47,851 nucleotides of DNA from a virus: positions 1 through 47,851 of IMG/VR virus record IMGVR_UViG_3300028873_000029. The stretch is one strand, 5' to 3'. Shown in pieces: positions 1-47,851 of this stretch. The notes under the pieces were generated by a model that saw only the letters and a program-made list of their open reading frames with translations, made no database searches and had not been told where the DNA came from. Position 1 is the stretch's first letter; every line of letters begins with the position of its first letter. Position numbers and translations under genes: made by a program.

Positions 1-166
1 AGACAAGTCCTGTACCGATATTCTTCCCCTGCTTTGCTGCATCGAAAGCAAAGTTTTTCGGGTTATAAATCCTATGAACAGTAACACTAGAACCATATAT
101 GAAACGTATCAATCCATTGAATACCACATATACATTCCAAATCAACATCCAATACTGAGGCCACAT
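1..166 (-). CDS. Partial small hypothetical protein, N-terminal end
   Basis: An open frame starts with ATG at 166 behind an AGGTAAG-type ribosome site and runs off the left edge without a stop (55 codons). The first 25 residues are rich in Trp, Tyr, Ile and Val and could be a membrane-associated helix; the rest is hydrophilic. I do not recognise the family. It lies directly upstream (4 bases) of nothing on this strand inside the window and is transcribed away from the glycosyltransferase gene stop, so it probably continues the same minus-strand operon. It is real-looking because of start context and frame, but only a third or so may be visible. Confidence 0.5.
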   Translation of the reverse strand, partial: MWPQYWMLIWNVYVVFNGLIRFIYGSSVTVHRIYNPKNFAFDAAKQGKNIGTGLV

Positions 167-169
167 AGT

Positions 170-1168
170 TTACTTACCTTTGTTTTTGTTGAGTTTACCA
201 ACATCCGCCGTTGGAGAAGCGCCGATACCCGCAAGATCGGCCAGACTTCCGCCGTAAACCATCGTGCCGGTGTGATTTGTCTTCATCCATGGGCAAAGCC
301 AGATATGCAGACCGATCTGTTGGATTTTCTGGGAGAACCAATAATCCTCGGAAAGATATCTCTTAGAAGAACGACTGAAGGCATTGTTATACTCTTCTAA
401 GAGCGTTGTCAAGTCGGCCTGAAGACCGGCTAGAACCTTTGTGTCTTCGGCTTCCTTGGTCTTCTCAAGCGCCATCACGACGCGATTTTTAAAGACGTTC
501 AAATCAGGAACGTCGATTTCTGCCTGAAAGAACTGGCAAATCTCTCTTGAACCGTCGAAATGCTCAGTACGAACATGATCTGGACGATACATATATTGAG
601 GGAAAGACTCCTGAAACTTGACCAAGGTGCTGCGGCGGATCATCATGAATCCGGTCCCACCTTCTAGAATTTCACAAGGCTCTCCAATCGGAATGTTGCC
701 GGTTCCCGACTTGGGATTGAACACGAAGTCACCAACGAACTTATCCAGAACTTGGGGATTCTCGTCGTTGGGTCCACAGACGCCTGAATTGACGGCCTGA
801 ACGATCTTCTCCCAGCTAATGCACTTCTTGGGGTAAGGAGCACAAAGCACATCGTATGGTGAATCATCGGTCATGATGCCCATCATGGCGATAACATCGC
901 CGGGATCGAAGCCGATGTCGGCGTCTAGGAACAGAAGATAATCCATCTTCGAACGAAGAAATTCATCGACGCAGTAATTACGGGCTCTGGTAATCAGAGA
1001 CTCGTTGAAAAGTGCAAAGAATTGAAGTTCAATATTATAACGTGTGCAGATGGCCGTCAGGTCGGCCATTGATTTGGTATACATACCACCACACATACCG
1101 CCATACATTGGCGTAGCAACAAATAATTTCTTCTTGGCCAATTCCTCATGAGTTAACTTAATTTCCAT
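170..1168 (-). CDS. Glycosyltransferase, GT-A fold, phage type
   Basis: A 332-residue protein with the features of phage GT-A glycosyltransferases: a beta-strand start (KLFVATPMYGG), an FNESLITRARN segment near residue 55, and the nucleotide-sugar/metal DXD-type motif FLDADIGF near residue 80. Family knowledge suggests transfer of a sugar to phage DNA, a virion protein or a cell-surface target; acceptor and sugar cannot be read from sequence. There is no signal peptide or membrane segment, so it is cytoplasmic. It is the last complete gene before a short partial gene and follows a 75-residue hypothetical with a 6-base gap, consistent with an operon. The start ATG at 1168 is followed by a well-formed N-terminus. 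Confidence 0.8.
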   Translation of the reverse strand: MEIKLTHEELAKKKLFVATPMYGGMCGGMYTKSMADLTAICTRYNIELQFFALFNESLITRARNYCVDEFLRSKMDYLLFLDADIGFDPGDVIAMMGIMTDDSPYDVLCAPYPKKCISWEKIVQAVNSGVCGPNDENPQVLDKFVGDFVFNPKSGTGNIPIGEPCEILEGGTGFMMIRRSTLVKFQESFPQYMYRPDHVRTEHFDGSREICQFFQAEIDVPDLNVFKNRVVMALEKTKEAEDTKVLAGLQADLTTLLEEYNNAFSRSSKRYLSEDYWFSQKIQQIGLHIWLCPWMKTNHTGTMVYGGSLADLAGIGASPTADVGKLNKNKGK

Positions 1169-1174
1169 ATGGTT

Positions 1175-1402
1175 TTATATTTCCTTTTCTTGTTTTTGGG
1201 ATTTTCTTGTTAGGATCAGTCTATTATTTTTCATTACTGAATCCCACTCTTCCATGTCGATTGTAACCGTATTCCAGTTGTCACTTATCTTTATTGCATA
1301 CTCAGATAAGATATATCCGGCCAAACTTATATCGATATCCGCGACATGTATAGATGAAATTCCTGTTGTCGTTGTCCATGGTGCTACGTAATCTTTAAAC
1401 AT
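1175..1402 (-). CDS. Hypothetical protein, 75 aa
   Basis: Short protein with predicted beta-strands alternating with polar turns and a basic C-terminus. No family recognised. Its ATG overlaps the stop of the upstream MazG-like gene in a TAATG arrangement, so translation is probably coupled. No catalytic motif or membrane segment is visible. Confidence 0.6.
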   Translation of the reverse strand: MFKDYVAPWTTTTGISSIHVADIDISLAGYILSEYAIKISDNWNTVTIDMEEWDSVMKNNRLILTRKSQKQEKEI

Positions 1403-1821
1403 TAGAATTTTTTGCCACCCCTTTTTTCACGGTTCTCAACCTTATGGTCGGCGCGAGTGGTGTTATAAAGAAACTTTTCCACCACGGCCCCACCGATATC
1501 CAACCCCTGTTGTGCGGCAAGATCGAAGATGCGTATCACGGCGTCGGCCAGTTCGGCCTCAATTCCCTTGCGGTTCGGTAGATGGTCATCCATCAGGCCC
1601 TTGCGCTGCGCCTCCAACGCCTCGGATAGTTCCGAATGAATCAGGGCAATCATGGTGGAAATGAGATAGTTTTCGAAGACCGGAACCAGCTTAGGCGCGT
1701 GTTCAGTCAAAATGCTGGTGATTTCATCGGACTTGTTACGCCAGCCCTGCTTGATATTGAAATCACCAACAATCTTCGACATTAAATTTAGGTTGTCACC
1801 ATCATAGTCTGTAAGTTTCAA
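1402..1821 (-). CDS. MazG-like nucleotide pyrophosphohydrolase
   Basis: 139 residues, all-alpha, with the two acidic clusters expected for the MazG/dUTPase-like NTP pyrophosphohydrolase superfamily: an ELSEALE segment (about residues 66-72) and an ELADAVIRIFDLA segment (about 91-103), where Glu and Asp would bind Mg2+. Such enzymes hydrolyse (d)NTPs to monophosphates; in phages they may clean non-canonical dNTPs or alter ppGpp signalling. The specific substrate is not readable. The start codon is TTG at 1821, chosen because AAAGGA sits 7 bases upstream and homology-like sequence begins there. It overlaps the next gene by one base. Confidence 0.7.
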   Translation of the reverse strand: MKLTDYDGDNLNLMSKIVGDFNIKQGWRNKSDEITSILTEHAPKLVPVFENYLISTMIALIHSELSEALEAQRKGLMDDHLPNRKGIEAELADAVIRIFDLAAQQGLDIGGAVVEKFLYNTTRADHKVENREKRGGKKF

Positions 1822-1824
1822 AAC

Positions 1825-2325
1825 TCAATCCTTTGTGTAATAGTCTAGGTTACGGGGAGTATAGTTATCTAGCATCTCGACGCAGATATTATAACGACGA
1901 GCCATATTTGCGACTCGGGAATCTCCAATTTCATCATGAACGTGACCATAGAGATGGATGGAACCATGGAATTTCTTGTTCCACGACTCGATGGGATAGT
2001 GATCCATCACGACATGTTTGCTGTTATGAACGAATTCAAGCCGCGTGTGGATGGCCTTCCAGCCCAAATTTCTCGTCGCCGTATGGTCATGGTTGCCCAG
2101 CACCAATTCCTTATAACCCTTCAGGCGTTGAAATATTCCGGTATCACTCTTGTAGAACATGAAGTCGCCATTACAAATCACCCGATCTGTAGGTTCGACA
2201 ACAGAATTCCAATTTTTAATCAGAGCCTCGTCCATCTCCGTGACGGAGGCGAAGGGGCGGTTACAAAACTTGATGATATTCGCGTGTCCAAAGTGTGGAT
2301 CGGAGATTACCCATGTGTTTGTCAT
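1825..2325 (-). CDS. Calcineurin-like metallophosphoesterase
   Basis: 166 residues with the ordered metal-binding motifs of the metallophosphoesterase superfamily: SDPHFGH (residues 8-14), a GDF step near residue 53, GNHD near 77, and HGSIHLYGHVH near 121-131. This short form with DPHFGH is the phage and bacterial small phosphoesterase group; the substrate is unknown. A cytoplasmic enzyme sitting upstream of the MazG-like gene with 3 bases between them, so both could serve nucleotide turnover. A second, unrelated member of the superfamily lies at 21998-22615. Confidence 0.85.
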   Translation of the reverse strand: MTNTWVISDPHFGHANIIKFCNRPFASVTEMDEALIKNWNSVVEPTDRVICNGDFMFYKSDTGIFQRLKGYKELVLGNHDHTATRNLGWKAIHTRLEFVHNSKHVVMDHYPIESWNKKFHGSIHLYGHVHDEIGDSRVANMARRYNICVEMLDNYTPRNLDYYTKD

Positions 2326-2354
2326 TCTAAAATTCCTTCTTCATTTTCATCATT

Positions 2355-2744
2355 CTACTTCAAAGACTTCAAACATGCAAGCAAAAACCCCTGCACGTCT
2401 TCAAAATTATTCTGGTCATTCAAACGGTCGATTCCGTTATATCCGTTAAGATAGGACATTCTGTTAAGAAAAGCTAACGTTTTTGTGTCGGCATCTAGCC
2501 TATAGGCGGCACCAAGAATACAAAACTTACAGGCATCTGCACTGGAAGGATCGAATAGCTGTATGTTATTTATATCCTTTGCGAGAGCATATTGACACCA
2601 ATTCTCTTCTTTTTTGATTAATTCTGAAATATTTTCGATATCGGTACGAATAACCAGCTTGGCCTCTTCATAGTCTTTGTTAATGACAGGTTTCCTAGAA
2701 AAAGTCTTTGAAAGCCGACTTGTCAAGTTTCTTACTAGTATCAT
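2355..2744 (-). CDS. Hypothetical protein (DUF6197-like pattern)
   Basis: 129 residues. The middle has a WCQYALAKD helix and an ACKFCILGAAYRL segment resembling the DUF6197 pattern of small bacterial and phage proteins, function unknown. The N-terminal 17 residues overlap the 3' end of the helicase gene in another frame by 50 bases; no later start is available before the conserved part, so the overlap looks genuine. It is one of the few genes here ending in TAG, which matters because of the candidate CTA tRNA at 37691-37768. Confidence 0.6.
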   Translation of the reverse strand: MILVRNLTSRLSKTFSRKPVINKDYEEAKLVIRTDIENISELIKKEENWCQYALAKDINNIQLFDPSSADACKFCILGAAYRLDADTKTLAFLNRMSYLNGYNGIDRLNDQNNFEDVQGFLLACLKSLK

Positions 2745-4041
2745 TTATAAATCTTTCCTTCTCTTCCTTAGTGTTGGACATGGTATTCTGGTCTGTCGCG
2801 CCGAGATTGAACAACTGCATCTTGGCCTTGTTAATCCCGACGAGAAACTTCTTATAGGTGTTCACGTCGTTATATCTATTTTTAATTTGAACGAACTGCA
2901 TCTGACGATCCCGCTCTAGCTCTTCTGACGACATGAGAGCCCAGATATGATCCGCCGTCATGGCGGTGCCAAAACTTTCAGAAACATCTTCCATGCCGGG
3001 ATCAGACGAGGTATAACCCGATCTATTAAATTGAGTCGCGGTGATAATCGGCACCGAGAATTCAACCGATAGACCACGGATTTCTTCACCCACCACCTTG
3101 ACATATTCATAAATGCTGCCACCACCCATCTTCATGGTGGAGGAAAGACAGATATTCAGATAATCAATATAGATGATGTCGGGAACGAAATTCTTCTTTA
3201 ATTTCAATTCCTTGATAACGGCCCGAAAGTTGGCCGAGCCAGCCTGTCGGGTAGGATATTCCTTGACGACTAGCCGTCCTGTCGTCTTGGCCTTCAATCT
3301 ATTGATACTATTAACGAAATGTTCCTTTGGAAGCATTAGAAGTTGATCAACGTCCAAGTCCAGAATGTTCTCGTCAATACGCTGGGAAATCATCTCTTCA
3401 GACATTTCCAAGGTGATATAAAGGACGTTCTTTCCCTGAAGAAGATTATTGGCGGCGAAGGCACACATGACGAAGGATTTACCGACACCGGGACCGGCCA
3501 TCAGGATCGTCAACGTCTTCTGAGACACGCCCCCCTTGGTGATCTTATTTAAGATATCGATATCAAAAGAAATCTTGTTCTGAATCTGGTGATAATATTC
3601 AAAACGAGACTCGGCATCATCAAGATAATCATGCCCAATACTGTTGTCGAAAGTGATGGCACAGGCCTGCGACATGATGTCTGGAATAGCGCCACGATCA
3701 AGCTTACCATCCTTGTCGTCGCAAATCTGAATAGACTTCAGGAGGGCTAGGTAGATGGCCCTGTTCTTGGCGAATTTCTCCGTCTCATTGAAGAGCCAAT
3801 CAACGCTTGTGGCCGGATCAATCTCCAGTTCATCCACAATTTTCTTGCACTCTTCAAATTGTGTGTCATTGACCTTATCCTTGTTGGAAAGATCGATCCA
3901 TGCTGCTTCTTTTGAAGGTAGTGTGTTATATTTCGCGATGTAGCTACCAATAACGTCAAAGACGATCCTATCATGAGCATCCTCGAAATATTCCGGCTTG
4001 ATATATGGAAGTACCTTCCTCGTGTACTGTTCATTGAACAT
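2695..4041 (-). CDS. 41: Replicative DNA helicase, DnaB-like, T4 gp41 type
   Basis: 448 residues aligning by eye along T4 gp41: an N-terminal helical domain (PYIKPEYFED), the conserved linker LNKITKGG before the Walker A loop GPGVGKS (about 183-189), YITLEMSEE, an RLVVKEYPT segment, and a Walker B strand ending IYIDYLNIC near residue 290. It would form a hexamer that unwinds DNA ahead of the fork with the primase at 10183-11193. The ATG at 4041 has no good ribosome site. Homologous residues (RIILSNL before MFNEQ) continue in frame upstream to a possible ATC or ATT start behind AGAAGGA near 4077, so the true start is probably upstream and non-canonical. Confidence 0.95.
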   Translation of the reverse strand: MFNEQYTRKVLPYIKPEYFEDAHDRIVFDVIGSYIAKYNTLPSKEAAWIDLSNKDKVNDTQFEECKKIVDELEIDPATSVDWLFNETEKFAKNRAIYLALLKSIQICDDKDGKLDRGAIPDIMSQACAITFDNSIGHDYLDDAESRFEYYHQIQNKISFDIDILNKITKGGVSQKTLTILMAGPGVGKSFVMCAFAANNLLQGKNVLYITLEMSEEMISQRIDENILDLDVDQLLMLPKEHFVNSINRLKAKTTGRLVVKEYPTRQAGSANFRAVIKELKLKKNFVPDIIYIDYLNICLSSTMKMGGGSIYEYVKVVGEEIRGLSVEFSVPIITATQFNRSGYTSSDPGMEDVSESFGTAMTADHIWALMSSEELERDRQMQFVQIKNRYNDVNTYKKFLVGINKAKMQLFNLGATDQNTMSNTKEEKERFINDTSKKLDKSAFKDFF

Positions 4042-4091
4042 GAGGTTGGATAAGATGATCCTATCGAAATTGATGATGAAGTTCCTTCTAA

Positions 4092-4985
4092 TTACCTATT
4101 TTTAGGAACGTAACATCCGGTCTCTTGAAAACCTGGGAAGGCCTTCGGAGTTGAATTCTGGATGAAAATCCCTCTTTTTCTTAGACCCTGAATTGTATCA
4201 TAGTTCAAGACGGCAATCCAGACCGGATTTGAATTTCTTTCAAAATCCACATTGACGGTATCAAATTTGACATCAGCACCGAACCCGGTTCCCAGACTGG
4301 CGGTAGCATCCATATCACTCGCATAGGTGATGATGGTTCTGCCGCTAGTCTTCACTTCATTACCAACAAAACCTGTTGAATTTCTAAGAGCACCCATATT
4401 TTGAGCAGGCACGGCGCTAGAGCAATACATCTGCTGCGATGACTGACTCAAACCGACCCCACCCATCGTGGTGATGGGTCTATCACTACTCCACATCGGA
4501 AAATTACCAAACTGTGGCTGGGGATATACATACGCATTAGTATGTAAATAACGAACCACTGGCGTCACAGGAGGAATGTATCTTTCCTCAAACACCATGC
4601 AACCTATCACACCTTGGTTAGAAGTGTCAACATCAAACCCCTCTGATTTTAGAATTTCTACGTAGGTGGTATTGGCCTTGGCATCCTGTGGTCTAAACTG
4701 GAATGCAGCAGCCTTGTTGGAGTTGATCTTCCAGCCGGGAATGGTGACATAACTATAAGGTCCAACAATATATCCTGTTGACTTATCGGATGCCGTCTTG
4801 CCTTCAATAACGTCAAGACCATCGACCGAAAATACGACTTCTACTTTTCTGTGGGTTTTGTTGTAAAAATACAACTCATATTCTGTGCCTTTTCGGCCCT
4901 CGACGTAGGTGTCGGCACCATGTTCATATTCTTTTAATGGAGCATTCTTAACACGGACTTCGAACGTAAACTTAGAGCATTGCAT
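4092..4985 (-). CDS. Hypothetical beta-rich protein, possible virion component
   Basis: 297 residues, beta-rich, without a signal peptide or membrane segment. The first half has a VDGLDVIEGK ... GYIVGPYSYVTIPGW ... AAAFQF pattern that I have seen as a conserved uncharacterised domain in phage and bacterial proteins; the second half is rich in Ser, Thr, Asn and Gln. I do not assign a function. A perfect TATAAATA late-promoter box lies at 5047-5054 with a ribosome site AGAAGGAG before the ATG, which suggests late expression and hence a structural or lysis-stage role. Confidence 0.6.
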   Translation of the reverse strand: MQCSKFTFEVRVKNAPLKEYEHGADTYVEGRKGTEYELYFYNKTHRKVEVVFSVDGLDVIEGKTASDKSTGYIVGPYSYVTIPGWKINSNKAAAFQFRPQDAKANTTYVEILKSEGFDVDTSNQGVIGCMVFEERYIPPVTPVVRYLHTNAYVYPQPQFGNFPMWSSDRPITTMGGVGLSQSSQQMYCSSAVPAQNMGALRNSTGFVGNEVKTSGRTIITYASDMDATASLGTGFGADVKFDTVNVDFERNSNPVWIAVLNYDTIQGLRKRGIFIQNSTPKAFPGFQETGCYVPKNR

Positions 4986-5046
4986 GTGTTTCTCCTTCTG
5001 AGACTGCCTAGGAACTTACTTTCCTGCCTAGGACTTGATGCATCTC

Positions 5047-5054
5047 TATTTATA
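5047..5054 (-). promoter_or_regulatory. Late promoter box TATAAATA
   Basis: Exact T4-type late -10 box, reading toward the gene starting at 4985 with about 60 bases of leader. Late boxes of this type are read by the gp55 sigma factor in T4. Confidence 0.65.
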
Positions 5055-5397
5055 GGACTTCCACATGCAAAACTGCGGTTCCGGCCTCCAAAAACCCCAA
5101 AACATTTGCGACACCCTTGGAACAATCAAGGTCTCTGCCTCTAACGAACGGTCCACGATCAGTAACGGTGGCGACAACGGTCTTCCCATTTCTTAAATTT
5201 GTCAGCCTGACTCTGGTTCCTAGTTTCAGACTTCGGTGTGCGACGGTAAGCCCATTAGGATTCCAGTGGGCTCCATTGGCCGTAAATTTACCTGATTCGC
5301 TTCCATACCATGACGACAGAGTATTAAATTCCTGATGCCCCGCCTGCGCCTTCACCATCAAAAAGATAACAATGATAAAGGCGTAGAGGAACTTCAA
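5050..5397 (-). CDS. RlpA-like double-psi beta-barrel protein with signal peptide
   Basis: 115 residues. Residues 1-19 form a signal peptide (Lys, hydrophobic core FIIVIFLMV, AQA cleavage site). The mature part is a full RlpA-like double-psi beta-barrel: SSWYG, FTANGAHWNP, HRSLKLGTRVRLTN, and VTDRGPFVRGRDLD with the catalytic-type Asp, then LGFLEAGTAVLHVEVL. RlpA proteins are lytic transglycosylases that cleave denuded peptidoglycan, so a periplasmic lysis or cell-wall role is likely, but enzymatic activity is inferred. A minimal domain without a SPOR module. Its stop overlaps the late box of the next gene. Confidence 0.85.
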   Translation of the reverse strand: MKFLYAFIIVIFLMVKAQAGHQEFNTLSSWYGSESGKFTANGAHWNPNGLTVAHRSLKLGTRVRLTNLRNGKTVVATVTDRGPFVRGRDLDCSKGVANVLGFLEAGTAVLHVEVL

Positions 5398-5630
5398 CTA
5401 ATCTCTCCGGGAACCAACGAGCCATCGAAGAAGAATTCCTTCTCCATGACCCTAACAATCCCCTCTCGATCCTTAAAAATAATCATTGTGATATAATCGA
5501 AGGTACGGTCGGGGAGCAGCTTGGAGTAGATGCCCTCACCAATGATTTTATATGATTCATTCAGAACCAAATCCTTGTAATATTCACCAATATATGGCTG
5601 TCTCAAATAATGCGATTTCAAAATGTACAT
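5394..5630 (-). CDS. Hypothetical small protein, 78 aa
   Basis: Small beta-rich protein with an ESYKII ... DYITMIIFKDREGI pattern similar to the small SH3/KOW-like accessory proteins found elsewhere in this window (32774, 41887, 42224). No function assigned. Its start overlaps the end of the RNR C-terminal gene; ATG at 5630 lies only a base from GGGAGG, so TTG at 5621, nine bases downstream of GGAGG, may be the real start. It overlaps the RlpA-like gene by 4 bases. Confidence 0.55.
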   Translation of the reverse strand: MYILKSHYLRQPYIGEYYKDLVLNESYKIIGEGIYSKLLPDRTFDYITMIIFKDREGIVRVMEKEFFFDGSLVPGEIS

Positions 5631-6283
5631 CCTCCCGCGACACAGGCCAATTCCTGCGTATTTGTTGTTGAGTCTTCCTTCTCGAATTCAACCAGTGACG
5701 ACCAGTCAACGTTCTGAGGCATCTTCGCCACCAGACTTTCATATTCTTCTGAATTACACTCGGTGAATGGTGCCTGCTGATAGACAGTATCACCCTCTTC
5801 GGCAGGCAAGAACGAAACGCCGCTCATCCATTCAAAGTTTTTATAGACCCATGCGCCGACTTCCAACCATTCATCTTCCTTGACGGAGATGGTGACGGAA
5901 GGCTTATGCTCACAATAATCCTTCTGATAGGCCAACCAAAGTTCAAGATGTTCGATGGCCGAGATTTCCTTACGCCCGATGGAGCCGGGAGCAGACTTGA
6001 TTGGAAATTTAAAACAGACGACATTCTTTGGGTCCATCACATCAGTCTCCCATGGGAAGCCAGCATCCATCATGAACTTCGTCAGAGGGTCTTTCAGATC
6101 GTTTCTCACATACCGCACATAGGTTGGTGAGTAGGATGGATGGAAGCCTGATGAGGTTCCGTTGAAGGCTGATGACGTATTATGACTAATACTTCCGTTT
6201 TCTAATTGATATGTGTGAGTATCGGCTACTTCAATATCTAATGTAAATTCTGGTTCTAACTTTTTTATTGTTGTTATTTTCAT
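5618..6283 (-). CDS. nrdJ: Class II ribonucleotide reductase, C-terminal part with split-intein C-fragment
   Basis: 221 residues. Residues 1-35 are a C-terminal split-intein fragment (TLDIEVADTHTY ... SISHN, ending in the His-Asn pair needed for Asn cyclisation). Residue 36 is Thr, the +1 extein nucleophile, followed by RNR sequence SSAFNGTSSGFHPSYS and YVRYVR, and a C-terminal CVAGGC cysteine pair that would shuttle electrons. It has its own ribosome site (AAGGAAG) and ATG. Together with the 6371-8848 product it would be ligated by protein trans-splicing into one adenosylcobalamin-dependent reductase that makes deoxyribonucleotides. Confidence 0.9.
   Translation of the reverse strand: MKITTIKKLEPEFTLDIEVADTHTYQLENGSISHNTSSAFNGTSSGFHPSYSPTYVRYVRNDLKDPLTKFMMDAGFPWETDVMDPKNVVCFKFPIKSAPGSIGRKEISAIEHLELWLAYQKDYCEHKPSVTISVKEDEWLEVGAWVYKNFEWMSGVSFLPAEEGDTVYQQAPFTECNSEEYESLVAKMPQNVDWSSLVEFEKEDSTTNTQELACVAGGCTF
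6179..6283 (-). other. Split intein C-fragment (IntC), 35 aa
   Basis: Residues 1-35 of the downstream RNR gene match intein blocks F and G: a DIEVADTHTYQLEN strand and terminal SISHN, then Thr as +1. It is the partner of the IntN fragment at 6374-6694 and begins with its own start codon 87 bases downstream of the IntN stop. Confidence 0.88.
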
Positions 6284-6370
6284 TTTAATCTTCCTTATAG
6301 ATGAATTAATTTATGTATGGATTTAGAAGAAGTAAAGTAAGACACCCATAATTCGTTTGGGTGACAATTT
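6284..6370 (-). other. Break between the two halves of the split RNR gene
   Basis: The 87 bases between the IntN stop and the IntC start contain stops in the reading direction and a ribosome site but no endonuclease gene. The fracture is therefore a simple gene split with no sequence left from a homing insertion. Confidence 0.75.
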
Positions 6371-8848
6371 TTACCAAGACAAAATTTCGTCATTTTCAGA
6401 TAAATCTTTTGCCTTTTTCCATCCATCAACCGTTTTTAATTGGTGGTTAGCAGTCAACTTTACTATGGTGTTATCTTCCATAGTAATTTCATATACTTCG
6501 CTTAAACCATTCACATATAATTTAGTAATTTCCTTTTCTTCATTATTTTCATCATATACATACATTTTTCTGTCAGGAGTTATCCAATTACCACCATCCA
6601 TTTCAAATATATCATAAGAAGTCAATTCTCCAAATATAGAGGCAATAGATTTATTTCCTTCCGTTGTTTTAATTTTTGTATCTAAAGATATACACCCTTC
6701 TGGCTTGATACAGGTGATGGCGACGGAGGCATTGATGCCGATTTCCTTGGCCACCTTCATATTTGTTCTGATGGCTTCCGCCTTCATAGAAGTTCGGAAA
6801 TTTTCAAAATCAAATTGAGCATTTTCATCAAACTCATTATTCTCATAGGCCTGACCATTCGTCCAACCATTATCGAAGACGCCATTGAGAGAGACACCCA
6901 GCAAACGCTCTTCCTCACAATTACGCTGCCACTTCTTTTTCAGATATTTAAAATCTGTGAAGCAAGACTGGAAGGTGCCAAGGATCGTCGCCAACTTGAT
7001 TTTATTCAGGATGGATTGCTTACTGTCATCCTCATAAATCTGGACTGATGTCAGGTTACAGAATTCATAGGGACGTAGAATGATTTCCGCGCAATTATGG
7101 ACAACAATAAAATCTGCAATAAAATTATGAGTGTCTTCCACACTAAGATCATAAACATCTGTAATCGGTCCTTCTTGAATAGAAATTACATTTGCATATT
7201 GATGTAAATTGCTTTTTAAATCTTCTGGGATAGGAATAATTACCTTGGCCCCATGTCTAGAATTTTCGGGAGAAATAAATCCAATATTATTTACACATTT
7301 ATCATTATATCCCACAACCCCATGATTATTTGGCTGTTCTATGCCGGTTAAACGCGCATGATCTTCATGAGACAAACATTCTAAATTATCAATATCATTA
7401 TTATATGTATCTCCATCAATATGATGTACATCATATCCGACAGGAATTTTTCCATAGTAAGCCTCGAAAACTAATCTATGTTCCATCACAATTTCTTGTT
7501 TTGTTTGTGTGGTTAATTTTACACCAGAATATGCTGCCCCCCTACGATTTCTGGTAAGATGAACTACTCTATCACCAATTTTTATATTCTGTGCTTCCAG
7601 CCACCCACGACCTTCTACATAAATCTTATGGTCGGGTGTACAAATCAATTCTTTACAAGAAGAAATTGTAATTTTCAATGTATTAGCCTTTTTCTTACTA
7701 ATCCAAGAAGCAGAAGAATTTCTAATACAAAGTTTACCATTTTTGTCCATAGAATAAACCATGGTTGGTTCCTTAATATCTTTAATTTTTACTCTTCCAT
7801 GGATCGTTTCGACCATACTATCGGGATGAAGACATGGATTTACCCCGAATTCATGGTTGGTGTCACGTTGCGGAGCATCCTCAAAGTTGATTGAACGATA
7901 TTCGTTGGCGTTGTCAATCACGCGCCTGATGGCCTTGCGGGAGACGATCCCACGTTCCCCAGAATGAGACTCGTAAAGGCTCAACCATTCCTTCATGAAG
8001 ACGCCCATGTCGGGCTTCTCATTATATACAGCCGAGTTATTGGCGAGGCGACGATAAGGATTGGTCTTCCACCACGTCCCGCTCTTGGCGTCGCGCATAC
8101 GGTCATCATTAAGGTCGGAGAGCGAGATAAGCGCCGAACGACGCACACCACCAACCACGACGATATCCGCCACCTTACAGGCTATATCATGTGCCTCTAG
8201 CGTGGTGAGACGACGACCAGCCGCCTTCTTGAAGGTGTTGAGTGTGAAGCGTAGAAGTTCGACCAATGGGTCCGGTCCACTAGAACGACCACCCATGGTC
8301 TTCAGACGAGCCCCGGCAGGCCGAAGCTTGCTCATGTCCCACTTGGGTATTTGACCAATCATCAACAGGCTCAAAAACTCGCGGTAGCCCTTGGACCAGC
8401 CAAGGCGAGAGTCATCAAAGATGATGGTTGTGTCTGACTCAAAGAAGGTGTCGGGCAACTCAGGAAGCTGCTTGACGTTATCCGACTCGACGGAATAGCC
8501 GACGCCTGTGCCTGACATGAGGATGGCCATTTCCTCATCGAACGACTTCATGTCATCCATCGGAAGGTAGGCGCAATTATACAGGGCGACATGGTTCTTC
8601 TTCGCGGCGGGACCAGCCGTCATCAGAGCCCTCATCGAAGGCATGATATCATGGTTCAGAACGGCATTGTATAATTCGTCATAGTAAGGAGCGATATCGT
8701 AGTTATGCTTCTCCTTCAAAGACTCCCCAATGAAATCAAAGTATCTTTTTACGGTCTCTGACCAAGTCTCTCGTCTATTCTTACTATCAATGTATCGTGC
8801 ATACCGGCTCGTAAAAATGAACTGTGAATATAGTGAATCCTTAAACAT
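6371..8848 (-). CDS. nrdJ: Class II ribonucleotide reductase, N-terminal part with a complete HNH intein and a split-intein N-fragment
   Basis: 825 residues. Extein residues 1-338 carry the monomeric B12-dependent RNR pattern (RYARYIDSKNRRETW, NCAYLPM, GTGVGYSVES). A full intein occupies 339-585 after GVNP. Extein resumes at 586 with CAEIILRPYEFCNL, the substrate-radical region. After KPEG (718) a split-intein N-fragment runs 719-825 and ends at a stop. Mature enzyme needs cis-splicing of the first intein and trans-splicing with the 5618-6283 product. It starts at ATG 8848, overlapping the upstream gene by 8 bases. Class II chemistry uses adenosylcobalamin and no oxygen. Confidence 0.92.
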   Translation of the reverse strand: MFKDSLYSQFIFTSRYARYIDSKNRRETWSETVKRYFDFIGESLKEKHNYDIAPYYDELYNAVLNHDIMPSMRALMTAGPAAKKNHVALYNCAYLPMDDMKSFDEEMAILMSGTGVGYSVESDNVKQLPELPDTFFESDTTIIFDDSRLGWSKGYREFLSLLMIGQIPKWDMSKLRPAGARLKTMGGRSSGPDPLVELLRFTLNTFKKAAGRRLTTLEAHDIACKVADIVVVGGVRRSALISLSDLNDDRMRDAKSGTWWKTNPYRRLANNSAVYNEKPDMGVFMKEWLSLYESHSGERGIVSRKAIRRVIDNANEYRSINFEDAPQRDTNHEFGVNPCLHPDSMVETIHGRVKIKDIKEPTMVYSMDKNGKLCIRNSSASWISKKKANTLKITISSCKELICTPDHKIYVEGRGWLEAQNIKIGDRVVHLTRNRRGAAYSGVKLTTQTKQEIVMEHRLVFEAYYGKIPVGYDVHHIDGDTYNNDIDNLECLSHEDHARLTGIEQPNNHGVVGYNDKCVNNIGFISPENSRHGAKVIIPIPEDLKSNLHQYANVISIQEGPITDVYDLSVEDTHNFIADFIVVHNCAEIILRPYEFCNLTSVQIYEDDSKQSILNKIKLATILGTFQSCFTDFKYLKKKWQRNCEEERLLGVSLNGVFDNGWTNGQAYENNEFDENAQFDFENFRTSMKAEAIRTNMKVAKEIGINASVAITCIKPEGCISLDTKIKTTEGNKSIASIFGELTSYDIFEMDGGNWITPDRKMYVYDENNEEKEITKLYVNGLSEVYEITMEDNTIVKLTANHQLKTVDGWKKAKDLSENDEILSW
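6374..6694 (-). other. Split intein N-fragment (IntN), 107 aa
   Basis: Begins with Cys at residue 719 of the upstream RNR gene (CISLDTKIKTTEG, block A) and contains a block-B-like TANHQLKTVDGWKKA segment before ending in ENDEILSW and a stop. Inserted exactly after the RNR motif KPEG. Confidence 0.88.
7094..7834 (-). mobile_element. Intein with HNH homing endonuclease inside RNR
   Basis: 247 residues (339-585). Block A starts CLHPDSMVETIHG, block B is CTPDHKIYVEGRGW, and the end has VYDLSVEDTHNF and VVHN before a +1 Cys. The middle contains an HNH nuclease: MEHRLVFEAYYG, then DVHHIDGDTYNNDIDNL, so this intein is probably mobile. The insertion site GVNP/CAEI is the well-conserved RNR site also known to harbour inteins in other phage and bacterial RNRs. 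Codon use is more AT-rich than the exteins. Confidence 0.92.
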
Positions 8849-9191
8849 CTTGCTCCTTATTATTTTTATTTTTTATGAAATCTCTGTAATCGTCTTTTAA
8901 ATCACCGTTGTCGTCATAACAACCATATCCATTGTTGACGTATTGATCATATGCTTCTAACACGGATACTGGTAACGGCGGTTCTTTTTCTTTTCTTGTG
9001 ATTATTACTTCTTGTGTATAGAAGTTTCCATCATAATCACAAAGACATTCACCTATCACATAATGTTGAAAAACTACCTTCCAAATACTAGACTTGATTT
9101 GTTGACGTGTATACTCATTATTAGGTTCGAAGAGATGATAAGAAACAGCCGCCTTTATATCTTCAATAAAATTTAGTGGTGTTTCACTCAT
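8841..9191 (-). CDS. Hypothetical protein, 116 aa
   Basis: Mixed alpha/beta acidic protein with no family recognised. It overlaps thyX by an ATGA junction and the RNR gene by 8 bases, so it is co-translated between two DNA-precursor enzymes. The C-terminus is rich in Asp, Asn and Lys. No catalytic motif seen. Confidence 0.6.
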   Translation of the reverse strand: MSETPLNFIEDIKAAVSYHLFEPNNEYTRQQIKSSIWKVVFQHYVIGECLCDYDGNFYTQEVIITRKEKEPPLPVSVLEAYDQYVNNGYGCYDDNGDLKDDYRDFIKNKNNKEQDV

Positions 9192-10141
9192 AACGTTTGC
9201 TCGATAATCTTACGGTACTGAATCCATGGAAAGGCCAGATTACTTCTGATATAATCATCGTCTCCACCATATCCCGTAGGGTCTTCTGTCCATGTCGCCA
9301 TCTTGGCCTGATGCTCGAAAGGACTTGCATGAATTGGATTGGCGTCACGAAGCAATTCAAACCGTTGAAATTCCTTTTCCAGACTGGCGTTACCGTCGAA
9401 AGGAGCGTAAGAAACTCTGGCGCATCTGGCGACGGAAAGCTTCAGAAGTGGAATATATAATGCTTCTCCATTATGTTGATTATCATTTTCCAAAATAGAA
9501 GTATAATCATCTACAGAAATATAAGGAAGATGCCACTCCGTTGGATAAAGAACTTGGTATACGCCTTTAGTTTTTTCTTGGATGACCCGAGCGATTTCCT
9601 TGTCCATGACCTTGGCCAACTCGCGGATTTCCGGCATGGCGTCTTTATGAATACGGAGGGCGAAGTAGTTATCCCAATCGGTGGCGGTGATCAGCGTATC
9701 AATGTAGCCGAACCACTCCAGAGGACGATTGGCCCACTGTTTATGAACACCCTTGTATGACAACCACTTGGAGAAACGTTGTGTCTCCTTGGCGAAACGA
9801 TTCCATTCCTTTTGAATTTCGTCCTGCTCTTCGATAGAAAACTTTTCAAAAGATTGCATTCCCGGCTGATTTTTCATGAAGTAGGGTGTATAAATTTCTT
9901 CTGCCAGTAAATTCTTTACAGGCACGGCCCGACTAGAACGAGCGTTGCGTGAAAATGCCCTATGCGTTATTACTTCAGAATGAATGATGCGTGGATAGCG
10001 GATTTGGATTGTGATAAGCGGTTTACCACATGAAGGCCAAGAAGTAAGTGTTTTACCACCTAAAGAATCGAAAGTAAGTGTTTTACCACATGAAGGCTCG
10101 GAAATAAGAATTACCTTAGCCTGAAAATCAGTCTCTTTCAA
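9188..10141 (-). CDS. thyX: FAD-dependent thymidylate synthase ThyX
   Basis: 317 residues. The ThyX signature lies at residues 60-71 (THRAFSRNARSSR), preceded by the usual IRYPRIIHSE strand; an NRPLEWF ... NYFALRIHKDAMPEI region and a late YTS/ARVSYAPF region complete the flavin/dUMP fold. The reaction methylates dUMP with methylene-tetrahydrofolate and FAD/NADPH. The start is TTG, with AAGGAG 6 bases upstream. Odd: residues 14-43 contain three tandem 10-residue units around GKTLT that are not needed by the fold (see repeat). A dCMP deaminase at 38595 would feed the dUMP pool. Confidence 0.92.
   Translation of the reverse strand: MKETDFQAKVILISEPSCGKTLTFDSLGGKTLTSWPSCGKPLITIQIRYPRIIHSEVITHRAFSRNARSSRAVPVKNLLAEEIYTPYFMKNQPGMQSFEKFSIEEQDEIQKEWNRFAKETQRFSKWLSYKGVHKQWANRPLEWFGYIDTLITATDWDNYFALRIHKDAMPEIRELAKVMDKEIARVIQEKTKGVYQVLYPTEWHLPYISVDDYTSILENDNQHNGEALYIPLLKLSVARCARVSYAPFDGNASLEKEFQRFELLRDANPIHASPFEHQAKMATWTEDPTGYGGDDDYIRSNLAFPWIQYRKIIEQTL
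10013..10102 (-). repeat. Triplicated 30-base unit in the thyX N-terminus
   Basis: Three tandem in-frame copies of a 30-base unit, each containing GGTAAAACACTTACT or a close variant, encode PSCGKTLT-like decapeptides. Copies 1 and 3 share SCGK; copy 2 has LGGK. The normal ThyX strand resumes at ITIQIRYP. Confidence 0.85.
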
Positions 10142-10164
10142 AAATAGCTCCTTGGTGTGTTGGT

Positions 10165-10172
10165 TATTTATC
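10165..10172 (-). promoter_or_regulatory. Late-type box GATAAATA upstream of thyX
   Basis: Variant of the late box, 24 bases before the thyX TTG start. Placement would give a leader holding only the ribosome site. Moderate support because thyX is expected to be expressed early. Confidence 0.35.
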
Positions 10173-10182
10173 GATTTTGGGT

Positions 10183-11193
10183 TTATGAGAAGTTTCGCGA
10201 GATAATCTCTGCTTGGGCTCTAAGTCCTTGGAAAGTATGAGAAGAAATGACTTCTTCGACATATTTTACGGACAGACCCCCTAAAATCATCGCATTGATA
10301 TCTTTTTTTTGTATGGACCGTGGCCAGATGACCACTTTATATCCCGCCTTGATGGCCTTCTCGATTTTCTTCTTGGTTTCGGGATGCCGAGGCTCATTAT
10401 CATAACAAAAAACAAGGTTCTCTTTGTCGAAATTCTTCATGGATGATACCATGTCATTACCCAGCGTGGCAAGAGAATTTTCTAAAAATAGAGCATCTAA
10501 TGGACCTTCTAAAACGATAGTGGTCTTGGTCTTATCCCATCGTTCTAGGCCGAAGACATGCGGCACATTCTCGTCAAGAATAATATTGATATACCGTTGA
10601 CTGTTTTTTGGATCGAGGGATCGACCAGCAAAGCCGAAGAAGTCGCCACTCTCCGACAGGAAGGGGATCACCAGCCGCTCTTCGTCATGCTTCAATGCTC
10701 CCTCACTGAATTTATTAGGAATCAAATCATTTGTATATTTTCGAAAGTTGGGACACTTGAACAGCAACCCCAGACGATTCTCTGGAATCTTTCTCCCAAG
10801 CACATACTGTTTCATGGCGTCGTCGTCAGGAAGGTCTTTAATCGAGCAGAGAGAAGGCGTGACCAGCTTCGACTTGAATTCTGGTGCCTTGGTCTTATAA
10901 TCCAAGACCTGTTCCTTCTTGGGTCTAAAAAGCTTCTCGCGGATATATTCCCTGAAGAGACTGGCGTCTTGATCGTTGAGAAAATCATCGAAGCTGCGGG
11001 ACTTGCCACACTTATGACACTTAAAAAATGTTGTTCCGTCATGTTCGAACACGTCACCACGAGCCCTACGCGGATTGCGCTTGGAGTCTCCACAATATGG
11101 ACATGAGAAATTATAGAGATTGTCGGATTTCTTTTTGAAATTTCTAAGCTGGGCCGACACGAAGCTAAGATATTTAATTACTAAATAATTCAT
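10183..11193 (-). CDS. 61: DNA primase, T4 gp61-like
   Basis: 336 residues: an N-terminal zinc-ribbon (CPYCGDSKRNPRR near residue 29, then CHKCGKSRSF near 57) followed by a TOPRIM-like catalytic core with VLEGPLDALFLEN and a later CYDNE acidic segment. It would make RNA primers for lagging strands together with the gp41 helicase at 2695-4041. Cytoplasmic. A good ribosome site GGAGGG precedes the ATG. A consensus-like promoter lies just upstream (11215-11243), so this gene likely heads its own transcript. Confidence 0.92.
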   Translation of the reverse strand: MNYLVIKYLSFVSAQLRNFKKKSDNLYNFSCPYCGDSKRNPRRARGDVFEHDGTTFFKCHKCGKSRSFDDFLNDQDASLFREYIREKLFRPKKEQVLDYKTKAPEFKSKLVTPSLCSIKDLPDDDAMKQYVLGRKIPENRLGLLFKCPNFRKYTNDLIPNKFSEGALKHDEERLVIPFLSESGDFFGFAGRSLDPKNSQRYINIILDENVPHVFGLERWDKTKTTIVLEGPLDALFLENSLATLGNDMVSSMKNFDKENLVFCYDNEPRHPETKKKIEKAIKAGYKVVIWPRSIQKKDINAMILGGLSVKYVEEVISSHTFQGLRAQAEIISRNFS

Positions 11194-11214
11194 CTACCCT
11201 CCAATGGAAGGTGG

Positions 11215-11243
11215 AAGATATTCCCGTTTTAGAAGTTTGTCAA
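11215..11243 (-). promoter_or_regulatory. Sigma-70-type promoter of the primase operon
   Basis: TTGACA at 11243-11238 and TATCTT at 11220-11215, separated by 17 bases, directly before the primase start. Consistent with host-polymerase early or middle expression. Confidence 0.6.
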
Positions 11244-11245
11244 GA

Positions 11246-11650
11246 TCATTCCATGATCTGGTCGGAATGAATTTTTTGAAGGGATATGTGCGGCACCTTG
11301 TTCAAGACGAGGACATTTATGAAGTTTAGATATACACTATATTTTACCAATGAGGCCGACAACACCCACATGGCCAAAACAACATGGCTGGAATTATGAA
11401 TATAATTAAAATAACCATCAATACATGTGACGACACCTAACATCATCTGACAGTAGAGACCCAACTGACCTACCTTCACCGTCCATTTTCCTATAATATT
11501 ACTTTCCGAAGAAGAAAATATATCCCACTTGGCACGTTGAATAATGCAGGCAAAGGTGATTCCAATGCCTGCTGTCATCTCGATGATATTCCAAAAATCT
11601 ATAGGTAAAATATAGATGAAGAATAAATTAAAGTTGTCTATGAAGTTCAT
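11246..11650 (-). CDS. Membrane protein, 134 aa
   Basis: Hydrophobic protein with about four membrane segments (residues 5-35, 55-75, 80-100 and 105-125 approximately) and short polar loops. It overlaps the next membrane protein by an ATGA junction, so the two are a pair. A holin or antiholin role is possible from size and topology but no family signature is seen. Confidence 0.55.
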   Translation of the reverse strand: MNFIDNFNLFFIYILPIDFWNIIEMTAGIGITFACIIQRAKWDIFSSSESNIIGKWTVKVGQLGLYCQMMLGVVTCIDGYFNYIHNSSHVVLAMWVLSASLVKYSVYLNFINVLVLNKVPHISLQKIHSDQIME

Positions 11651-12057
11651 CCTCTAGTCCCACCCTTTTCCTTTTCCTTTTTCCATGGAATGATACGATC
11701 AATAATTGTGGCCACAATTTCTGAAAATGTATTTGTTCTAAGATTTCTAATCATATATTGTGTGATATTCACACCGAACATAGATAAAAAGAATGAGGCG
11801 GCAATCTGCGGCATCAGCGGTTCCCATGTGTGAATAATCTGAGAGCCAAATATACCGAAGAATAATCCGATCATCACATTAATAAAGATATTAAATATAG
11901 ATTGATCCTGCCCAAGGGAAACAGTCAGAAGTGATCCGCCGAGAGAGACAACCCAGATACCAACAGACGGTTCGATACCGGACCCGAGCATAACTAAGGC
12001 CCCCCCCACTATCGAAACAAAATATTTTATACCAAAAAGGTGACTCCAATCTATCAT
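11647..12057 (-). CDS. Membrane protein, possible holin
   Basis: 136 residues with four likely membrane helices (starting FVSIVGGALVMLG, IWVVSLGGSLLTV, FINVMIGLFFGIFG, QIAASFFLSMFG) and a highly basic tail (KKEKEKGG). This shape is common in phage holins. It is upstream of and overlapping another small membrane protein, and downstream of structural genes, a place where lysis genes occur. Another, better-supported holin lies at 25917-26354, so the function is tentative. Confidence 0.5.
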   Translation of the reverse strand: MIDWSHLFGIKYFVSIVGGALVMLGSGIEPSVGIWVVSLGGSLLTVSLGQDQSIFNIFINVMIGLFFGIFGSQIIHTWEPLMPQIAASFFLSMFGVNITQYMIRNLRTNTFSEIVATIIDRIIPWKKEKEKGGTRG

Positions 12058-12058
12058 C

Positions 12059-12454
12059 TCATTCTCCTTCTTGGCTTACGTCTTTTTTCTTTTTCTTTTT
12101 CTGTCCCAAAAGTGGATCGAAAGTCTGAATTGGCCCCTGTGTCGATGACGAGTTTCCCATGGCGTTAGTAGGTGCCTCACCGTCTTCATTCATCTTCAGA
12201 CGATGCTTGTAACGCTGGAGCAGGGAAGGCTTCTTACGCTTACCCATCAACTCGACACCCTCACCAAAAATTTTCTTTAGTTCTGATTGATCCTTCTTCT
12301 CAATCTTGTCATGGGCAAGAGAGATGAATTTACGATGTTTTTGAATAAGAGCCTGATTTGCCTTACCAGAAATGTAAGACTTCATTTGCTTTTCCAGCGT
12401 CTTGGTGATGAATTTATCCAGAGTCTTATTATCTAGTTCGTTGATTTGAGACAT
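12059..12454 (-). CDS. Hypothetical basic coiled protein
   Basis: 131 residues, helical and lysine-rich with a disordered C-terminal half (GNSSSTQGPIQ, KKKKKKD). Not recognised; could be an internal virion or scaffolding-type protein because it lies in a late gene block and has a GATAAATA box upstream (12481-12488). Confidence 0.5.
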   Translation of the reverse strand: MSQINELDNKTLDKFITKTLEKQMKSYISGKANQALIQKHRKFISLAHDKIEKKDQSELKKIFGEGVELMGKRKKPSLLQRYKHRLKMNEDGEAPTNAMGNSSSTQGPIQTFDPLLGQKKKKKKDVSQEGE

Positions 12455-12479
12455 GACTTTTCCTTAGAATGAATGTCTC

Positions 12480-12878
12480 CTATTTATCCCTTGAAAATTC
12501 TCTAAGTTTGGTGATGATTACTTCATCCATCTGGATATCCGTCGTGTCAAATATTTTTCCATCAACCGAATCGACTATAACAGGGAGTATATTTAAATAT
12601 ACTAGGAAGGGTTTAATATATTTCATCTGATCAATCATTTTCAAAAATAACATTCTATTTAAAAATTTCGGCCCGAATACATTATTTAAAATAATGATGT
12701 GATTTAGGACTAGCCTTTCGTCTATATTCTTACTGGACTCATACCTTGTAAAAATCTTCTTAAGGTATTTGATACGCTTAAGGTCGTCTAGAAATTCCTC
12801 CGTCCCGCTACATTGTGCGTTTCGGTAGTGTGTGGCACAGAGAAGTAAATAGTTGTCGTGAGTTAAATTGTCCTTCAT
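12480..12878 (-). CDS. Conserved phage protein (DUF7207-like)
   Basis: 132 residues, helical. The LNHIIILNNVFGPK segment near residue 58 followed by RMLF is a pattern I associate with a small conserved protein of T4-like marine and freshwater phages (DUF7207 type), function unknown. No membrane segment or signal. A perfect late box sits almost on the start (12885-12892), so the mRNA may be nearly leaderless. Confidence 0.6.
   Translation of the reverse strand: MKDNLTHDNYLLLCATHYRNAQCSGTEEFLDDLKRIKYLKKIFTRYESSKNIDERLVLNHIIILNNVFGPKFLNRMLFLKMIDQMKYIKPFLVYLNILPVIVDSVDGKIFDTTDIQMDEVIITKLREFSRDK
12481..12488 (-). promoter_or_regulatory. Late-type box GATAAATA
   Basis: One mismatch from TATAAATA, 27 bases before the start at 12454, with an AAGGA ribosome site in between. 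Confidence 0.5.
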
Positions 12879-12884
12879 AACAAC

Positions 12885-12892
12885 TATTTATA
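12885..12892 (-). promoter_or_regulatory. Late promoter box TATAAATA
   Basis: Exact late box ending 7 bases before the ATG at 12878. With the usual spacing, transcription would start at or within a few bases of the start codon, giving a leaderless or very short leader mRNA; no ribosome site is visible. Confidence 0.6.
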
Positions 12893-12895
12893 GTA

Positions 12896-13291
12896 TTATT
12901 TAGAAGTGTCGCAGTCTACACCACAATCTTTAGACTTGGCATTAGCACGACCACTAATAAGTTTGTTAAGTTTGTCATAGAAGTCACGATCCTGATGATA
13001 ATCTTCTGGCACCTGACCATTATAACCACTAATCTGACCTAGATTATTAAAATGCTTGGAAGCAAATGAGTGGGCGATGATGGCAAGATCATGTTTTGTG
13101 AGGTCTTTATCCTTTGTAGTACCAGCAGAAATGGCCTGATGACGACCAACCATTTTCTGATGATGCACTTGATTGGCGAAGATTTCTTCTCTCGCTTCAC
13201 GATCCTTGGCGTGATATGCCTCGTTGATGGTATCGAAACCAAGTAATTCCGCCGCTGCCTTGTTGATGTTATTAAGTTGTGAAAGTCTCAT
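12896..13291 (-). CDS. Hypothetical protein in the structural cluster
   Basis: 131 residues, helical and polar, with Asp/Lys-rich C-terminus and two cysteines near the end (DCGVDC). No family recognised. It lies between a DUF7207-like gene and two virion structural genes, which suggests a late role, but nothing in the sequence shows it. Confidence 0.5.
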   Translation of the reverse strand: MRLSQLNNINKAAAELLGFDTINEAYHAKDREAREEIFANQVHHQKMVGRHQAISAGTTKDKDLTKHDLAIIAHSFASKHFNNLGQISGYNGQVPEDYHQDRDFYDKLNKLISGRANAKSKDCGVDCDTSK

Positions 13292-13302
13292 TTAAAATCT
13301 CC

Positions 13303-13596
13303 TTAGAATGATGTTAGACCAACACGCTTAATGGTGTTGTTCGATGTGGCGACGTAAATATAGGTTCCATCAGACCAAATCGATCCACCGATCACATTTG
13401 CTGTTGAATTTGCAGGCGTATTATTTTGTTTCAAAACCAGATTGTTGGCCCATAGAGTAGAATTAGAAAACAGATTAGAGACCTGAATCAGAACATCTCC
13501 ACCCGAGACATTGCTGACGGCAACAACCTGATCGGTTCCATCGGCGTTATTCTTAGTTTGAATCGCGCTTAGTTTGATTGAGTTATTACCGGCCAT
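13303..13596 (-). CDS. Small virion structural protein
   Basis: 97 residues, rich in Asn, Ser, Thr and Val. The C-terminal segment IWSDGTYIYVATSNNTIKRV is typical of phage fibre or decoration domains that form a beta-prism end. The protein directly follows (9-base gap) the conserved structural gene at 13606-14199, so both are probably made together and assembled on the virion. Confidence 0.65.
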   Translation of the reverse strand: MAGNNSIKLSAIQTKNNADGTDQVVAVSNVSGGDVLIQVSNLFSNSTLWANNLVLKQNNTPANSTANVIGGSIWSDGTYIYVATSNNTIKRVGLTSF

Positions 13597-13605
13597 GTTT
13601 TACTC

Positions 13606-14199
13606 TTATACGTTAGGGAATAAATTTGTATTGGAAGCACTCTGCATCGACTTCATGGAAACCAATGTTTCTCTATTGATTCTGCCTGCACGACCACCAA
13701 GAGTAAGGGTAACAGTTGCGCCTGATCCACCAGTTGCGCCGCCTGTTGAGTTAGCCCATGTCTGTGTCACGTAGGCAGTATTTGGAAATCCAAATCCAGC
13801 AGAGTTTGTGGTGAAGGAAAGAATACCACCAGTTGCATTTGTGACAGGATGGAACGTCGCATTCGCGCAACCATTGCTAGAAATTGTCAGAACGTCGGTG
13901 TTATTATAAGAAAGACCACCGGGAGACGCGGCAAGAGACATTACTGGTCCTGTTCCTTGTCTGACAAGAACCCATCCCGGCTGAGAAAGATTAGTCGCAT
14001 GGTTGGCCTGTGCAGCCTGAATCATCGTCTTTGTCACACCATAGAGACCGACGATCATTCCGTTTGTTGTCGCGGAAGGCGTGGTGTTATGATATAGTGT
14101 TGAGCCGTTGGCATGTTGACCAGCGTTTTGGCTGTTAATGAATAACTGCTTTTCTTTTGGCGCTGAAGCCGATACGTCTGAATTTCCCCAAAGTGGCAT
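13606..14199 (-). CDS. Conserved myovirus virion structural protein
   Basis: 197 residues. It opens MPLWGNSDVSASAPK and closes with GGRAGRINRETLVSM, two signatures of a structural protein shared by many T4-like phages of marine and soil bacteria; the middle is a beta-rich Gly/Ser/Thr domain with two similar halves. The virion location is not known precisely (head decoration or neck have been proposed for relatives). An AATAAATA late box at 14228-14235 and AAAAGGA ribosome site precede it. Confidence 0.7.
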   Translation of the reverse strand: MPLWGNSDVSASAPKEKQLFINSQNAGQHANGSTLYHNTTPSATTNGMIVGLYGVTKTMIQAAQANHATNLSQPGWVLVRQGTGPVMSLAASPGGLSYNNTDVLTISSNGCANATFHPVTNATGGILSFTTNSAGFGFPNTAYVTQTWANSTGGATGGSGATVTLTLGGRAGRINRETLVSMKSMQSASNTNLFPNV

Positions 14200-14227
14200 T
14201 TTGTTTTCCTTTTCTTATTATTTTTAT

Positions 14228-14235
14228 TATTTATT
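14228..14235 (-). promoter_or_regulatory. Late-type box AATAAATA
   Basis: Lies 29 bases before the structural gene start at 14199 in an AT-rich stretch. Confidence 0.5.
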
Positions 14236-14238
14236 GTA

Positions 14239-15795
14239 TTAGAATTGGTGTGTCCAAGTGTCGGAAGGCCCCTCTGCCTTTAGTAGCTTCGCGGCATGAA
14301 GTTTCCACTTTGTATTATGATGATATGGTTGTGGTTCCTCACCGGCAAACTCAGATTCGGGCTTCTGTTCCTTAAATCCATGACCGGGAACCTTGGGCAA
14401 CTTCTGGCCAGCAAAACGAGTCTTGGCAAACTCATTCCAGCTTTTTTCTTGATGTATAGATTTCTTGGCTGCACCACCGCCGCGCTTCTTCTTTTCACCG
14501 GGAATAGGACCAGCCTGCTCGGCTTCCTGATTCTTACGCTGACGCCATGCCCATGTCGTCGCCTGAAGCTGTTCTGGCTCTATATTGACGCCATGCTTGA
14601 CACGAAGATGTTCAGCCGCCTTCAGATAATGATGTTCAATATTTTCATAGACACCCTTGTTCTTCAAGCCTGCCATACCGAAAGCATTGTCAGTAATACG
14701 GGCTCCTGATGCGACAGAGTGAGCGTGACGATCAATAACAACTCTTGGGCGTGAAGGATCGGTCTGACGACCATGTTCTAAGAGATGAGCGAAGGATTTG
14801 ACTTTCTTACCTTTCAGCGCGGTATCATAATGTTCACCAGCAAACATCTTATCATCGACGGCCTTCTGCTTTTCAGATGCCATCATGCCCTGACCCTTAC
14901 CACCGATCCCCTGACCCTTATCAAGAACTTGCACGGCGTCATGATAGTTTTGATAAATTCCGTTCTGTGGGGAATGGTTGGCGATAACACCGGCCACGGT
15001 GCTCATGGAATGGCCCGATCCCTTTGAAAGGAACTTGGTTAGTTTATGTGCGTCGGAATACCAGTTCTTACCGAAAGCCTTCTCTTCAGGATTTGAATCA
15101 TTATAGGCGTTGACAATATTCATATGATCGACAGGATGATTCTTATGCCAGTCCCTACCTTCCTGCATTTTAGCAGCCGTATTGGGCTTCTTCTTCTTGG
15201 CTACGGAAGCAGCCGCCTTTACACCAAGAGTTACCTTTGGCTTCTTTCCAGCAGCAACCTTCTTGACCTCATTAATCTCTTCAATCTCTTCCATGATTTC
15301 GTCATATTCTTCTTTATATTCCAGAAGATGATCGTAGTTTTCCTCAATCTGCTCGACCGATTCGGTTCTCTTGTTAATGACCTGAAAGGCGAGGTTCTTT
15401 AAAAAGAATCCCATCTTGGGGTTAGCCAAGGCTCCATAAGGGTCATTGACGGCAGACGATGTATCCGCCACCAATCCCTCGGAAATCTTATTGACGGCCT
15501 TGTTGACCTGTTTAGAACGATCCTGCGCCTTGTTAATGAGGGCTACCGTCAGCGCCTTCGCCTCGTTGCCCTTCTTGGTGGAGTTGACACCGGCCACGAA
15601 TGATTTGTTACCGATATCATTCTTCGCCTTCTTAATGTACTTGGAAAGAATGGTCTTTGAAAGTTCGTTCAGCGGAGGATTGATTAAAATCTTGGTGCGG
15701 CGCTTCGGCATCTTTTTCTGTTGAGGATTCGGCGCTGACGCGGCGTCTTCCTCCTTCAGACCGAGAACCTTTTTATAGACAGCATTTAAATCCAA
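14239..15795 (-). CDS. Large hypothetical protein with a DUF7178-like C-terminal domain
   Basis: 518 residues. The N-terminal 200 residues are basic and helical (KKMPKRRTKI; a Glu-rich coil near 150-170). From about 205 a globular region reads GRDWH, KNWYSDAHKL, VAGVIANHSPQNGIYQNY, VVIDRHAHSVASG and LQATTWAWRQRKN; this matches the pattern of a phage domain of unknown function (DUF7178 type) with an invariant IDRHA. It could be a virion-associated or injected protein. Initiation is at TTG behind AGGAG (8-base spacing). It follows a strong terminator and an AATAAATA box, so it starts a late transcript. Confidence 0.6.
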   Translation of the reverse strand: MDLNAVYKKVLGLKEEDAASAPNPQQKKMPKRRTKILINPPLNELSKTILSKYIKKAKNDIGNKSFVAGVNSTKKGNEAKALTVALINKAQDRSKQVNKAVNKISEGLVADTSSAVNDPYGALANPKMGFFLKNLAFQVINKRTESVEQIEENYDHLLEYKEEYDEIMEEIEEINEVKKVAAGKKPKVTLGVKAAASVAKKKKPNTAAKMQEGRDWHKNHPVDHMNIVNAYNDSNPEEKAFGKNWYSDAHKLTKFLSKGSGHSMSTVAGVIANHSPQNGIYQNYHDAVQVLDKGQGIGGKGQGMMASEKQKAVDDKMFAGEHYDTALKGKKVKSFAHLLEHGRQTDPSRPRVVIDRHAHSVASGARITDNAFGMAGLKNKGVYENIEHHYLKAAEHLRVKHGVNIEPEQLQATTWAWRQRKNQEAEQAGPIPGEKKKRGGGAAKKSIHQEKSWNEFAKTRFAGQKLPKVPGHGFKEQKPESEFAGEEPQPYHHNTKWKLHAAKLLKAEGPSDTWTHQF

Positions 15796-15818
15796 AGTAC
15801 AATCTCCTAATTTTAATT

Positions 15819-15826
15819 ATTTATTA
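15819..15826 (-). promoter_or_regulatory. Late-type box AATAAATA
   Basis: 24 bases before the TTG start at 15795, just downstream of the terminator at 15839-15871. Confidence 0.5.
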
Positions 15827-15838
15827 TAAGGAGATGTC

Positions 15839-15871
15839 AAAAAAAAATGGCCCGAGTTTCCTCGGGCCATT
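15839..15871 (-). terminator. Intrinsic terminator
   Basis: Stem AATGGCCCGAG / CTCGGGCCATT (11 pairs, GAAA loop in the transcript) followed on the minus strand by nine U residues. It ends the glutaredoxin-RNA ligase transcript and isolates the late structural block. Confidence 0.92.
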
Positions 15872-15897
15872 GTCTGAAATATTTAGGTAATAAAATA

Positions 15898-16152
15898 CTA
15901 CTCTTGAAGCAGGGTCTTTCCAAAGCCTACATTCGTGATTTCATTCAGGAGTGAATCATACCCACCAATCAGACGATTCTCATCGACAATGATCGGAACG
16001 GTATACATCGACGGAAATGCCTCATGTACCCATGAACGGCTAACATCCTTACCAATCACAAATTCTGTGAAGGGGATTTCATGGATGTTTAGAAGTTTCT
16101 TGGCCTTGTCACAAAATGGACAAGGTTCTATTCGTGTATAGACTTTGATCAT
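15898..16152 (-). CDS. Glutaredoxin
   Basis: 84 residues with the classical fold order: beta strand IKVYTRI, redox motif CPFC at residues 11-14, the cis-proline TVPIIV near 52, and GGYD near 64. A dithiol glutaredoxin could reduce the RNR C-terminal cysteines encoded at 5618-6283. It is the last gene before the terminator and 2 bases from the RNA ligase stop. Confidence 0.92.
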   Translation of the reverse strand: MIKVYTRIEPCPFCDKAKKLLNIHEIPFTEFVIGKDVSRSWVHEAFPSMYTVPIIVDENRLIGGYDSLLNEITNVGFGKTLLQE

Positions 16153-16154
16153 GT

Positions 16155-17267
16155 TCAGTCCTTTTCGTTGAGAAGATATCGGTCTGATATCATCTTGAAG
16201 CTAAACTCACCATCGTTTGACTTGAAGACAAGACCCTCGGCGGGATAAGACTTACCATCTTCATTCTGGAAGACGGATTTGTCGGCAAGTTCATGAATAA
16301 AGTCAGCATTCAAAAGGTCGTTAAAGAAGATGCTAGCATAACAAATTGGAGCCAACGTTAATTCAACAGCATAACCTTTCAGCATTCCAATCAGGACGAT
16401 ACGTTCAAACGGAGAAAGATATCGTTTCGTGTCAATGTCATAAATGTCGAACAGATAGAAATCATGCTCCTTGATACCGTATGGATTACCCTGAATTCCG
16501 GGACCAACCAGTTCACCCTGAAGCGCGACGTTCATATTAAGGGCAAGAAGCGCCTCCTTGAGACCCAGCTTACGAGTTACCTTCCAGAAGAGATTTTCTG
16601 ATCCTCCTTCCTTATGAAAATTCTTTTCGGCGTCATCAGCCAAGTTCATGTTGCGGGAGCAAACCCCAAAGTCATCATCATTCTTATAGACCGTCATAGA
16701 CGACCCATCCATCTTGATGGTGACTTCGAATGGCATTGTTTTGTATTTCTCCAACTCCCATTCACGAATGTTCTGATACCGTTCCTGATCCGTCTTCGGA
16801 ATGAACGAGGGGAAGTTGCCCCGCGCGATGCCCTGAAGGCTGGTAGGAATGGGCTTCTCATACTTTTGAATATGGAGAAGTTCGGTCAGGTCTTCTCCCT
16901 CTTCAAGAAAATCGGTCAACAACTGACCATCCTCATTCGTGGCGTTGATGATTTCAGGGAATTCATCCAAAGGCAGGATGAGACCCTGTGAAATCTGACC
17001 CCTCAACTTGATGCTGCGGAGACGGAAGCCATCACCCAAATTCTTGGTTGACTTGAAGCCGCTCTTTCGAAGAAATTCATAACGTTCCTCGACCGGGAGA
17101 AATGAATCAATTTCAAAATAACAAACCAATTCTCCGACAGAATAACCCTTCCGAGAGACAACCCACCACCCATCAATCCGATAGGCGACGATTCTATCGG
17201 CACCGGGAATATCTCTAATCTCGGCAATGCGACGAACTGTCGCCAACTTTCGTGTAATCTCAGTCAT
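16155..17267 (-). CDS. ATP-dependent RNA ligase, DRB0094/Rnl5-like
   Basis: 370 residues. The N-terminal 120 residues form an OB-like domain seen in the Deinococcus DraRnl family (ATVRRIAEIRDIPGADRI, GWWVVSRKGYSVGELVCYFEID). The nucleotidyltransferase core has motif I IKMDGSS with the adenylated Lys near 185, motif Ia/III (GELVGPG, FYLFDIYDI) and motif IV/V (AEGLVFKSN, FSFKMIS). It would seal RNA nicks. A second, T4 RnlA-like ligase is at 34616-35764, so the phage has two different RNA repair ligases. It overlaps the upstream gene by 8 bases. Confidence 0.9.
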   Translation of the reverse strand: MTEITRKLATVRRIAEIRDIPGADRIVAYRIDGWWVVSRKGYSVGELVCYFEIDSFLPVEERYEFLRKSGFKSTKNLGDGFRLRSIKLRGQISQGLILPLDEFPEIINATNEDGQLLTDFLEEGEDLTELLHIQKYEKPIPTSLQGIARGNFPSFIPKTDQERYQNIREWELEKYKTMPFEVTIKMDGSSMTVYKNDDDFGVCSRNMNLADDAEKNFHKEGGSENLFWKVTRKLGLKEALLALNMNVALQGELVGPGIQGNPYGIKEHDFYLFDIYDIDTKRYLSPFERIVLIGMLKGYAVELTLAPICYASIFFNDLLNADFIHELADKSVFQNEDGKSYPAEGLVFKSNDGEFSFKMISDRYLLNEKD

Positions 17268-17505
17268 TTTTAGTTTCCTCTACTTGTTCACGTAATTCTA
17301 ATTCCTTCCTGATCCACTTCATGAGAACAATTCCCTTCTCATAGGAAAGAAGTGTTCCATTTCCAACTTCTTCAAGAGGAATACGAATCTTAAAAAATGC
17401 CTCATTATCCGAGGCGTATGTAAATTCCCCATTTGAAAAACGAAGGAAATTGTAGTTCAATTTTACGAGTTGTGCAAGGGTCATAGAATACTCACCAGCT
17501 TCCAA
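17260..17505 (-). CDS. Hypothetical protein, 81 aa
   Basis: Small alpha/beta protein, no family recognised. An ATG start and overlap with genes on both sides show it is part of the micro-operon 17260-18543. The fold may be a small beta-sheet with a C-terminal basic/acidic helix (WIRKELELREQVEE). Confidence 0.6.
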   Translation of the reverse strand: MEAGEYSMTLAQLVKLNYNFLRFSNGEFTYASDNEAFFKIRIPLEEVGNGTLLSYEKGIVLMKWIRKELELREQVEETKND

Positions 17506-17729
17506 ACACCAGTGGAATCATGTGTACCGATTCCCAATAGGAGATGTCCCTCACGGTCCTGATAGAAGCTGTCATACCACTGATTAAGCTTATGACGAGC
17601 CGTTGTCAACAGCCTATGAAGCTTCAAAGGCTCATAAGCCATGTTATCAGGATAGAAAGTATTCAGAAGGTTCACCGAGCCGTCGTCATACTTGACAAAA
17701 ATAAAATATCCTTCACCAATTTTCAACAA
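17481..17729 (-). CDS. Hypothetical protein, 82 aa, TTG start
   Basis: Reading starts at TTG 17729 (LLKIGEGYFIFVKYDDGS), 8 bases behind AAGGA. A longer frame opens further upstream, but that part is out of frame with a better small membrane ORF (17734-17898) and reads as shadow. The sequence YFIFVKYDDGSVNLLN suggests a beta-rich small protein. It overlaps the next gene by 25 bases. Confidence 0.65.
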   Translation of the reverse strand: MLKIGEGYFIFVKYDDGSVNLLNTFYPDNMAYEPLKLHRLLTTARHKLNQWYDSFYQDREGHLLLGIGTHDSTGVWKLVSIL

Positions 17730-17733
17730 TTTT

Positions 17734-17898
17734 TTATTCCTTATCAAAAAACCAGAAAATCCCAAACGGTCCACAGGTGGCACCACAAAATATACCCAGC
17801 ACAACCATAGTCCGATCATGAAGCATAGCTTTAGTAGAACTAAAGTAAAAGCTGGCAATACCGCTGGTTACCCAGAGAAATGCAAGAATCCAGAACAT
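17734..17898 (-). CDS. Small membrane protein, 54 aa
   Basis: Starts with ATG at 17898 behind GAGG (7-base spacing). Two hydrophobic stretches, residues 1-20 (MFWILAFLWVTSGIASFYF) and about 31-51 (MVVLGIFCGATCGPFGIFW), separated by a short basic turn, then a charged DKE tail. Its stop lies a few bases before the TTG start of the next gene. Not recognised; shape is like small phage membrane peptides. Confidence 0.6.
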   Translation of the reverse strand: MFWILAFLWVTSGIASFYFSSTKAMLHDRTMVVLGIFCGATCGPFGIFWFFDKE

Positions 17899-17902
17899 TA
17901 TA

Positions 17903-17962
17903 TTACCTCATGGACAGTAGAAAAGAAAACAAAGCGAAACAAAAACAAAACCAGAATATCAT
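17903..17962 (-). CDS. Very small hydrophobic peptide, 19 aa
   Basis: MIFWFCFCFALFSFLLSMR. ATG at 17962 sits 4 bases behind AGGAG and overlaps the previous stop by ATGA. The peptide is a single membrane segment of aromatic residues. It may be a regulatory leader as much as a functional product. Confidence 0.4.
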   Translation of the reverse strand: MIFWFCFCFALFSFLLSMR

Positions 17963-18009
17963 ATTACTCCTATGAGTAGTAAAACAACAATAATAATGAT
18001 AAATGTCAT
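17959..18009 (-). CDS. Very small hydrophobic peptide, 16 aa
   Basis: MTFIIIIVVLLLIGVI. Its ATG shares one base with the previous stop (TAATG), so it would be reached by reinitiation. Entirely a membrane segment. Too short to be judged by composition; support is the junction pattern only. Confidence 0.35.
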   Translation of the reverse strand: MTFIIIIVVLLLIGVI

Positions 18010-18119
18010 TAGAACCTCATAATCGAAGTGATATAAAAGCGTGTTCCTTGGAAGTATCCGAAGGTCATGGCGTTGAGAAATGCGTCGTAACGGCCTACTA
18101 GATTATCATTCGTCATCAT
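18009..18119 (-). CDS. Small protein, 36 aa
   Basis: Starts at ATG 18119 (ATG-ATG, five bases behind GGGGAG) inside the end of the 18106-18543 gene and runs to a TAA shared with the next ATG. Sequence MMTNDNLVGRYDAFLNAM then an aromatic C-terminus (FGYFQGTRFYI). No family recognised. Confidence 0.5.
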   Translation of the reverse strand: MMTNDNLVGRYDAFLNAMTFGYFQGTRFYITSIMRF

Positions 18120-18543
18120 ACAAACTCCCCTCGTCTTCGTTAAAATAAATGTCATCTTCGTCATCACCCTGCGTATCTATAAAGATATCTCCAAAGTGGA
18201 GGAAGCCGTTGTTGTTGAAACATTCGAAGTTCCGATCAAACTCAATCATGGTATGACCAGAAGGAACGTCGGTACCTTCCCGAAAAGGAATTATGCCTAT
18301 CAAACCGGAGTCAACAGGATAGGAATTACCCATGTCGTCTTCAAATTTACCATCGCCATGGGTAGTATGAAAGACCACAACTATTGTATTAACATCCAGA
18401 AGAAATCCCATCCCCTCGTCGTCAACAAAATCATTTGATTCGATAAAGCGTAGCCAGTCGTCTTGATCCTTGTCTGAAAAGAAATATGCAGGGTCTCCTA
18501 TAGTATATTTACCAGCAGGCAAATTATAAATCTGCAACGTCAT
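18106..18543 (-). CDS. Hypothetical acidic protein, IGDP family
   Basis: 145 residues, strongly acidic. The N-terminus YNLPAGKYTIGDPAYFF is the YxIGDP.Y signature of small phage and bacterial proteins of unknown function; the middle has DVNTIVVVFHTTHGDG and the C-terminus is Asp/Glu-rich (DDEDDIYFNEDEG). No enzymatic motif can be asserted. It opens a run of overlapping small ORFs to 17481. Confidence 0.65.
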   Translation of the reverse strand: MTLQIYNLPAGKYTIGDPAYFFSDKDQDDWLRFIESNDFVDDEGMGFLLDVNTIVVVFHTTHGDGKFEDDMGNSYPVDSGLIGIIPFREGTDVPSGHTMIEFDRNFECFNNNGFLHFGDIFIDTQGDDEDDIYFNEDEGSLYDDE

Positions 18544-18572
18544 AACTCCTTTGAGATGTAAGATGAAAAAAT

Positions 18573-18663
18573 TGGTCGGCCCTCTAGGTTACGCTCCTAG
18601 TCAAGAACACCCATCTGATGCTAAAGGGTTTATAAATCCCTCCCGCGTCTAACGCCAGAGCCG
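18573..18663 (-). tRNA. tRNA-like gene with long variable arm, anticodon uncertain
   Basis: A seven-pair acceptor stem (CGGCTCT / AGGGCCG, one G-U), encoded ACCA, and a T-stem CTAGG/CCTAG adjacent to it. The D-stem is GCG/CGC with a 5-base loop. The anticodon arm is AGGGA-TTTATAA-ACCCT, with a mismatch at the loop edge and TAT as the most likely triplet. The variable region is 24 bases. The T-loop is AGCGTAA, lacking the normal TTC. It resembles tRNA-Tyr at 39408-39494 in the T-arm. Whether it is a functional class II tRNA is open. Confidence 0.5.
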
Positions 18664-18676
18664 GAACCTTTATTTA

Positions 18677-19018
18677 TTATAGATTTTCTTCGATGTAATC
18701 CGCAATCCTATTGAAAGACCAGTTATGAAGATCATTCGCCTTCATGAGATACTCCTGATCATCCCAATCTAGGCCGACCTTTTTAAGATGCTCATCATCC
18801 AACTCGAAAGTATATCGATTTTTAGTTGGAATATAATGCGCCTCATCACGAGAATCACTGAAGAAATCCTTGTGAATACATTCACCCAAAACACCTAGGC
18901 AACAGTACCGTGGTCCTGCACCCTTATCCCTGCTTCTCTTCTTCAGGGCTTCACGCCCCTGCTTGTAATCACCGGAACGAAGAGCCTCCAACCACTTAGT
19001 CTTATATTCCTCAATCAT
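18677..19018 (-). CDS. Conserved phage hypothetical protein
   Basis: 113 residues. Pattern KTKWLEALRSGDYKQG ... RYCCLGVLGE ... NDLHNWSFNRIADYIEENL matches a family widespread in phages and prophages with a CCLGVL core and IADYIE C-terminus; function unknown. It has its own promoter at 19068-19096 and lies upstream of the tRNA-like gene. Confidence 0.7.
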   Translation of the reverse strand: MIEEYKTKWLEALRSGDYKQGREALKKRSRDKGAGPRYCCLGVLGECIHKDFFSDSRDEAHYIPTKNRYTFELDDEHLKKVGLDWDDQEYLMKANDLHNWSFNRIADYIEENL

Positions 19019-19067
19019 TATGATCTTTATCCTTTGAATGAGAGACGATCCCCGTCTCCATGTCCCG

Positions 19068-19096
19068 GTTATAAGAGGTTAGAACTTCTAAGTCAA
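19068..19096 (-). promoter_or_regulatory. Sigma-70-type promoter
   Basis: TTGACT at 19096-19091 and TATAAC at 19073-19068, spacer 17, 50 bases before the 19018 start. It also overlaps an inverted motif TTAGAAGTTCTAA. Confidence 0.55.
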
Positions 19097-19107
19097 TAGG
19101 AAAATTT

Positions 19108-19551
19108 CTATTTTTGAACTTTTTTTCGGGGCCGGTGAGCAGGAGAATATTTCTTGACCATCTTAGATTCGCAACGTTCGAACATCACTTGGCTTTTACC
19201 GAATTTCATCCTCTTTTTTTCAACTTCGTATGCCACCAACTTTATTGTCGTCGTTTTCGCCAGCATTTTTCTAACAATTGGGTTGAAAAATTTATAATAT
19301 TGTCGAAGAGACTCAAACCCACAATAGTCAATACCACCACGAAAATCTACTATTCCATCCTCTCGCGGCTCAGGCATACGATGAGGGTCTTTTGGATGAA
19401 AATTCCACGACCAGAAATTATATTTTCCTTCATTCTTATAAAAAAGAGGTTCGGTTATGTTTCTAAGTGGCCTTCCAAATTTATAGTTGTAGACGCCACT
19501 TCTCGTGGCGTCATCTTCCAGCCGCCAAACGATGACTTTTTCATTTCCCAT
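19108..19551 (-). CDS. Hypothetical phage protein, 147 aa
   Basis: The start ATG at 19551 is chosen because GGGG lies 9 bases upstream and the conserved-looking N-terminus VIVWRLEDDATRSGVYN begins there; an upstream in-frame extension overlaps the divergent gene. The VWR.E....GVY pattern is common in small phage proteins of unknown role. The C-terminus is very basic (SKMVKKYSPAHRPRKK), so nucleic-acid contact is possible. Confidence 0.6.
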   Translation of the reverse strand: MGNEKVIVWRLEDDATRSGVYNYKFGRPLRNITEPLFYKNEGKYNFWSWNFHPKDPHRMPEPREDGIVDFRGGIDYCGFESLRQYYKFFNPIVRKMLAKTTTIKLVAYEVEKKRMKFGKSQVMFERCESKMVKKYSPAHRPRKKVQK

Positions 19552-19619
19552 GTTACACAACCCCATAATCAGTTTTAAACTTCTAACAGAATGTCCCTTA
19601 GAAGTCAATCCTAAAACGC

Positions 19620-19627
19620 AATAAATA
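19620..19627 (+). promoter_or_regulatory. Late-type box AATAAATA
   Basis: 23 bases before the plus-strand start at 19650; ribosome site AGAGGA in between. Heads the tail gene trio. Confidence 0.55.
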
Positions 19628-19649
19628 TGAAAAACAAGAGGATTCATGA

Positions 19650-20249
19650 ATGTATAAGTTTGAGCAACTTGCGAAAACGGCCAAGCTGAAAGGCTTCGAC
19701 CTGAAGAAGGATGCGGAGGAAGCGCGGGAGTGGTTCCGACAGAAGGCCTATGGCACGAAGTATGTCAATCCAAAAGACTTTCAAAAAAATGCCACCGCCT
19801 TCCAGAATATCGAACAAATCAGCCCAAATTCTATCGGGAAACTGTACTTCTTCGCCTATGATCCAAAGCATAAGCTGACGCTAGAATACTATGACGTATT
19901 TCCACTTATCTTTCCAATTGAATTTTATAGTGATGGATTTCTCGGCATCAACCTCCATTACCTTCCTCCTTTCATGAGAGCGAAGTTGATGGATGCTCTT
20001 TATAAGACCATGAATAATGACAAGTATGATAAGACTTCCAAGCTGGTCATCACCTACCAGATTCTCAAGGCGGCGGGTCAGTTTAAATTATTCAAACCTT
20101 GTGTTCATCGATATCTCTTCGCCCACATCAGAAGTCCCTTCCAATATGTTCCACCCACGGCTTGGGACTACGCCATCCTGTTGCCATTAAATAGATTTAA
20201 AAAGAAGTCTGCCGAGTATGTGTGGGCTGCTAGTTTATTAAAAACTTAA
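19650..20249 (+). CDS. Conserved T4-like structural or maturation protein (gp2-like candidate)
   Basis: 199 residues. The segment IGKLYFFAYDPKHKLTLEYYDVFPLIFPIEFY followed by GFLGINLHYLPPF is a strongly conserved block in T4-superfamily phages; I recall relatives labelled DNA end protector (gp2), but this is memory and not certain. It starts the plus-strand block with a tail-tube-fold gene and the gp26 gene, so a tail or head-completion role is likely. No signal, no membrane segment. Confidence 0.6.
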   Translation: MYKFEQLAKTAKLKGFDLKKDAEEAREWFRQKAYGTKYVNPKDFQKNATAFQNIEQISPNSIGKLYFFAYDPKHKLTLEYYDVFPLIFPIEFYSDGFLGINLHYLPPFMRAKLMDALYKTMNNDKYDKTSKLVITYQILKAAGQFKLFKPCVHRYLFAHIRSPFQYVPPTAWDYAILLPLNRFKKKSAEYVWAASLLKT

Positions 20250-20258
20250 GGGAACGAT

Positions 20259-20879
20259 ATGGCATTTAATATCAACGATTTCATAACAAATATACAGCAG
20301 TACGGGGTATCCAGTAGCTCTAAATTTGATGTGAATATCACCCTACCAAACATATTCAGTAATGCCAAGAATGGTGACATTCTACAGTCGGAGTTGCCCC
20401 AACTTCTGGCTTTCAGAGCCGAGAGTGTGAATCTCCCCGTCGCCGCGCTTCTTTCGAACGAAACGGCGCGTTATGGCCTTGGACCATCGGTGAAGACGCC
20501 ATATAACGCCGTCTTTGGCGACATCAAGATAACCTTCATCGCGGATAAGAGTGGCACTATTTACACATTCTTTTATTCATGGATTAATTCGATTTATAAC
20601 TTTTCCGAGACCAGCACCACATCAGGAACCTCGACGGGCGGCAGCACCACCAGCATCACGCTTCCTAGATATACGACGATGTATGACGACGATATTGTCG
20701 CACCTAATATCAGTATAAATATATATGACAACCTCGGAAACATCATCCAGACGGTCTTCGTGACAAGAGCGAAGCCCATCATGTTCTCGGCGTCACCCCT
20801 AATATGGGAACAGACCAACAACTTATTTAAAATAACTGTAGGATTCACCTTCAAAGAGTGGTCTTTGGCGGTTTCATAA
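20259..20879 (+). CDS. Tail tube-fold protein (gp54/gp19 family)
   Basis: 206 residues. The order FDVNITLP, FRAESVNLPV, GDIKITFIADKSG, FFYSWINSIYNF and a late FKITVGFTFKEWSLAV is the T4 tail-tube family fold as found in the baseplate tube initiator gp54 or tube gp19. The location next to gp26-type genes favours gp54, the baseplate part on which the tube polymerises. A loop around residues 125-145 is Ser/Thr/Gly-rich. The 43009-43533 gene is a second member. Confidence 0.7.
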   Translation: MAFNINDFITNIQQYGVSSSSKFDVNITLPNIFSNAKNGDILQSELPQLLAFRAESVNLPVAALLSNETARYGLGPSVKTPYNAVFGDIKITFIADKSGTIYTFFYSWINSIYNFSETSTTSGTSTGGSTTSITLPRYTTMYDDDIVAPNISINIYDNLGNIIQTVFVTRAKPIMFSASPLIWEQTNNLFKITVGFTFKEWSLAVS

Positions 20880-20888
20880 GGAAATGAA

Positions 20889-21593
20889 ATGATACCTAAA
20901 ATTGTATATCCAATATTTTTTATTGACCAGCCTTCTACTAAAAAGAAACTAGCCTTCCGCCGATACCTCGTCAAGGAGGAAAAGATTCTCCTTCTCGCCA
21001 AGGAGAGTAAGGACATCAACGATATTCTCAGGGCTATCAAGGACGTGGTGAATGTATGCTGTCAGGAAGAAGACTTCAACGTCAACGAGATTCCACTCTT
21101 CGATCTGGAATTTATATTTCTAAGGCTTCGCGCCGCCTCGGTCAACAATATGGAAAATTTCGTAGTCAAAGATGTTGAAGATGGAAAGGAATATCCTCTT
21201 TCAATTAATTTTAATGATGTTGAGGTTCAATTCGATGAAAACGCCCCCGACAAGAATATCAAGGTGGACGATAAGACGGTTATGGTGATGCAATATCCGA
21301 TGGCCTCGATCTACGACAACAAAGACTTCAAGGAACGTCTGGCAGCGGAAGGCCTGTTCGAATTAGTTGTAAATTGTGTTGATAAGGTGTTCAGTAACGA
21401 CGAATATATCGAGATGTCACACTTGGAACTGCGGGATTTTATTGACAGCCTCGACGTAAAGACCTTTCATAAAATTAAGGACTTCCTACTATCAACGCCA
21501 TCAATTCGCCACTCTCTGAAATATATAAACAGTAATGGCAACGAAAAAATTCTGACCTTTAACTCACTTATGGATTTTTTTTTGTATCTCTAA
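20889..21593 (+). CDS. 26: Baseplate hub assembly protein, T4 gp26-like
   Basis: 234 residues. FRRYLVKEEKILLLAKESKD, VNVCCQEEDFNVNEIPLFDLEFIFLRLRAASV is the T4 baseplate hub assembly (gp26) signature. It ends with a TAA at 21591-21593, just after nine T residues. A -1 shift on that run joins it to a 61-codon frame (21584-21769) with a gp51-type sequence (see separate entry). The ribosome site AAGGAAATG lies at the start. Needed for hub assembly, not present in the virion in T4. Confidence 0.85.
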   Translation: MIPKIVYPIFFIDQPSTKKKLAFRRYLVKEEKILLLAKESKDINDILRAIKDVVNVCCQEEDFNVNEIPLFDLEFIFLRLRAASVNNMENFVVKDVEDGKEYPLSINFNDVEVQFDENAPDKNIKVDDKTVMVMQYPMASIYDNKDFKERLAAEGLFELVVNCVDKVFSNDEYIEMSHLELRDFIDSLDVKTFHKIKDFLLSTPSIRHSLKYINSNGNEKILTFNSLMDFFLYL

Positions 21594-21769
21594 TCCATAA
21601 TACTCTAAGCGCGTATTATTCGACAAACTTTGCCCTGCGGCACCATCACGGTTATTCTCTGGAAGAAATTGAAAATGAAATACCATTTGAAAGGACTTTA
21701 ACCCTTCAAATGGTTTCCAAGACTATTCAACAGGCTGATGAAGCAAATAGACTCAATCAGTCTATGTAA
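20889..21769 (+). CDS. gp26-gp51-like fusion by programmed -1 frameshift
   Basis: At 21575-21583 nine T residues (frame 0: GAT TTT TTT TTG) allow a -1 slip to TTT TTT TTT GTA. The new frame has 61 codons after the slip, starting VSLIHNTLSAYYSTNFALR and continuing HHHGYSLEEIENEIPFER, which looks like the T4 gp51 hub-assembly protein. That frame has a stop shortly upstream and no ATG, GTG or TTG before its conserved part, so it can only be made by shifting. Analogy: tail-assembly chaperone frameshifts in many phages. The shift efficiency is unknown. Confidence 0.7.
21575..21583 (+). promoter_or_regulatory. T9 slippery site for -1 frameshift
   Basis: Run of nine T residues ten to eighteen bases before the gp26 stop. 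It permits re-pairing of TTT codons after a one-base backward slip into the gp51-like frame. Confidence 0.65.
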
Positions 21770-21964
21770 TCACTTCTTCTTGGTGAGAATCTTCTTGATC
21801 CAAGAAGTCTTGTCTCCACCTTCACGCTCCTGACCCGTCTTGTCGTCTGGTCTTATCGAGGCATGAATTGCGTTTGACTTCTTTTCGGGCTTCTTGTCGT
21901 TGCCAATATCCTTATCTGATTCGTGGATACTGGCGTGGATACAATTTTTTGTATTGTCTGACAT
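21770..21964 (-). CDS. Hypothetical small acidic/basic protein, 64 aa
   Basis: Low-complexity, probably disordered protein with a twice-used IHASI motif (CIHASIHESDKD and AIHASIRPDDKT) and a Lys-rich tail. Not recognised. Convergent with the gp26-51 frame, stops meeting at 21769/21770. A repeated IHASI segment might be a peptide-binding or processing motif. Confidence 0.5.
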   Translation of the reverse strand: MSDNTKNCIHASIHESDKDIGNDKKPEKKSNAIHASIRPDDKTGQEREGGDKTSWIKKILTKKK

Positions 21965-21997
21965 TTTTATTCTCCTTTTTTGTGAGTTCTTAATATA

Positions 21998-22615
21998 TCA
22001 TTCATATGTCGGTAAGTCAACATTAATCGCCTGATTAATGTCACAACATAAAAATCTGGTGCCGTCGATGACTTCATTTCGAAAACTATGCCAATGACCG
22101 AAAATCCACAATTTAGGTTGGTGAATTTCGAGCATCGCCTGAAGCGCCTTTGACGTTCGGTTTGGATAATGGTGTTTGCTCGTCTCCACCGGAAACAATT
22201 TAAAATACATGTTTTCAGGGCAGTCGTGCGTCACCATCACTTGAGGCTTCAGTTCCTCATAACGAGAAATCATCCCATAAAGTTCCTGATAGGACAGTTC
22301 CTCATCTCCCCACCATGAGACACCGGGTGTGCGATTTTGCCAGTCGATGGAGAAGGCACCACCCATCAGGAACATCCGATGCTTGGGATCGTAGGTGCCA
22401 TCAGGAATCCATCGCGACGAATTGCGACACGCATGGAGCGAGTCATGATTACCACGGATGAATTTGTGATTCACGGAAATATCCTGCGGATCGGGAATCG
22501 GCACAAAACCAGCGCCAAAATCCCCCACCTGAATCGACTCATCACAATCCTGAATAAGCTGCTCCCACGCCTTGGTATCGCCGTGGATATCACCAATAAA
22601 CCTAATTTTTGACAT
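21998..22615 (-). CDS. Metallophosphoesterase
   Basis: 205 residues with the full superfamily motif order: FIGDIHG (residues 5-11), QVGDFG near 32, RGNHDS near 54, VTHDCP near 127 and FGHWH near 173. It belongs to the calcineurin-like/PPP class. Substrate unknown; phage relatives act as protein phosphatases or 2',3'-cyclic phosphodiesterases. An ATG start with AAGGAT upstream; the preceding gene stops 10 bases away. Confidence 0.85.
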   Translation of the reverse strand: MSKIRFIGDIHGDTKAWEQLIQDCDESIQVGDFGAGFVPIPDPQDISVNHKFIRGNHDSLHACRNSSRWIPDGTYDPKHRMFLMGGAFSIDWQNRTPGVSWWGDEELSYQELYGMISRYEELKPQVMVTHDCPENMYFKLFPVETSKHHYPNRTSKALQAMLEIHQPKLWIFGHWHSFRNEVIDGTRFLCCDINQAINVDLPTYE

Positions 22616-22625
22616 AAATAAATCC

Positions 22626-25600
22626 TTACTGTGGACCGTGGCCTATACCACCGTAATTTGTGAACAGTTTTTTAATTCGTTCATCGGGTGGAGACACAGG
22701 ACCGGCCTCATGCTTCTCCTTTTTGATATCCTTGACACCATCTTTATCATGAGATTTTAGTTCTGTAAAGAGTTTTTGCATGGCGTCTTGAGGTTTCTCA
22801 TTAGGTTTAGAGGCATCCTTGTTGATAGCCGTCTGATTAATCTGGGCTGCGTAGTTTATAAGGTCTGGCTTTTGAATCAATGAATCTAGGTCGGTGTCTT
22901 CTGACTTGTAGAAGTTAGAATCCATCAATTTACTTCCATCATAACCGGCGTCACTTCGACCTTTCATGTTGTCCATTCTACTTCCATCATAACCGGCGTC
23001 TTTACGACCTCGCATGTTGTCCAGACTTCCATCATAAAAGGCGTCATCACGGCCTTTCATGTTGTCCATAGAATTAGGTCTTCCTCTTCCCAGCATCTTA
23101 GGATCGATTAACTTATGTTGCCATCTCTCGGCATTGGCCTTTATTTCAATAGCTTCTTTTTCGTCATCGTCTCTTGGCTGAAGACCACCCGCTCTATTCT
23201 TCATTTCCATAATTCTGTTATTATCAAACATAGAATCATTACGACCCATCATGCCTGCATCACTATCCCGAGAATTGAAACCGCCTAATCTTCCATGCAT
23301 GTTAAAACGAGGATCATGATTTTCTTTCCATCTATTGGCATTGGCCTTTATTTCGGCAGCTTCTCTCTGATCGTCTGTTGGTTGAATACCCATACGGCCC
23401 ATCATGCCTGCATCACCGGCCATAGGATTGGAACCACCAAATCTTCCATGCATGTCAGCATGAAGATCATGACCACGATTTCTCATCTGACCAAATCGTT
23501 TGTCGCCATCAAATCCTGAGTCGTCACGGCCCATCATGCCGTTGACACCATCAGTATGTTGTTCAAGAACTTTACCTACAGAGTAGGCAATATTTTGAGC
23601 GGCAGCAACGATGGAAGGATGTGAAGCTTCGGCAGGAGTTTGATCATAATGCTCAGGGTGTTCCTGTCGATATAATGGATTTTGATTTCCATTTAATGGA
23701 TTACCCTGACTATCTCTTATTGGAGAATAATTCTTGCCTGCGGATTCACCAAAACCATCCCTAGGAAGCCAATGAAGTCTTTCGTTTACTCCCATTTTTT
23801 CTCTTATATTATGAAATTGTTCAACAATACCCATTTCTCTTGCACCTGTAGCAGGATTAATTCTATATCCCGCAATAGTTCCTGCATGGTCTAAATGAGC
23901 ATGGCGTGTCCCCCCTCCCCCACCAGCATATTTGTCGGATTCCGACCCATCTCTATTTAAATGTGTGGAAACAGGTGTTCCAATAGGCAAATCCTTATCG
24001 AAGGCATTTTCACCTTTTTTAAATGTCCATTGATGAACATTTGATCCGTCTTGGCCCGACCCTTTTCTGACGCCAACACTTGCCATCGCCAAAGAAACAC
24101 ACTCATCATCCGTTATTAATCCTTTATCACGCATGGCCTTTACGTGGTCTAAGACCTGATCCGATGTCTTTAAATCGTTCACCCCACCACCAGAACCGCC
24201 ACCAGATTCGTTTCCAATACTTCCCCCGCCCTTAAATCCGGGAGTACCCATACCCTGATCATAGTAATCTTGGGCTCTCTGCATATGTTTTTCAAATGCA
24301 GGAACACCGGGACCACCTTCTCTCATTCCTTCAAAATGTGTTTCCCAAGAATGTGCCGAACCTCTGGCGGTAGATTCATTCTTTATATGAGGAATTACAT
24401 GTTTATACGTTGTTTCTAATTCATGATCCATAAATCCTTCATTGGCTTCATAACTGGAAGGATTTAACTTATGTTCCTTTGACCATTCAAGAAATGCAGT
24501 TCTACGTGGTCCTGTCCACTGTGCGTATCCATATCCCGATCCAGTTCCAGAATGACCAATTTCTTGTAGAGTTTTAAAATTACCACTTTCATAACCCATC
24601 ACACCAACGGGACCAGTCGCCTGTTCTCTGGTCAGACCATATTTTTCCATCAGATGCTTTGTGAGTTTATCACCAATAGCGGCACCAGCACCACCAATAT
24701 GACCACCACCACCAGAACCGCCGCCCGAACCTTGTGTTATTGTGTGATCACCACCACCAGAACCGCCGCCCGAACCTTGTGTTATTGTGTGATCACCACC
24801 AAGCTTTCTTCCAAGAATATCAGCCGCGCCTTGGTTTCTCTGAGCATCGACGGTCTGGCCGAATGTTGGTTGTGTTTGATCAGGAGACACAGAATCGACG
24901 CCTCCACCGACAGGAAGGGCTACTTGGCCGGTACTTCTCGTGGCGGCAATCTGCTGTTGTGGTGTCTGTATAATATCACCACTCTGAAGCGCCTTGATCT
25001 GGCTTTCCTTCTGGGCCTTGTCCTTACTCAGATCATCAATTTCTTTTTGAATCTCTTCCTTACGTTTATCGACGGCAGGATTATGCTTTCCGCTCTTGTC
25101 CATCTCATCAAGCTTCTGAACAATCTTCATGAGTGCTTCACGCTGTATTGCAAGATTAGAGTCGTCTTCCTTCACACCGGCCTGTAATTTCTGCGACTGA
25201 AGACTATTATAATAATCCTTTAGGTCTTTTGAACTGTCATTTTCATGACCTCCACTCAAAAGAGTATGAATTTCTCCTTTGTTTCCCCAATTAAGAGCAG
25301 CAGCCAAACCTCCGCCTATCAGACCAGCAGCCAAACCTCCGCCCATCAGACCTTCACTCAAAAATCCCTTAAGACTTCCTAGAAGTTTACTTCCCCATTG
25401 AACGGCCTTGATTTCCATCCCATCCTTGGCAAGGTCTCCAAAACCCCCGCCGCCACCTGAACCTCCACCGCCACCGCCACCGCCAGAACCTCCACCACCC
25501 AAAACTAATCTTTCAAGCAGAGAGTTAGTTTTTCTGTTTTCGGTCAGCATGGAGTCAAGAAGAACACCATGGGTCACATTATGCTGATTTATTTGTTCAA

Positions 25601-25856
25601 AACCAAGTTCAAGCGTATTCACAACGTCTTCGTCGTCTGTACTATTACTACTTTTCTTCCTACGTTCCTGACGAACTTCATCCTTCAGTTCTTTGATTTC
25701 TTCGTCGGCCTTCTTCTTGTAGCTAGAAACCAAATCTTGCAGCGCCATGATCTGTGGAAACGCCGCATGTGTGAGATATCTGGCGCTATCGGCCAATAAA
25801 GTTCTGAAGGTACTTTCTGCTGCTTGTTCTTGTTCTTGTTCTTGTTCTTGTGCCAT
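22626..25856 (-). CDS. Large tail-associated protein with two peptidoglycan hydrolase domains
   Basis: 1076 residues. Residues 1-115 are coiled coil after an EQEQ repeat; 116-200 are Gly-rich and hydrophobic (possible membrane-active part). About 390-530 is a phage tail lysozyme domain (GYESGNF, GYGYAQWTGPRRTAF). About 580-690 is a BPSL0067/NlpC-P60-like peptidase (DECVSLAMA with the Cys, LDHAGTIAGY with the His). The C-terminal third is Met/Gly/Asp-rich with many MMGR, MKGR and AEIKANA(N/E)RW repeats. It probably sits at the tail tip and opens the cell wall during DNA entry. Start ATG with AGGGA upstream; late box at 25894-25901. Confidence 0.8.
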   Translation of the reverse strand: MAQEQEQEQEQAAESTFRTLLADSARYLTHAAFPQIMALQDLVSSYKKKADEEIKELKDEVRQERRKKSSNSTDDEDVVNTLELGFEQINQHNVTHGVLLDSMLTENRKTNSLLERLVLGGGGSGGGGGGGGSGGGGGFGDLAKDGMEIKAVQWGSKLLGSLKGFLSEGLMGGGLAAGLIGGGLAAALNWGNKGEIHTLLSGGHENDSSKDLKDYYNSLQSQKLQAGVKEDDSNLAIQREALMKIVQKLDEMDKSGKHNPAVDKRKEEIQKEIDDLSKDKAQKESQIKALQSGDIIQTPQQQIAATRSTGQVALPVGGGVDSVSPDQTQPTFGQTVDAQRNQGAADILGRKLGGDHTITQGSGGGSGGGDHTITQGSGGGSGGGGHIGGAGAAIGDKLTKHLMEKYGLTREQATGPVGVMGYESGNFKTLQEIGHSGTGSGYGYAQWTGPRRTAFLEWSKEHKLNPSSYEANEGFMDHELETTYKHVIPHIKNESTARGSAHSWETHFEGMREGGPGVPAFEKHMQRAQDYYDQGMGTPGFKGGGSIGNESGGGSGGGVNDLKTSDQVLDHVKAMRDKGLITDDECVSLAMASVGVRKGSGQDGSNVHQWTFKKGENAFDKDLPIGTPVSTHLNRDGSESDKYAGGGGGTRHAHLDHAGTIAGYRINPATGAREMGIVEQFHNIREKMGVNERLHWLPRDGFGESAGKNYSPIRDSQGNPLNGNQNPLYRQEHPEHYDQTPAEASHPSIVAAAQNIAYSVGKVLEQHTDGVNGMMGRDDSGFDGDKRFGQMRNRGHDLHADMHGRFGGSNPMAGDAGMMGRMGIQPTDDQREAAEIKANANRWKENHDPRFNMHGRLGGFNSRDSDAGMMGRNDSMFDNNRIMEMKNRAGGLQPRDDDEKEAIEIKANAERWQHKLIDPKMLGRGRPNSMDNMKGRDDAFYDGSLDNMRGRKDAGYDGSRMDNMKGRSDAGYDGSKLMDSNFYKSEDTDLDSLIQKPDLINYAAQINQTAINKDASKPNEKPQDAMQKLFTELKSHDKDGVKDIKKEKHEAGPVSPPDERIKKLFTNYGGIGHGPQ
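22935..23075 (-). repeat. Tandem MDNMKGR repeats in the tail protein
   Basis: Three near-identical units of about 45-51 bases encode DNMKGRDDAFYDGS, DNMRGRKDAGYDGS and DNMKGRSDAGYDGS. More distant copies (MMGRDDSGFDG, MMGRNDSMFD) extend through the last 300 residues. Confidence 0.85.
24705..24800 (-). repeat. Perfect 45-base direct repeat in a Gly/Ser linker
   Basis: Two adjacent copies of a 45-base unit encode GDHTITQGSGGGSGG twice. It joins the N-terminal region to the lysozyme domain as a flexible linker. Confidence 0.85.
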
Positions 25857-25871
25857 GGAATCCCTGAAAAA

Positions 25872-25879
25872 AATAAATA
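25872..25879 (+). promoter_or_regulatory. Late-type box AATAAATA for the holin gene
   Basis: 38 bases before the plus-strand start at 25917. Confidence 0.5.
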
Positions 25880-25893
25880 TCTGATACTTTTAA

Positions 25894-25901
25894 TATTTAT
25901 T
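25894..25901 (-). promoter_or_regulatory. Late-type box AATAAATA for the tail protein gene
   Basis: 38 bases before the minus-strand start at 25856. It is divergent and interleaved with the holin box at 25872-25879. Confidence 0.5.
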
Positions 25902-25916
25902 CAAGGACCAAAGGCC

Positions 25917-26354
25917 ATGGAATATGATCCCGACGACTCGATTCAGTCGCAACTTTTAAAAGAAACTTGGTTCAAACAATGGCATCTCTTTGCGGCATGG
26001 TTATATCTCACCATCATAGCGTTTGATTTTTTGATAGCGCCTATCACCAACGTCGTCATTCTGGCATACTTTAAATACCCCATCATCGCATGGGCTCCGA
26101 TCACACTTCAAGGTGGTGGAATATTTCACATATCCATGTTGGCTGTTATTGGCGTGGCGACATGGGGCCAGAGTCGCCAGATGGTGGAGCAGATAAGGAA
26201 CATGCCGGATTATTCTAACTTTGGTGGTGGTTACGGAGGCTATGGAGGCGGTTCACAGATGGAGCAGCAACCATCCCCCAATATGCCGCTAAACCCGCCA
26301 GTGGACCCTAAAACCGTGTTACAGGCACCACACCGAGGTATACCCAAAGGATAA
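25917..26354 (+). CDS. Holin, 3TM-type
   Basis: 145 residues from ATG 25917 (ribosome site AAGGA-CCAAAGG). Two to three membrane segments: LFAAWLYLTIIAFDFLIAP, NVVILAYF to IIAW, and FHISMLAVIGVATWG, then a Gly/Pro-rich tail. The WLYLTIIAFDFLIAP motif is typical of the GTA-type three-TM holin family. It would make the inner-membrane lesion that starts lysis. A longer in-frame extension upstream reads leader sequence and was not used. It is convergent with gp32, separated by a terminator. Confidence 0.75.
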   Translation: MEYDPDDSIQSQLLKETWFKQWHLFAAWLYLTIIAFDFLIAPITNVVILAYFKYPIIAWAPITLQGGGIFHISMLAVIGVATWGQSRQMVEQIRNMPDYSNFGGGYGGYGGGSQMEQQPSPNMPLNPPVDPKTVLQAPHRGIPKG

Positions 26355-26355
26355 T

Positions 26356-26383
26356 AAAAAGGGGAGCCGAAGCCCCCCTTTAT
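26356..26383. terminator. Bidirectional intrinsic terminator
   Basis: Stem AAAGGGG / CCCCTTT with an 8-9 base loop, flanked by A-run on one side and T-rich sequence on the other, exactly between the convergent holin and gp32 genes. Confidence 0.8.
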
Positions 26384-26411
26384 CTTTTTCGTAGGATGAT
26401 TAGGTGTCAAA

Positions 26412-27380
26412 TTAAAAGGGGATGTCGTCCTCGACTGTATTCTTTTTCAGGCTGGAGAAAAATTCATCAGTCTGGTCAGATACAGATTCCTTCTGAATAG
26501 ACGCAGAGGATTTTGGTTCCGCCGTGGCGAATGACCGAGCCGGTTCGGAAGCCGCCTGAGAAGAGGTAAGGTTCTTACCATTCCATAGGGCAGTATCAAA
26601 GCCAACAACGTCATCCAAACGCTTCTTCAGGTCGGCGTAAGGCTTGAAGTTCTTGGGTTCCAGATAGGATTTGATCGACCAAGTTTTATATTGCTCGTAA
26701 ATCTTCTCTAGCTCTTCATCGGGAGCCAATGGTCCGGGAGGATCGAACGAAGAAGTATTATAGCTCCGTTGCATCCGACCGTCCTTACGCTCCGAAATAA
26801 TTTCGATGCGAAAGTTGGCACCATCCCACAGGTCGAAAGGATTGATCTTCTTCTTCCCGGCAAACTTCGGGAACATGACAGCCTCAATCTTATCCATCGC
26901 CCACTTGCCGAACTTGAACTTGACAACCCGACCGTTGTTTTCAGGATGCACACTATCTTCGATGACATAGAAGTTAGCGACATAATGAATCTTGCGGGAT
27001 TGGTGCGTGGCCTGCTGACGGTTAGGATGGGTCTTGGCCACCTTGTCGTCATTCGCGCCGGGAACCGAGTTCCAAAGCTTCTTATTGAATTCCATGACAG
27101 GATCGGCACCCTCGTCCAATGTGAACAGGCAGTTTTCGATATACCACTTAGAAGTGGTCTTGTCCTGAAACTCGTGGCTCCACCAACGGGCGAAATCCAG
27201 ATCGTCTGGTGTGATACGGGGAAGGAAACGACCAACAGCAAACCCGTTGCCGTTCTTGTCTACACTAGGATACCATTCGTTTGGATCAGACTCAAATGTC
27301 TTCTTTTCCAGCTTGGTAACGTCTTCTTCTAGCTTCTTGAAACTCTCTTGACGATTTTTCTTTAGGTCTTTAAAACTCAA
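26412..27380 (-). CDS. 32: Single-stranded DNA-binding protein, T4 gp32-like
   Basis: 322 residues. N-terminal basic region (LKKNRQESFKKLEE), core with GRFLPRI, a WW.HEF segment, SKWYIENCLFTLDEGADPV, RKIHYVANFYVIEDS and KFKFGKWAMDKIEAVMF, and an acidic C-terminal tail ending DDIPF that recruits other replication proteins. It binds ssDNA cooperatively at the fork. The start is TTG behind AGGAG (8 bases). The 5' leader holds a tandem repeat that may be its own operator. Confidence 0.92.
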   Translation of the reverse strand: MSFKDLKKNRQESFKKLEEDVTKLEKKTFESDPNEWYPSVDKNGNGFAVGRFLPRITPDDLDFARWWSHEFQDKTTSKWYIENCLFTLDEGADPVMEFNKKLWNSVPGANDDKVAKTHPNRQQATHQSRKIHYVANFYVIEDSVHPENNGRVVKFKFGKWAMDKIEAVMFPKFAGKKKINPFDLWDGANFRIEIISERKDGRMQRSYNTSSFDPPGPLAPDEELEKIYEQYKTWSIKSYLEPKNFKPYADLKKRLDDVVGFDTALWNGKNLTSSQAASEPARSFATAEPKSSASIQKESVSDQTDEFFSSLKKNTVEDDIPF

Positions 27381-27392
27381 CTTATTTTCTCC

Positions 27393-27424
27393 TGTGATGT
27401 TGTGATCTTTGTGATGATGTGATC
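27393..27424 (-). promoter_or_regulatory. Tandem repeat in the gp32 leader, candidate operator
   Basis: Two 15-base copies (TGTGATGTTGTGATC and TGTGATGATGTGATC on the plus strand), one mismatch apart, with a 2-base spacer, 13 bases upstream of the gp32 start codon. In T4, gp32 represses its own translation by binding the leader. Confidence 0.5.
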
Positions 27425-27437
27425 AGGGATTATCCCT
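27425..27437 (-). promoter_or_regulatory. Inverted repeat upstream of gp32
   Basis: AGGGA-TTA-TCCCT palindrome adjoining the tandem repeat. It could fold or bind a dimer. Confidence 0.35.
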
Positions 27438-27442
27438 ACTTC

Positions 27443-27450
27443 TATTTATC
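27443..27450 (-). promoter_or_regulatory. Late-type box GATAAATA upstream of gp32
   Basis: 63 bases before the gp32 start; T4 gp32 also has a late promoter. Confidence 0.4.
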
Positions 27451-27478
27451 ACATTTCTATCGAAAATACCAGCAAATT

Positions 27479-27754
27479 CTAAGCAAATCTGAAATTATTT
27501 TCGATAAACTTATATAGCCGATCTGGACAGTAATTAAATTCAATTGACATCATATAGGCCTCATAGACAAGCTTTTGGAGTCTTCTAAATTCTGGTTCAT
27601 AATCCACCATTTCTGATTCGAGCCTTATCCCTCTATCGGCACATTCCTCTTCAAGGTCATCATCAGATAAATCTTCGAAGAAATCATATTTTCTATATTC
27701 TAGCTCATCGATAAGATCATCTAAATCATATTCTTTAAGAGGCCGATCACTCAT
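27479..27754 (-). CDS. Hypothetical protein, 91 aa
   Basis: Acidic alpha-helical protein (PLKEYDLDDLIDELEYRKYDF, SDDDLEEECADRGI) resembling helix-turn-helix-like small SAP-type folds; not recognised. It ends with TAG, one of few in the window. It overlaps the upstream gene by 4 bases. Confidence 0.6.
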   Translation of the reverse strand: MSDRPLKEYDLDDLIDELEYRKYDFFEDLSDDDLEEECADRGIRLESEMVDYEPEFRRLQKLVYEAYMMSIEFNYCPDRLYKFIENNFRFA

Positions 27755-27987
27755 TCGAAATCCTTTGGAAGCTTGGGAGTTTTCTTGATGAAGTTCATCT
27801 TCTCGGCCACGATGAAGAGCCTGCTCTTGAACTCGGGGTCTTTTTTGAGAATGGGAACTATCGTGTCTAATTCAATACCATCTTTCTCACAGATTGTCAA
27901 GATTGAATCTATGAAGTCGATGTTTTTTTCACAAAGGGCCTCCACCTTGGCGCGGAAGGCCTCGATATCAAATTCGAACTTGTTCAA
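27751..27987 (-). CDS. Hypothetical protein, 78 aa, TTG start
   Basis: A small helical protein, mildly acidic (EAFRAKVEALCEKNI, TICEKDGIELDTI). It begins with TTG overlapping the previous stop in a TTGA junction. Not recognised. Confidence 0.55.
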   Translation of the reverse strand: MNKFEFDIEAFRAKVEALCEKNIDFIDSILTICEKDGIELDTIVPILKKDPEFKSRLFIVAEKMNFIKKTPKLPKDFE

Positions 27988-28346
27988 AACAATTCTTTCA
28001 TGTTGGCGGCATATTCTCGGGCGAGAGTCAGCGCATCTTCATAGGAGTAAGTTGTAATTTGCTCTTCGTCGGTCAGGCGAGGAACGTAATCCCCACCGGC
28101 ATGATCGATATCCTCCACGTAATATTTGACGCTCTTGGCGACGTTATAATCATTAGTATACGGATATTTACCGAACATACTGACTTCTAAACCGACGATA
28201 ATCTTCTGCCTGACGACAGGTTCATAATAAATCTGTTCCGATACCCACTCCACGTCACCAATTCTCTGTTTAATTTGCTTAGTTCTTCTATAGGAACGGG
28301 CCACATAGAAGACATGTCCTATGGCATATTTTGTTCTGATTTCCAT
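27984..28346 (-). CDS. Hypothetical protein, 120 aa
   Basis: A frame extends further upstream through the tRNA-like gene, but AAGGA precedes ATG 28346 and the sequence EIRTKYAIGHVFYVARSYRRTK looks like a genuine start, so this is used. Beta-strand pattern KYAIGHVFYVARS... EWVSEQIYYEPVVRQKIIVGLEVS suggests a small beta-barrel accessory protein. Not recognised. It overlaps the next gene by 4 bases. Confidence 0.6.
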   Translation of the reverse strand: MEIRTKYAIGHVFYVARSYRRTKQIKQRIGDVEWVSEQIYYEPVVRQKIIVGLEVSMFGKYPYTNDYNVAKSVKYYVEDIDHAGGDYVPRLTDEEQITTYSYEDALTLAREYAANMKELF

Positions 28347-28364
28347 GTAAATTTCCTTCAAAAT

Positions 28365-28446
28365 TGGCACCCTCGGCTGGATTCGAACCAGCGTTTGCAA
28401 CTCCACTACAGATAACGGCTTAGAAGACCGAACTGGTTACGAGGGT
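28365..28446 (-). tRNA. tRNA-like gene, possibly tRNA-Arg(TCT), odd structure
   Basis: Perfect acceptor ACCCTCG/CGAGGGT with encoded GCCA and a canonical T-arm GCTGG-TTCGAAT-CCAGC. The only canonical anticodon loop is CTTCTAA (anticodon TCT, Arg; stem TCGGT/GCCGT with one mismatch), but it comes early, leaving a D region of about 7 bases and a variable region of about 22. Either the tRNA has lost its D-arm, or another fold is used. Between the nadR gene and a small operon. Confidence 0.5.
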
Positions 28447-28455
28447 ATTAAATAT

Positions 28456-29505
28456 TTATTCGCGTGTAAACTCCTTGAAGTCGGCCTTCTTATTAAACTC
28501 TTCAAGGAGAATATTTTCTACCTCTGCGAGTTGTAAAAGAGGGCTGGTGGCCTTAACCTCATGAAATTTACAGTCATATTCAACGAGAAGGTCTCGCCAG
28601 AATTTCATATCCGTCTCACGCTTATCACCGCCATAACGGAGTTGATCCGGCTCGAAAGGTATACTATCATTCATCAGAAAATAAATGTCAGATTTAGAAA
28701 CTTTAAATAGGGTTTCACAAATCTTAGGCCATGAACCTTTCCACAGTTTATAGTATCCAATCGTGGAAAGCAAGTCCGTATCTTGAAGAATGAATGGAGT
28801 TAATTTCTCTCGCGCCACCGTCTGAGAAGCAAATTGTCCATAGACAATGTTTAACATCTTCTCATCAGTAATTTCAGGACCGACAGCCTCAAGATAACCA
28901 CGAGCCCATTCTGGAACTCTTGTACTATCGAAAGACCCCCAATTAAATACGGCCCTAGTCATGGTGGATTTGCCCACAGACTCTTGTCCAAAAAATGTGG
29001 CCACGACACCATACTTCCGTCGAAGAGAAGGAACTAAATCATCAAAATTAGACAACGGATTGTCTCTGAGATGCGTCGCCTTTGACGCATTGATGACTCG
29101 ATCAATATCAAAGGGAATGAAGCTTGCGCCGATAACCTTTGATAGTTCGATCCCATAATTTTCTGAGGCAAAGAGAAAATCAAACTTAGTCACGCCTGTT
29201 TCATCTTCGATCATCTCACACCAGAAGTTCCAAAAGTCAGGATGATCTGGTGGATTTTGAGGAACGTCATCATTCTGATTTAAATGAAAAATGAGATTAC
29301 AGGAATCATAATAATTCTGAAATTCATTCTTCAAGGCCAGATAACGAACCCAACCATCCATCGGCTCGAAACTACGAGAGTTGATGAGAACATGCAACGT
29401 GTAATCATCGCCCTCGGCCTCAAAAAAATCAAGACCAAACTGAACCAACGCCTTATGACCAACGGTCGGAGGAAGAGCCGTCATCACGATGATACCACGT
29501 CGCAT
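28456..29505 (-). CDS. nadR: NadR-like NMN adenylyltransferase/ribosylnicotinamide kinase
   Basis: 349 residues in two halves. N-terminal (1-165) nucleotidyltransferase fold: TALPPTVGHKALVQFGLDFF with the HxGH-type GH, and NASKATHLRDNPLSNF matching the C-terminal motif of NMNATs. C-terminal (170-349): P-loop GQESVGKSTMTRA, then a Walker-B-like LQDTDLL and LRYGGDKRETD lid. Both together convert nicotinamide riboside to NMN and NAD. It directly follows the PnuC gene, so transporter and enzymes form a NAD salvage pair. Confidence 0.88.
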   Translation of the reverse strand: MRRGIIVMTALPPTVGHKALVQFGLDFFEAEGDDYTLHVLINSRSFEPMDGWVRYLALKNEFQNYYDSCNLIFHLNQNDDVPQNPPDHPDFWNFWCEMIEDETGVTKFDFLFASENYGIELSKVIGASFIPFDIDRVINASKATHLRDNPLSNFDDLVPSLRRKYGVVATFFGQESVGKSTMTRAVFNWGSFDSTRVPEWARGYLEAVGPEITDEKMLNIVYGQFASQTVAREKLTPFILQDTDLLSTIGYYKLWKGSWPKICETLFKVSKSDIYFLMNDSIPFEPDQLRYGGDKRETDMKFWRDLLVEYDCKFHEVKATSPLLQLAEVENILLEEFNKKADFKEFTRE

Positions 29506-29516
29506 GTCATTAATCC

Positions 29517-30203
29517 TTAATGATTTACGATTTCAAACTTCTGAACGGCAGCGGTAATCGAAGGAGTCTTCATCGACTTCCACCAGAGATATAGAGCCCA
29601 GATAGCATTAAGAATGAAGAAACCCATCTGGATGGAAAGAATCTTCAGGTCTTCATTCCAGTAGACAAACACCGAAATGATGTCAACGGCAATCCAGAGA
29701 ATCCAATTTTCGATTTTCTTATTGTCCAGCATGAACTGAGCCAAAATTGAAAGAACAAGAATTGAAGTATCCCATGCGGCATTTGTGCCACCAAAATAAT
29801 TATTCGCTTCCATACAGGCCAGACCGACGCCTGCTGTCAAAACGATATAAACCGGCCACCACTTGGCTTCGATAAAAGTTACCGGGCGAGTGTCGGCATC
29901 GGGCTTCCATCGAAACCAGCCATATAACAAAGTCGGAAACAAGTAGACCTGTAGAGCCATCGAAGACAGAAGATTCGATTGATAAAACAGAAGACAGAGA
30001 GCGGCGACGGAAATTGCTCCAATCGGATAATTCCACCGAGACTGAAAGACGCACAGGAATGTACACCAATAAGAAGTGAATACAGAAAATGCCTCCAGCG
30101 GATTTACGCTCGGAATCCATCCAAAGAAGAGAGCAGTCTCATAAGAGATTGCCGTAGCAATCAGACCACAGACGATAGAAATACCTTGATTTTTCCAAAA
30201 CAT
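29517..30203 (-). CDS. pnuC: PnuC-like nicotinamide riboside transporter
   Basis: 228 residues with seven or so membrane segments. FQSRWNYPIGAISVAALCLLFY, a YLFPTLLYGWFRW strand and NKKIENWILWIAVDIISVFVYW are PnuC signatures (the NW and RW motifs line the substrate path). It takes up nicotinamide riboside by facilitated diffusion, trapped by the NadR kinase next door. Preceded by a consensus-like promoter at 30243-30271. Confidence 0.92.
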   Translation of the reverse strand: MFWKNQGISIVCGLIATAISYETALFFGWIPSVNPLEAFSVFTSYWCTFLCVFQSRWNYPIGAISVAALCLLFYQSNLLSSMALQVYLFPTLLYGWFRWKPDADTRPVTFIEAKWWPVYIVLTAGVGLACMEANNYFGGTNAAWDTSILVLSILAQFMLDNKKIENWILWIAVDIISVFVYWNEDLKILSIQMGFFILNAIWALYLWWKSMKTPSITAAVQKFEIVNH

Positions 30204-30242
30204 TTAATATCCTTTCATTCGTTTCATTATTATACTTCTAAG

Positions 30243-30271
30243 ACTATAGCCGAAAAAAGAGGGTTTGTAAA
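30243..30271 (-). promoter_or_regulatory. Sigma-70-type promoter of pnuC-nadR
   Basis: TTTACA at 30271-30266 and TATAGT at 30248-30243 with 17 bases between. The -35 lies in a terminator hairpin of the upstream gene. Confidence 0.6.
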
Positions 30272-30277
30272 CCCCCT
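30252..30277 (-). terminator. Terminator-like hairpin
   Basis: Minus strand GGGTTT-AC-AAACCC with a tight loop followed by TCTTTTTT. It ends the 30298 gene transcript and overlaps the pnuC promoter. Confidence 0.55.
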
Positions 30278-30297
30278 TCCTCGACATCGTAAGAAAA

Positions 30298-30513
30298 TCA
30301 GGCCGACTTGACGGCGACATTCACATTTTGAAAATTGTGGTAGACGACCTTGTTATCGAGCATCCCTGTCGTCCAAGCCTTCTGGCTTTCCCAGACGGTA
30401 TAAAGAAATCCATCCTCGGAATTCAGGTTGATGGCGATGTCGCAAGCATCGATAAAATCCTTGAAGGTTCCTACCAATTCTTGGTTAGCGCCGCCAATCA
30501 CGATATAATTCAT
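30298..30513 (-). CDS. Hypothetical protein, 71 aa
   Basis: The start ATG 30513 has GGAG 9 bases upstream; the longer frame to 30546 begins with a Lys-rich stretch that looks like leader. MNYIVIGGANQELVG then DFIDACDIAINLN suggests a small alpha/beta protein. Not recognised. Confidence 0.55.
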   Translation of the reverse strand: MNYIVIGGANQELVGTFKDFIDACDIAINLNSEDGFLYTVWESQKAWTTGMLDNKVVYHNFQNVNVAVKSA

Positions 30514-30615
30514 TGCACAAATCTCCAATTTTTTTTTCGCAGCCACCCCGAATGGCCTAACTGCATGACAAGAACCTACTCCTTCAAAATGGTTCCGTCA
30601 AGATAACGTGAGCGG

Positions 30616-30650
30616 AAAAAAAGAAAAAGGCCGGGAAGAACTCCCGGCCT
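30616..30650 (-). terminator. Intrinsic terminator
   Basis: GGCCGGGA-GTTCT-TCCCGGCC stem followed on the minus strand by T-rich TTTTTCTTTTTTT, just after the 30671 gene stop. Confidence 0.9.
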
Positions 30651-30670
30651 TATTAATGACTAATTATGAA

Positions 30671-31153
30671 TTAGGCGCGGCGTTTACCGATCATGGACTG
30701 TACGACATTTCCGATGTTCATTTCCGACGACTTGATACCAGTATGAGCAGTCGTCTTGTCACCATTTTCCTCGACGCTCACGATAAACGATGTTATGTCG
30801 TCACGCAGTCGGTGCAGGAAGGTCACCAGCGCATCATCCTTATTGGAAGCCTCATGAACCGGCGCAGGCGCGGGAGGGGCAGGTGCCGAGGCGGCGGTTT
30901 TGATTCTGGGATACGGGCTCTCGGTGGGCTGAAAATAAGGATAGGACTCTTCCATGTAGGTCTTCCCATTTTCCTTCATGTTATATGCGAGGGCGTGGTA
31001 CCAGACGGAGGGAACAATTCTCCTACCATTTCTATCATCAATTCTGGCATTATTGATGGCGGCGAAGGCCTCGGATCGTGTGTGGCCTTTCTTCAGATTT
31101 GACATAACCTTGGCAACCTGAGCAGAAATGGTTTCATTTGATTTGATATTCAT
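30671..31153 (-). CDS. Hypothetical protein, 160 aa
   Basis: Start ATG 31153 has GGAG nine bases upstream. N-terminal helical domain (SNETISAQVAKVMSNLKKGHTRSE) resembling small DNA-associated helical folds; a Pro/Ala linker (SAPAPPAPAPV) and a C-terminal helical part. Single gene transcript bounded by a terminator and a promoter-like region. Not recognised. Confidence 0.55.
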   Translation of the reverse strand: MNIKSNETISAQVAKVMSNLKKGHTRSEAFAAINNARIDDRNGRRIVPSVWYHALAYNMKENGKTYMEESYPYFQPTESPYPRIKTAASAPAPPAPAPVHEASNKDDALVTFLHRLRDDITSFIVSVEENGDKTTAHTGIKSSEMNIGNVVQSMIGKRRA

Positions 31154-31210
31154 GATGAAATACTCCATAAGTCACGCTGAGGAAGAGACTATCTCTTCGG
31201 CGTCTTGTGT

Positions 31211-31239
31211 ATGCCAGCATGTATATAAGATGTCAAGAA
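31211..31239 (-). promoter_or_regulatory. Possible promoter for the 31153 gene
   Basis: TTGACA on the minus strand with CATACA 17 bases further. The -10 is weak. Lies 60-85 bases before the start. Confidence 0.35.
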
Positions 31240-31298
31240 ATTTTTTGTAAAGATAAGATTTTTATTGACAGGAACCTTTTGGACACATCAGAGTTGAC

Positions 31299-31329
31299 AA
31301 AAAAAAATCCCCGATTTCTCGGGGATTTT
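31299..31329 (-). terminator. Intrinsic terminator
   Basis: ATCCCCGA-GAAA-TCGGGGAT stem followed by nine T residues on the minus strand, just after the DUF932-type gene. Confidence 0.92.
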
Positions 31330-31336
31330 CAGAGAC

Positions 31337-32293
31337 TTAGGCTTTGTTGGCCATGTCAACGGCTAGGCTGAAGGCCTTCAGCTTCTTATCCTTTACCTGT
31401 CCATACCACATATTCTCGACCCGCGCTTCGTCGGTTCGGCCCATCAGGTGATCCGTGACGTAAGTGACGGCATTGAGAGCCTGCCACCAAGTTCCCGGCC
31501 CGAATTCAACACCGGGCTGATAGGCCAGAGCCTTGACGGCCAGAGTAGCATTCGAAGAGGCTTCCTTCGGCTTACGCTTGGAATTTTCCTTGACGACCTG
31601 TACCGGGAAGACTTCGTTAAAATATTCCTTGACAGTCTCTTCAGAATACCGCTTGGAACCGAGGAAAGCCGCCGCCTCACCATATTGATCGAATTTCTCG
31701 TTGGCGATACCCATCGTCTGCTTCGCGGCGGTGGCGTCGAAGACCACCCGATGCGAAGATTTAAAGGCGTTGTCAGAAACACCGTTGAGGGCCATCGTCA
31801 GCGTGTTGTTGCAGACGACGCGGGTAGGGGTGAACCGAACGTCAATGGACTTACCATAACGATGTGTGTTGGTGAAAAGAAGGTAGCTCTCGACACGATC
31901 CCCACCGAAGAGGGTAAAGGACTTGTTAACCTTGGCCAGAGCCCATACATACTGACCCTCACGCAGGGAGCCAGCGGTTTCCATCGTCATGTCACCAGCA
32001 TCCACAAATTCGCGGAAGAAGTCGAAGGCAACCTCGTTCTGTAAAGGCTCCCAATCGTCTCCCACCACATCCATCAGCTTGCCATCCGACATGCGACGCA
32101 GGGACTTGTTCTTCGTCACCGGACCATACTTGTCACCCATTTCACACTTTTCAACTTCCCAATCGCACTTCGCGGCGACGAGCATTTCATGAGCGGTGAG
32201 ATTTCCGGCAACCTTGTAACCAAGGGAATGCCAAGGGGTTTCGCCTCCCCACTCTTTACCAACATAAGCCATCTCTTCTACCATATGTGCCAT
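31337..32293 (-). CDS. DUF932-type phage/plasmid-like protein
   Basis: 318 residues from ATG 32293 (AAGGAT upstream; longer frame overlaps a divergent gene). The N-terminus TPWHSLGYKVAGNLTAHEML and the middle with YLLFTNTHRYGKS and RVVCNNTLTMAL belong to the DUF932/TIGR03299 family, found on phages and plasmids. Function unknown, some relatives lie near recombination genes. No membrane segment. Ends at a strong terminator, starts near the divergent late gene at 32409. Confidence 0.8.
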   Translation of the reverse strand: MAHMVEEMAYVGKEWGGETPWHSLGYKVAGNLTAHEMLVAAKCDWEVEKCEMGDKYGPVTKNKSLRRMSDGKLMDVVGDDWEPLQNEVAFDFFREFVDAGDMTMETAGSLREGQYVWALAKVNKSFTLFGGDRVESYLLFTNTHRYGKSIDVRFTPTRVVCNNTLTMALNGVSDNAFKSSHRVVFDATAAKQTMGIANEKFDQYGEAAAFLGSKRYSEETVKEYFNEVFPVQVVKENSKRKPKEASSNATLAVKALAYQPGVEFGPGTWWQALNAVTYVTDHLMGRTDEARVENMWYGQVKDKKLKAFSLAVDMANKA

Positions 32294-32381
32294 TTTAAAA
32301 TCCTTGATCTGCGGTGAAGGCCAGTCCCTCATCCATGTCCAACTTATAAATGATTTCGTTTTCGCTGTCAATGATAATTTT

Positions 32382-32389
32382 GATAAATA
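32382..32389 (+). promoter_or_regulatory. Late-type box GATAAATA
   Basis: 20 bases before the plus-strand start at 32409, followed by a GGGGAG ribosome site. Confidence 0.55.
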
Positions 32390-32408
32390 TTCAAAAAAGG
32401 GGAGAAAA

Positions 32409-32777
32409 ATGTTTTCACAAGAGGTTTTCGCTGGTGCTGACTTCACATACACGTCAAACGTATCGCTTTCGAACAGCGCGACATGGACGGCGAATGCCTT
32501 CCTTACGACGCTAGACCTTCTGGACGTCTTTAACGGAAATTCAGAGATTGGACTTCTGACGGCAAATCTCGCCCCTATCGTCACCAACACCCCCAACGCC
32601 ACCAATTATTCCCTGACGCTGAGTGCTTCCGGTAGCCTGACGGCGCAATGGATTGCCAACTCGGTCAATATCAATGAGCGGGTATTATATCTTTTCACAA
32701 AATTTACAAGTAATACGGGAGCCGTGCAGACTGGTAACACGGCTCTCCTTCGTGTCAAGGCGGCGGTTTTAAATTAA
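32409..32777 (+). CDS. Putative virion structural protein, 122 aa
   Basis: Starts at ATG 32409 after GGGGAG. MFSQEVFAGADFTYTSNVSLSNS then a beta-rich Thr/Ala/Asn sequence with SLTLSASGSLTAQWIANSV. Composition and a late box (32382) suggest a virion decoration or fibre-type protein. Not recognised further. Convergent with the 32774 gene; they overlap by 4 bases. Confidence 0.55.
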   Translation: MFSQEVFAGADFTYTSNVSLSNSATWTANAFLTTLDLLDVFNGNSEIGLLTANLAPIVTNTPNATNYSLTLSASGSLTAQWIANSVNINERVLYLFTKFTSNTGAVQTGNTALLRVKAAVLN

Positions 32778-33022
32778 GCCGCCTTTCGGTAATCTTCTTC
32801 CTCTTCCTCGACATTGACCACAGGCGCGGAGAATCCCGGCTTGGGTGCCAATATGAAGCGATGGGACTCAAATCCCATATTTTTCACTTCCTTCAGACGA
32901 TAAAATTCGGCTGCACCAATAAAATAATTGATAATCACTGTATATTGTGAGCCTGTCTTAAGATACATCTCCCTGCCGCGATTGTTGATACAAACAACCA
33001 CGAACCCTATTTCATTTAACAT
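32774..33022 (-). CDS. Small SH3/KOW-like accessory protein
   Basis: 82 residues. GFVVVCINNRGREMYLKTGSQYTVI then FESHRFIL is the small-beta-barrel pattern shared with the genes at 41887-42231 and 42224-42649 in this window. No function known. It overlaps the upstream membrane-protein gene by 11 bases, so it is the last gene of the channel operon. Confidence 0.55.
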   Translation of the reverse strand: MLNEIGFVVVCINNRGREMYLKTGSQYTVIINYFIGAAEFYRLKEVKNMGFESHRFILAPKPGFSAPVVNVEEEEEDYRKAA

Positions 33023-33524
33023 TATATTCATCCACCCCATTGTTTGTGTATGTATCTGGTTTCAGTTCGTTATTATCACCTAGCACAAATCCTCCTATAT
33101 GAAGATGAGAAGTTTGATTTGTGTCGGCGTCACCATATTCTGTCACGTCTCCCTGAATTAAAACATCTTGAGGATGCTTGGCGAAAGCCTTATTCAAATC
33201 ATCGACCAACTTTTGATTAAATTGCGCGATGTAGAGAGTCGGATAATCTTCCATAATGAGAAGGTAAATACTCTTCTTATCAGGTGACATTTCAAAACTT
33301 ATCACCCTAGGACTGTTTTCCTTCGTAAATATGTGATGATAGAAGGGAATGTTCATAATCGGTCGGGCCGTTCCCAGAAGATCATGAATTGTGTAATAAG
33401 AGAAACCCAAAAATAAACAGTATATAAGAGCAGCCAGACCCATAAGCTTCGGTCTCACCATCAAGGATGTAATCAAAAATAGTACAGCCGTCATACCAAA
33501 GAAGACAAATGAAATTACTGTCAT
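33012..33524 (-). CDS. Membrane protein, third gene of the MotA/MotB-like operon
   Basis: 170 residues. ATG 33524 is used because it overlaps the upstream stop by ATGA. Two membrane segments (VISFVFFGMTAVLFLITSL and MGLAALIYCLFLGFS) are followed by a soluble alpha/beta domain (SFEMSPDKKSIYLLIMEDYPTLY) that probably lies outside the membrane. Not recognised. Translational coupling suggests it is a subunit or regulator of the channel made by the two upstream genes. Confidence 0.65.
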   Translation of the reverse strand: MTVISFVFFGMTAVLFLITSLMVRPKLMGLAALIYCLFLGFSYYTIHDLLGTARPIMNIPFYHHIFTKENSPRVISFEMSPDKKSIYLLIMEDYPTLYIAQFNQKLVDDLNKAFAKHPQDVLIQGDVTEYGDADTNQTSHLHIGGFVLGDNNELKPDTYTNNGVDEYNVK

Positions 33525-34165
33525 TGATGAGCCATCCACTTATCGTTTGAATTAATAGAACTGTCTATGATTTTACCATCCTCACCGACCCTGAAATTAA
33601 ACATCGTCTTCTCTTGATTTTCTGCCGTGAATGTATGCACCCCTCTCATAGTTTTAAAACGACCATCCGAGACGCTTGCACCCTTTAGTCTGATAATCAT
33701 TGTCGCCTCGACCGTTCCATTCGGAAATTTCCCAAAGGCGGGACTTGATGCCTGTGTCTCATGGTTAGAGAAATAATAGATATTGAACGTGTATTCTCCG
33801 GGAATAATCTTGTTGGTGCATTCGATTTCCATATTTAAATGTTCAAGATTATTCTGGAAGCCGATAACGTCACGGTAAAGATCAAGTCCCCCGCCATGCA
33901 TGTTGGAGAATCCGATAGGCTTTCCATCTTTGGGTGACTTACCCCAGATATCAAGATCGATATCACGATCATTCGGCCAATAAATTTCGGCACAAAGACT
34001 ACCCAGCATCACACCATCATTATTATTTTCACTGTGTGGAACCATAGAAACCACCACGAAAAGCATAAAGACGAAGGCGGCGAAGGAAACCATCACGTCG
34101 GCCAGAACATAACCAAACAGCTTTTCCTCTAGCGACTCATTAAACTTCGCGCTTAGATCGGTCAT
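33521..34165 (-). CDS. MotB/ExbD-like single-pass membrane protein with a periplasmic beta domain
   Basis: 214 residues. Residues 17-40 are one membrane helix with YVLADVMVSFAAFVFMLF, the MotB-type plug signature where the Asp carries protons. A beta-rich domain follows with IYWPNDRDIDLDIWG, a DUF2135-like pattern, and a mixed C-terminal part. There is no OmpA-type peptidoglycan domain. It overlaps its neighbours on both sides by 4 bases. The MotA-like partner is the next upstream gene. Function not known; see findings. Confidence 0.72.
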   Translation of the reverse strand: MTDLSAKFNESLEEKLFGYVLADVMVSFAAFVFMLFVVVSMVPHSENNNDGVMLGSLCAEIYWPNDRDIDLDIWGKSPKDGKPIGFSNMHGGGLDLYRDVIGFQNNLEHLNMEIECTNKIIPGEYTFNIYYFSNHETQASSPAFGKFPNGTVEATMIIRLKGASVSDGRFKTMRGVHTFTAENQEKTMFNFRVGEDGKIIDSSINSNDKWMAHQ

Positions 34166-34605
34166 TCACCATTCACCAAGAAGCTGTTGAACCTCGTCCA
34201 TAGAAAGGCTACGAGGCCGATCAAGGTCGTATTGAACAAAGTCAACGCGCCTGAAATCATATTTTTCAAAACGAATTGAGGGTCCGACAAGTCCTGAAGT
34301 CCCATGATCATATGCACGAAACCGATCAGGGTGCCACAGAGGCCGATGAAAAGAAACTGTCCCAAGACATAATTCAGATATCTGTTGATCTTCTTCCCGC
34401 CATATCCATAGGTTTGATCGTTTTTGAAGGTGGCGAAAATTCGTAGAAAGATGCCTGTGACGAGTAGCAACGCCAGAACGTAGGAGATGTGGGTCACATC
34501 GTTTGTAAAGATGTAACCCACAAATCCATAAAAGTATCCAACAATGAAGAGAGCCATGATGAAGACATTAAAAAACACCAGACGAAATGTATTTGTGTAC
34601 CGCAA
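34162..34605 (-). CDS. MotA/TolQ/ExbB-like proton-channel subunit
   Basis: 147 residues, four membrane helices (8-30, 38-58, 75-100, 118-140). The last two carry the family signature: FLFIGLCGTLIGFVHMI, then ISGALTLFNTTLIGLVAFLW with the paired threonines typical of the ion path. It is about half the usual length, as in ExbB cores. Its start lies just after the RnlA gene, and it is coupled to the MotB-like gene by ATGA. Inner membrane location is expected. Confidence 0.78.
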   Translation of the reverse strand: MRYTNTFRLVFFNVFIMALFIVGYFYGFVGYIFTNDVTHISYVLALLLVTGIFLRIFATFKNDQTYGYGGKKINRYLNYVLGQFLFIGLCGTLIGFVHMIMGLQDLSDPQFVLKNMISGALTLFNTTLIGLVAFLWTRFNSFLVNGE

Positions 34606-34615
34606 AATAATCTCC

Positions 34616-35764
34616 TTAGTAGACCCACTTTAAGTTGCCATTGTCCCAGATAGAACGAGCCTTGTCAACGTTTGTTTGGCTTCCTGTATTCTTTTTTAGA
34701 ATGTCAAGAAGGTGTTGTTTAACTTCCGTGATATTTATAGAAATTTTATCAAAGAAGGTAAAGGCGGTGGCCCGAACATAGGAATTAACCCAATCCTTAC
34801 TTTCAAGGGCGAATTCTTTACGAGTCATATTCGTGGCGTTATAATGTTCAAGCACACCAAAAATGTTGTCGGCCTGTTCATTGAAGTTGCACCAGAATTC
34901 ATATTCAAATTCTTCGAACTTCTCCCGATCAGGCTCAGTCAGAAGCAATCGGAAGTCGTCGGCCATTCCTTCCACCAGAATGGCGATGACATTCTTTTCA
35001 CGCGCCAGTTCGTCCTTGGAGCGATGTAGCAGGCAATATTGATCGGCCTTGATCTTCACCATGGAGCCATCAGACCACCGCACCACGAAGCCCTCTAGGC
35101 CTTCCATAGGCTTTACAGCTTCAACTAGCTCCTGCATCGACGCGACGGTGCCGGGATATTGTTTGACGACATCAACATCAAAAGCAAGAGCAATATGATT
35201 CATTCTTGAATATTCAAGATAGTTTCCAGATACATTATGACGAATTCCGATCAGCACAAGACGATCTTCGGGGTGAGAAATAACAATTCTATTTTGATTT
35301 GAACACCATTCAAAGATGGGCGTCATACTCCATTCTGACATACACCAGTTGGCAAATTCTAGGTATTTTGGATTTTTCTCAACGAAAGCCTCGATCTGTG
35401 GCGTAAGAAACGTCACACCGGCCTTCGAACCCCACGTCATCTTCCCATAGGAAATCATCGTCGTCACCATCGATCCGTCCAGCTTCTCCAAGATTACATG
35501 CGGCTTGGAGAAATCAAGATTCTCGACTAGCGTTTCAGGACGTTCATTGACGTTAAAAAACTTATGAAGGCGTCGAGCCATAATCCGACCATCTTTATAA
35601 AAGATGATCCCACGACATTCCTTTTCGACAGCGTTATGGAAGGTGTCGGGAGTATTGACGATGTAATCGATGACGATGTAATCTTCCTTGTAATTAACGT
35701 GGAAGTTATCATTGCCTCGGATGTGGGGCAGCACGTCGTCAATGGTCTCGATAATTGGGAACAT
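34616..35764 (-). CDS. rnlA: RNA ligase 1, T4 RnlA-like
   Basis: 382 residues. Adenylyltransferase motif I EKLDGSMV near residues 92-99, then YGKMTWGSKAG, FEWCSNQNRIVI (motif III/IIIa area), EGFVVRWSDG (IV) and MVKIKAD (V) follow T4 Rnl1 order. In T4, Rnl1 reseals tRNA cut by host anticodon nucleases; a tRNA cluster follows here, so the same use is likely. It starts at ATG 35764 with AAGGAAA. Its first 237 bases overlap the tail of the next gene in another frame. Confidence 0.9.
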   Translation of the reverse strand: MFPIIETIDDVLPHIRGNDNFHVNYKEDYIVIDYIVNTPDTFHNAVEKECRGIIFYKDGRIMARRLHKFFNVNERPETLVENLDFSKPHVILEKLDGSMVTTMISYGKMTWGSKAGVTFLTPQIEAFVEKNPKYLEFANWCMSEWSMTPIFEWCSNQNRIVISHPEDRLVLIGIRHNVSGNYLEYSRMNHIALAFDVDVVKQYPGTVASMQELVEAVKPMEGLEGFVVRWSDGSMVKIKADQYCLLHRSKDELAREKNVIAILVEGMADDFRLLLTEPDREKFEEFEYEFWCNFNEQADNIFGVLEHYNATNMTRKEFALESKDWVNSYVRATAFTFFDKISINITEVKQHLLDILKKNTGSQTNVDKARSIWDNGNLKWVY

Positions 35765-36135
35765 GTGATTTCCTTAGAATTTATAGAAACTGGTTCTTCT
35801 ACCCTATACGGATTATCTTCCAAGTCAAGAGATTTATCATAATTTCCTGAAACAATATCATGTTCCATCTTTTCGATGTACAAATCCAGATCATCCAAGG
35901 GACGGAAGCGAGAGGCCCTGAAGGCACATTCTCTTTTAAAATCAGGATTATAGGTGCCGGTTATGCCATGCAACGAGACTCCGAATCCTTTTTTGGGATC
36001 ATCAACGGGTGGAGTCCATATTTTACGGACTATATATCTTTTACCCTCTTCGGGAAGAGATGTATAAAATTGTGGACTTCCAATATTTTTATCATCGACA
36101 CAGACCACCGTCTGGGCAACATCATAATCTAACAT
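35527..36135 (-). CDS. Small SH3/KOW-like protein with an abnormal long C-terminal overlap
   Basis: The first 120 residues (VVCVDDKN, YTSLPEEGKRYIVRKIW, RASRFRPLDDL) match the small beta-barrel pattern of 41887-42231. After about residue 122, where RnlA starts, the frame continues for 79 codons of Ser/Thr-rich sequence that reads as out-of-frame RnlA DNA. A one-base frame change around 35775 would reach a TAA before the RnlA ribosome site. So the natural stop may have been lost by a small indel. Confidence 0.55.
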   Translation of the reverse strand: MLDYDVAQTVVCVDDKNIGSPQFYTSLPEEGKRYIVRKIWTPPVDDPKKGFGVSLHGITGTYNPDFKRECAFRASRFRPLDDLDLYIEKMEHDIVSGNYDKSLDLEDNPYRVEEPVSINSKEITCSQLSRPLTTCCPTSEAMITSTLITRKITSSSITSSILPTPSITLSKRNVVGSSFIKMVGLWLDAFISFLTSMNVLKR

Positions 36136-36144
36136 TTCAAACCC

Positions 36145-36546
36145 TTAAATAGAATTTCTAATTTGTTGGGCCAAAGCAGGATAGGACTTTGGATGCACCC
36201 CATCTCGACCGGGATATACCTGAACGGCCCGATCCCCATAAAGAGCAGCCACATGGCCTACCACCGAGGATGGACGACTATGGGCAGGCTTCACCCATAT
36301 CGTGATCTGGCAATGGACGTTCCTACGGATGGCCTCCAGATTCTTCTCCAGATTTAAATTCAGAGGATCATTCGAACCGGCCGAGATGACGCAGGCATAA
36401 TGTGGACCCGACGCCGCAGCCTCATGGATGATGAAGGAACTTGGCTTACCATAAACCGCATGGATTTCTTGACAATGGAGAGACCCACCGAGGCCCTCGC
36501 GTGTGGCAATACTATCACCGATGCTGACACAATCAAAATTAATCAA
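36145..36546 (-). CDS. SGNH/GDSL-type hydrolase
   Basis: 133 residues from TTG 36546 (AAAGGA six bases before). Block I VSIGDSIATREGLGG with the nucleophile Ser, block III SAGSNDPLN with Asn, block V RDGVHPKSY with the Asp-His pair: the SGNH hydrolase order. Such enzymes deacylate lipids, sugars or peptidoglycan. A longer frame runs upstream over two tRNA genes and was rejected. No signal peptide, so the substrate may be virion-side or cytoplasmic. Confidence 0.8.
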   Translation of the reverse strand: MINFDCVSIGDSIATREGLGGSLHCQEIHAVYGKPSSFIIHEAAASGPHYACVISAGSNDPLNLNLEKNLEAIRRNVHCQITIWVKPAHSRPSSVVGHVAALYGDRAVQVYPGRDGVHPKSYPALAQQIRNSI

Positions 36547-36566
36547 TTTTATTCCTTTCAAGAAAA

Positions 36567-36644
36567 TGGCGGGGAGTATGGGCTTCGATCCCATGATCAC
36601 GCTTCGACAGAGCGTTGCTTTAGGCCAGACTAAGCTAAATCCCC
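36567..36644 (-). tRNA. tRNA-Asp(GTC)
   Basis: Cloverleaf with anticodon loop CTGTCGA and stem ACGCT/AGCGT, D-arm GCTT/AAGC, T-stem ATGGG/CCCAT with loop ATCGAAG. Acceptor pairs GGGGA/TCCCC with one mismatch inside. CCA encoded. Confidence 0.85.
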
Positions 36645-36646
36645 AT

Positions 36647-36721
36647 TGGTTGACGCGATAGGACTTGAACCTATTTGGTCTCAATTATCAGTTGAGTGCC
36701 TAACCATTCGGCCACACGTCA
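36647..36721 (-). tRNA. tRNA-Ile(GAT)
   Basis: Anticodon loop CTGATAA, stem CTCAA/TTGAG, acceptor TGACGTG/CGCGTCA, T-arm ATAGG-TTCAAGT-CCTAT. ACCA end encoded. Confidence 0.92.
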
Positions 36722-36732
36722 TCATTAAAATT

Positions 36733-36820
36733 TGGCAGGAGCGGAGGGATTCGAACCCGTCTCTGCTATTACGCCACGGTTTTGGAGACCGTTCCGACTC
36801 TCCAACTTCGGAGCACCCCT
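36733..36820 (-). tRNA. tRNA-Trp(CCA)
   Basis: Anticodon loop CTCCAAA, stem ACGGT/ACCGT, D-arm CCGA/TCGG, acceptor AGGGGTG/CGCTCCT (one G-U). The T-stem has one bulged base and the variable loop is about 12 bases, both unusual for Trp. CCA encoded. Confidence 0.82.
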
Positions 36821-36845
36821 AAAGAGTCTATTTACTAAAACAGTA

Positions 36846-36871
36846 AGGGGCCATAATAGGCCCCTTTTTTT
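36846..36871 (-). terminator. Terminator-like hairpin
   Basis: AGGGGCC / GGCCCCT with a 6-base loop and T-run on the plus side; on the minus strand the U tract is short. It lies between the 36870 gene and the tRNA-Trp gene. Confidence 0.55.
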
Positions 36872-37577
36872 AGAAAGTCAATAGGGTTGAAGCCCTAAGT
36901 TCTTTTCTTTTATGGGACGGAACAGGATGAGTACCAATAGCGATGATACGATCCACGTCGGGCTCATAAAATCCCTCGACACGGAAACCCACGGCTTCCA
37001 GATGAGCAGCCACAACTTCGATATGATCATATTGTTCCGGCATCTCACAGACCTGAAAATGAATCTTGTGAGCATCGAAGGATTTGTTCATCTTCTGGCC
37101 GATCACCATGGCCACATGCGCCGCCTGAACAGCCTGATAAATAGGATCATCGAAACGCTTATCAACGAAGATGTAGGAATAATTACGGCGCTTGTATTTG
37201 TCGAAACCATCCTCTCTTCCTGAAAGAATATTCAAAATTCGCAAGAAATTTTTGAATTCCTTGTATGCTTCTTCTGAACCGGAGAAGATCGTATCGACAC
37301 TTTCTTGATCTTTCATTCCAAGAAGTCCATCACTCAGGGACATAGAAGCAATCCAGAGAGCCTTCTTCAGCCCTTGAAATGGATGGTTTCCATTAACCAA
37401 CTTATTTTCGTTGGTAACTTCCGTAAATGCCCGACGCGCCTGACTCTGGAAGATTTCTTCCCGGTTAGTCTCGTTTGAAGTTTGAGCGAAGAAGGCCTTC
37501 AGGGCGATATGTTGAACGACGTTAACTGCCGTGGCCTTGTTGGCAATTTTTTGCCATGCTTGCGTATATGTTTTCAT
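36870..37577 (-). CDS. Hypothetical protein, possible PTH2-like C-terminal domain
   Basis: 235 residues. The N-terminal half is helical (TQAWQKIANKATAVNVVQHI). The C-terminal part (IYQAVQAAHVAMVIGQKMN, a beta segment, IIAIGTHPVPSHKR) resembles the type-2 peptidyl-tRNA hydrolase fold with its AAHA helix and C-terminal IAIGP-like strand. The match is by eye only. Lying within the tRNA cluster fits. It ends in the terminator-like hairpin. Confidence 0.5.
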   Translation of the reverse strand: MKTYTQAWQKIANKATAVNVVQHIALKAFFAQTSNETNREEIFQSQARRAFTEVTNENKLVNGNHPFQGLKKALWIASMSLSDGLLGMKDQESVDTIFSGSEEAYKEFKNFLRILNILSGREDGFDKYKRRNYSYIFVDKRFDDPIYQAVQAAHVAMVIGQKMNKSFDAHKIHFQVCEMPEQYDHIEVVAAHLEAVGFRVEGFYEPDVDRIIAIGTHPVPSHKRKELRASTLLTF

Positions 37578-37690
37578 TTTTATTTCTCCTAATTTTAATT
37601 AATGTTAAAGTTTATTGTATTCCACGTATCCGTAGGAGGATCACGTATACTTACCTAGATTTCATACTTCTTCATTCTTATTTTCCTTTC

Positions 37691-37768
37691 TGGTGCTTGT
37701 GGAGGGACTCGAACCCACAACCTAGGGATTTAGAATCCCCCGCTCTGACCAAATTGAGCTACACAAGC
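37691..37768 (-). tRNA. tRNA with CTA anticodon (candidate amber suppressor); alternatively Arg(TCT)
   Basis: Acceptor GCTTGTG/CACAAGC, D-arm GCTC/GAGC, T-arm GTGGG-TTCGAGT-CCCTC with one mismatch, ACCA encoded. The anticodon arm pairs best as GGGGA-TTCTAAA-TCCCT with standard position 26 and a 5-base variable loop. That gives anticodon CTA, and A37-A38 as in suppressor tRNAs reading U-initial codons. Reading the loop one base earlier gives TCT (Arg) but breaks a stem pair. Confidence 0.78.
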
Positions 37769-37781
37769 ATATTTATCAAAA

Positions 37782-37856
37782 TGGTAGCCAGTGAGAATTT
37801 TGAAATCTCGACCTGATCCGTGTAAAGGAACTGCTCTACCTCTGAGCTAACCGGCT
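37782..37856 (-). tRNA. tRNA-Val(TAC)
   Basis: Acceptor AGCCGGT/ACTGGCT, D-arm GCTC/GAGC, anticodon loop TTTACAC with stem GTTCC/GGATC, encoded ACCA. T-stem has a weak first pair. Confidence 0.85.
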
Positions 37857-37866
37857 TCAACTTCTA

Positions 37867-37895
37867 TTTATATATGAAATAATAAATATTGTCAA
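37867..37895 (-). promoter_or_regulatory. Promoter of the tRNA cluster; overlaps a TATAAATA box
   Basis: TTGACA at 37895-37890, 17 bases, TATAAA at 37872-37867. The -10 overlaps TATAAATA at 37872-37865, so the site can serve both host sigma-70 and gp55. It is upstream of tRNA-Val and tRNA-CTA. Confidence 0.6.
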
Positions 37896-37913
37896 CATAA
37901 ATGGGAGGGGAAG

Positions 37914-38411
37914 ATGAAATTAGTTGACGTAATATCCCAGATCAAATCTGGCGACATCATCACATGGGCCAACGAGACATCATGGATGGACAAATGGATT
38001 TCGTTCTGAACCCGTTCCCCTTACGATCACGTTGCGGTGGCGTATTGGACCAATAATACCCTCATGTTTGCACAGGCGGGAGCCACAGGCTGCGTCTATA
38101 TGACTCCTGCCCTCACCGGAGCCATCACCGCCCACACAGGAACATGCTACTGGATTCCAAATAATCTCACATGGAATCCCGGTGCCGATTCTGTTTTAAA
38201 TTCTGCCATCGGCATGAAATATTCTGTTCTGGCCGAAGTCGAAGTCGGGCTTGATATGACGCCCCCAACAAACGACTATATTTGTTCAATTTACGCGGCT
38301 AAGATTCTCAATCCTCTTGGACTTTATATTTCACCAAAGGGATGTACACCGAAGGTCGTCGTGGCGGCATGTCTCGCGAAGAATGGTGGAAAGATCACCG
38401 AAATAGAGTGA
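37914..38411 (+). pseudogene. NlpC/P60-like (YiiX/DUF830 type) protein interrupted by an in-frame UGA
   Basis: One reading frame runs 37914-38411 with ATG after GGGAGGGG. A TGA at 38007-38009 (codon 32) breaks it. On either side the sequence is continuous: SGDIITWANET before, TRSPYDHVAVAYW after, which together make the DUF830-type start. Later DYICSIYAAKIL supplies the Cys part. So the active-site His and Cys region lies after the stop. This is either a pseudogene, a readthrough gene, or a reading error. The remaining 125-residue 38037 frame could start at ATG 38037. Confidence 0.6.
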
Positions 38412-38490
38412 GGGTTCATACAGGCCGATTGTACCCACAACTGAAGCAACTATGAAGGTTCATGTATCTGCCCATTTTACCTACAACTTA
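38405..38490 (-). repeat. Repeated intergenic element, copies 1 and 2
   Basis: Two elements with TTGTRGGTA ... TATGAACC or ACATGAACC ends on the minus strand lie about 45 bases apart. A third, diverged copy is at 39530-39566. They neighbour tRNA genes and are not part of any. Confidence 0.5.
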
Positions 38491-38495
38491 GACTT

Positions 38496-38571
38496 TGGTC
38501 CCGACTTCTGGTTACGATCCAGACTCTCCTGATTTTCAGTCAGGCGCTTTCACCAGATTAGCTTAGTCGGA
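38496..38571 (-). tRNA. tRNA-Phe(GAA)
   Basis: Acceptor TCCGACT/AGTCGGG, anticodon loop CTGAAAA with stem CCTGA/TCAGG, T-stem TCTGG/CCAGA with an odd T-loop ATCGTAA, ACCA encoded. Confidence 0.88.
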
Positions 38572-38594
38572 ATGAATTTCGTATCCTATTTATC

Positions 38595-39029
38595 TTATAC
38601 ACCAAATTTTCGAACCTGTATACCCGTCGCCGCAAAAATTTCTTTCGCAATGATAAAATCCTCGGCATATCGCGGATTGTCGGTGATGTCATCAATAATC
38701 ACTTCCCTGATCCCGGCCTGAGCGATGCTGCCAGCACATCGGGAACATGGATGGAATGGTGTCACGTAGATCGAGGCACCCTCACAGGCGATGCCATACT
38801 TCGCCGCGATGACGATGGCATTCTCTTCCCCATGGATCGTCCATGAGTATTTAAGAGGCCTCTGGTGCCTCTCTGACACGTCATCATCCACGCCGGAAGG
38901 AAATCCATTGTAGCCCGTCGATATGACCCGCTTGTCCTTTACAATGACAGCGCCGACCTTGCTGGACTGGTCCTTGGATTTCTTCGCCGCATGACGGGCG
39001 AATCCGATAAAATATTCATCCCAATTCAT
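38595..39029 (-). CDS. dCMP deaminase
   Basis: 144 residues. Zinc-binding HGEENAI (His and the catalytic Glu) at about 84-90 and TPFHPCSRCAGSI at about 109-121; the N-terminus with KDQSSKVGAVIVKDKRVISTGYNGF is typical of deoxycytidylate deaminase. It converts dCMP to dUMP for ThyX. The start overlaps the previous stop by ATGA. Confidence 0.93.
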   Translation of the reverse strand: MNWDEYFIGFARHAAKKSKDQSSKVGAVIVKDKRVISTGYNGFPSGVDDDVSERHQRPLKYSWTIHGEENAIVIAAKYGIACEGASIYVTPFHPCSRCAGSIAQAGIREVIIDDITDNPRYAEDFIIAKEIFAATGIQVRKFGV

Positions 39030-39220
39030 TTCTTAAGCGCCTCACTAGCGATAAGTTTAAGAGTTTCTACAGAATTTACCCATTCGATGGCGACAGGCAT
39101 ATGTATCATATATTCTGGATCGAGTTCTGTCGTTCTATGAAGGACTCGCCAAGGATCAATCACGTCTAGGAGACCCTCTTCAAGCTTGGCGATTCGATTT
39201 AACATTGCTGTTTTAGTCAT
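39026..39220 (-). CDS. Hypothetical protein, 64 aa
   Basis: Start ATG 39220 chosen because it overlaps the stop of the 39213-39392 gene and has GGAAAA upstream; a slightly longer frame exists. Helical, RIAKLEEGLLDVIDPW ... PVAIEWVNSVETL. Not recognised. Next to the deaminase by an ATGA overlap. Confidence 0.55.
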   Translation of the reverse strand: MTKTAMLNRIAKLEEGLLDVIDPWRVLHRTTELDPEYMIHMPVAIEWVNSVETLKLIASEALKK

Positions 39221-39392
39221 CAATTTTTTCCAGTTCATAAAGATGAACGATAATTGGACCCTTTTCTTCGGAAGTCCAGTCTACAATTGCCCAATTAACA
39301 TTTTCTAGACGACGAAGATACCCCTCTTGGATTCTTCCTCTCAGTCGCACCTTATCATCAAGGACGGGATTGACGTTCTTCTTTTTCTTCAT
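39213..39392 (-). CDS. Hypothetical protein, 59 aa
   Basis: ATG 39392 to TAA 39213. KKKKNVNPVLDDKVRLRGRI then QEGYLRRLENVNWAIVDW: a basic N-terminus and a small beta fold resembling KOW-like parts. Overlaps the next gene by 8 bases. A short frame but with good junction and composition. Confidence 0.55.
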   Translation of the reverse strand: MKKKKNVNPVLDDKVRLRGRIQEGYLRRLENVNWAIVDWTSEEKGPIIVHLYELEKIDD

Positions 39393-39407
39393 TGACTTTC
39401 TTTAAAA

Positions 39408-39494
39408 TGGTGGGTCACCTAGGTAATGCTCCTAGCCACGCGCAAAGGCTTCTGTTTTACAGACAGATCAGTGTCTTTAACTGAGTAGTAACCC
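39408..39494 (-). tRNA. tRNA-Tyr(GTA)
   Basis: Acceptor GGGTTAC/GTGACCC (all paired), anticodon loop CTGTAAA identical to the bacterial Tyr loop with stem TCTGT/ACAGA, class II variable arm of about 15 bases, T-stem CTAGG/CCTAG with loop AGCATTA lacking TTC, ACCA encoded. Confidence 0.82.
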
Positions 39495-39529
39495 ATTTGA
39501 TCTATTTATTTTTTATCACCAAAAAAGTG

Positions 39530-39566
39530 AAGGTTCCTTACACACGAAGTACACCTACAACCCAAG
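39530..39566 (-). repeat. Repeated intergenic element, copy 3
   Basis: Minus strand TTGTAGGTGTACTTC ... AAGGAACC. Diverged relative of the pair at 38405-38490. Confidence 0.4.
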
Positions 39567-39569
39567 AAA

Positions 39570-39643
39570 TGGTGGAGCGGGAGAGAATCGAACTCTCAAG
39601 TATGCCTTGCAAAGGCATCAGTTTCCCGTTAGCTTACCGCCCC
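39570..39643 (-). tRNA. tRNA-Ala(TGC)
   Basis: Acceptor GGGGCGG/CCGCTCC, anticodon loop TTTGCAA with stem ATGCC/GGCAT, T-arm GAGAG-TTCGATT-CTCTC, ACCA encoded. Confidence 0.92.
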
Positions 39644-39650
39644 GTTCTAT

Positions 39651-40016
39651 TTATTGAAACTTGGAAGTGTCCAGATTATGAAGCTTTCCAAAAGCAATCA
39701 GACGATCAACTTTCAGACCATTTTCATTCCAACTATTTCTGTCATCATGAAAAAGCTGAAAACTCCTAAGAAACTTGGCGTATCGGTTGATATACCAAGG
39801 AAGTTTAAAACAATTTCTAACCAAGCCATCAACAGTAAGCATTTCAAATTTTGTTCTATAAATCTCGTCGGGAATTAGACAGCCGACAGCACACATGGTT
39901 CCATTATTACCACGGTATCGACAAACCATTTCTACATTATCGTATGATCGAACTCCCTGCTTGATGAGGAAGGCACCCACGTAGTCAAAAATCGCCTGTT
40001 TGCTCTTGAAATTCAT
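39651..40016 (-). CDS. Conserved phage hypothetical protein
   Basis: 121 residues. VGAFLIKQGVRS, CRYRGNNGTMCAVGCLIPDEIY is a family pattern of many phages and plasmids (CxYR..xGxxCAVGCLIPD), function unknown. Cysteines at about 32, 42 and 46 could bind metal. Two bases separate its start from the following gene. Confidence 0.7.
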   Translation of the reverse strand: MNFKSKQAIFDYVGAFLIKQGVRSYDNVEMVCRYRGNNGTMCAVGCLIPDEIYRTKFEMLTVDGLVRNCFKLPWYINRYAKFLRSFQLFHDDRNSWNENGLKVDRLIAFGKLHNLDTSKFQ

Positions 40017-40017
40017 C

Positions 40018-40215
40018 TCATTTACCCCTTACTTTCATCTCTAAATTATCAAGGTATTTCGCCAACAAGATTGACAGACTTCTGTCTACCACACACCAGT
40101 CGATAAAGATAGCCATCTGTTCGAATAAATTTCGAAGTAAGTATGGAATTAATATGACCAATCCTATGGTGACGACACAAAATATATACCAATAATACAA
40201 AAACCAACGTTTCAT
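40018..40215 (-). CDS. Small membrane protein, 65 aa
   Basis: Residues 6-30 form a membrane helix (YYWYIFCVVTIGLVILIPYLL), rest polar. No family recognised. Co-oriented and adjacent to the 39651 gene. Confidence 0.5.
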   Translation of the reverse strand: MKRWFLYYWYIFCVVTIGLVILIPYLLRNLFEQMAIFIDWCVVDRSLSILLAKYLDNLEMKVRGK

Positions 40216-40305
40216 TTTTCATCCTTTAAAAACGGCGCTTCCGAACGATTTTCACATTATCTCTGGCACTATGACAGTATTTTAAAAGTTAAACTACAGA
40301 ATATG

Positions 40306-40381
40306 TACGGGGTATTGGATTCGAACCAATGTGCTGAAGTTTCCAAAACTTCCGGGAACGACCTGACTTCCCCAACCCCAT
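40306..40381 (-). tRNA. tRNA-Pro(TGG)
   Basis: Acceptor ATGGGGT/ACCCCGT, D-arm GGGA/TCCC, anticodon loop TTTGGAA with stem GAAGT/ACTTC, T-arm ATTGG-TTCGAAT-CCAAT. The only tRNA here without an encoded CCA. Confidence 0.92.
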
Positions 40382-40386
40382 GTTAA

Positions 40387-40464
40387 TGGTTGCGCCAGAG
40401 GGATTTGAACCCTCGATCTTCGGCGTATGAGACCAACGACTTAACCAGACTCGTCCACAGCGCA
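40387..40464 (-). tRNA. tRNA-Met(CAT)
   Basis: Acceptor TGCGCTG/TGGCGCA, anticodon loop CTCATAC with stem TTGGT/GCCGA, T-arm GAGGG-TTCAAAT-CCCTC, ACCA encoded. Not initiator-like at the acceptor mismatch, so elongator or Ile2 is possible. Confidence 0.88.
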
Positions 40465-40527
40465 ACAATATTTATTATATTTATTACAGAGTCTTTGCTT
40501 CCTGAAAGAAATCATCCATACATTTCT

Positions 40528-40806
40528 CTAAATTTTTGGAAACCATTTCGAAAATATTCTCAAAGACTTCTTCATGAAGACTTCCTCGTAACGATTGAGA
40601 AGGAAATTCACGGTGCTTTCCGTCCCGGCGTTGATGTAGTAACGCTTCTTCATAAGCATGTGAGTGAAATCATTATCTGGAAGAATCAGACAATATCCCT
40701 TGCCCTCATTATAATCCACTCCAATCCAGTTTTCAAGCTTCAAAAACTCGTTGATGACAGAAATTCTACCCATCACACGCGTGATGATCATGCTGTTATT
40801 GCTCAT
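40528..40806 (-). CDS. Hypothetical protein, 92 aa
   Basis: ATG overlaps the upstream stop (TTATGAGCAATAA region) and has AAAGGA before it. Helix-rich with NYE/DYNEGKGYCLILPDND. The gene ends in TAG. Not recognised. Confidence 0.5.
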   Translation of the reverse strand: MSNNSMIITRVMGRISVINEFLKLENWIGVDYNEGKGYCLILPDNDFTHMLMKKRYYINAGTESTVNFLLNRYEEVFMKKSLRIFSKWFPKI

Positions 40807-41137
40807 AACCCAATTCCTTTATGTCATCCCCAAATTCGTTCTTGCCGAGAATCCTATACTTCTTTTTGTATTTTGTCAATGACCATGGATATCTTTCTTT
40901 TTCGACATTTCTAAAAACAATCGGCTGATACCAAGGACCGGGAGAATTTTTATATTCCTCATCGGTCAGACGAGGAAAATTTCTGATATAACATGCCTCT
41001 AGCATATCACACGATCCACCATGAGTTGTAAATTCGTACGTGGAGCAGCCTAGAATCTTTGCCGCCGACTTCATGCTCTTGGCGATAGCGGCGTGATGCT
41101 GGTTTCCGTCATGAGTCCAATAAAATTTTAAGGTCAT
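40796..41137 (-). CDS. Hypothetical protein, 113 aa
   Basis: YWTHDGNQHHAAIAKSMKSAAKILGCSTYEF then polar loops and a basic C-terminus. The AAKIL..S.YEF pattern looks like a helix-turn motif of small phage proteins. Not recognised. ATGA-type junctions on both sides. Confidence 0.55.
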   Translation of the reverse strand: MTLKFYWTHDGNQHHAAIAKSMKSAAKILGCSTYEFTTHGGSCDMLEACYIRNFPRLTDEEYKNSPGPWYQPIVFRNVEKERYPWSLTKYKKKYRILGKNEFGDDIKELGYEQ

Positions 41138-41403
41138 TTGGAAATCCTTTCATTCAGTTGCAATTCCATAATATCATAAATTATCGGTTCGACCTTTGCC
41201 GGATATGGAACAGCATCACGATGTTCAATCCAATACAAATATTCTGTGTTGAATTTATCAATATCATTCATATTTATATTTTGTAAAGACTTCACAATCT
41301 GCGCGGCGACATCCCGATCAATAAAGGCAACCTCGCAAGTATATGGCTTCATCTCTGAAAAATAATCACTGACCGTGGCGGTGATGACGTAGATGGTTTT
41401 CAA
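41134..41403 (-). CDS. Hypothetical protein, 89 aa, TTG start
   Basis: TTG 41403 is 7 bases behind GGGAG and overlaps the TGA of the upstream gene (TTGA). A longer frame to 41424 starts inside that gene and is less likely. Beta-rich N-terminus KTIYVITATVSDYF. Not recognised. Confidence 0.6.
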   Translation of the reverse strand: MKTIYVITATVSDYFSEMKPYTCEVAFIDRDVAAQIVKSLQNINMNDIDKFNTEYLYWIEHRDAVPYPAKVEPIIYDIMELQLNERISK

Positions 41404-41894
41404 TTTAGAACTCCCAATTGCCACAATGCCTCAAGGGACTGAGCGGCAGACTTATGAACGATATAGATTCCACCAGCCCTTTCCCAAAGGTGTTTGTAAA
41501 CAGTTCTATCATCCACCAGAACGTCACCCGGCAGAAGATATTCAGACTTACGCTTTGCCTGACATGGGATAACAATCTGGGACTTGCCGAAGTGTTTCAG
41601 TCCCCAATCGATCTTCTGACTTCGATGAGCCTCCACGGCCTTCGGTACACCTGTCAGGATGATGGGTCGATACTTCTTGACGACATCATACAAATCCATG
41701 GCGTCTTCCATCAGTGGCAAGTCGGAAAAGAAGGTTGGATTGGAGTTGATCCGTTTCCAGAATTCATCCGATCCGCGTGTCTTTTCAAAAACCTCCGGGG
41801 ATAGACCATCCATCAGGGGAATAGCCGCCTTGTCAAAGTCGGCCAGAACCCCATCCATATCCAAGAAAATTCTATTAAAACGATGATCAAACAA
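41400..41894 (-). CDS. 5'(3')-deoxyribonucleotidase-like HAD phosphatase
   Basis: 164 residues from TTG 41894. HAD motif I FLDMDGVLADFDKA with the two Asp residues at about 13 and 15, a helical cap, motif II/III PIILTGVPKAVEAHRSQK, and motif IV VLVDDRTV. This is the NT5C-type deoxynucleotidase arrangement that strips phosphate from dNMPs. A long frame upstream overlaps the 41887 gene and reads as its shadow. It may balance the dNTP pool with ThyX and dCMP deaminase. Confidence 0.8.
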   Translation of the reverse strand: MFDHRFNRIFLDMDGVLADFDKAAIPLMDGLSPEVFEKTRGSDEFWKRINSNPTFFSDLPLMEDAMDLYDVVKKYRPIILTGVPKAVEAHRSQKIDWGLKHFGKSQIVIPCQAKRKSEYLLPGDVLVDDRTVYKHLWERAGGIYIVHKSAAQSLEALWQLGVLN

Positions 41895-42231
41895 TTTTTG
41901 TCCATTCCACTTTTGAACCTTCCACACTTTGATAGTCGGAGACGATTTTACAAATCGAGGCGCGACTAGCAATCGGCGTATCTTTAATAAACTCCAACGC
42001 CTCGGCCTCGGTGTTGAAGGTCTTTGGTTGGCCGAAGGCGATGACAAACCTTTCTTCACCCTCAAGCTTAAATCTATGGCCGTAATAGAATTGTTCACAT
42101 TTATGATGATCATCATAAACAAGAACGGAACCTATTTCCGATCTTATTATATAGTATTTCTTACCGACTGTAAGTGGAAGTGTATTATTATCGTTGTCGA
42201 TACAAACGACTTTATCACCAGCATTAAACAT
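41887..42231 (-). CDS. Small SH3/KOW-like protein, paralogue A
   Basis: 114 residues. N-terminal domain GDKVVCIDNDNNTLPLTVGKKYYIIR with GHRFKLEGE; C-terminal domain FNTEAEALEFIKDTPIASRASICKIV. The two-domain layout matches the neighbour at 42224-42649. Function unknown; such barrels may bind RNA or protein. Overlaps both neighbours by 8 bases. Confidence 0.65.
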   Translation of the reverse strand: MFNAGDKVVCIDNDNNTLPLTVGKKYYIIRSEIGSVLVYDDHHKCEQFYYGHRFKLEGEERFVIAFGQPKTFNTEAEALEFIKDTPIASRASICKIVSDYQSVEGSKVEWTKIV

Positions 42232-42649
42232 TTACTTCCTCCCAAACCGGAACCGGAACATTCTTCTTCAAAACCTTGACCCTCTTATAGATGGTGGCGT
42301 AGTCAACATTCCGATGACCATTCTTGATAAATTCCTCCGCTGCCTCAATTGAGGGAAAAGTAAGAATGTTACCATAACTATAATTAACATAGAATTCTTC
42401 CTTCACTTCCTCAGTCTTAAAATCAATCATTGTATTGTTCCTTTCCACTTCCTTCACTTCCTCATGAAGTTTAAATCTATCGGAGAAATATCCGGCAATT
42501 TGCAGTTCTTCATTCAACAGATGAAGAATGATGTCATCGGAGTTAAATACCGTCGATTTGAGAACCTTATATTTCTTACCAAGTTCAAGTGAAGAACAAC
42601 AATCAACGTTGATACATTTAACTATATCACCAGCCTTAAAATTAATCAT
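42224..42649 (-). CDS. Small SH3/KOW-like protein, paralogue B
   Basis: 141 residues. GDIVKCINVDCCSSLELGKKYKVLK and FSDRFKLHEE in the first domain, then FPSIEAAEEFIKNGHRNVDYATIYKRVKV in the second, as in paralogue A. A tandem duplication product. ATG behind AAGGAA. Function unknown. Confidence 0.65.
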   Translation of the reverse strand: MINFKAGDIVKCINVDCCSSLELGKKYKVLKSTVFNSDDIILHLLNEELQIAGYFSDRFKLHEEVKEVERNNTMIDFKTEEVKEEFYVNYSYGNILTFPSIEAAEEFIKNGHRNVDYATIYKRVKVLKKNVPVPVWEEVNV

Positions 42650-42924
42650 TATATTGTTCCTTTCATGTAAATACCAACGTAAAATTCGACGCCAGACGCA
42701 TTATCATAATGTACATGGAGAAAGTGTTGACCCTCGTCGCAATCTATATAGAGTGAGCCGTCATATCCCCAATTCTTCAGCTTCATGTCATCAATCTTGA
42801 CCACCTTTTCAGACCATGGCCTCATGCAATCGAAATCATGATCGACAATGACGACAGACCCCTCCACAACTTCCGAAACCAAGGCATAGGGACGACCATA
42901 CGTATCTACAGCACTATCAGCCAT
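42649..42924 (-). CDS. Hypothetical small protein, 91 aa
   Basis: Beta-rich: GRPYALVSEVVEGSVVIVDHDFDCM and GQHFLHVHYDNASGVEFYVGIY. Similar in style to the small barrels downstream. Not recognised. It is the first gene of this minus-strand operon, with promoter at 42951-42979 upstream. Confidence 0.6.
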   Translation of the reverse strand: MADSAVDTYGRPYALVSEVVEGSVVIVDHDFDCMRPWSEKVVKIDDMKLKNWGYDGSLYIDCDEGQHFLHVHYDNASGVEFYVGIYMKGTI

Positions 42925-42950
42925 GATAAATTCTCCTTCATTTGAAATTC

Positions 42951-42979
42951 AAAATACCATTCTAAAACACCCCTGTCAA
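42951..42979 (-). promoter_or_regulatory. Sigma-70-type promoter for the small-protein operon
   Basis: TTGACA at 42979-42974, 17-base spacer, TATTTT at 42956-42951. It shares the 14-base stretch CCTGTCAAGCGAAA with the 45.66 kb promoter region. Confidence 0.6.
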
Positions 42980-42983
42980 GCGA

Positions 42984-42991
42984 AATAAATA
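42984..42991 (+). promoter_or_regulatory. Late-type box AATAAATA for the tail tube gene
   Basis: Divergent from the 42951-42979 promoter. 18 bases before the start at 43009, with GAGGA ribosome site. Confidence 0.55.
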
Positions 42992-43008
42992 TATAAAAGA
43001 GGAATTCC

Positions 43009-43533
43009 ATGACCGTCCTATCCGAAAATCCTATCTCACTGAATTTACAATCAGAACTGAATTTCAAGTTCGTGCTCAGACGAGCCCCCGCGACGGAATA
43101 TTGGTGTCAGACTTTCAAGGTGCCGAACATCACCCTGCCACCTTCTAGGGTGCCTAGCCCGTCCCTGAGAGTGCCTATGCAGGGTGATCACCTAGTGTTT
43201 GAAGACCTTACGCTGACATTCAAGATCGATGACCAATTTCAGAACTGGCTCGAAATGCACAACTGGATGACGGGAATCGGCAATCCCAACAACACCGGAA
43301 ATAATTACACCCAGCTAGAATCCAACCCAAATTACCTTGGTTATGGTCTTTATTCGGACCTACAACTATTCGTCATGGATTCACAACATCAGGCAACACT
43401 TGTTTTCAACTTTGAAAGATGTTCTCCTATCTTTTTATCGGGTCCACAGTTCGTGACCAAGGATGGAACAGTGAATTATATGGATTCAACTGTTAACTTT
43501 TCTTACTTGAAGTATCATATTTCTCTTCCTTAA
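43009..43533 (+). CDS. Tail tube-fold protein (gp19-like)
   Basis: 174 residues. FKFVLRRAPATEYWCQTFKVPNITLP, GDHLVFEDLTLTFKIDDQFQNWLEMHNWMTGIG is the T4-superfamily tail-tube family pattern (tube gp19 or a relative at the tail ends). A late box and strong ribosome site support high expression. Second member at 20259-20879. Which is the tube and which the initiator cannot be fixed here. Confidence 0.7.
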   Translation: MTVLSENPISLNLQSELNFKFVLRRAPATEYWCQTFKVPNITLPPSRVPSPSLRVPMQGDHLVFEDLTLTFKIDDQFQNWLEMHNWMTGIGNPNNTGNNYTQLESNPNYLGYGLYSDLQLFVMDSQHQATLVFNFERCSPIFLSGPQFVTKDGTVNYMDSTVNFSYLKYHISLP

Positions 43534-43577
43534 TCCTAGATTTGTGATATAATATCTGATCATTATAAGGAGAAACT

Positions 43578-44012
43578 ATGACATTAGATGAAATACTGGA
43601 TCATTGGGATTCGGATGTCGGCACCAATGAGTTGGCGCTGGACGAGGACTCACTTAAAATCCCCAAGCTTCATGCAAAATATCTACGTTTCTACGCCAAG
43701 GAAAATCTTCAGCTTGCAATGGAGCAGGCCGAATATAAGACCTACCGGCAGGCGAAGAATGACTTCTTGGTATATGGCGTCGATTCCGCCGAGGAAGCCA
43801 AGCTATGGACCCTACCGCCCAAGGGAAAGATTCTAAAGAGTGAAATTGAAGGTTTCCTCGACGCCGATCCTGACATCATTAAGAAGTCCTTGCGGGTATC
43901 TTATCAGCGGGAGAAGGTTAATACCTTAAAATCCATCATCGACATGATAAATAACAGGAGTTATCAGATCAACTCGGCAATTTCGTTCAAACGTTGGGCT
44001 TCGGGAAATTGA
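43578..44012 (+). CDS. uvsY: Recombination mediator UvsY
   Basis: 144 residues, about the length of T4 UvsY. IPKLHAKYLRFYAKENLQL, EGFLDADPDIIKKSLRVSYQREKVNTL and INSAISFKRW align with UvsY. It loads the UvsX recombinase on gp32-coated ssDNA. It is next to uvsW as in T4 relatives, with a 4-base overlap. Confidence 0.85.
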   Translation: MTLDEILDHWDSDVGTNELALDEDSLKIPKLHAKYLRFYAKENLQLAMEQAEYKTYRQAKNDFLVYGVDSAEEAKLWTLPPKGKILKSEIEGFLDADPDIIKKSLRVSYQREKVNTLKSIIDMINNRSYQINSAISFKRWASGN

Positions 44013-45439
44013 TAACAATTAGAAAAGTCAATGAAGTCTACTGCCAAATTCTGGCCGAGACTTCTATCAGAAGAGAAATTAATGAAAGGTTTCGTTACCG
44101 TCCCAAGAATTACCAGTTCGATCCATCCTATCGGAAGAGACGATGGAACGGCTGGATTAACTTCTTCAACATCATGGACAACACATTCTTCAACGGTCTT
44201 CTCCCTGATCTGGCAAAGTTCCTGATAGAAAATAATTATGAGTTTGAAATTAAGGGAAACTATGCAGCGGAAGAATTTTCCGAGCATGAGGCGCTAGAAT
44301 TCATCAAGACGCTGAATCTCCCTGAAAAGTATCAGGTCAGAGATTATCAATTAAAATATTTCATCAAGGGTGTCAGAAACTACAGAATGATCGGTCTTAG
44401 CCCAACCTCTTCAGGGAAGTCCCTCATCATGTATCTTTTTTACAGATATTTTAACCGCCGAACCCTGATCATCGTGCCGACCACGGCTCTGGTGAATCAG
44501 ATATTCAACGACTTCAGAGACTACGGATATCAGGGATCGGCCCATCTGATTATGGAAGGAGAAGGACGGGAGACAAACGAGAAGCTGATCATCTCCACCT
44601 ACCAGTCGATCTATGACGAGGATAAAGCATGGTTTGACGACAAGGAAGTGATCATTGCCGATGAGGTACACACCTTCCAAGCCAAGACGCTGACCAAGAT
44701 GATGAAGAAGACGACCAAGACCAAGGTTCGGATTGGCGTCACCGGAACTCTTCAGGAAGATGAATTATCCATCATGTCCATCAAGGCCTCGTTTGGACCC
44801 ATCTATAAATTCATCTCGACCAAGGATTTAATAGATAGAGGATTCTCGGCTCCGGTCTTCTTCAAGATTTTGAAGCTGAAACATCTTAACTCCTTATATA
44901 GGGAGAATCAGATGAAAATCAACTACCAAGATGAAATAAATTATATTCTGAATTCAGAAGAACGAACCCGGTTCATTAAAAACCTCGCCATCTCCCTAAC
45001 CGGCAACACCTTCATCATGTTCAGAATGAAGGATCATGGGCGGCGCATGTATGAGGAAATTCTCAAGGAAGCTACCATTCCCGTATTTTACATAGATGGT
45101 GGCAACAGTGCGGATGAGAGATTAAAATTAATTAATCATATTGAAACCTTGGAGAACTCCATCACGGTTTGTAGCACTGTCTTCTCGACCGGGATTAACA
45201 TCAAGAAGTTGAACAATTTAATTTTTCCCCACCCCTCCAAATCCAGAATTAGAACTCTTCAATCCGTTGGGCGAGGCCTTAGAATGAATCCGGGGAAGAA
45301 AGATTTAACCGTCTTCGATATTTCAGATGACCTCATAGAAAAATTACAGAATACAACTCTGCTCCACATGCTGGAAAGACGCAGAATGTACACCGAAGAA
45401 GAATTTCCCTTCAAAGAATACACCATCAATCTGAAGTGA
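44009..45439 (+). CDS. uvsW: ATP-dependent helicase UvsW
   Basis: 476 residues from TTG 44009 (TTGA overlap with uvsY). TTG 43994 is an alternative five codons earlier. N-terminal DNA-binding domain with ITIRKVNEVYCQIL, then Walker A SPTSSGKSLIMYL, VPTTALVNQI, DEAD-type ADEVHTFQA (Walker B), GVTGTL, and SVGRGLRMN (motif VI). It unwinds recombination intermediates and R-loops, switching T4 from origin to recombination replication. Confidence 0.93.
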   Translation: MITIRKVNEVYCQILAETSIRREINERFRYRPKNYQFDPSYRKRRWNGWINFFNIMDNTFFNGLLPDLAKFLIENNYEFEIKGNYAAEEFSEHEALEFIKTLNLPEKYQVRDYQLKYFIKGVRNYRMIGLSPTSSGKSLIMYLFYRYFNRRTLIIVPTTALVNQIFNDFRDYGYQGSAHLIMEGEGRETNEKLIISTYQSIYDEDKAWFDDKEVIIADEVHTFQAKTLTKMMKKTTKTKVRIGVTGTLQEDELSIMSIKASFGPIYKFISTKDLIDRGFSAPVFFKILKLKHLNSLYRENQMKINYQDEINYILNSEERTRFIKNLAISLTGNTFIMFRMKDHGRRMYEEILKEATIPVFYIDGGNSADERLKLINHIETLENSITVCSTVFSTGINIKKLNNLIFPHPSKSRIRTLQSVGRGLRMNPGKKDLTVFDISDDLIEKLQNTTLLHMLERRRMYTEEEFPFKEYTINLK

Positions 45440-45599
45440 AATTGCCCCTTTTATGCCACTATTAGTTACATTAAGGTAACATTAAGGATCACTAGGGACA
45501 TTATAAAACCTTAAAGAATTACTGTTCCTTAAAGTACATTAAGGTAGTCGCGTTTGTTAATGTTCCTCCCCATATTATAGTTGGGTAAAGTACATGAGG

Positions 45600-45611
45600 A
45601 ACCTTAAGGTT
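45600..45611. promoter_or_regulatory. Palindrome AACCTTAAGGTT, candidate operator
   Basis: Perfect 12-base palindrome between repeats of the same CCTTAA core in 45465-45555. It lies 25-36 bases past the start region of the leftward promoter at 45636-45664, where a dimeric repressor could act. Confidence 0.45.
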
Positions 45612-45635
45612 TGGTTGGGAGAAACTAAGAGTTTA

Positions 45636-45664
45636 ATTATAGCGCCGAAAATTTGGCCTGTCAA
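45636..45664 (-). promoter_or_regulatory. Consensus promoter on the minus strand
   Basis: TTGACA at 45664-45659, 17-base spacer, TATAAT at 45641-45636. No gene of recognisable size follows on this strand within the regulatory region; it would produce RNA antisense to uvsW's 3' end or a small RNA. Confidence 0.65.
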
Positions 45665-45693
45665 GCGAAAAATTCATATTTCTAAAAAAAAGT

Positions 45694-45721
45694 TTGACAT
45701 CCATGAAAAACATAGTATAAT
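45694..45721 (+). promoter_or_regulatory. Consensus promoter for gp55
   Basis: TTGACA at 45694-45699, 16 bases, TATAAT at 45716-45721. It lies 35 bases before the TTG start of gp55, supporting that later start. Confidence 0.72.
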
Positions 45722-45755
45722 CAGGCCAACGACAAAAAGAAGAAAAGGAAAAAAG

Positions 45756-46355
45756 TTGAAAATCGAAGAAAAACGTGGTAGTATCGTAAGGAAGCCTAAA
45801 TCTACGAAGAATTATATCAACGGTCCCGACTTCTATCGAAGTCTCGTCGCATATAATGAGGCTCTCGATGCGGCTGGAGACGGACCTAGGCCCATAATTC
45901 CAAAATACATTGGAGAGTGTATTATCAAGCTGGCCACCAATCTCTCCAATAAATTTAATTTTACGAATTATTCCTTCAAGGAGGAAATGGTTCTGGATGC
46001 CATCGAGAAGATGATCGAGAAGGTCGAAAAATTTGATGTTAATTATAACAAGGAAAATCCGAATCCCTTCGCATACTTCTCACAGACAGCGTGGAATGTC
46101 TTCCTCCAACGCATCGCCAAGGAGAAGAAGGAACAGTACATCAAACACAAAAATTTTGAAAGAAGTTTTATGAATGAATTTGGCGGCGACGAGATGTTTG
46201 ATGCTTTCAATAACGACGATCACAATAAGGTGATCAATGAATTTGAGGCCGTCAAGTCCAAAGAAAATAATTATGCAACACACAAAAACCTCGATTATTC
46301 TAAAAATCGTAAAAAACATAATGAAAACAAAGACTTAAAGGAAAATATACTTTAA
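45756..46355 (+). CDS. 55: Late promoter sigma factor gp55
   Basis: 199 residues from TTG 45756 behind AAAGGA (an upstream in-frame ATG at 45594 lies before the promoter and is rejected). FYRSLVAYNEALDAAG, then NKFNFTNYSFKEEMVLDAIEKMIEKVEKFD and FAYFSQTAWNVFLQRIAKEKKEQY align with T4 gp55 sigma region 2. It would direct RNA polymerase to ATAAATA boxes. N-terminus is more basic than in T4. Confidence 0.9.
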   Translation: MKIEEKRGSIVRKPKSTKNYINGPDFYRSLVAYNEALDAAGDGPRPIIPKYIGECIIKLATNLSNKFNFTNYSFKEEMVLDAIEKMIEKVEKFDVNYNKENPNPFAYFSQTAWNVFLQRIAKEKKEQYIKHKNFERSFMNEFGGDEMFDAFNNDDHNKVINEFEAVKSKENNYATHKNLDYSKNRKKHNENKDLKENIL

Positions 46356-46391
46356 ATATCACACTATACACTTTGAAGAAGAAGGTAGAAA

Positions 46392-46676
46392 ATGTCAAGC
46401 TTTAATGAATTAATTGAATGGTTGGACCACTGGAAAGAAACTCATGGGGTCGATTATGAGGATTATCATATCTATGCTCTCCAAACTTGTTATTATCTTC
46501 AGGAGAAGTACGGCCATGAAAATATTGATATCAAATTCGATGAAGAGACTGGTTTGGGAGCAATATATTACAAACCTAAAGAGCATATTGAATACATAAG
46601 TTTAGAAGCTATTATTACTCCTGCTGGAGTAGAATTTAAAGAAAAGGAAGAAAACGATGAACCACGAACAACTTAA
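46392..46676 (+). CDS. Hypothetical protein, 94 aa
   Basis: Acidic, aromatic-rich: FNELIEWLDHWKETHG then YHIYALQTCYYLQEKY. The C-terminal part EYISLEAIITPAGVEFKEK is beta. Ribosome site AAGAAGG. Not recognised. It overlaps the next gene by 20 bases, between gp55 and gp47 as small genes do in T4. Confidence 0.6.
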   Translation: MSSFNELIEWLDHWKETHGVDYEDYHIYALQTCYYLQEKYGHENIDIKFDEETGLGAIYYKPKEHIEYISLEAIITPAGVEFKEKEENDEPRTT

Positions 46677-46863
46677 CTTAGTACCAGAAATCATTTTCAA
46701 TCTGGTGGACAAATTCAAGGCGGCGACGCGCGAGAACGAGATGTACAACATGCAGCTTCGCCTTGAGGCCTGTCGTGACTATCTAAACGAGGCCCTTGCC
46801 AAGAAGAAGAAGCCCGACGTGTTCACACGCAAGGACTATCTCAACAAAGTAGGAAAGAGATAA
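46657..46863 (+). CDS. Hypothetical protein, 68 aa
   Basis: Helical: PEIIFNLVDKFKAATRENEMYN then LEACRDYLNEALAKKKKPD. Basic C-terminal end. Preceded by AAGGAAG. No family recognised. It is coupled with gp47 downstream (3-base gap). Confidence 0.6.
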   Translation: MNHEQLNLVPEIIFNLVDKFKAATRENEMYNMQLRLEACRDYLNEALAKKKKPDVFTRKDYLNKVGKR

Positions 46864-46866
46864 CAC

Positions 46867-47851
46867 TTGACTAAAATTCTCCTGATGGCCGATACTCATG
46901 CGGGGTGCCGTAACGATAACGTCGCCTTCTATGAGTATCAGAAGAAATTTTATGATAACGTCCTGTTTCCTTTTATCGACAAATTTCAAATCCAGCATGT
47001 AATTCATCTGGGTGATCTTGTCGATAACCGCCGACAGCTAAATATTCAGACGGCGAAGCGCCTCCGAGAGGATTTTCTGGAGCCGATGGCCATCCGCTCT
47101 CAGTTTCGTGGTCTGAATTTTCATATCATTCTGGGCAACCATGATACATACTTTAAAAACACCAACGCCGTCAACTCCCTTTCGGAGATTTTGAACCCCG
47201 AATATAAATTTTTTGTATATAAGGAGCCGACGAATGTCGTCATCGAAGGAACCGAGTTCCTGATGCTGCCATGGATGGCCACGGCCAATCGCGACAATGA
47301 TCTGGAAGCTATCAAGAATTCAAAGGCAAAATACTGCATGGCCCACTTGGAACTTAAGGGTTTCGAACAAACAAAGGGAATTTTAGCAAGACATGGTGAC
47401 GAAAAGGAAATATTCTCCCACTTTAAGTCAGTTTTTTCTGGGCATTATCACATTCGTTCTAATAGTGACAACATCCATTATATTGGGAGTTGTTTTCAGT
47501 TTAATTGGGGCGATTATAATGATTATCGTGGTTTTTGTGTCCTTGATATATCTGATGGAAAGGTTACGGCGGGATATTACAAAAATCCTTACGACATGTT
47601 CGTTAAGCTTACGTATGAAGAGGATGTTCCGTGTGAAATCGAAAGAGCCCGAAACGCCTACTGCCGAGTTGAAGTTCTCGATAAAAGGTCGGAATCAAAA
47701 TACAACGATTTCATAAATTCTATTCATGAAATTGGCGTTGTTGACCTTATGGTCGATGAAAAGGCCAAGCCCGTCGTGAATCTGGAAACCGGCGACATCG
47801 ATGTCGGGGAGAGCAACACCTTCATCATCATCAAGCAGGCAATTTCTAGTC
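46867..47851 (+). CDS. 47: Recombination nuclease subunit gp47 (Mre11/SbcD-like), partial
   Basis: Starts at TTG 46867 and runs off the right edge (328 codons visible). Mre11 phosphoesterase motifs are in order: MADTHAG (D, H), IHLGDLVDNRR (GD..D), ILGNHDTYF (GNHD), AHLELKGF, and FSGHYHIRS (GH.H). It would pair with gp46 to resect DNA ends for UvsY-mediated recombination. No ATG is available before the conserved DTH strand; AGGAAAGAG precedes the TTG. The overlapping frame at 47393-47716 is a shadow. Confidence 0.9.
   Translation, partial: MTKILLMADTHAGCRNDNVAFYEYQKKFYDNVLFPFIDKFQIQHVIHLGDLVDNRRQLNIQTAKRLREDFLEPMAIRSQFRGLNFHIILGNHDTYFKNTNAVNSLSEILNPEYKFFVYKEPTNVVIEGTEFLMLPWMATANRDNDLEAIKNSKAKYCMAHLELKGFEQTKGILARHGDEKEIFSHFKSVFSGHYHIRSNSDNIHYIGSCFQFNWGDYNDYRGFCVLDISDGKVTAGYYKNPYDMFVKLTYEEDVPCEIERARNAYCRVEVLDKRSESKYNDFINSIHEIGVVDLMVDEKAKPVVNLETGDIDVGESNTFIIIKQAISS

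Follow-up and report, generated by a model that had tools for sequence, protein, structure and literature searches.

Organization of the locus

The window, i.e. the whole stretch of DNA analysed here (IMGVR_UViG_3300028873_000029, positions 1-47,851; 47,851 nucleotides), carries on its minus strand three adjoining genes spanning 33012-34605, which we named Q, R and S. The open reading frames were located at 34162-34605 (147 aa), 33521-34165 (214 aa) and 33012-33539, the same places as in an earlier sequence-only reading of this DNA, and the ATGA overlaps described there were present at both junctions (Q/R at 34165-34162 and R/S at 33524-33521). The four, one and two membrane helices of that reading agreed with hydropathy for Q, R and S, respectively, and with the structural models of Q and R. 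The features of the locus are as follows.

34616..35764, minus strand: RNA ligase 1-type gene, upstream neighbour of Q (Pfam, PHROGs)
34612..34617, minus strand: ribosome-binding site AAGGAG, six bases 5' of the Q TTG (sequence)
34162..34605, minus strand: Q, four-helix membrane protein of the MotA/TolQ/ExbB/ZorA type, 147 aa, TTG start (profile, fold)
34330..34332, minus strand: Q Thr92, TM3 residue within the GxxGT motif (alignment rows)
34225..34227, minus strand: Q Thr127, TM4 hydroxyl residue (alignment rows)
33521..34165, minus strand: R, one-helix protein with an outer beta domain, 214 aa, start on the Q stop (ATGA)
34097..34099, minus strand: R Asp23, N-terminal edge of the membrane helix, MotB-plug-like (alignment rows)
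34040..34096, minus strand: R transmembrane segment, residues 24-42 (hydropathy; helix in the model)
33524..34012, minus strand: R outer domain, residues 52-214, predicted TerD-like beta-sandwich fold (structure comparison of the model)
33950..33958, minus strand: R DxD motif, Asp70 and Asp72 (33-row alignment)
33012..33524, minus strand: S, two-helix protein with an outer C-terminal part, 170 aa, start on the R stop (ATGA) (position, hydropathy, weak profile match)

For S, the ATG at 33524 (170 aa) appears more likely as the start than the listed GTG at 33539, because the corresponding Met occupies a nearly invariant column in alignments that include the window. The Q-R-S set is a genuine unit: Q lay upstream of R within 2 kb in 41/41 viral contigs, and S lay downstream of R in 35 of 36 viral contigs, with the near-copies of the window left out. 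Genes were counted as a set when they shared a strand and lay no more than 2-2.5 kb apart; for the window and five near-copies of it, the assignment of S relies on its location plus a weak match.

Sequence and fold of Q

The assignment of Q to the MotA/TolQ/ExbB/ZorA motor type, proposed in the sequence-only reading, is well supported in sequence and, by a smaller margin, in fold. The Pfam MotA_ExbB profile (PF01618) was matched by 29 of the 33 members of the Q family at E ≤ 0.1, the best at 6.1e-9. The window Q matched it with E 1.1e-4 and 22.4 bits, just under the curated cut-off of 22.9; the Q proteins of N34 (23.0 bits), N3_13 (26.2) and I1_18 (26.8) lay above the cut-off, and that of P10VF (20.1) lay below. 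Judged by this profile, the family belongs to MotA/TolQ/ExbB, with the window copy borderline. Against PDB sequences, the Q profile matched ZorA at 3.3e-4 and MotA at 4.8e-4, and 13 of the 14 sequences at E ≤ 1 were ZorA, MotA, PomA or other MotA/TolQ/ExbB chains. The PADLOC ZorA profile matched the window Q at 0.0016 and the Q of phage 16-3 at 8.5e-9, and MotP (0.028) was the sole NCBIfam match. A Q profile built without the window picked the window Q among 318 window ORFs with E 9.7e-23. An EamA match of the window Q (0.0021, below its cut-off) was seen in 1/33 members and was dismissed as chance.

The AlphaFold2 model of Q (pLDDT 85.6) consisted of four long helices and a short one, with long, paired TM3 and TM4 helices at residues 70-104 and 109-145. 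In the structure comparison, the top 18 rows were all ExbB, TolQ, ZorA or MotA (Z 10.7-9.0) and the first unrelated row stood at Z 8.9, a small margin, and the tool cautions that helical bundles below Z ~13 may share only a common arrangement. The anticipated resemblance to the 5:2 motor fold was thus present, by a modest margin. Foldseek alone returned nothing significant for the Q model (none at E ≤ 0.001).

Thr127, which we take to occupy the ion-path position of the motors by comparison with ExbB and MotA, was T or S in 55/55 rows (40/40 phage and 15/15 bacterial or prophage). Residue 92 was variable, with T 15, N 24 and A 1 in the 40 phage rows and T 11, K 3 and N 1 in the 15 others, i.e. 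T in 26/55 overall. Phage Q stops right after TM4; at 147 aa, with the last helix running to 145, it has no cytoplasmic tail.

Membrane helix and outer domain of R

A window-free R profile picked the window R among the 318 window ORFs with E 3.6e-30. The AlphaFold2 model of R showed a helix at residues 2-41 followed by a beta domain, in line with the beta-rich outer domain proposed earlier. An Asp was found at the N-terminal edge of the helix in 37/37 phage R proteins, including that of the window, at an offset that varied by a turn; in the chromosomal group-B R proteins (six rows), it lay four residues earlier. The MotA/MotB-type reading of Q and R withstood the checks applied to it (profiles, fold, the Asp, one of two hydroxyl positions, operon structure). 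A Pfam scan of 33 R members at E ≤ 0.1 gave no MotB (plug) match. Neither was there any match to OmpA-like peptidoglycan-binding domains, confirming the reported absence of a peptidoglycan domain, or to ExbD or TerD in the same scan. Of the conserved Asp and threonines expected for a motor, the Asp and a hydroxyl at Q127 were retained, and Thr92 varied. Altogether, the interpretation given in the sequence-only reading is partly supported. The charge bias flanking the R helix was weak (56 vs 43), so the orientation of R rests on analogy. Ion use across the family is putative, because of the group-B Asp offset and because Q92 is Asn in most phage proteins and Lys in three bacterial ones.

The modelled outer domain matched TerD or TerD-like structures with Z 10.8, 9.5 and 9.0, and SAV2460 with 10.3; two further rows followed at 8.8 and 8.7, and the next at 6.5. 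The best TerD alignment (Z 10.8) covered 139 residues of the predicted model at an rmsd of 3.9. On this model, the outer domain appears to have a TerD-like fold. The likeness to TerD proteins (PDB 3ibz, 2kxt; Z 9.0-10.8 over 137-139 residues) was one of fold, whereas no sequence relation was detected: a motif resemblance failed profile comparison, with hhalign probabilities of 0.5-2.2%. Moreover, we know of no TerD protein with a MotB-like helix. Foldseek alone gave nothing significant for the R model (none at E ≤ 0.001).

The candidate calcium-binding residues Asp70 and Asp72 of the DxD motif, together with D99 and E113, were invariant across the 33 aligned rows. R shares the motif order W..DxDL...G.Y with DUF2135/YfaP-like domains and matched them weakly in single profile comparisons (E 3e-5 and 9e-5); however, R gave no Pfam DUF2135 match, and the two compared proteins belong to long open frames that are built differently. 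Against PDB sequences, the R profile matched merely a subtilisin-like protease (0.016-0.019) and a ferredoxin (1.5), and in PHROGs, R weakly matched the unnamed family phrog_1735 (0.018).

The third gene, S

S was initially spotted by eye. A window-free S profile of 31 rows missed the window S among the 318 window ORFs; one of 44 rows ranked it first of 318 (E 0.0026). With hhalign, the window S matched the S profile at E 1.9e-5 and a score of 37.1; control scores did not exceed 23.9 for 60 shuffles or 20.0 for 42 other ORFs. These comparisons weakly suggest that the window S is kin to the S proteins of other phages. Where an S profile includes the window S, its matches to the window and to the five copies are circular. 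PHROGs gave a weak match (0.2) to the unnamed family phrog_9950, and PADLOC had no match for the window R or S.

Occurrence in phages and bacteria

Among 50,697 phage records, 27 carriers of R were found (19 phages, all rhizobial). That the named carriers are only rhizobial is consistent with a target in the envelope that is specific to rhizobia. In the model phage 16-3 of Sinorhizobium meliloti, the set corresponds to p038-p040-p042. Q and R of other contigs were 20-34% identical to those of the window, and the gene set was nonetheless kept. A viral-contig scan with the R of L014 returned its own contig alone. In the tree, the window branch is very long (2.65), and therefore its placement is unsure.

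Q also lay upstream of R in 15/15 bacterial loci opened, one of them prophage-like, and S was present in 14 of the 15 (9 by profile and 5 more by blast clustering). The bacterial version has a longer Q. Stand-alone Q-R-S operons occur in bacteria, including two on one Azospirillum brasilense plasmid; visual inspection of the Azospirillum flanks revealed no obvious partner gene. In 6/10 loci of one chromosomal clade, the operon came with a calcineurin-like phosphoesterase as well as a Ser/Thr kinase-Usp fusion; the kinase domain also matched PD-T4-6 defence kinases, which may reflect general kinase likeness only. The kinase, phosphatase and sensor kinase near chromosomal operons rest on blast and Pfam matches with verified coordinates; gene clustering around these operons gave many false frames.

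Q-R-S is common to several kinds of rhizobial phages and some bacterial genomes, and not peculiar to one T4-like phage. The label of a T4-like genome found no backing: PF07068 (gp23) matched neither the window nor a 107.5-kb contig that also bears the operon, in a search without a positive control, as the control genomes were equally silent. No earlier description of the Q-R-S operon was among the literature matches listed.

In the Pfam and PHROGs scan, which covered 14 window proteins, the gene 5' of Q matched RNA_lig_T4_1 (3.6e-31) and, at 9.2e-72, phrog_562 ('RNA ligase and tail fiber protein attachment catalyst'). PHROGs files phrog_562 under tail, which counts against the function favoured below. 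In N34, P10VF, N3_13 and I1_18, the operon has genes for replication, repair, nucleotide or RNA functions in its vicinity.

Proposed function and alternatives

We somewhat favour the view that Q-R-S is a minimal ion-driven motor of the 5:2 type with periplasmic output, which alters or guards the host envelope during infection. The view builds on conservation of the genes as a unit, on the motor-like character of Q in sequence and fold, on the membrane Asp of R and the TerD-like fold of its outer domain, and on the bacterial relatives. The proteins would form one inner-membrane complex, in which five Q probably encircle two R and S is bound to them. Protons (or sodium ions) would pass between the polar residues of Q TM3/TM4 and the Asp of R, and their passage would turn or shift the R pair. 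As Q is almost without a cytoplasmic part, there would be no inner partner to drive, and the work would be done in the periplasm by the two outer domains of R, together with S. We infer that the phage would make the complex alongside its replication and nucleotide genes, i.e. in early or mid infection. The likeliest single use of the operon would be exclusion of a second phage's entry. A wider proposition, which we put forward as doubtful, is that Q-R-S represents an unnamed class of ion machines with a TerD-like outer domain, resident in bacterial genomes (next to a Ser/Thr kinase and a phosphatase in some members of one clade) and cut down and carried by at least two phage lineages, through which rhizobial phages change the envelope and exclude rivals.

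Few kinds of ion-driven 5:2 motor are known, and Q-R-S is likely to be a further branch of them. Since phage Q nearly lacks a cytoplasmic part, the output must be periplasmic if the motor runs, and the outward half of the mechanism would then be isolated for study. A TerD-like fold behind a MotB-like helix may also connect ion motors with a stress-associated fold; the TerD fold is tied to phage inhibition.

Alternatively, the operon could be a Ton/Tol-like energiser of a host partner in the periplasm or outer membrane, serving nutrient supply or envelope stability in infection, which we regard as possible and clearly less probable than the envelope-directed motor. ExbBD/TolQR (PDB 5sv0, 9kpz), themselves outward-acting ion motors, headed the structure comparison of Q (Z 10.7 and 10.3, with ZorA tied at 10.2), the output is expected to be outward, and the stand-alone bacterial operons, such as the Azospirillum pair, would suit such a role. 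However, R has no ExbD/TolR domain match, Q is much shorter, and no TonB/TolA-like arm was recognised: TonB and TolA have one N-terminal helix, whereas two helices and only a short outer part make up S. Moreover, no receptor-type partner gene was noticed in the annotated phage loci read.

A sensor for defence or counter-defence related to Zorya, detecting envelope damage and signalling inward, seems unlikely. ZorAB (PDB 8qyy, 8vvn) is the nearest solved structure to Q by sequence, nearly tied with MotA, and the ZorA matches extend to PADLOC and to structure. ZorAB is described as having a transmembrane helix with a key Asp against a serine/threonine ring (PMC11890865), an arrangement that the R helix with its Asp and the hydroxyl residue of Q may share. 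The chromosomal clade with its phosphoesterase and kinase fusion, including the PD-T4-6 match with the reservation made above, would fit signalling, as would the phosphatase genes annotated close to two phage operons, that of I1_18 being a metallophosphoesterase and that of 16-3 NinI-like. Against this, phage Q lacks the cytoplasmic tail of ZorA, R has no match to the peptidoglycan-binding domain of ZorB, and none of the seven phage loci read has an annotated Ser/Thr kinase. Q-R-S further differs from ZorAB in the extra gene S, and among the neighbours scanned with Pfam or PHROGs no effector (ZorC/D or ZorE) was seen.

Still less probable is a lysis or membrane-timing device, in which a regulated ion leak through Q-R would time holin action or disrupt the outer membrane. 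Q and R are ion-channel-like membrane proteins, the 16-3-like phages L002 and L004 have a lysozyme gene whose end is about 3.5 kb upstream of Q, and 21/41 viral contigs encode a trypsin-like protease no more than 2.5 kb upstream of Q. Nevertheless, gene position mildly disfavours such a role, as N34, P10VF, N3_13 and I1_18 have replication or nucleotide genes nearby and no annotated lysis gene within about 6 kb of the operon, and TM3_3_14B has its lysozyme and endopeptidase genes grouped elsewhere, apart from the operon. A large conserved outer domain would also be superfluous for a leak.

The MotAB/PomAB stator (PDB 8gqy) resembles Q-R in the four helices of Q, the plug-like R helix with its Asp and the MotA profile match. 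The large cytoplasmic loop of MotA contacts the rotor, and Q has no such loop. That Q and R are flagellar stator genes kept as metabolic helpers is very improbable, although a motA/motB pair is on record in a glacier-ice virus contig, since the MotB there is reported to have a peptidoglycan motif and R has none, the outer fold of R is unlike that of MotB, R lacks an OmpA-like domain match, and S, of which the excerpted report describes no counterpart (PMC8290583), accompanies Q and R in nearly all contigs.

As phage 16-3 carries Q-R-S, a classical laboratory system is available in which to address the function proposed here.

Conservation of the Q-R-S set

The source record is a virus contig of 47,851 bases, in which the set comprises:

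34162–34605, minus strand: Q, TTG start with AAGGAG in front
33521–34165, minus strand: R, open reading frame whose start overlaps the end of Q
33012–33524, minus strand: S, ATG at 33524 overlapping the R stop

The sequence-only reading had described three genes joined by ATGA overlaps, and both junctions (Q/R and R/S) are indeed ATGA. For S, the GTG listed as its start (33539) is probably an error, and the ATG at 33524 is the likelier start.

Rhizobium phages found by tblastn supplied four-row profiles, and those of R and Q each served for a separate scan of IMG/VR. In all 41 distinct contigs, Q preceded R within 2 kb and in the same orientation, and S followed R within 2.5 kb in 40 of them (contig L026 was without S). 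Five of these contigs bear the version found in the window (identity 99% for Q and 100% for R). They are left out of the S count, since the window's S was part of the profile used; S was present in 35 of the 36 others. In the subset of 27 contigs recovered with R as the only query, Q occurred in 27, S in 26 and a protease in 16. Small genes may intervene among the three, as in the rhizobial phages RHph_X2_25 and TM3_3_14B. In the other relatives, identity to the window was 20–34% for Q and R and 13–21% for S. Among the 318 window ORFs, window-free profiles retrieved Q (9.7e-23) and R (3.6e-30), and a 31-row window-free profile did not pick up S. A 44-row profile found S weakly (0.0026), and hhalign gave 1.9e-5, a better match than any of 60 shuffles or 42 other ORFs. 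The S protein contains a pair of hydrophobic segments, and short conserved motifs mark its outer part; it matched nothing in the named-family search.

In 21 of the 41 viral contigs, a gene for a trypsin-like protease lies upstream of Q at a distance of up to 2.5 kb; it is a possible fourth part of the set in temperate phages. Such proteases are encoded at L003:4148-5047 and in a prophage-like locus (L120:10989-11633); the annotation of phage 16-3 describes the type as typically periplasmic.

Q and R as probable motor-type subunits

Q had been read as a four-helix protein of MotA/TolQ type, and profile comparisons and, by a modest margin, structural ones uphold this. Pfam MotA_ExbB matched 29 of 33 Q members at E ≤ 0.1 (best 6.1e-9), the window Q scoring 22.4 bits, just short of the 22.9 cut-off. 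Against solved structures, the 33-protein Q profile matched ZorA (3.3e-4) and MotA (4.8e-4); 13 of its 14 matches at E ≤ 1 were motor proteins, the remaining one being an HLA chain (0.75). The Q model (pLDDT 85.6) has helices at residues 2–25, 28–34, 40–64, 70–104 and 109–145. Foldseek gave no significant match with it, although the first 25 rows were all ExbB, TolQ, MotA, PomA or ZorA. In VIA-align, a re-ranking of Foldseek's own list, motors took the top 18 rows (Z 10.7–9.0), followed by an unrelated designed protein (8.9). Neither Gly88 nor Gly91 varies among the 55 Q sequences. The expectation of conserved threonines held at position 127 (Thr or Ser in 55/55) but not at position 92 (Thr 26, Asn 25, Lys 3, Ala 1).

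All 37 phage R proteins have the anticipated aspartate at the N-terminal edge of their membrane helix; in the window, as in most others, it immediately precedes the hydrophobic core. In a ten-locus bacterial clade (L125–L134), it stands four residues ahead of the usual place in the six rows shown. The ExbD, MotB and OmpA families matched none of 33 R members, consistent with the earlier statement that no peptidoglycan domain is visible. The R model (pLDDT 84.2, pTM 0.71) contains a beta domain, whose best structural rows were TerD-titled (Z 10.8, 9.5 and 9.0) together with the functionally uncharacterised SAV2460 (10.3). A radial-spoke chain (8.8) and another entry (8.7) came next, ahead of a row at 6.5. 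The modelled outer domain thus shares the TerD fold, but sequence profile comparison did not support kinship with TerD. Profiles weakly supported kinship with DUF2135-like domains. An open frame of 430 aa (L079:1429-2718) encodes one such domain, preceded by a hydrophobic segment; the gene beside it may be srfB.

Proposed mechanism

The ion path of known 5:2 motors, as described for ZorAB (PMC11890865), consists of a motor-type subunit, a plug helix with an Asp, and hydroxyl residues. By analogy, Q, the Asp-bearing R helix and hydroxyl residues would form such a path, and Q-R-S would work like a 5:2 motor. Since phage Q is without cytoplasmic mass, the output should be directed outward, through the R domain and S. 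A 5:2-type mini-motor altering or guarding the host envelope is the explanation towards which we lean, with confidence slightly reduced because the S match is weak. Among possible uses, superinfection exclusion may accord best with both temperate and lytic carriers.

We place Q-R-S outside MotAB, ExbBD/TolQR and Zorya because a defining feature of each was looked for and not found. A Zorya-like defence or counter-defence sensor is improbable, even after its standing was raised slightly by phosphatase genes near two phage operons. One study reports motA/motB in viruses from glacier ice and ocean viromes, the glacier-virus MotB having a peptidoglycan motif (PMC8290583). Within the literature we searched, no account of a Q-R-S operon was found.

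Carriers and gene neighbourhood

R queries from 16-3 (p040), L026, L014 (both viral contigs) and RHph_I1_18 all retrieved an identical set of 27 records, 25 from Rhizobium and 2 from Sinorhizobium phages, in a collection of 50,697 phage records; the window R returned three and the window Q one. Once eight GenBank/RefSeq duplicates are removed, the 27 records represent 19 phages: five 16-3-like ones (59–69 kb), three at 68 kb, ten at 152–159 kb, including N34 and P10VF, filed under Pootjesviridae, and RHph_I1_18 (171 kb). The trio was read directly in seven phage records, where the genes bear the label hypothetical protein or a p-number. In N34, P10VF, N3_13 and I1_18, Q and R were identified by profile, and S by profile (I1_18, P10VF) or by position and eye (N34, N3_13). 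Carriage is not universal in rhizobial phages; Sinorhizobium phage phiM6, present in the collection, is outside the 27 records. Among named records the carriers are all rhizobial phages, which suggests that the target lies in the envelope of their hosts.

Other window genes are as follows:

31337–32605: phrog_1221 neighbour (1.6e-62), function not assigned
28456–29505: NMN adenylyltransferase-type gene (phrog_3462, 7.1e-51)
6371–8848: ribonucleotide reductase (NrdJ-like), 825 aa, with an HNH-endonuclease-like stretch at residues ~424–514 that may be an intein or a comparable insertion

An RNA ligase 1-type gene adjoins Q upstream, the NMN adenylyltransferase gene lies ~3.5 kb past S, and helicase, primase and reductase genes are more distant. 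The operon neighbours gyrase or topoisomerase, late sigma factor, nuclease and clamp genes in N34 and P10VF; DNA polymerase, exonuclease, thymidylate synthase and reductase genes in N3_13; and helicase, nucleotidyltransferase and tRNA genes in I1_18. In 16-3-like phages, it is flanked by tail-fibre, lysis or immX genes and by exonuclease, MazG and phosphatase genes. The replication, nucleotide and RNA gene neighbours suggest early or middle expression and make a virion or lysis part less likely, although the RNA ligase family is also linked to tail-fibre attachment. RHph_I1_18 also has a metallophosphoesterase gene ~1.3 kb before Q (L071:3557-4174) and, beyond the tRNA cluster, a vWA-domain protein ~2 kb after S (L071:8814-10247).

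Bacterial relatives

A genome scan found four Rhizobiaceae loci, one in each genome. At least 6 of 297 Rhizobiaceae genomes matched, at least 5 strongly; at phylum level at least 27 of 398 matched at E ≤ 0.01 and at least 16 at or below 6.9e-34, all lower bounds, as part of the first-look candidates was scored. Among 15 strong loci opened, Q was upstream in 15 and S present in 14; one, the prophage-like L120, carries the protease. Bacterial Q is longer (183–303 aa as called, starts uncertain). In the R tree, arbitrarily rooted and with a very long window branch, a well-supported split separates the 16-3 group from a Pootjesviridae-like group that shares its side with bacterial sequences; the set is therefore likely carried by two or more phage lineages.

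In the L125–L134 clade, a metallophosphoesterase and a Ser/Thr kinase-Usp fusion lie downstream in six of ten loci (L134 being truncated on that side by the contig end), and a divergent sensor kinase occurs in nine. One example reads:

L131:6394-8624: chromosomal Q-R-S, then calcineurin-like phosphoesterase and Ser/Thr kinase fused to a Usp domain

An Azospirillum brasilense plasmid (L137, NZ_CP059450.1 717000-760000) holds two Q-R-S operons ~24 kb apart.
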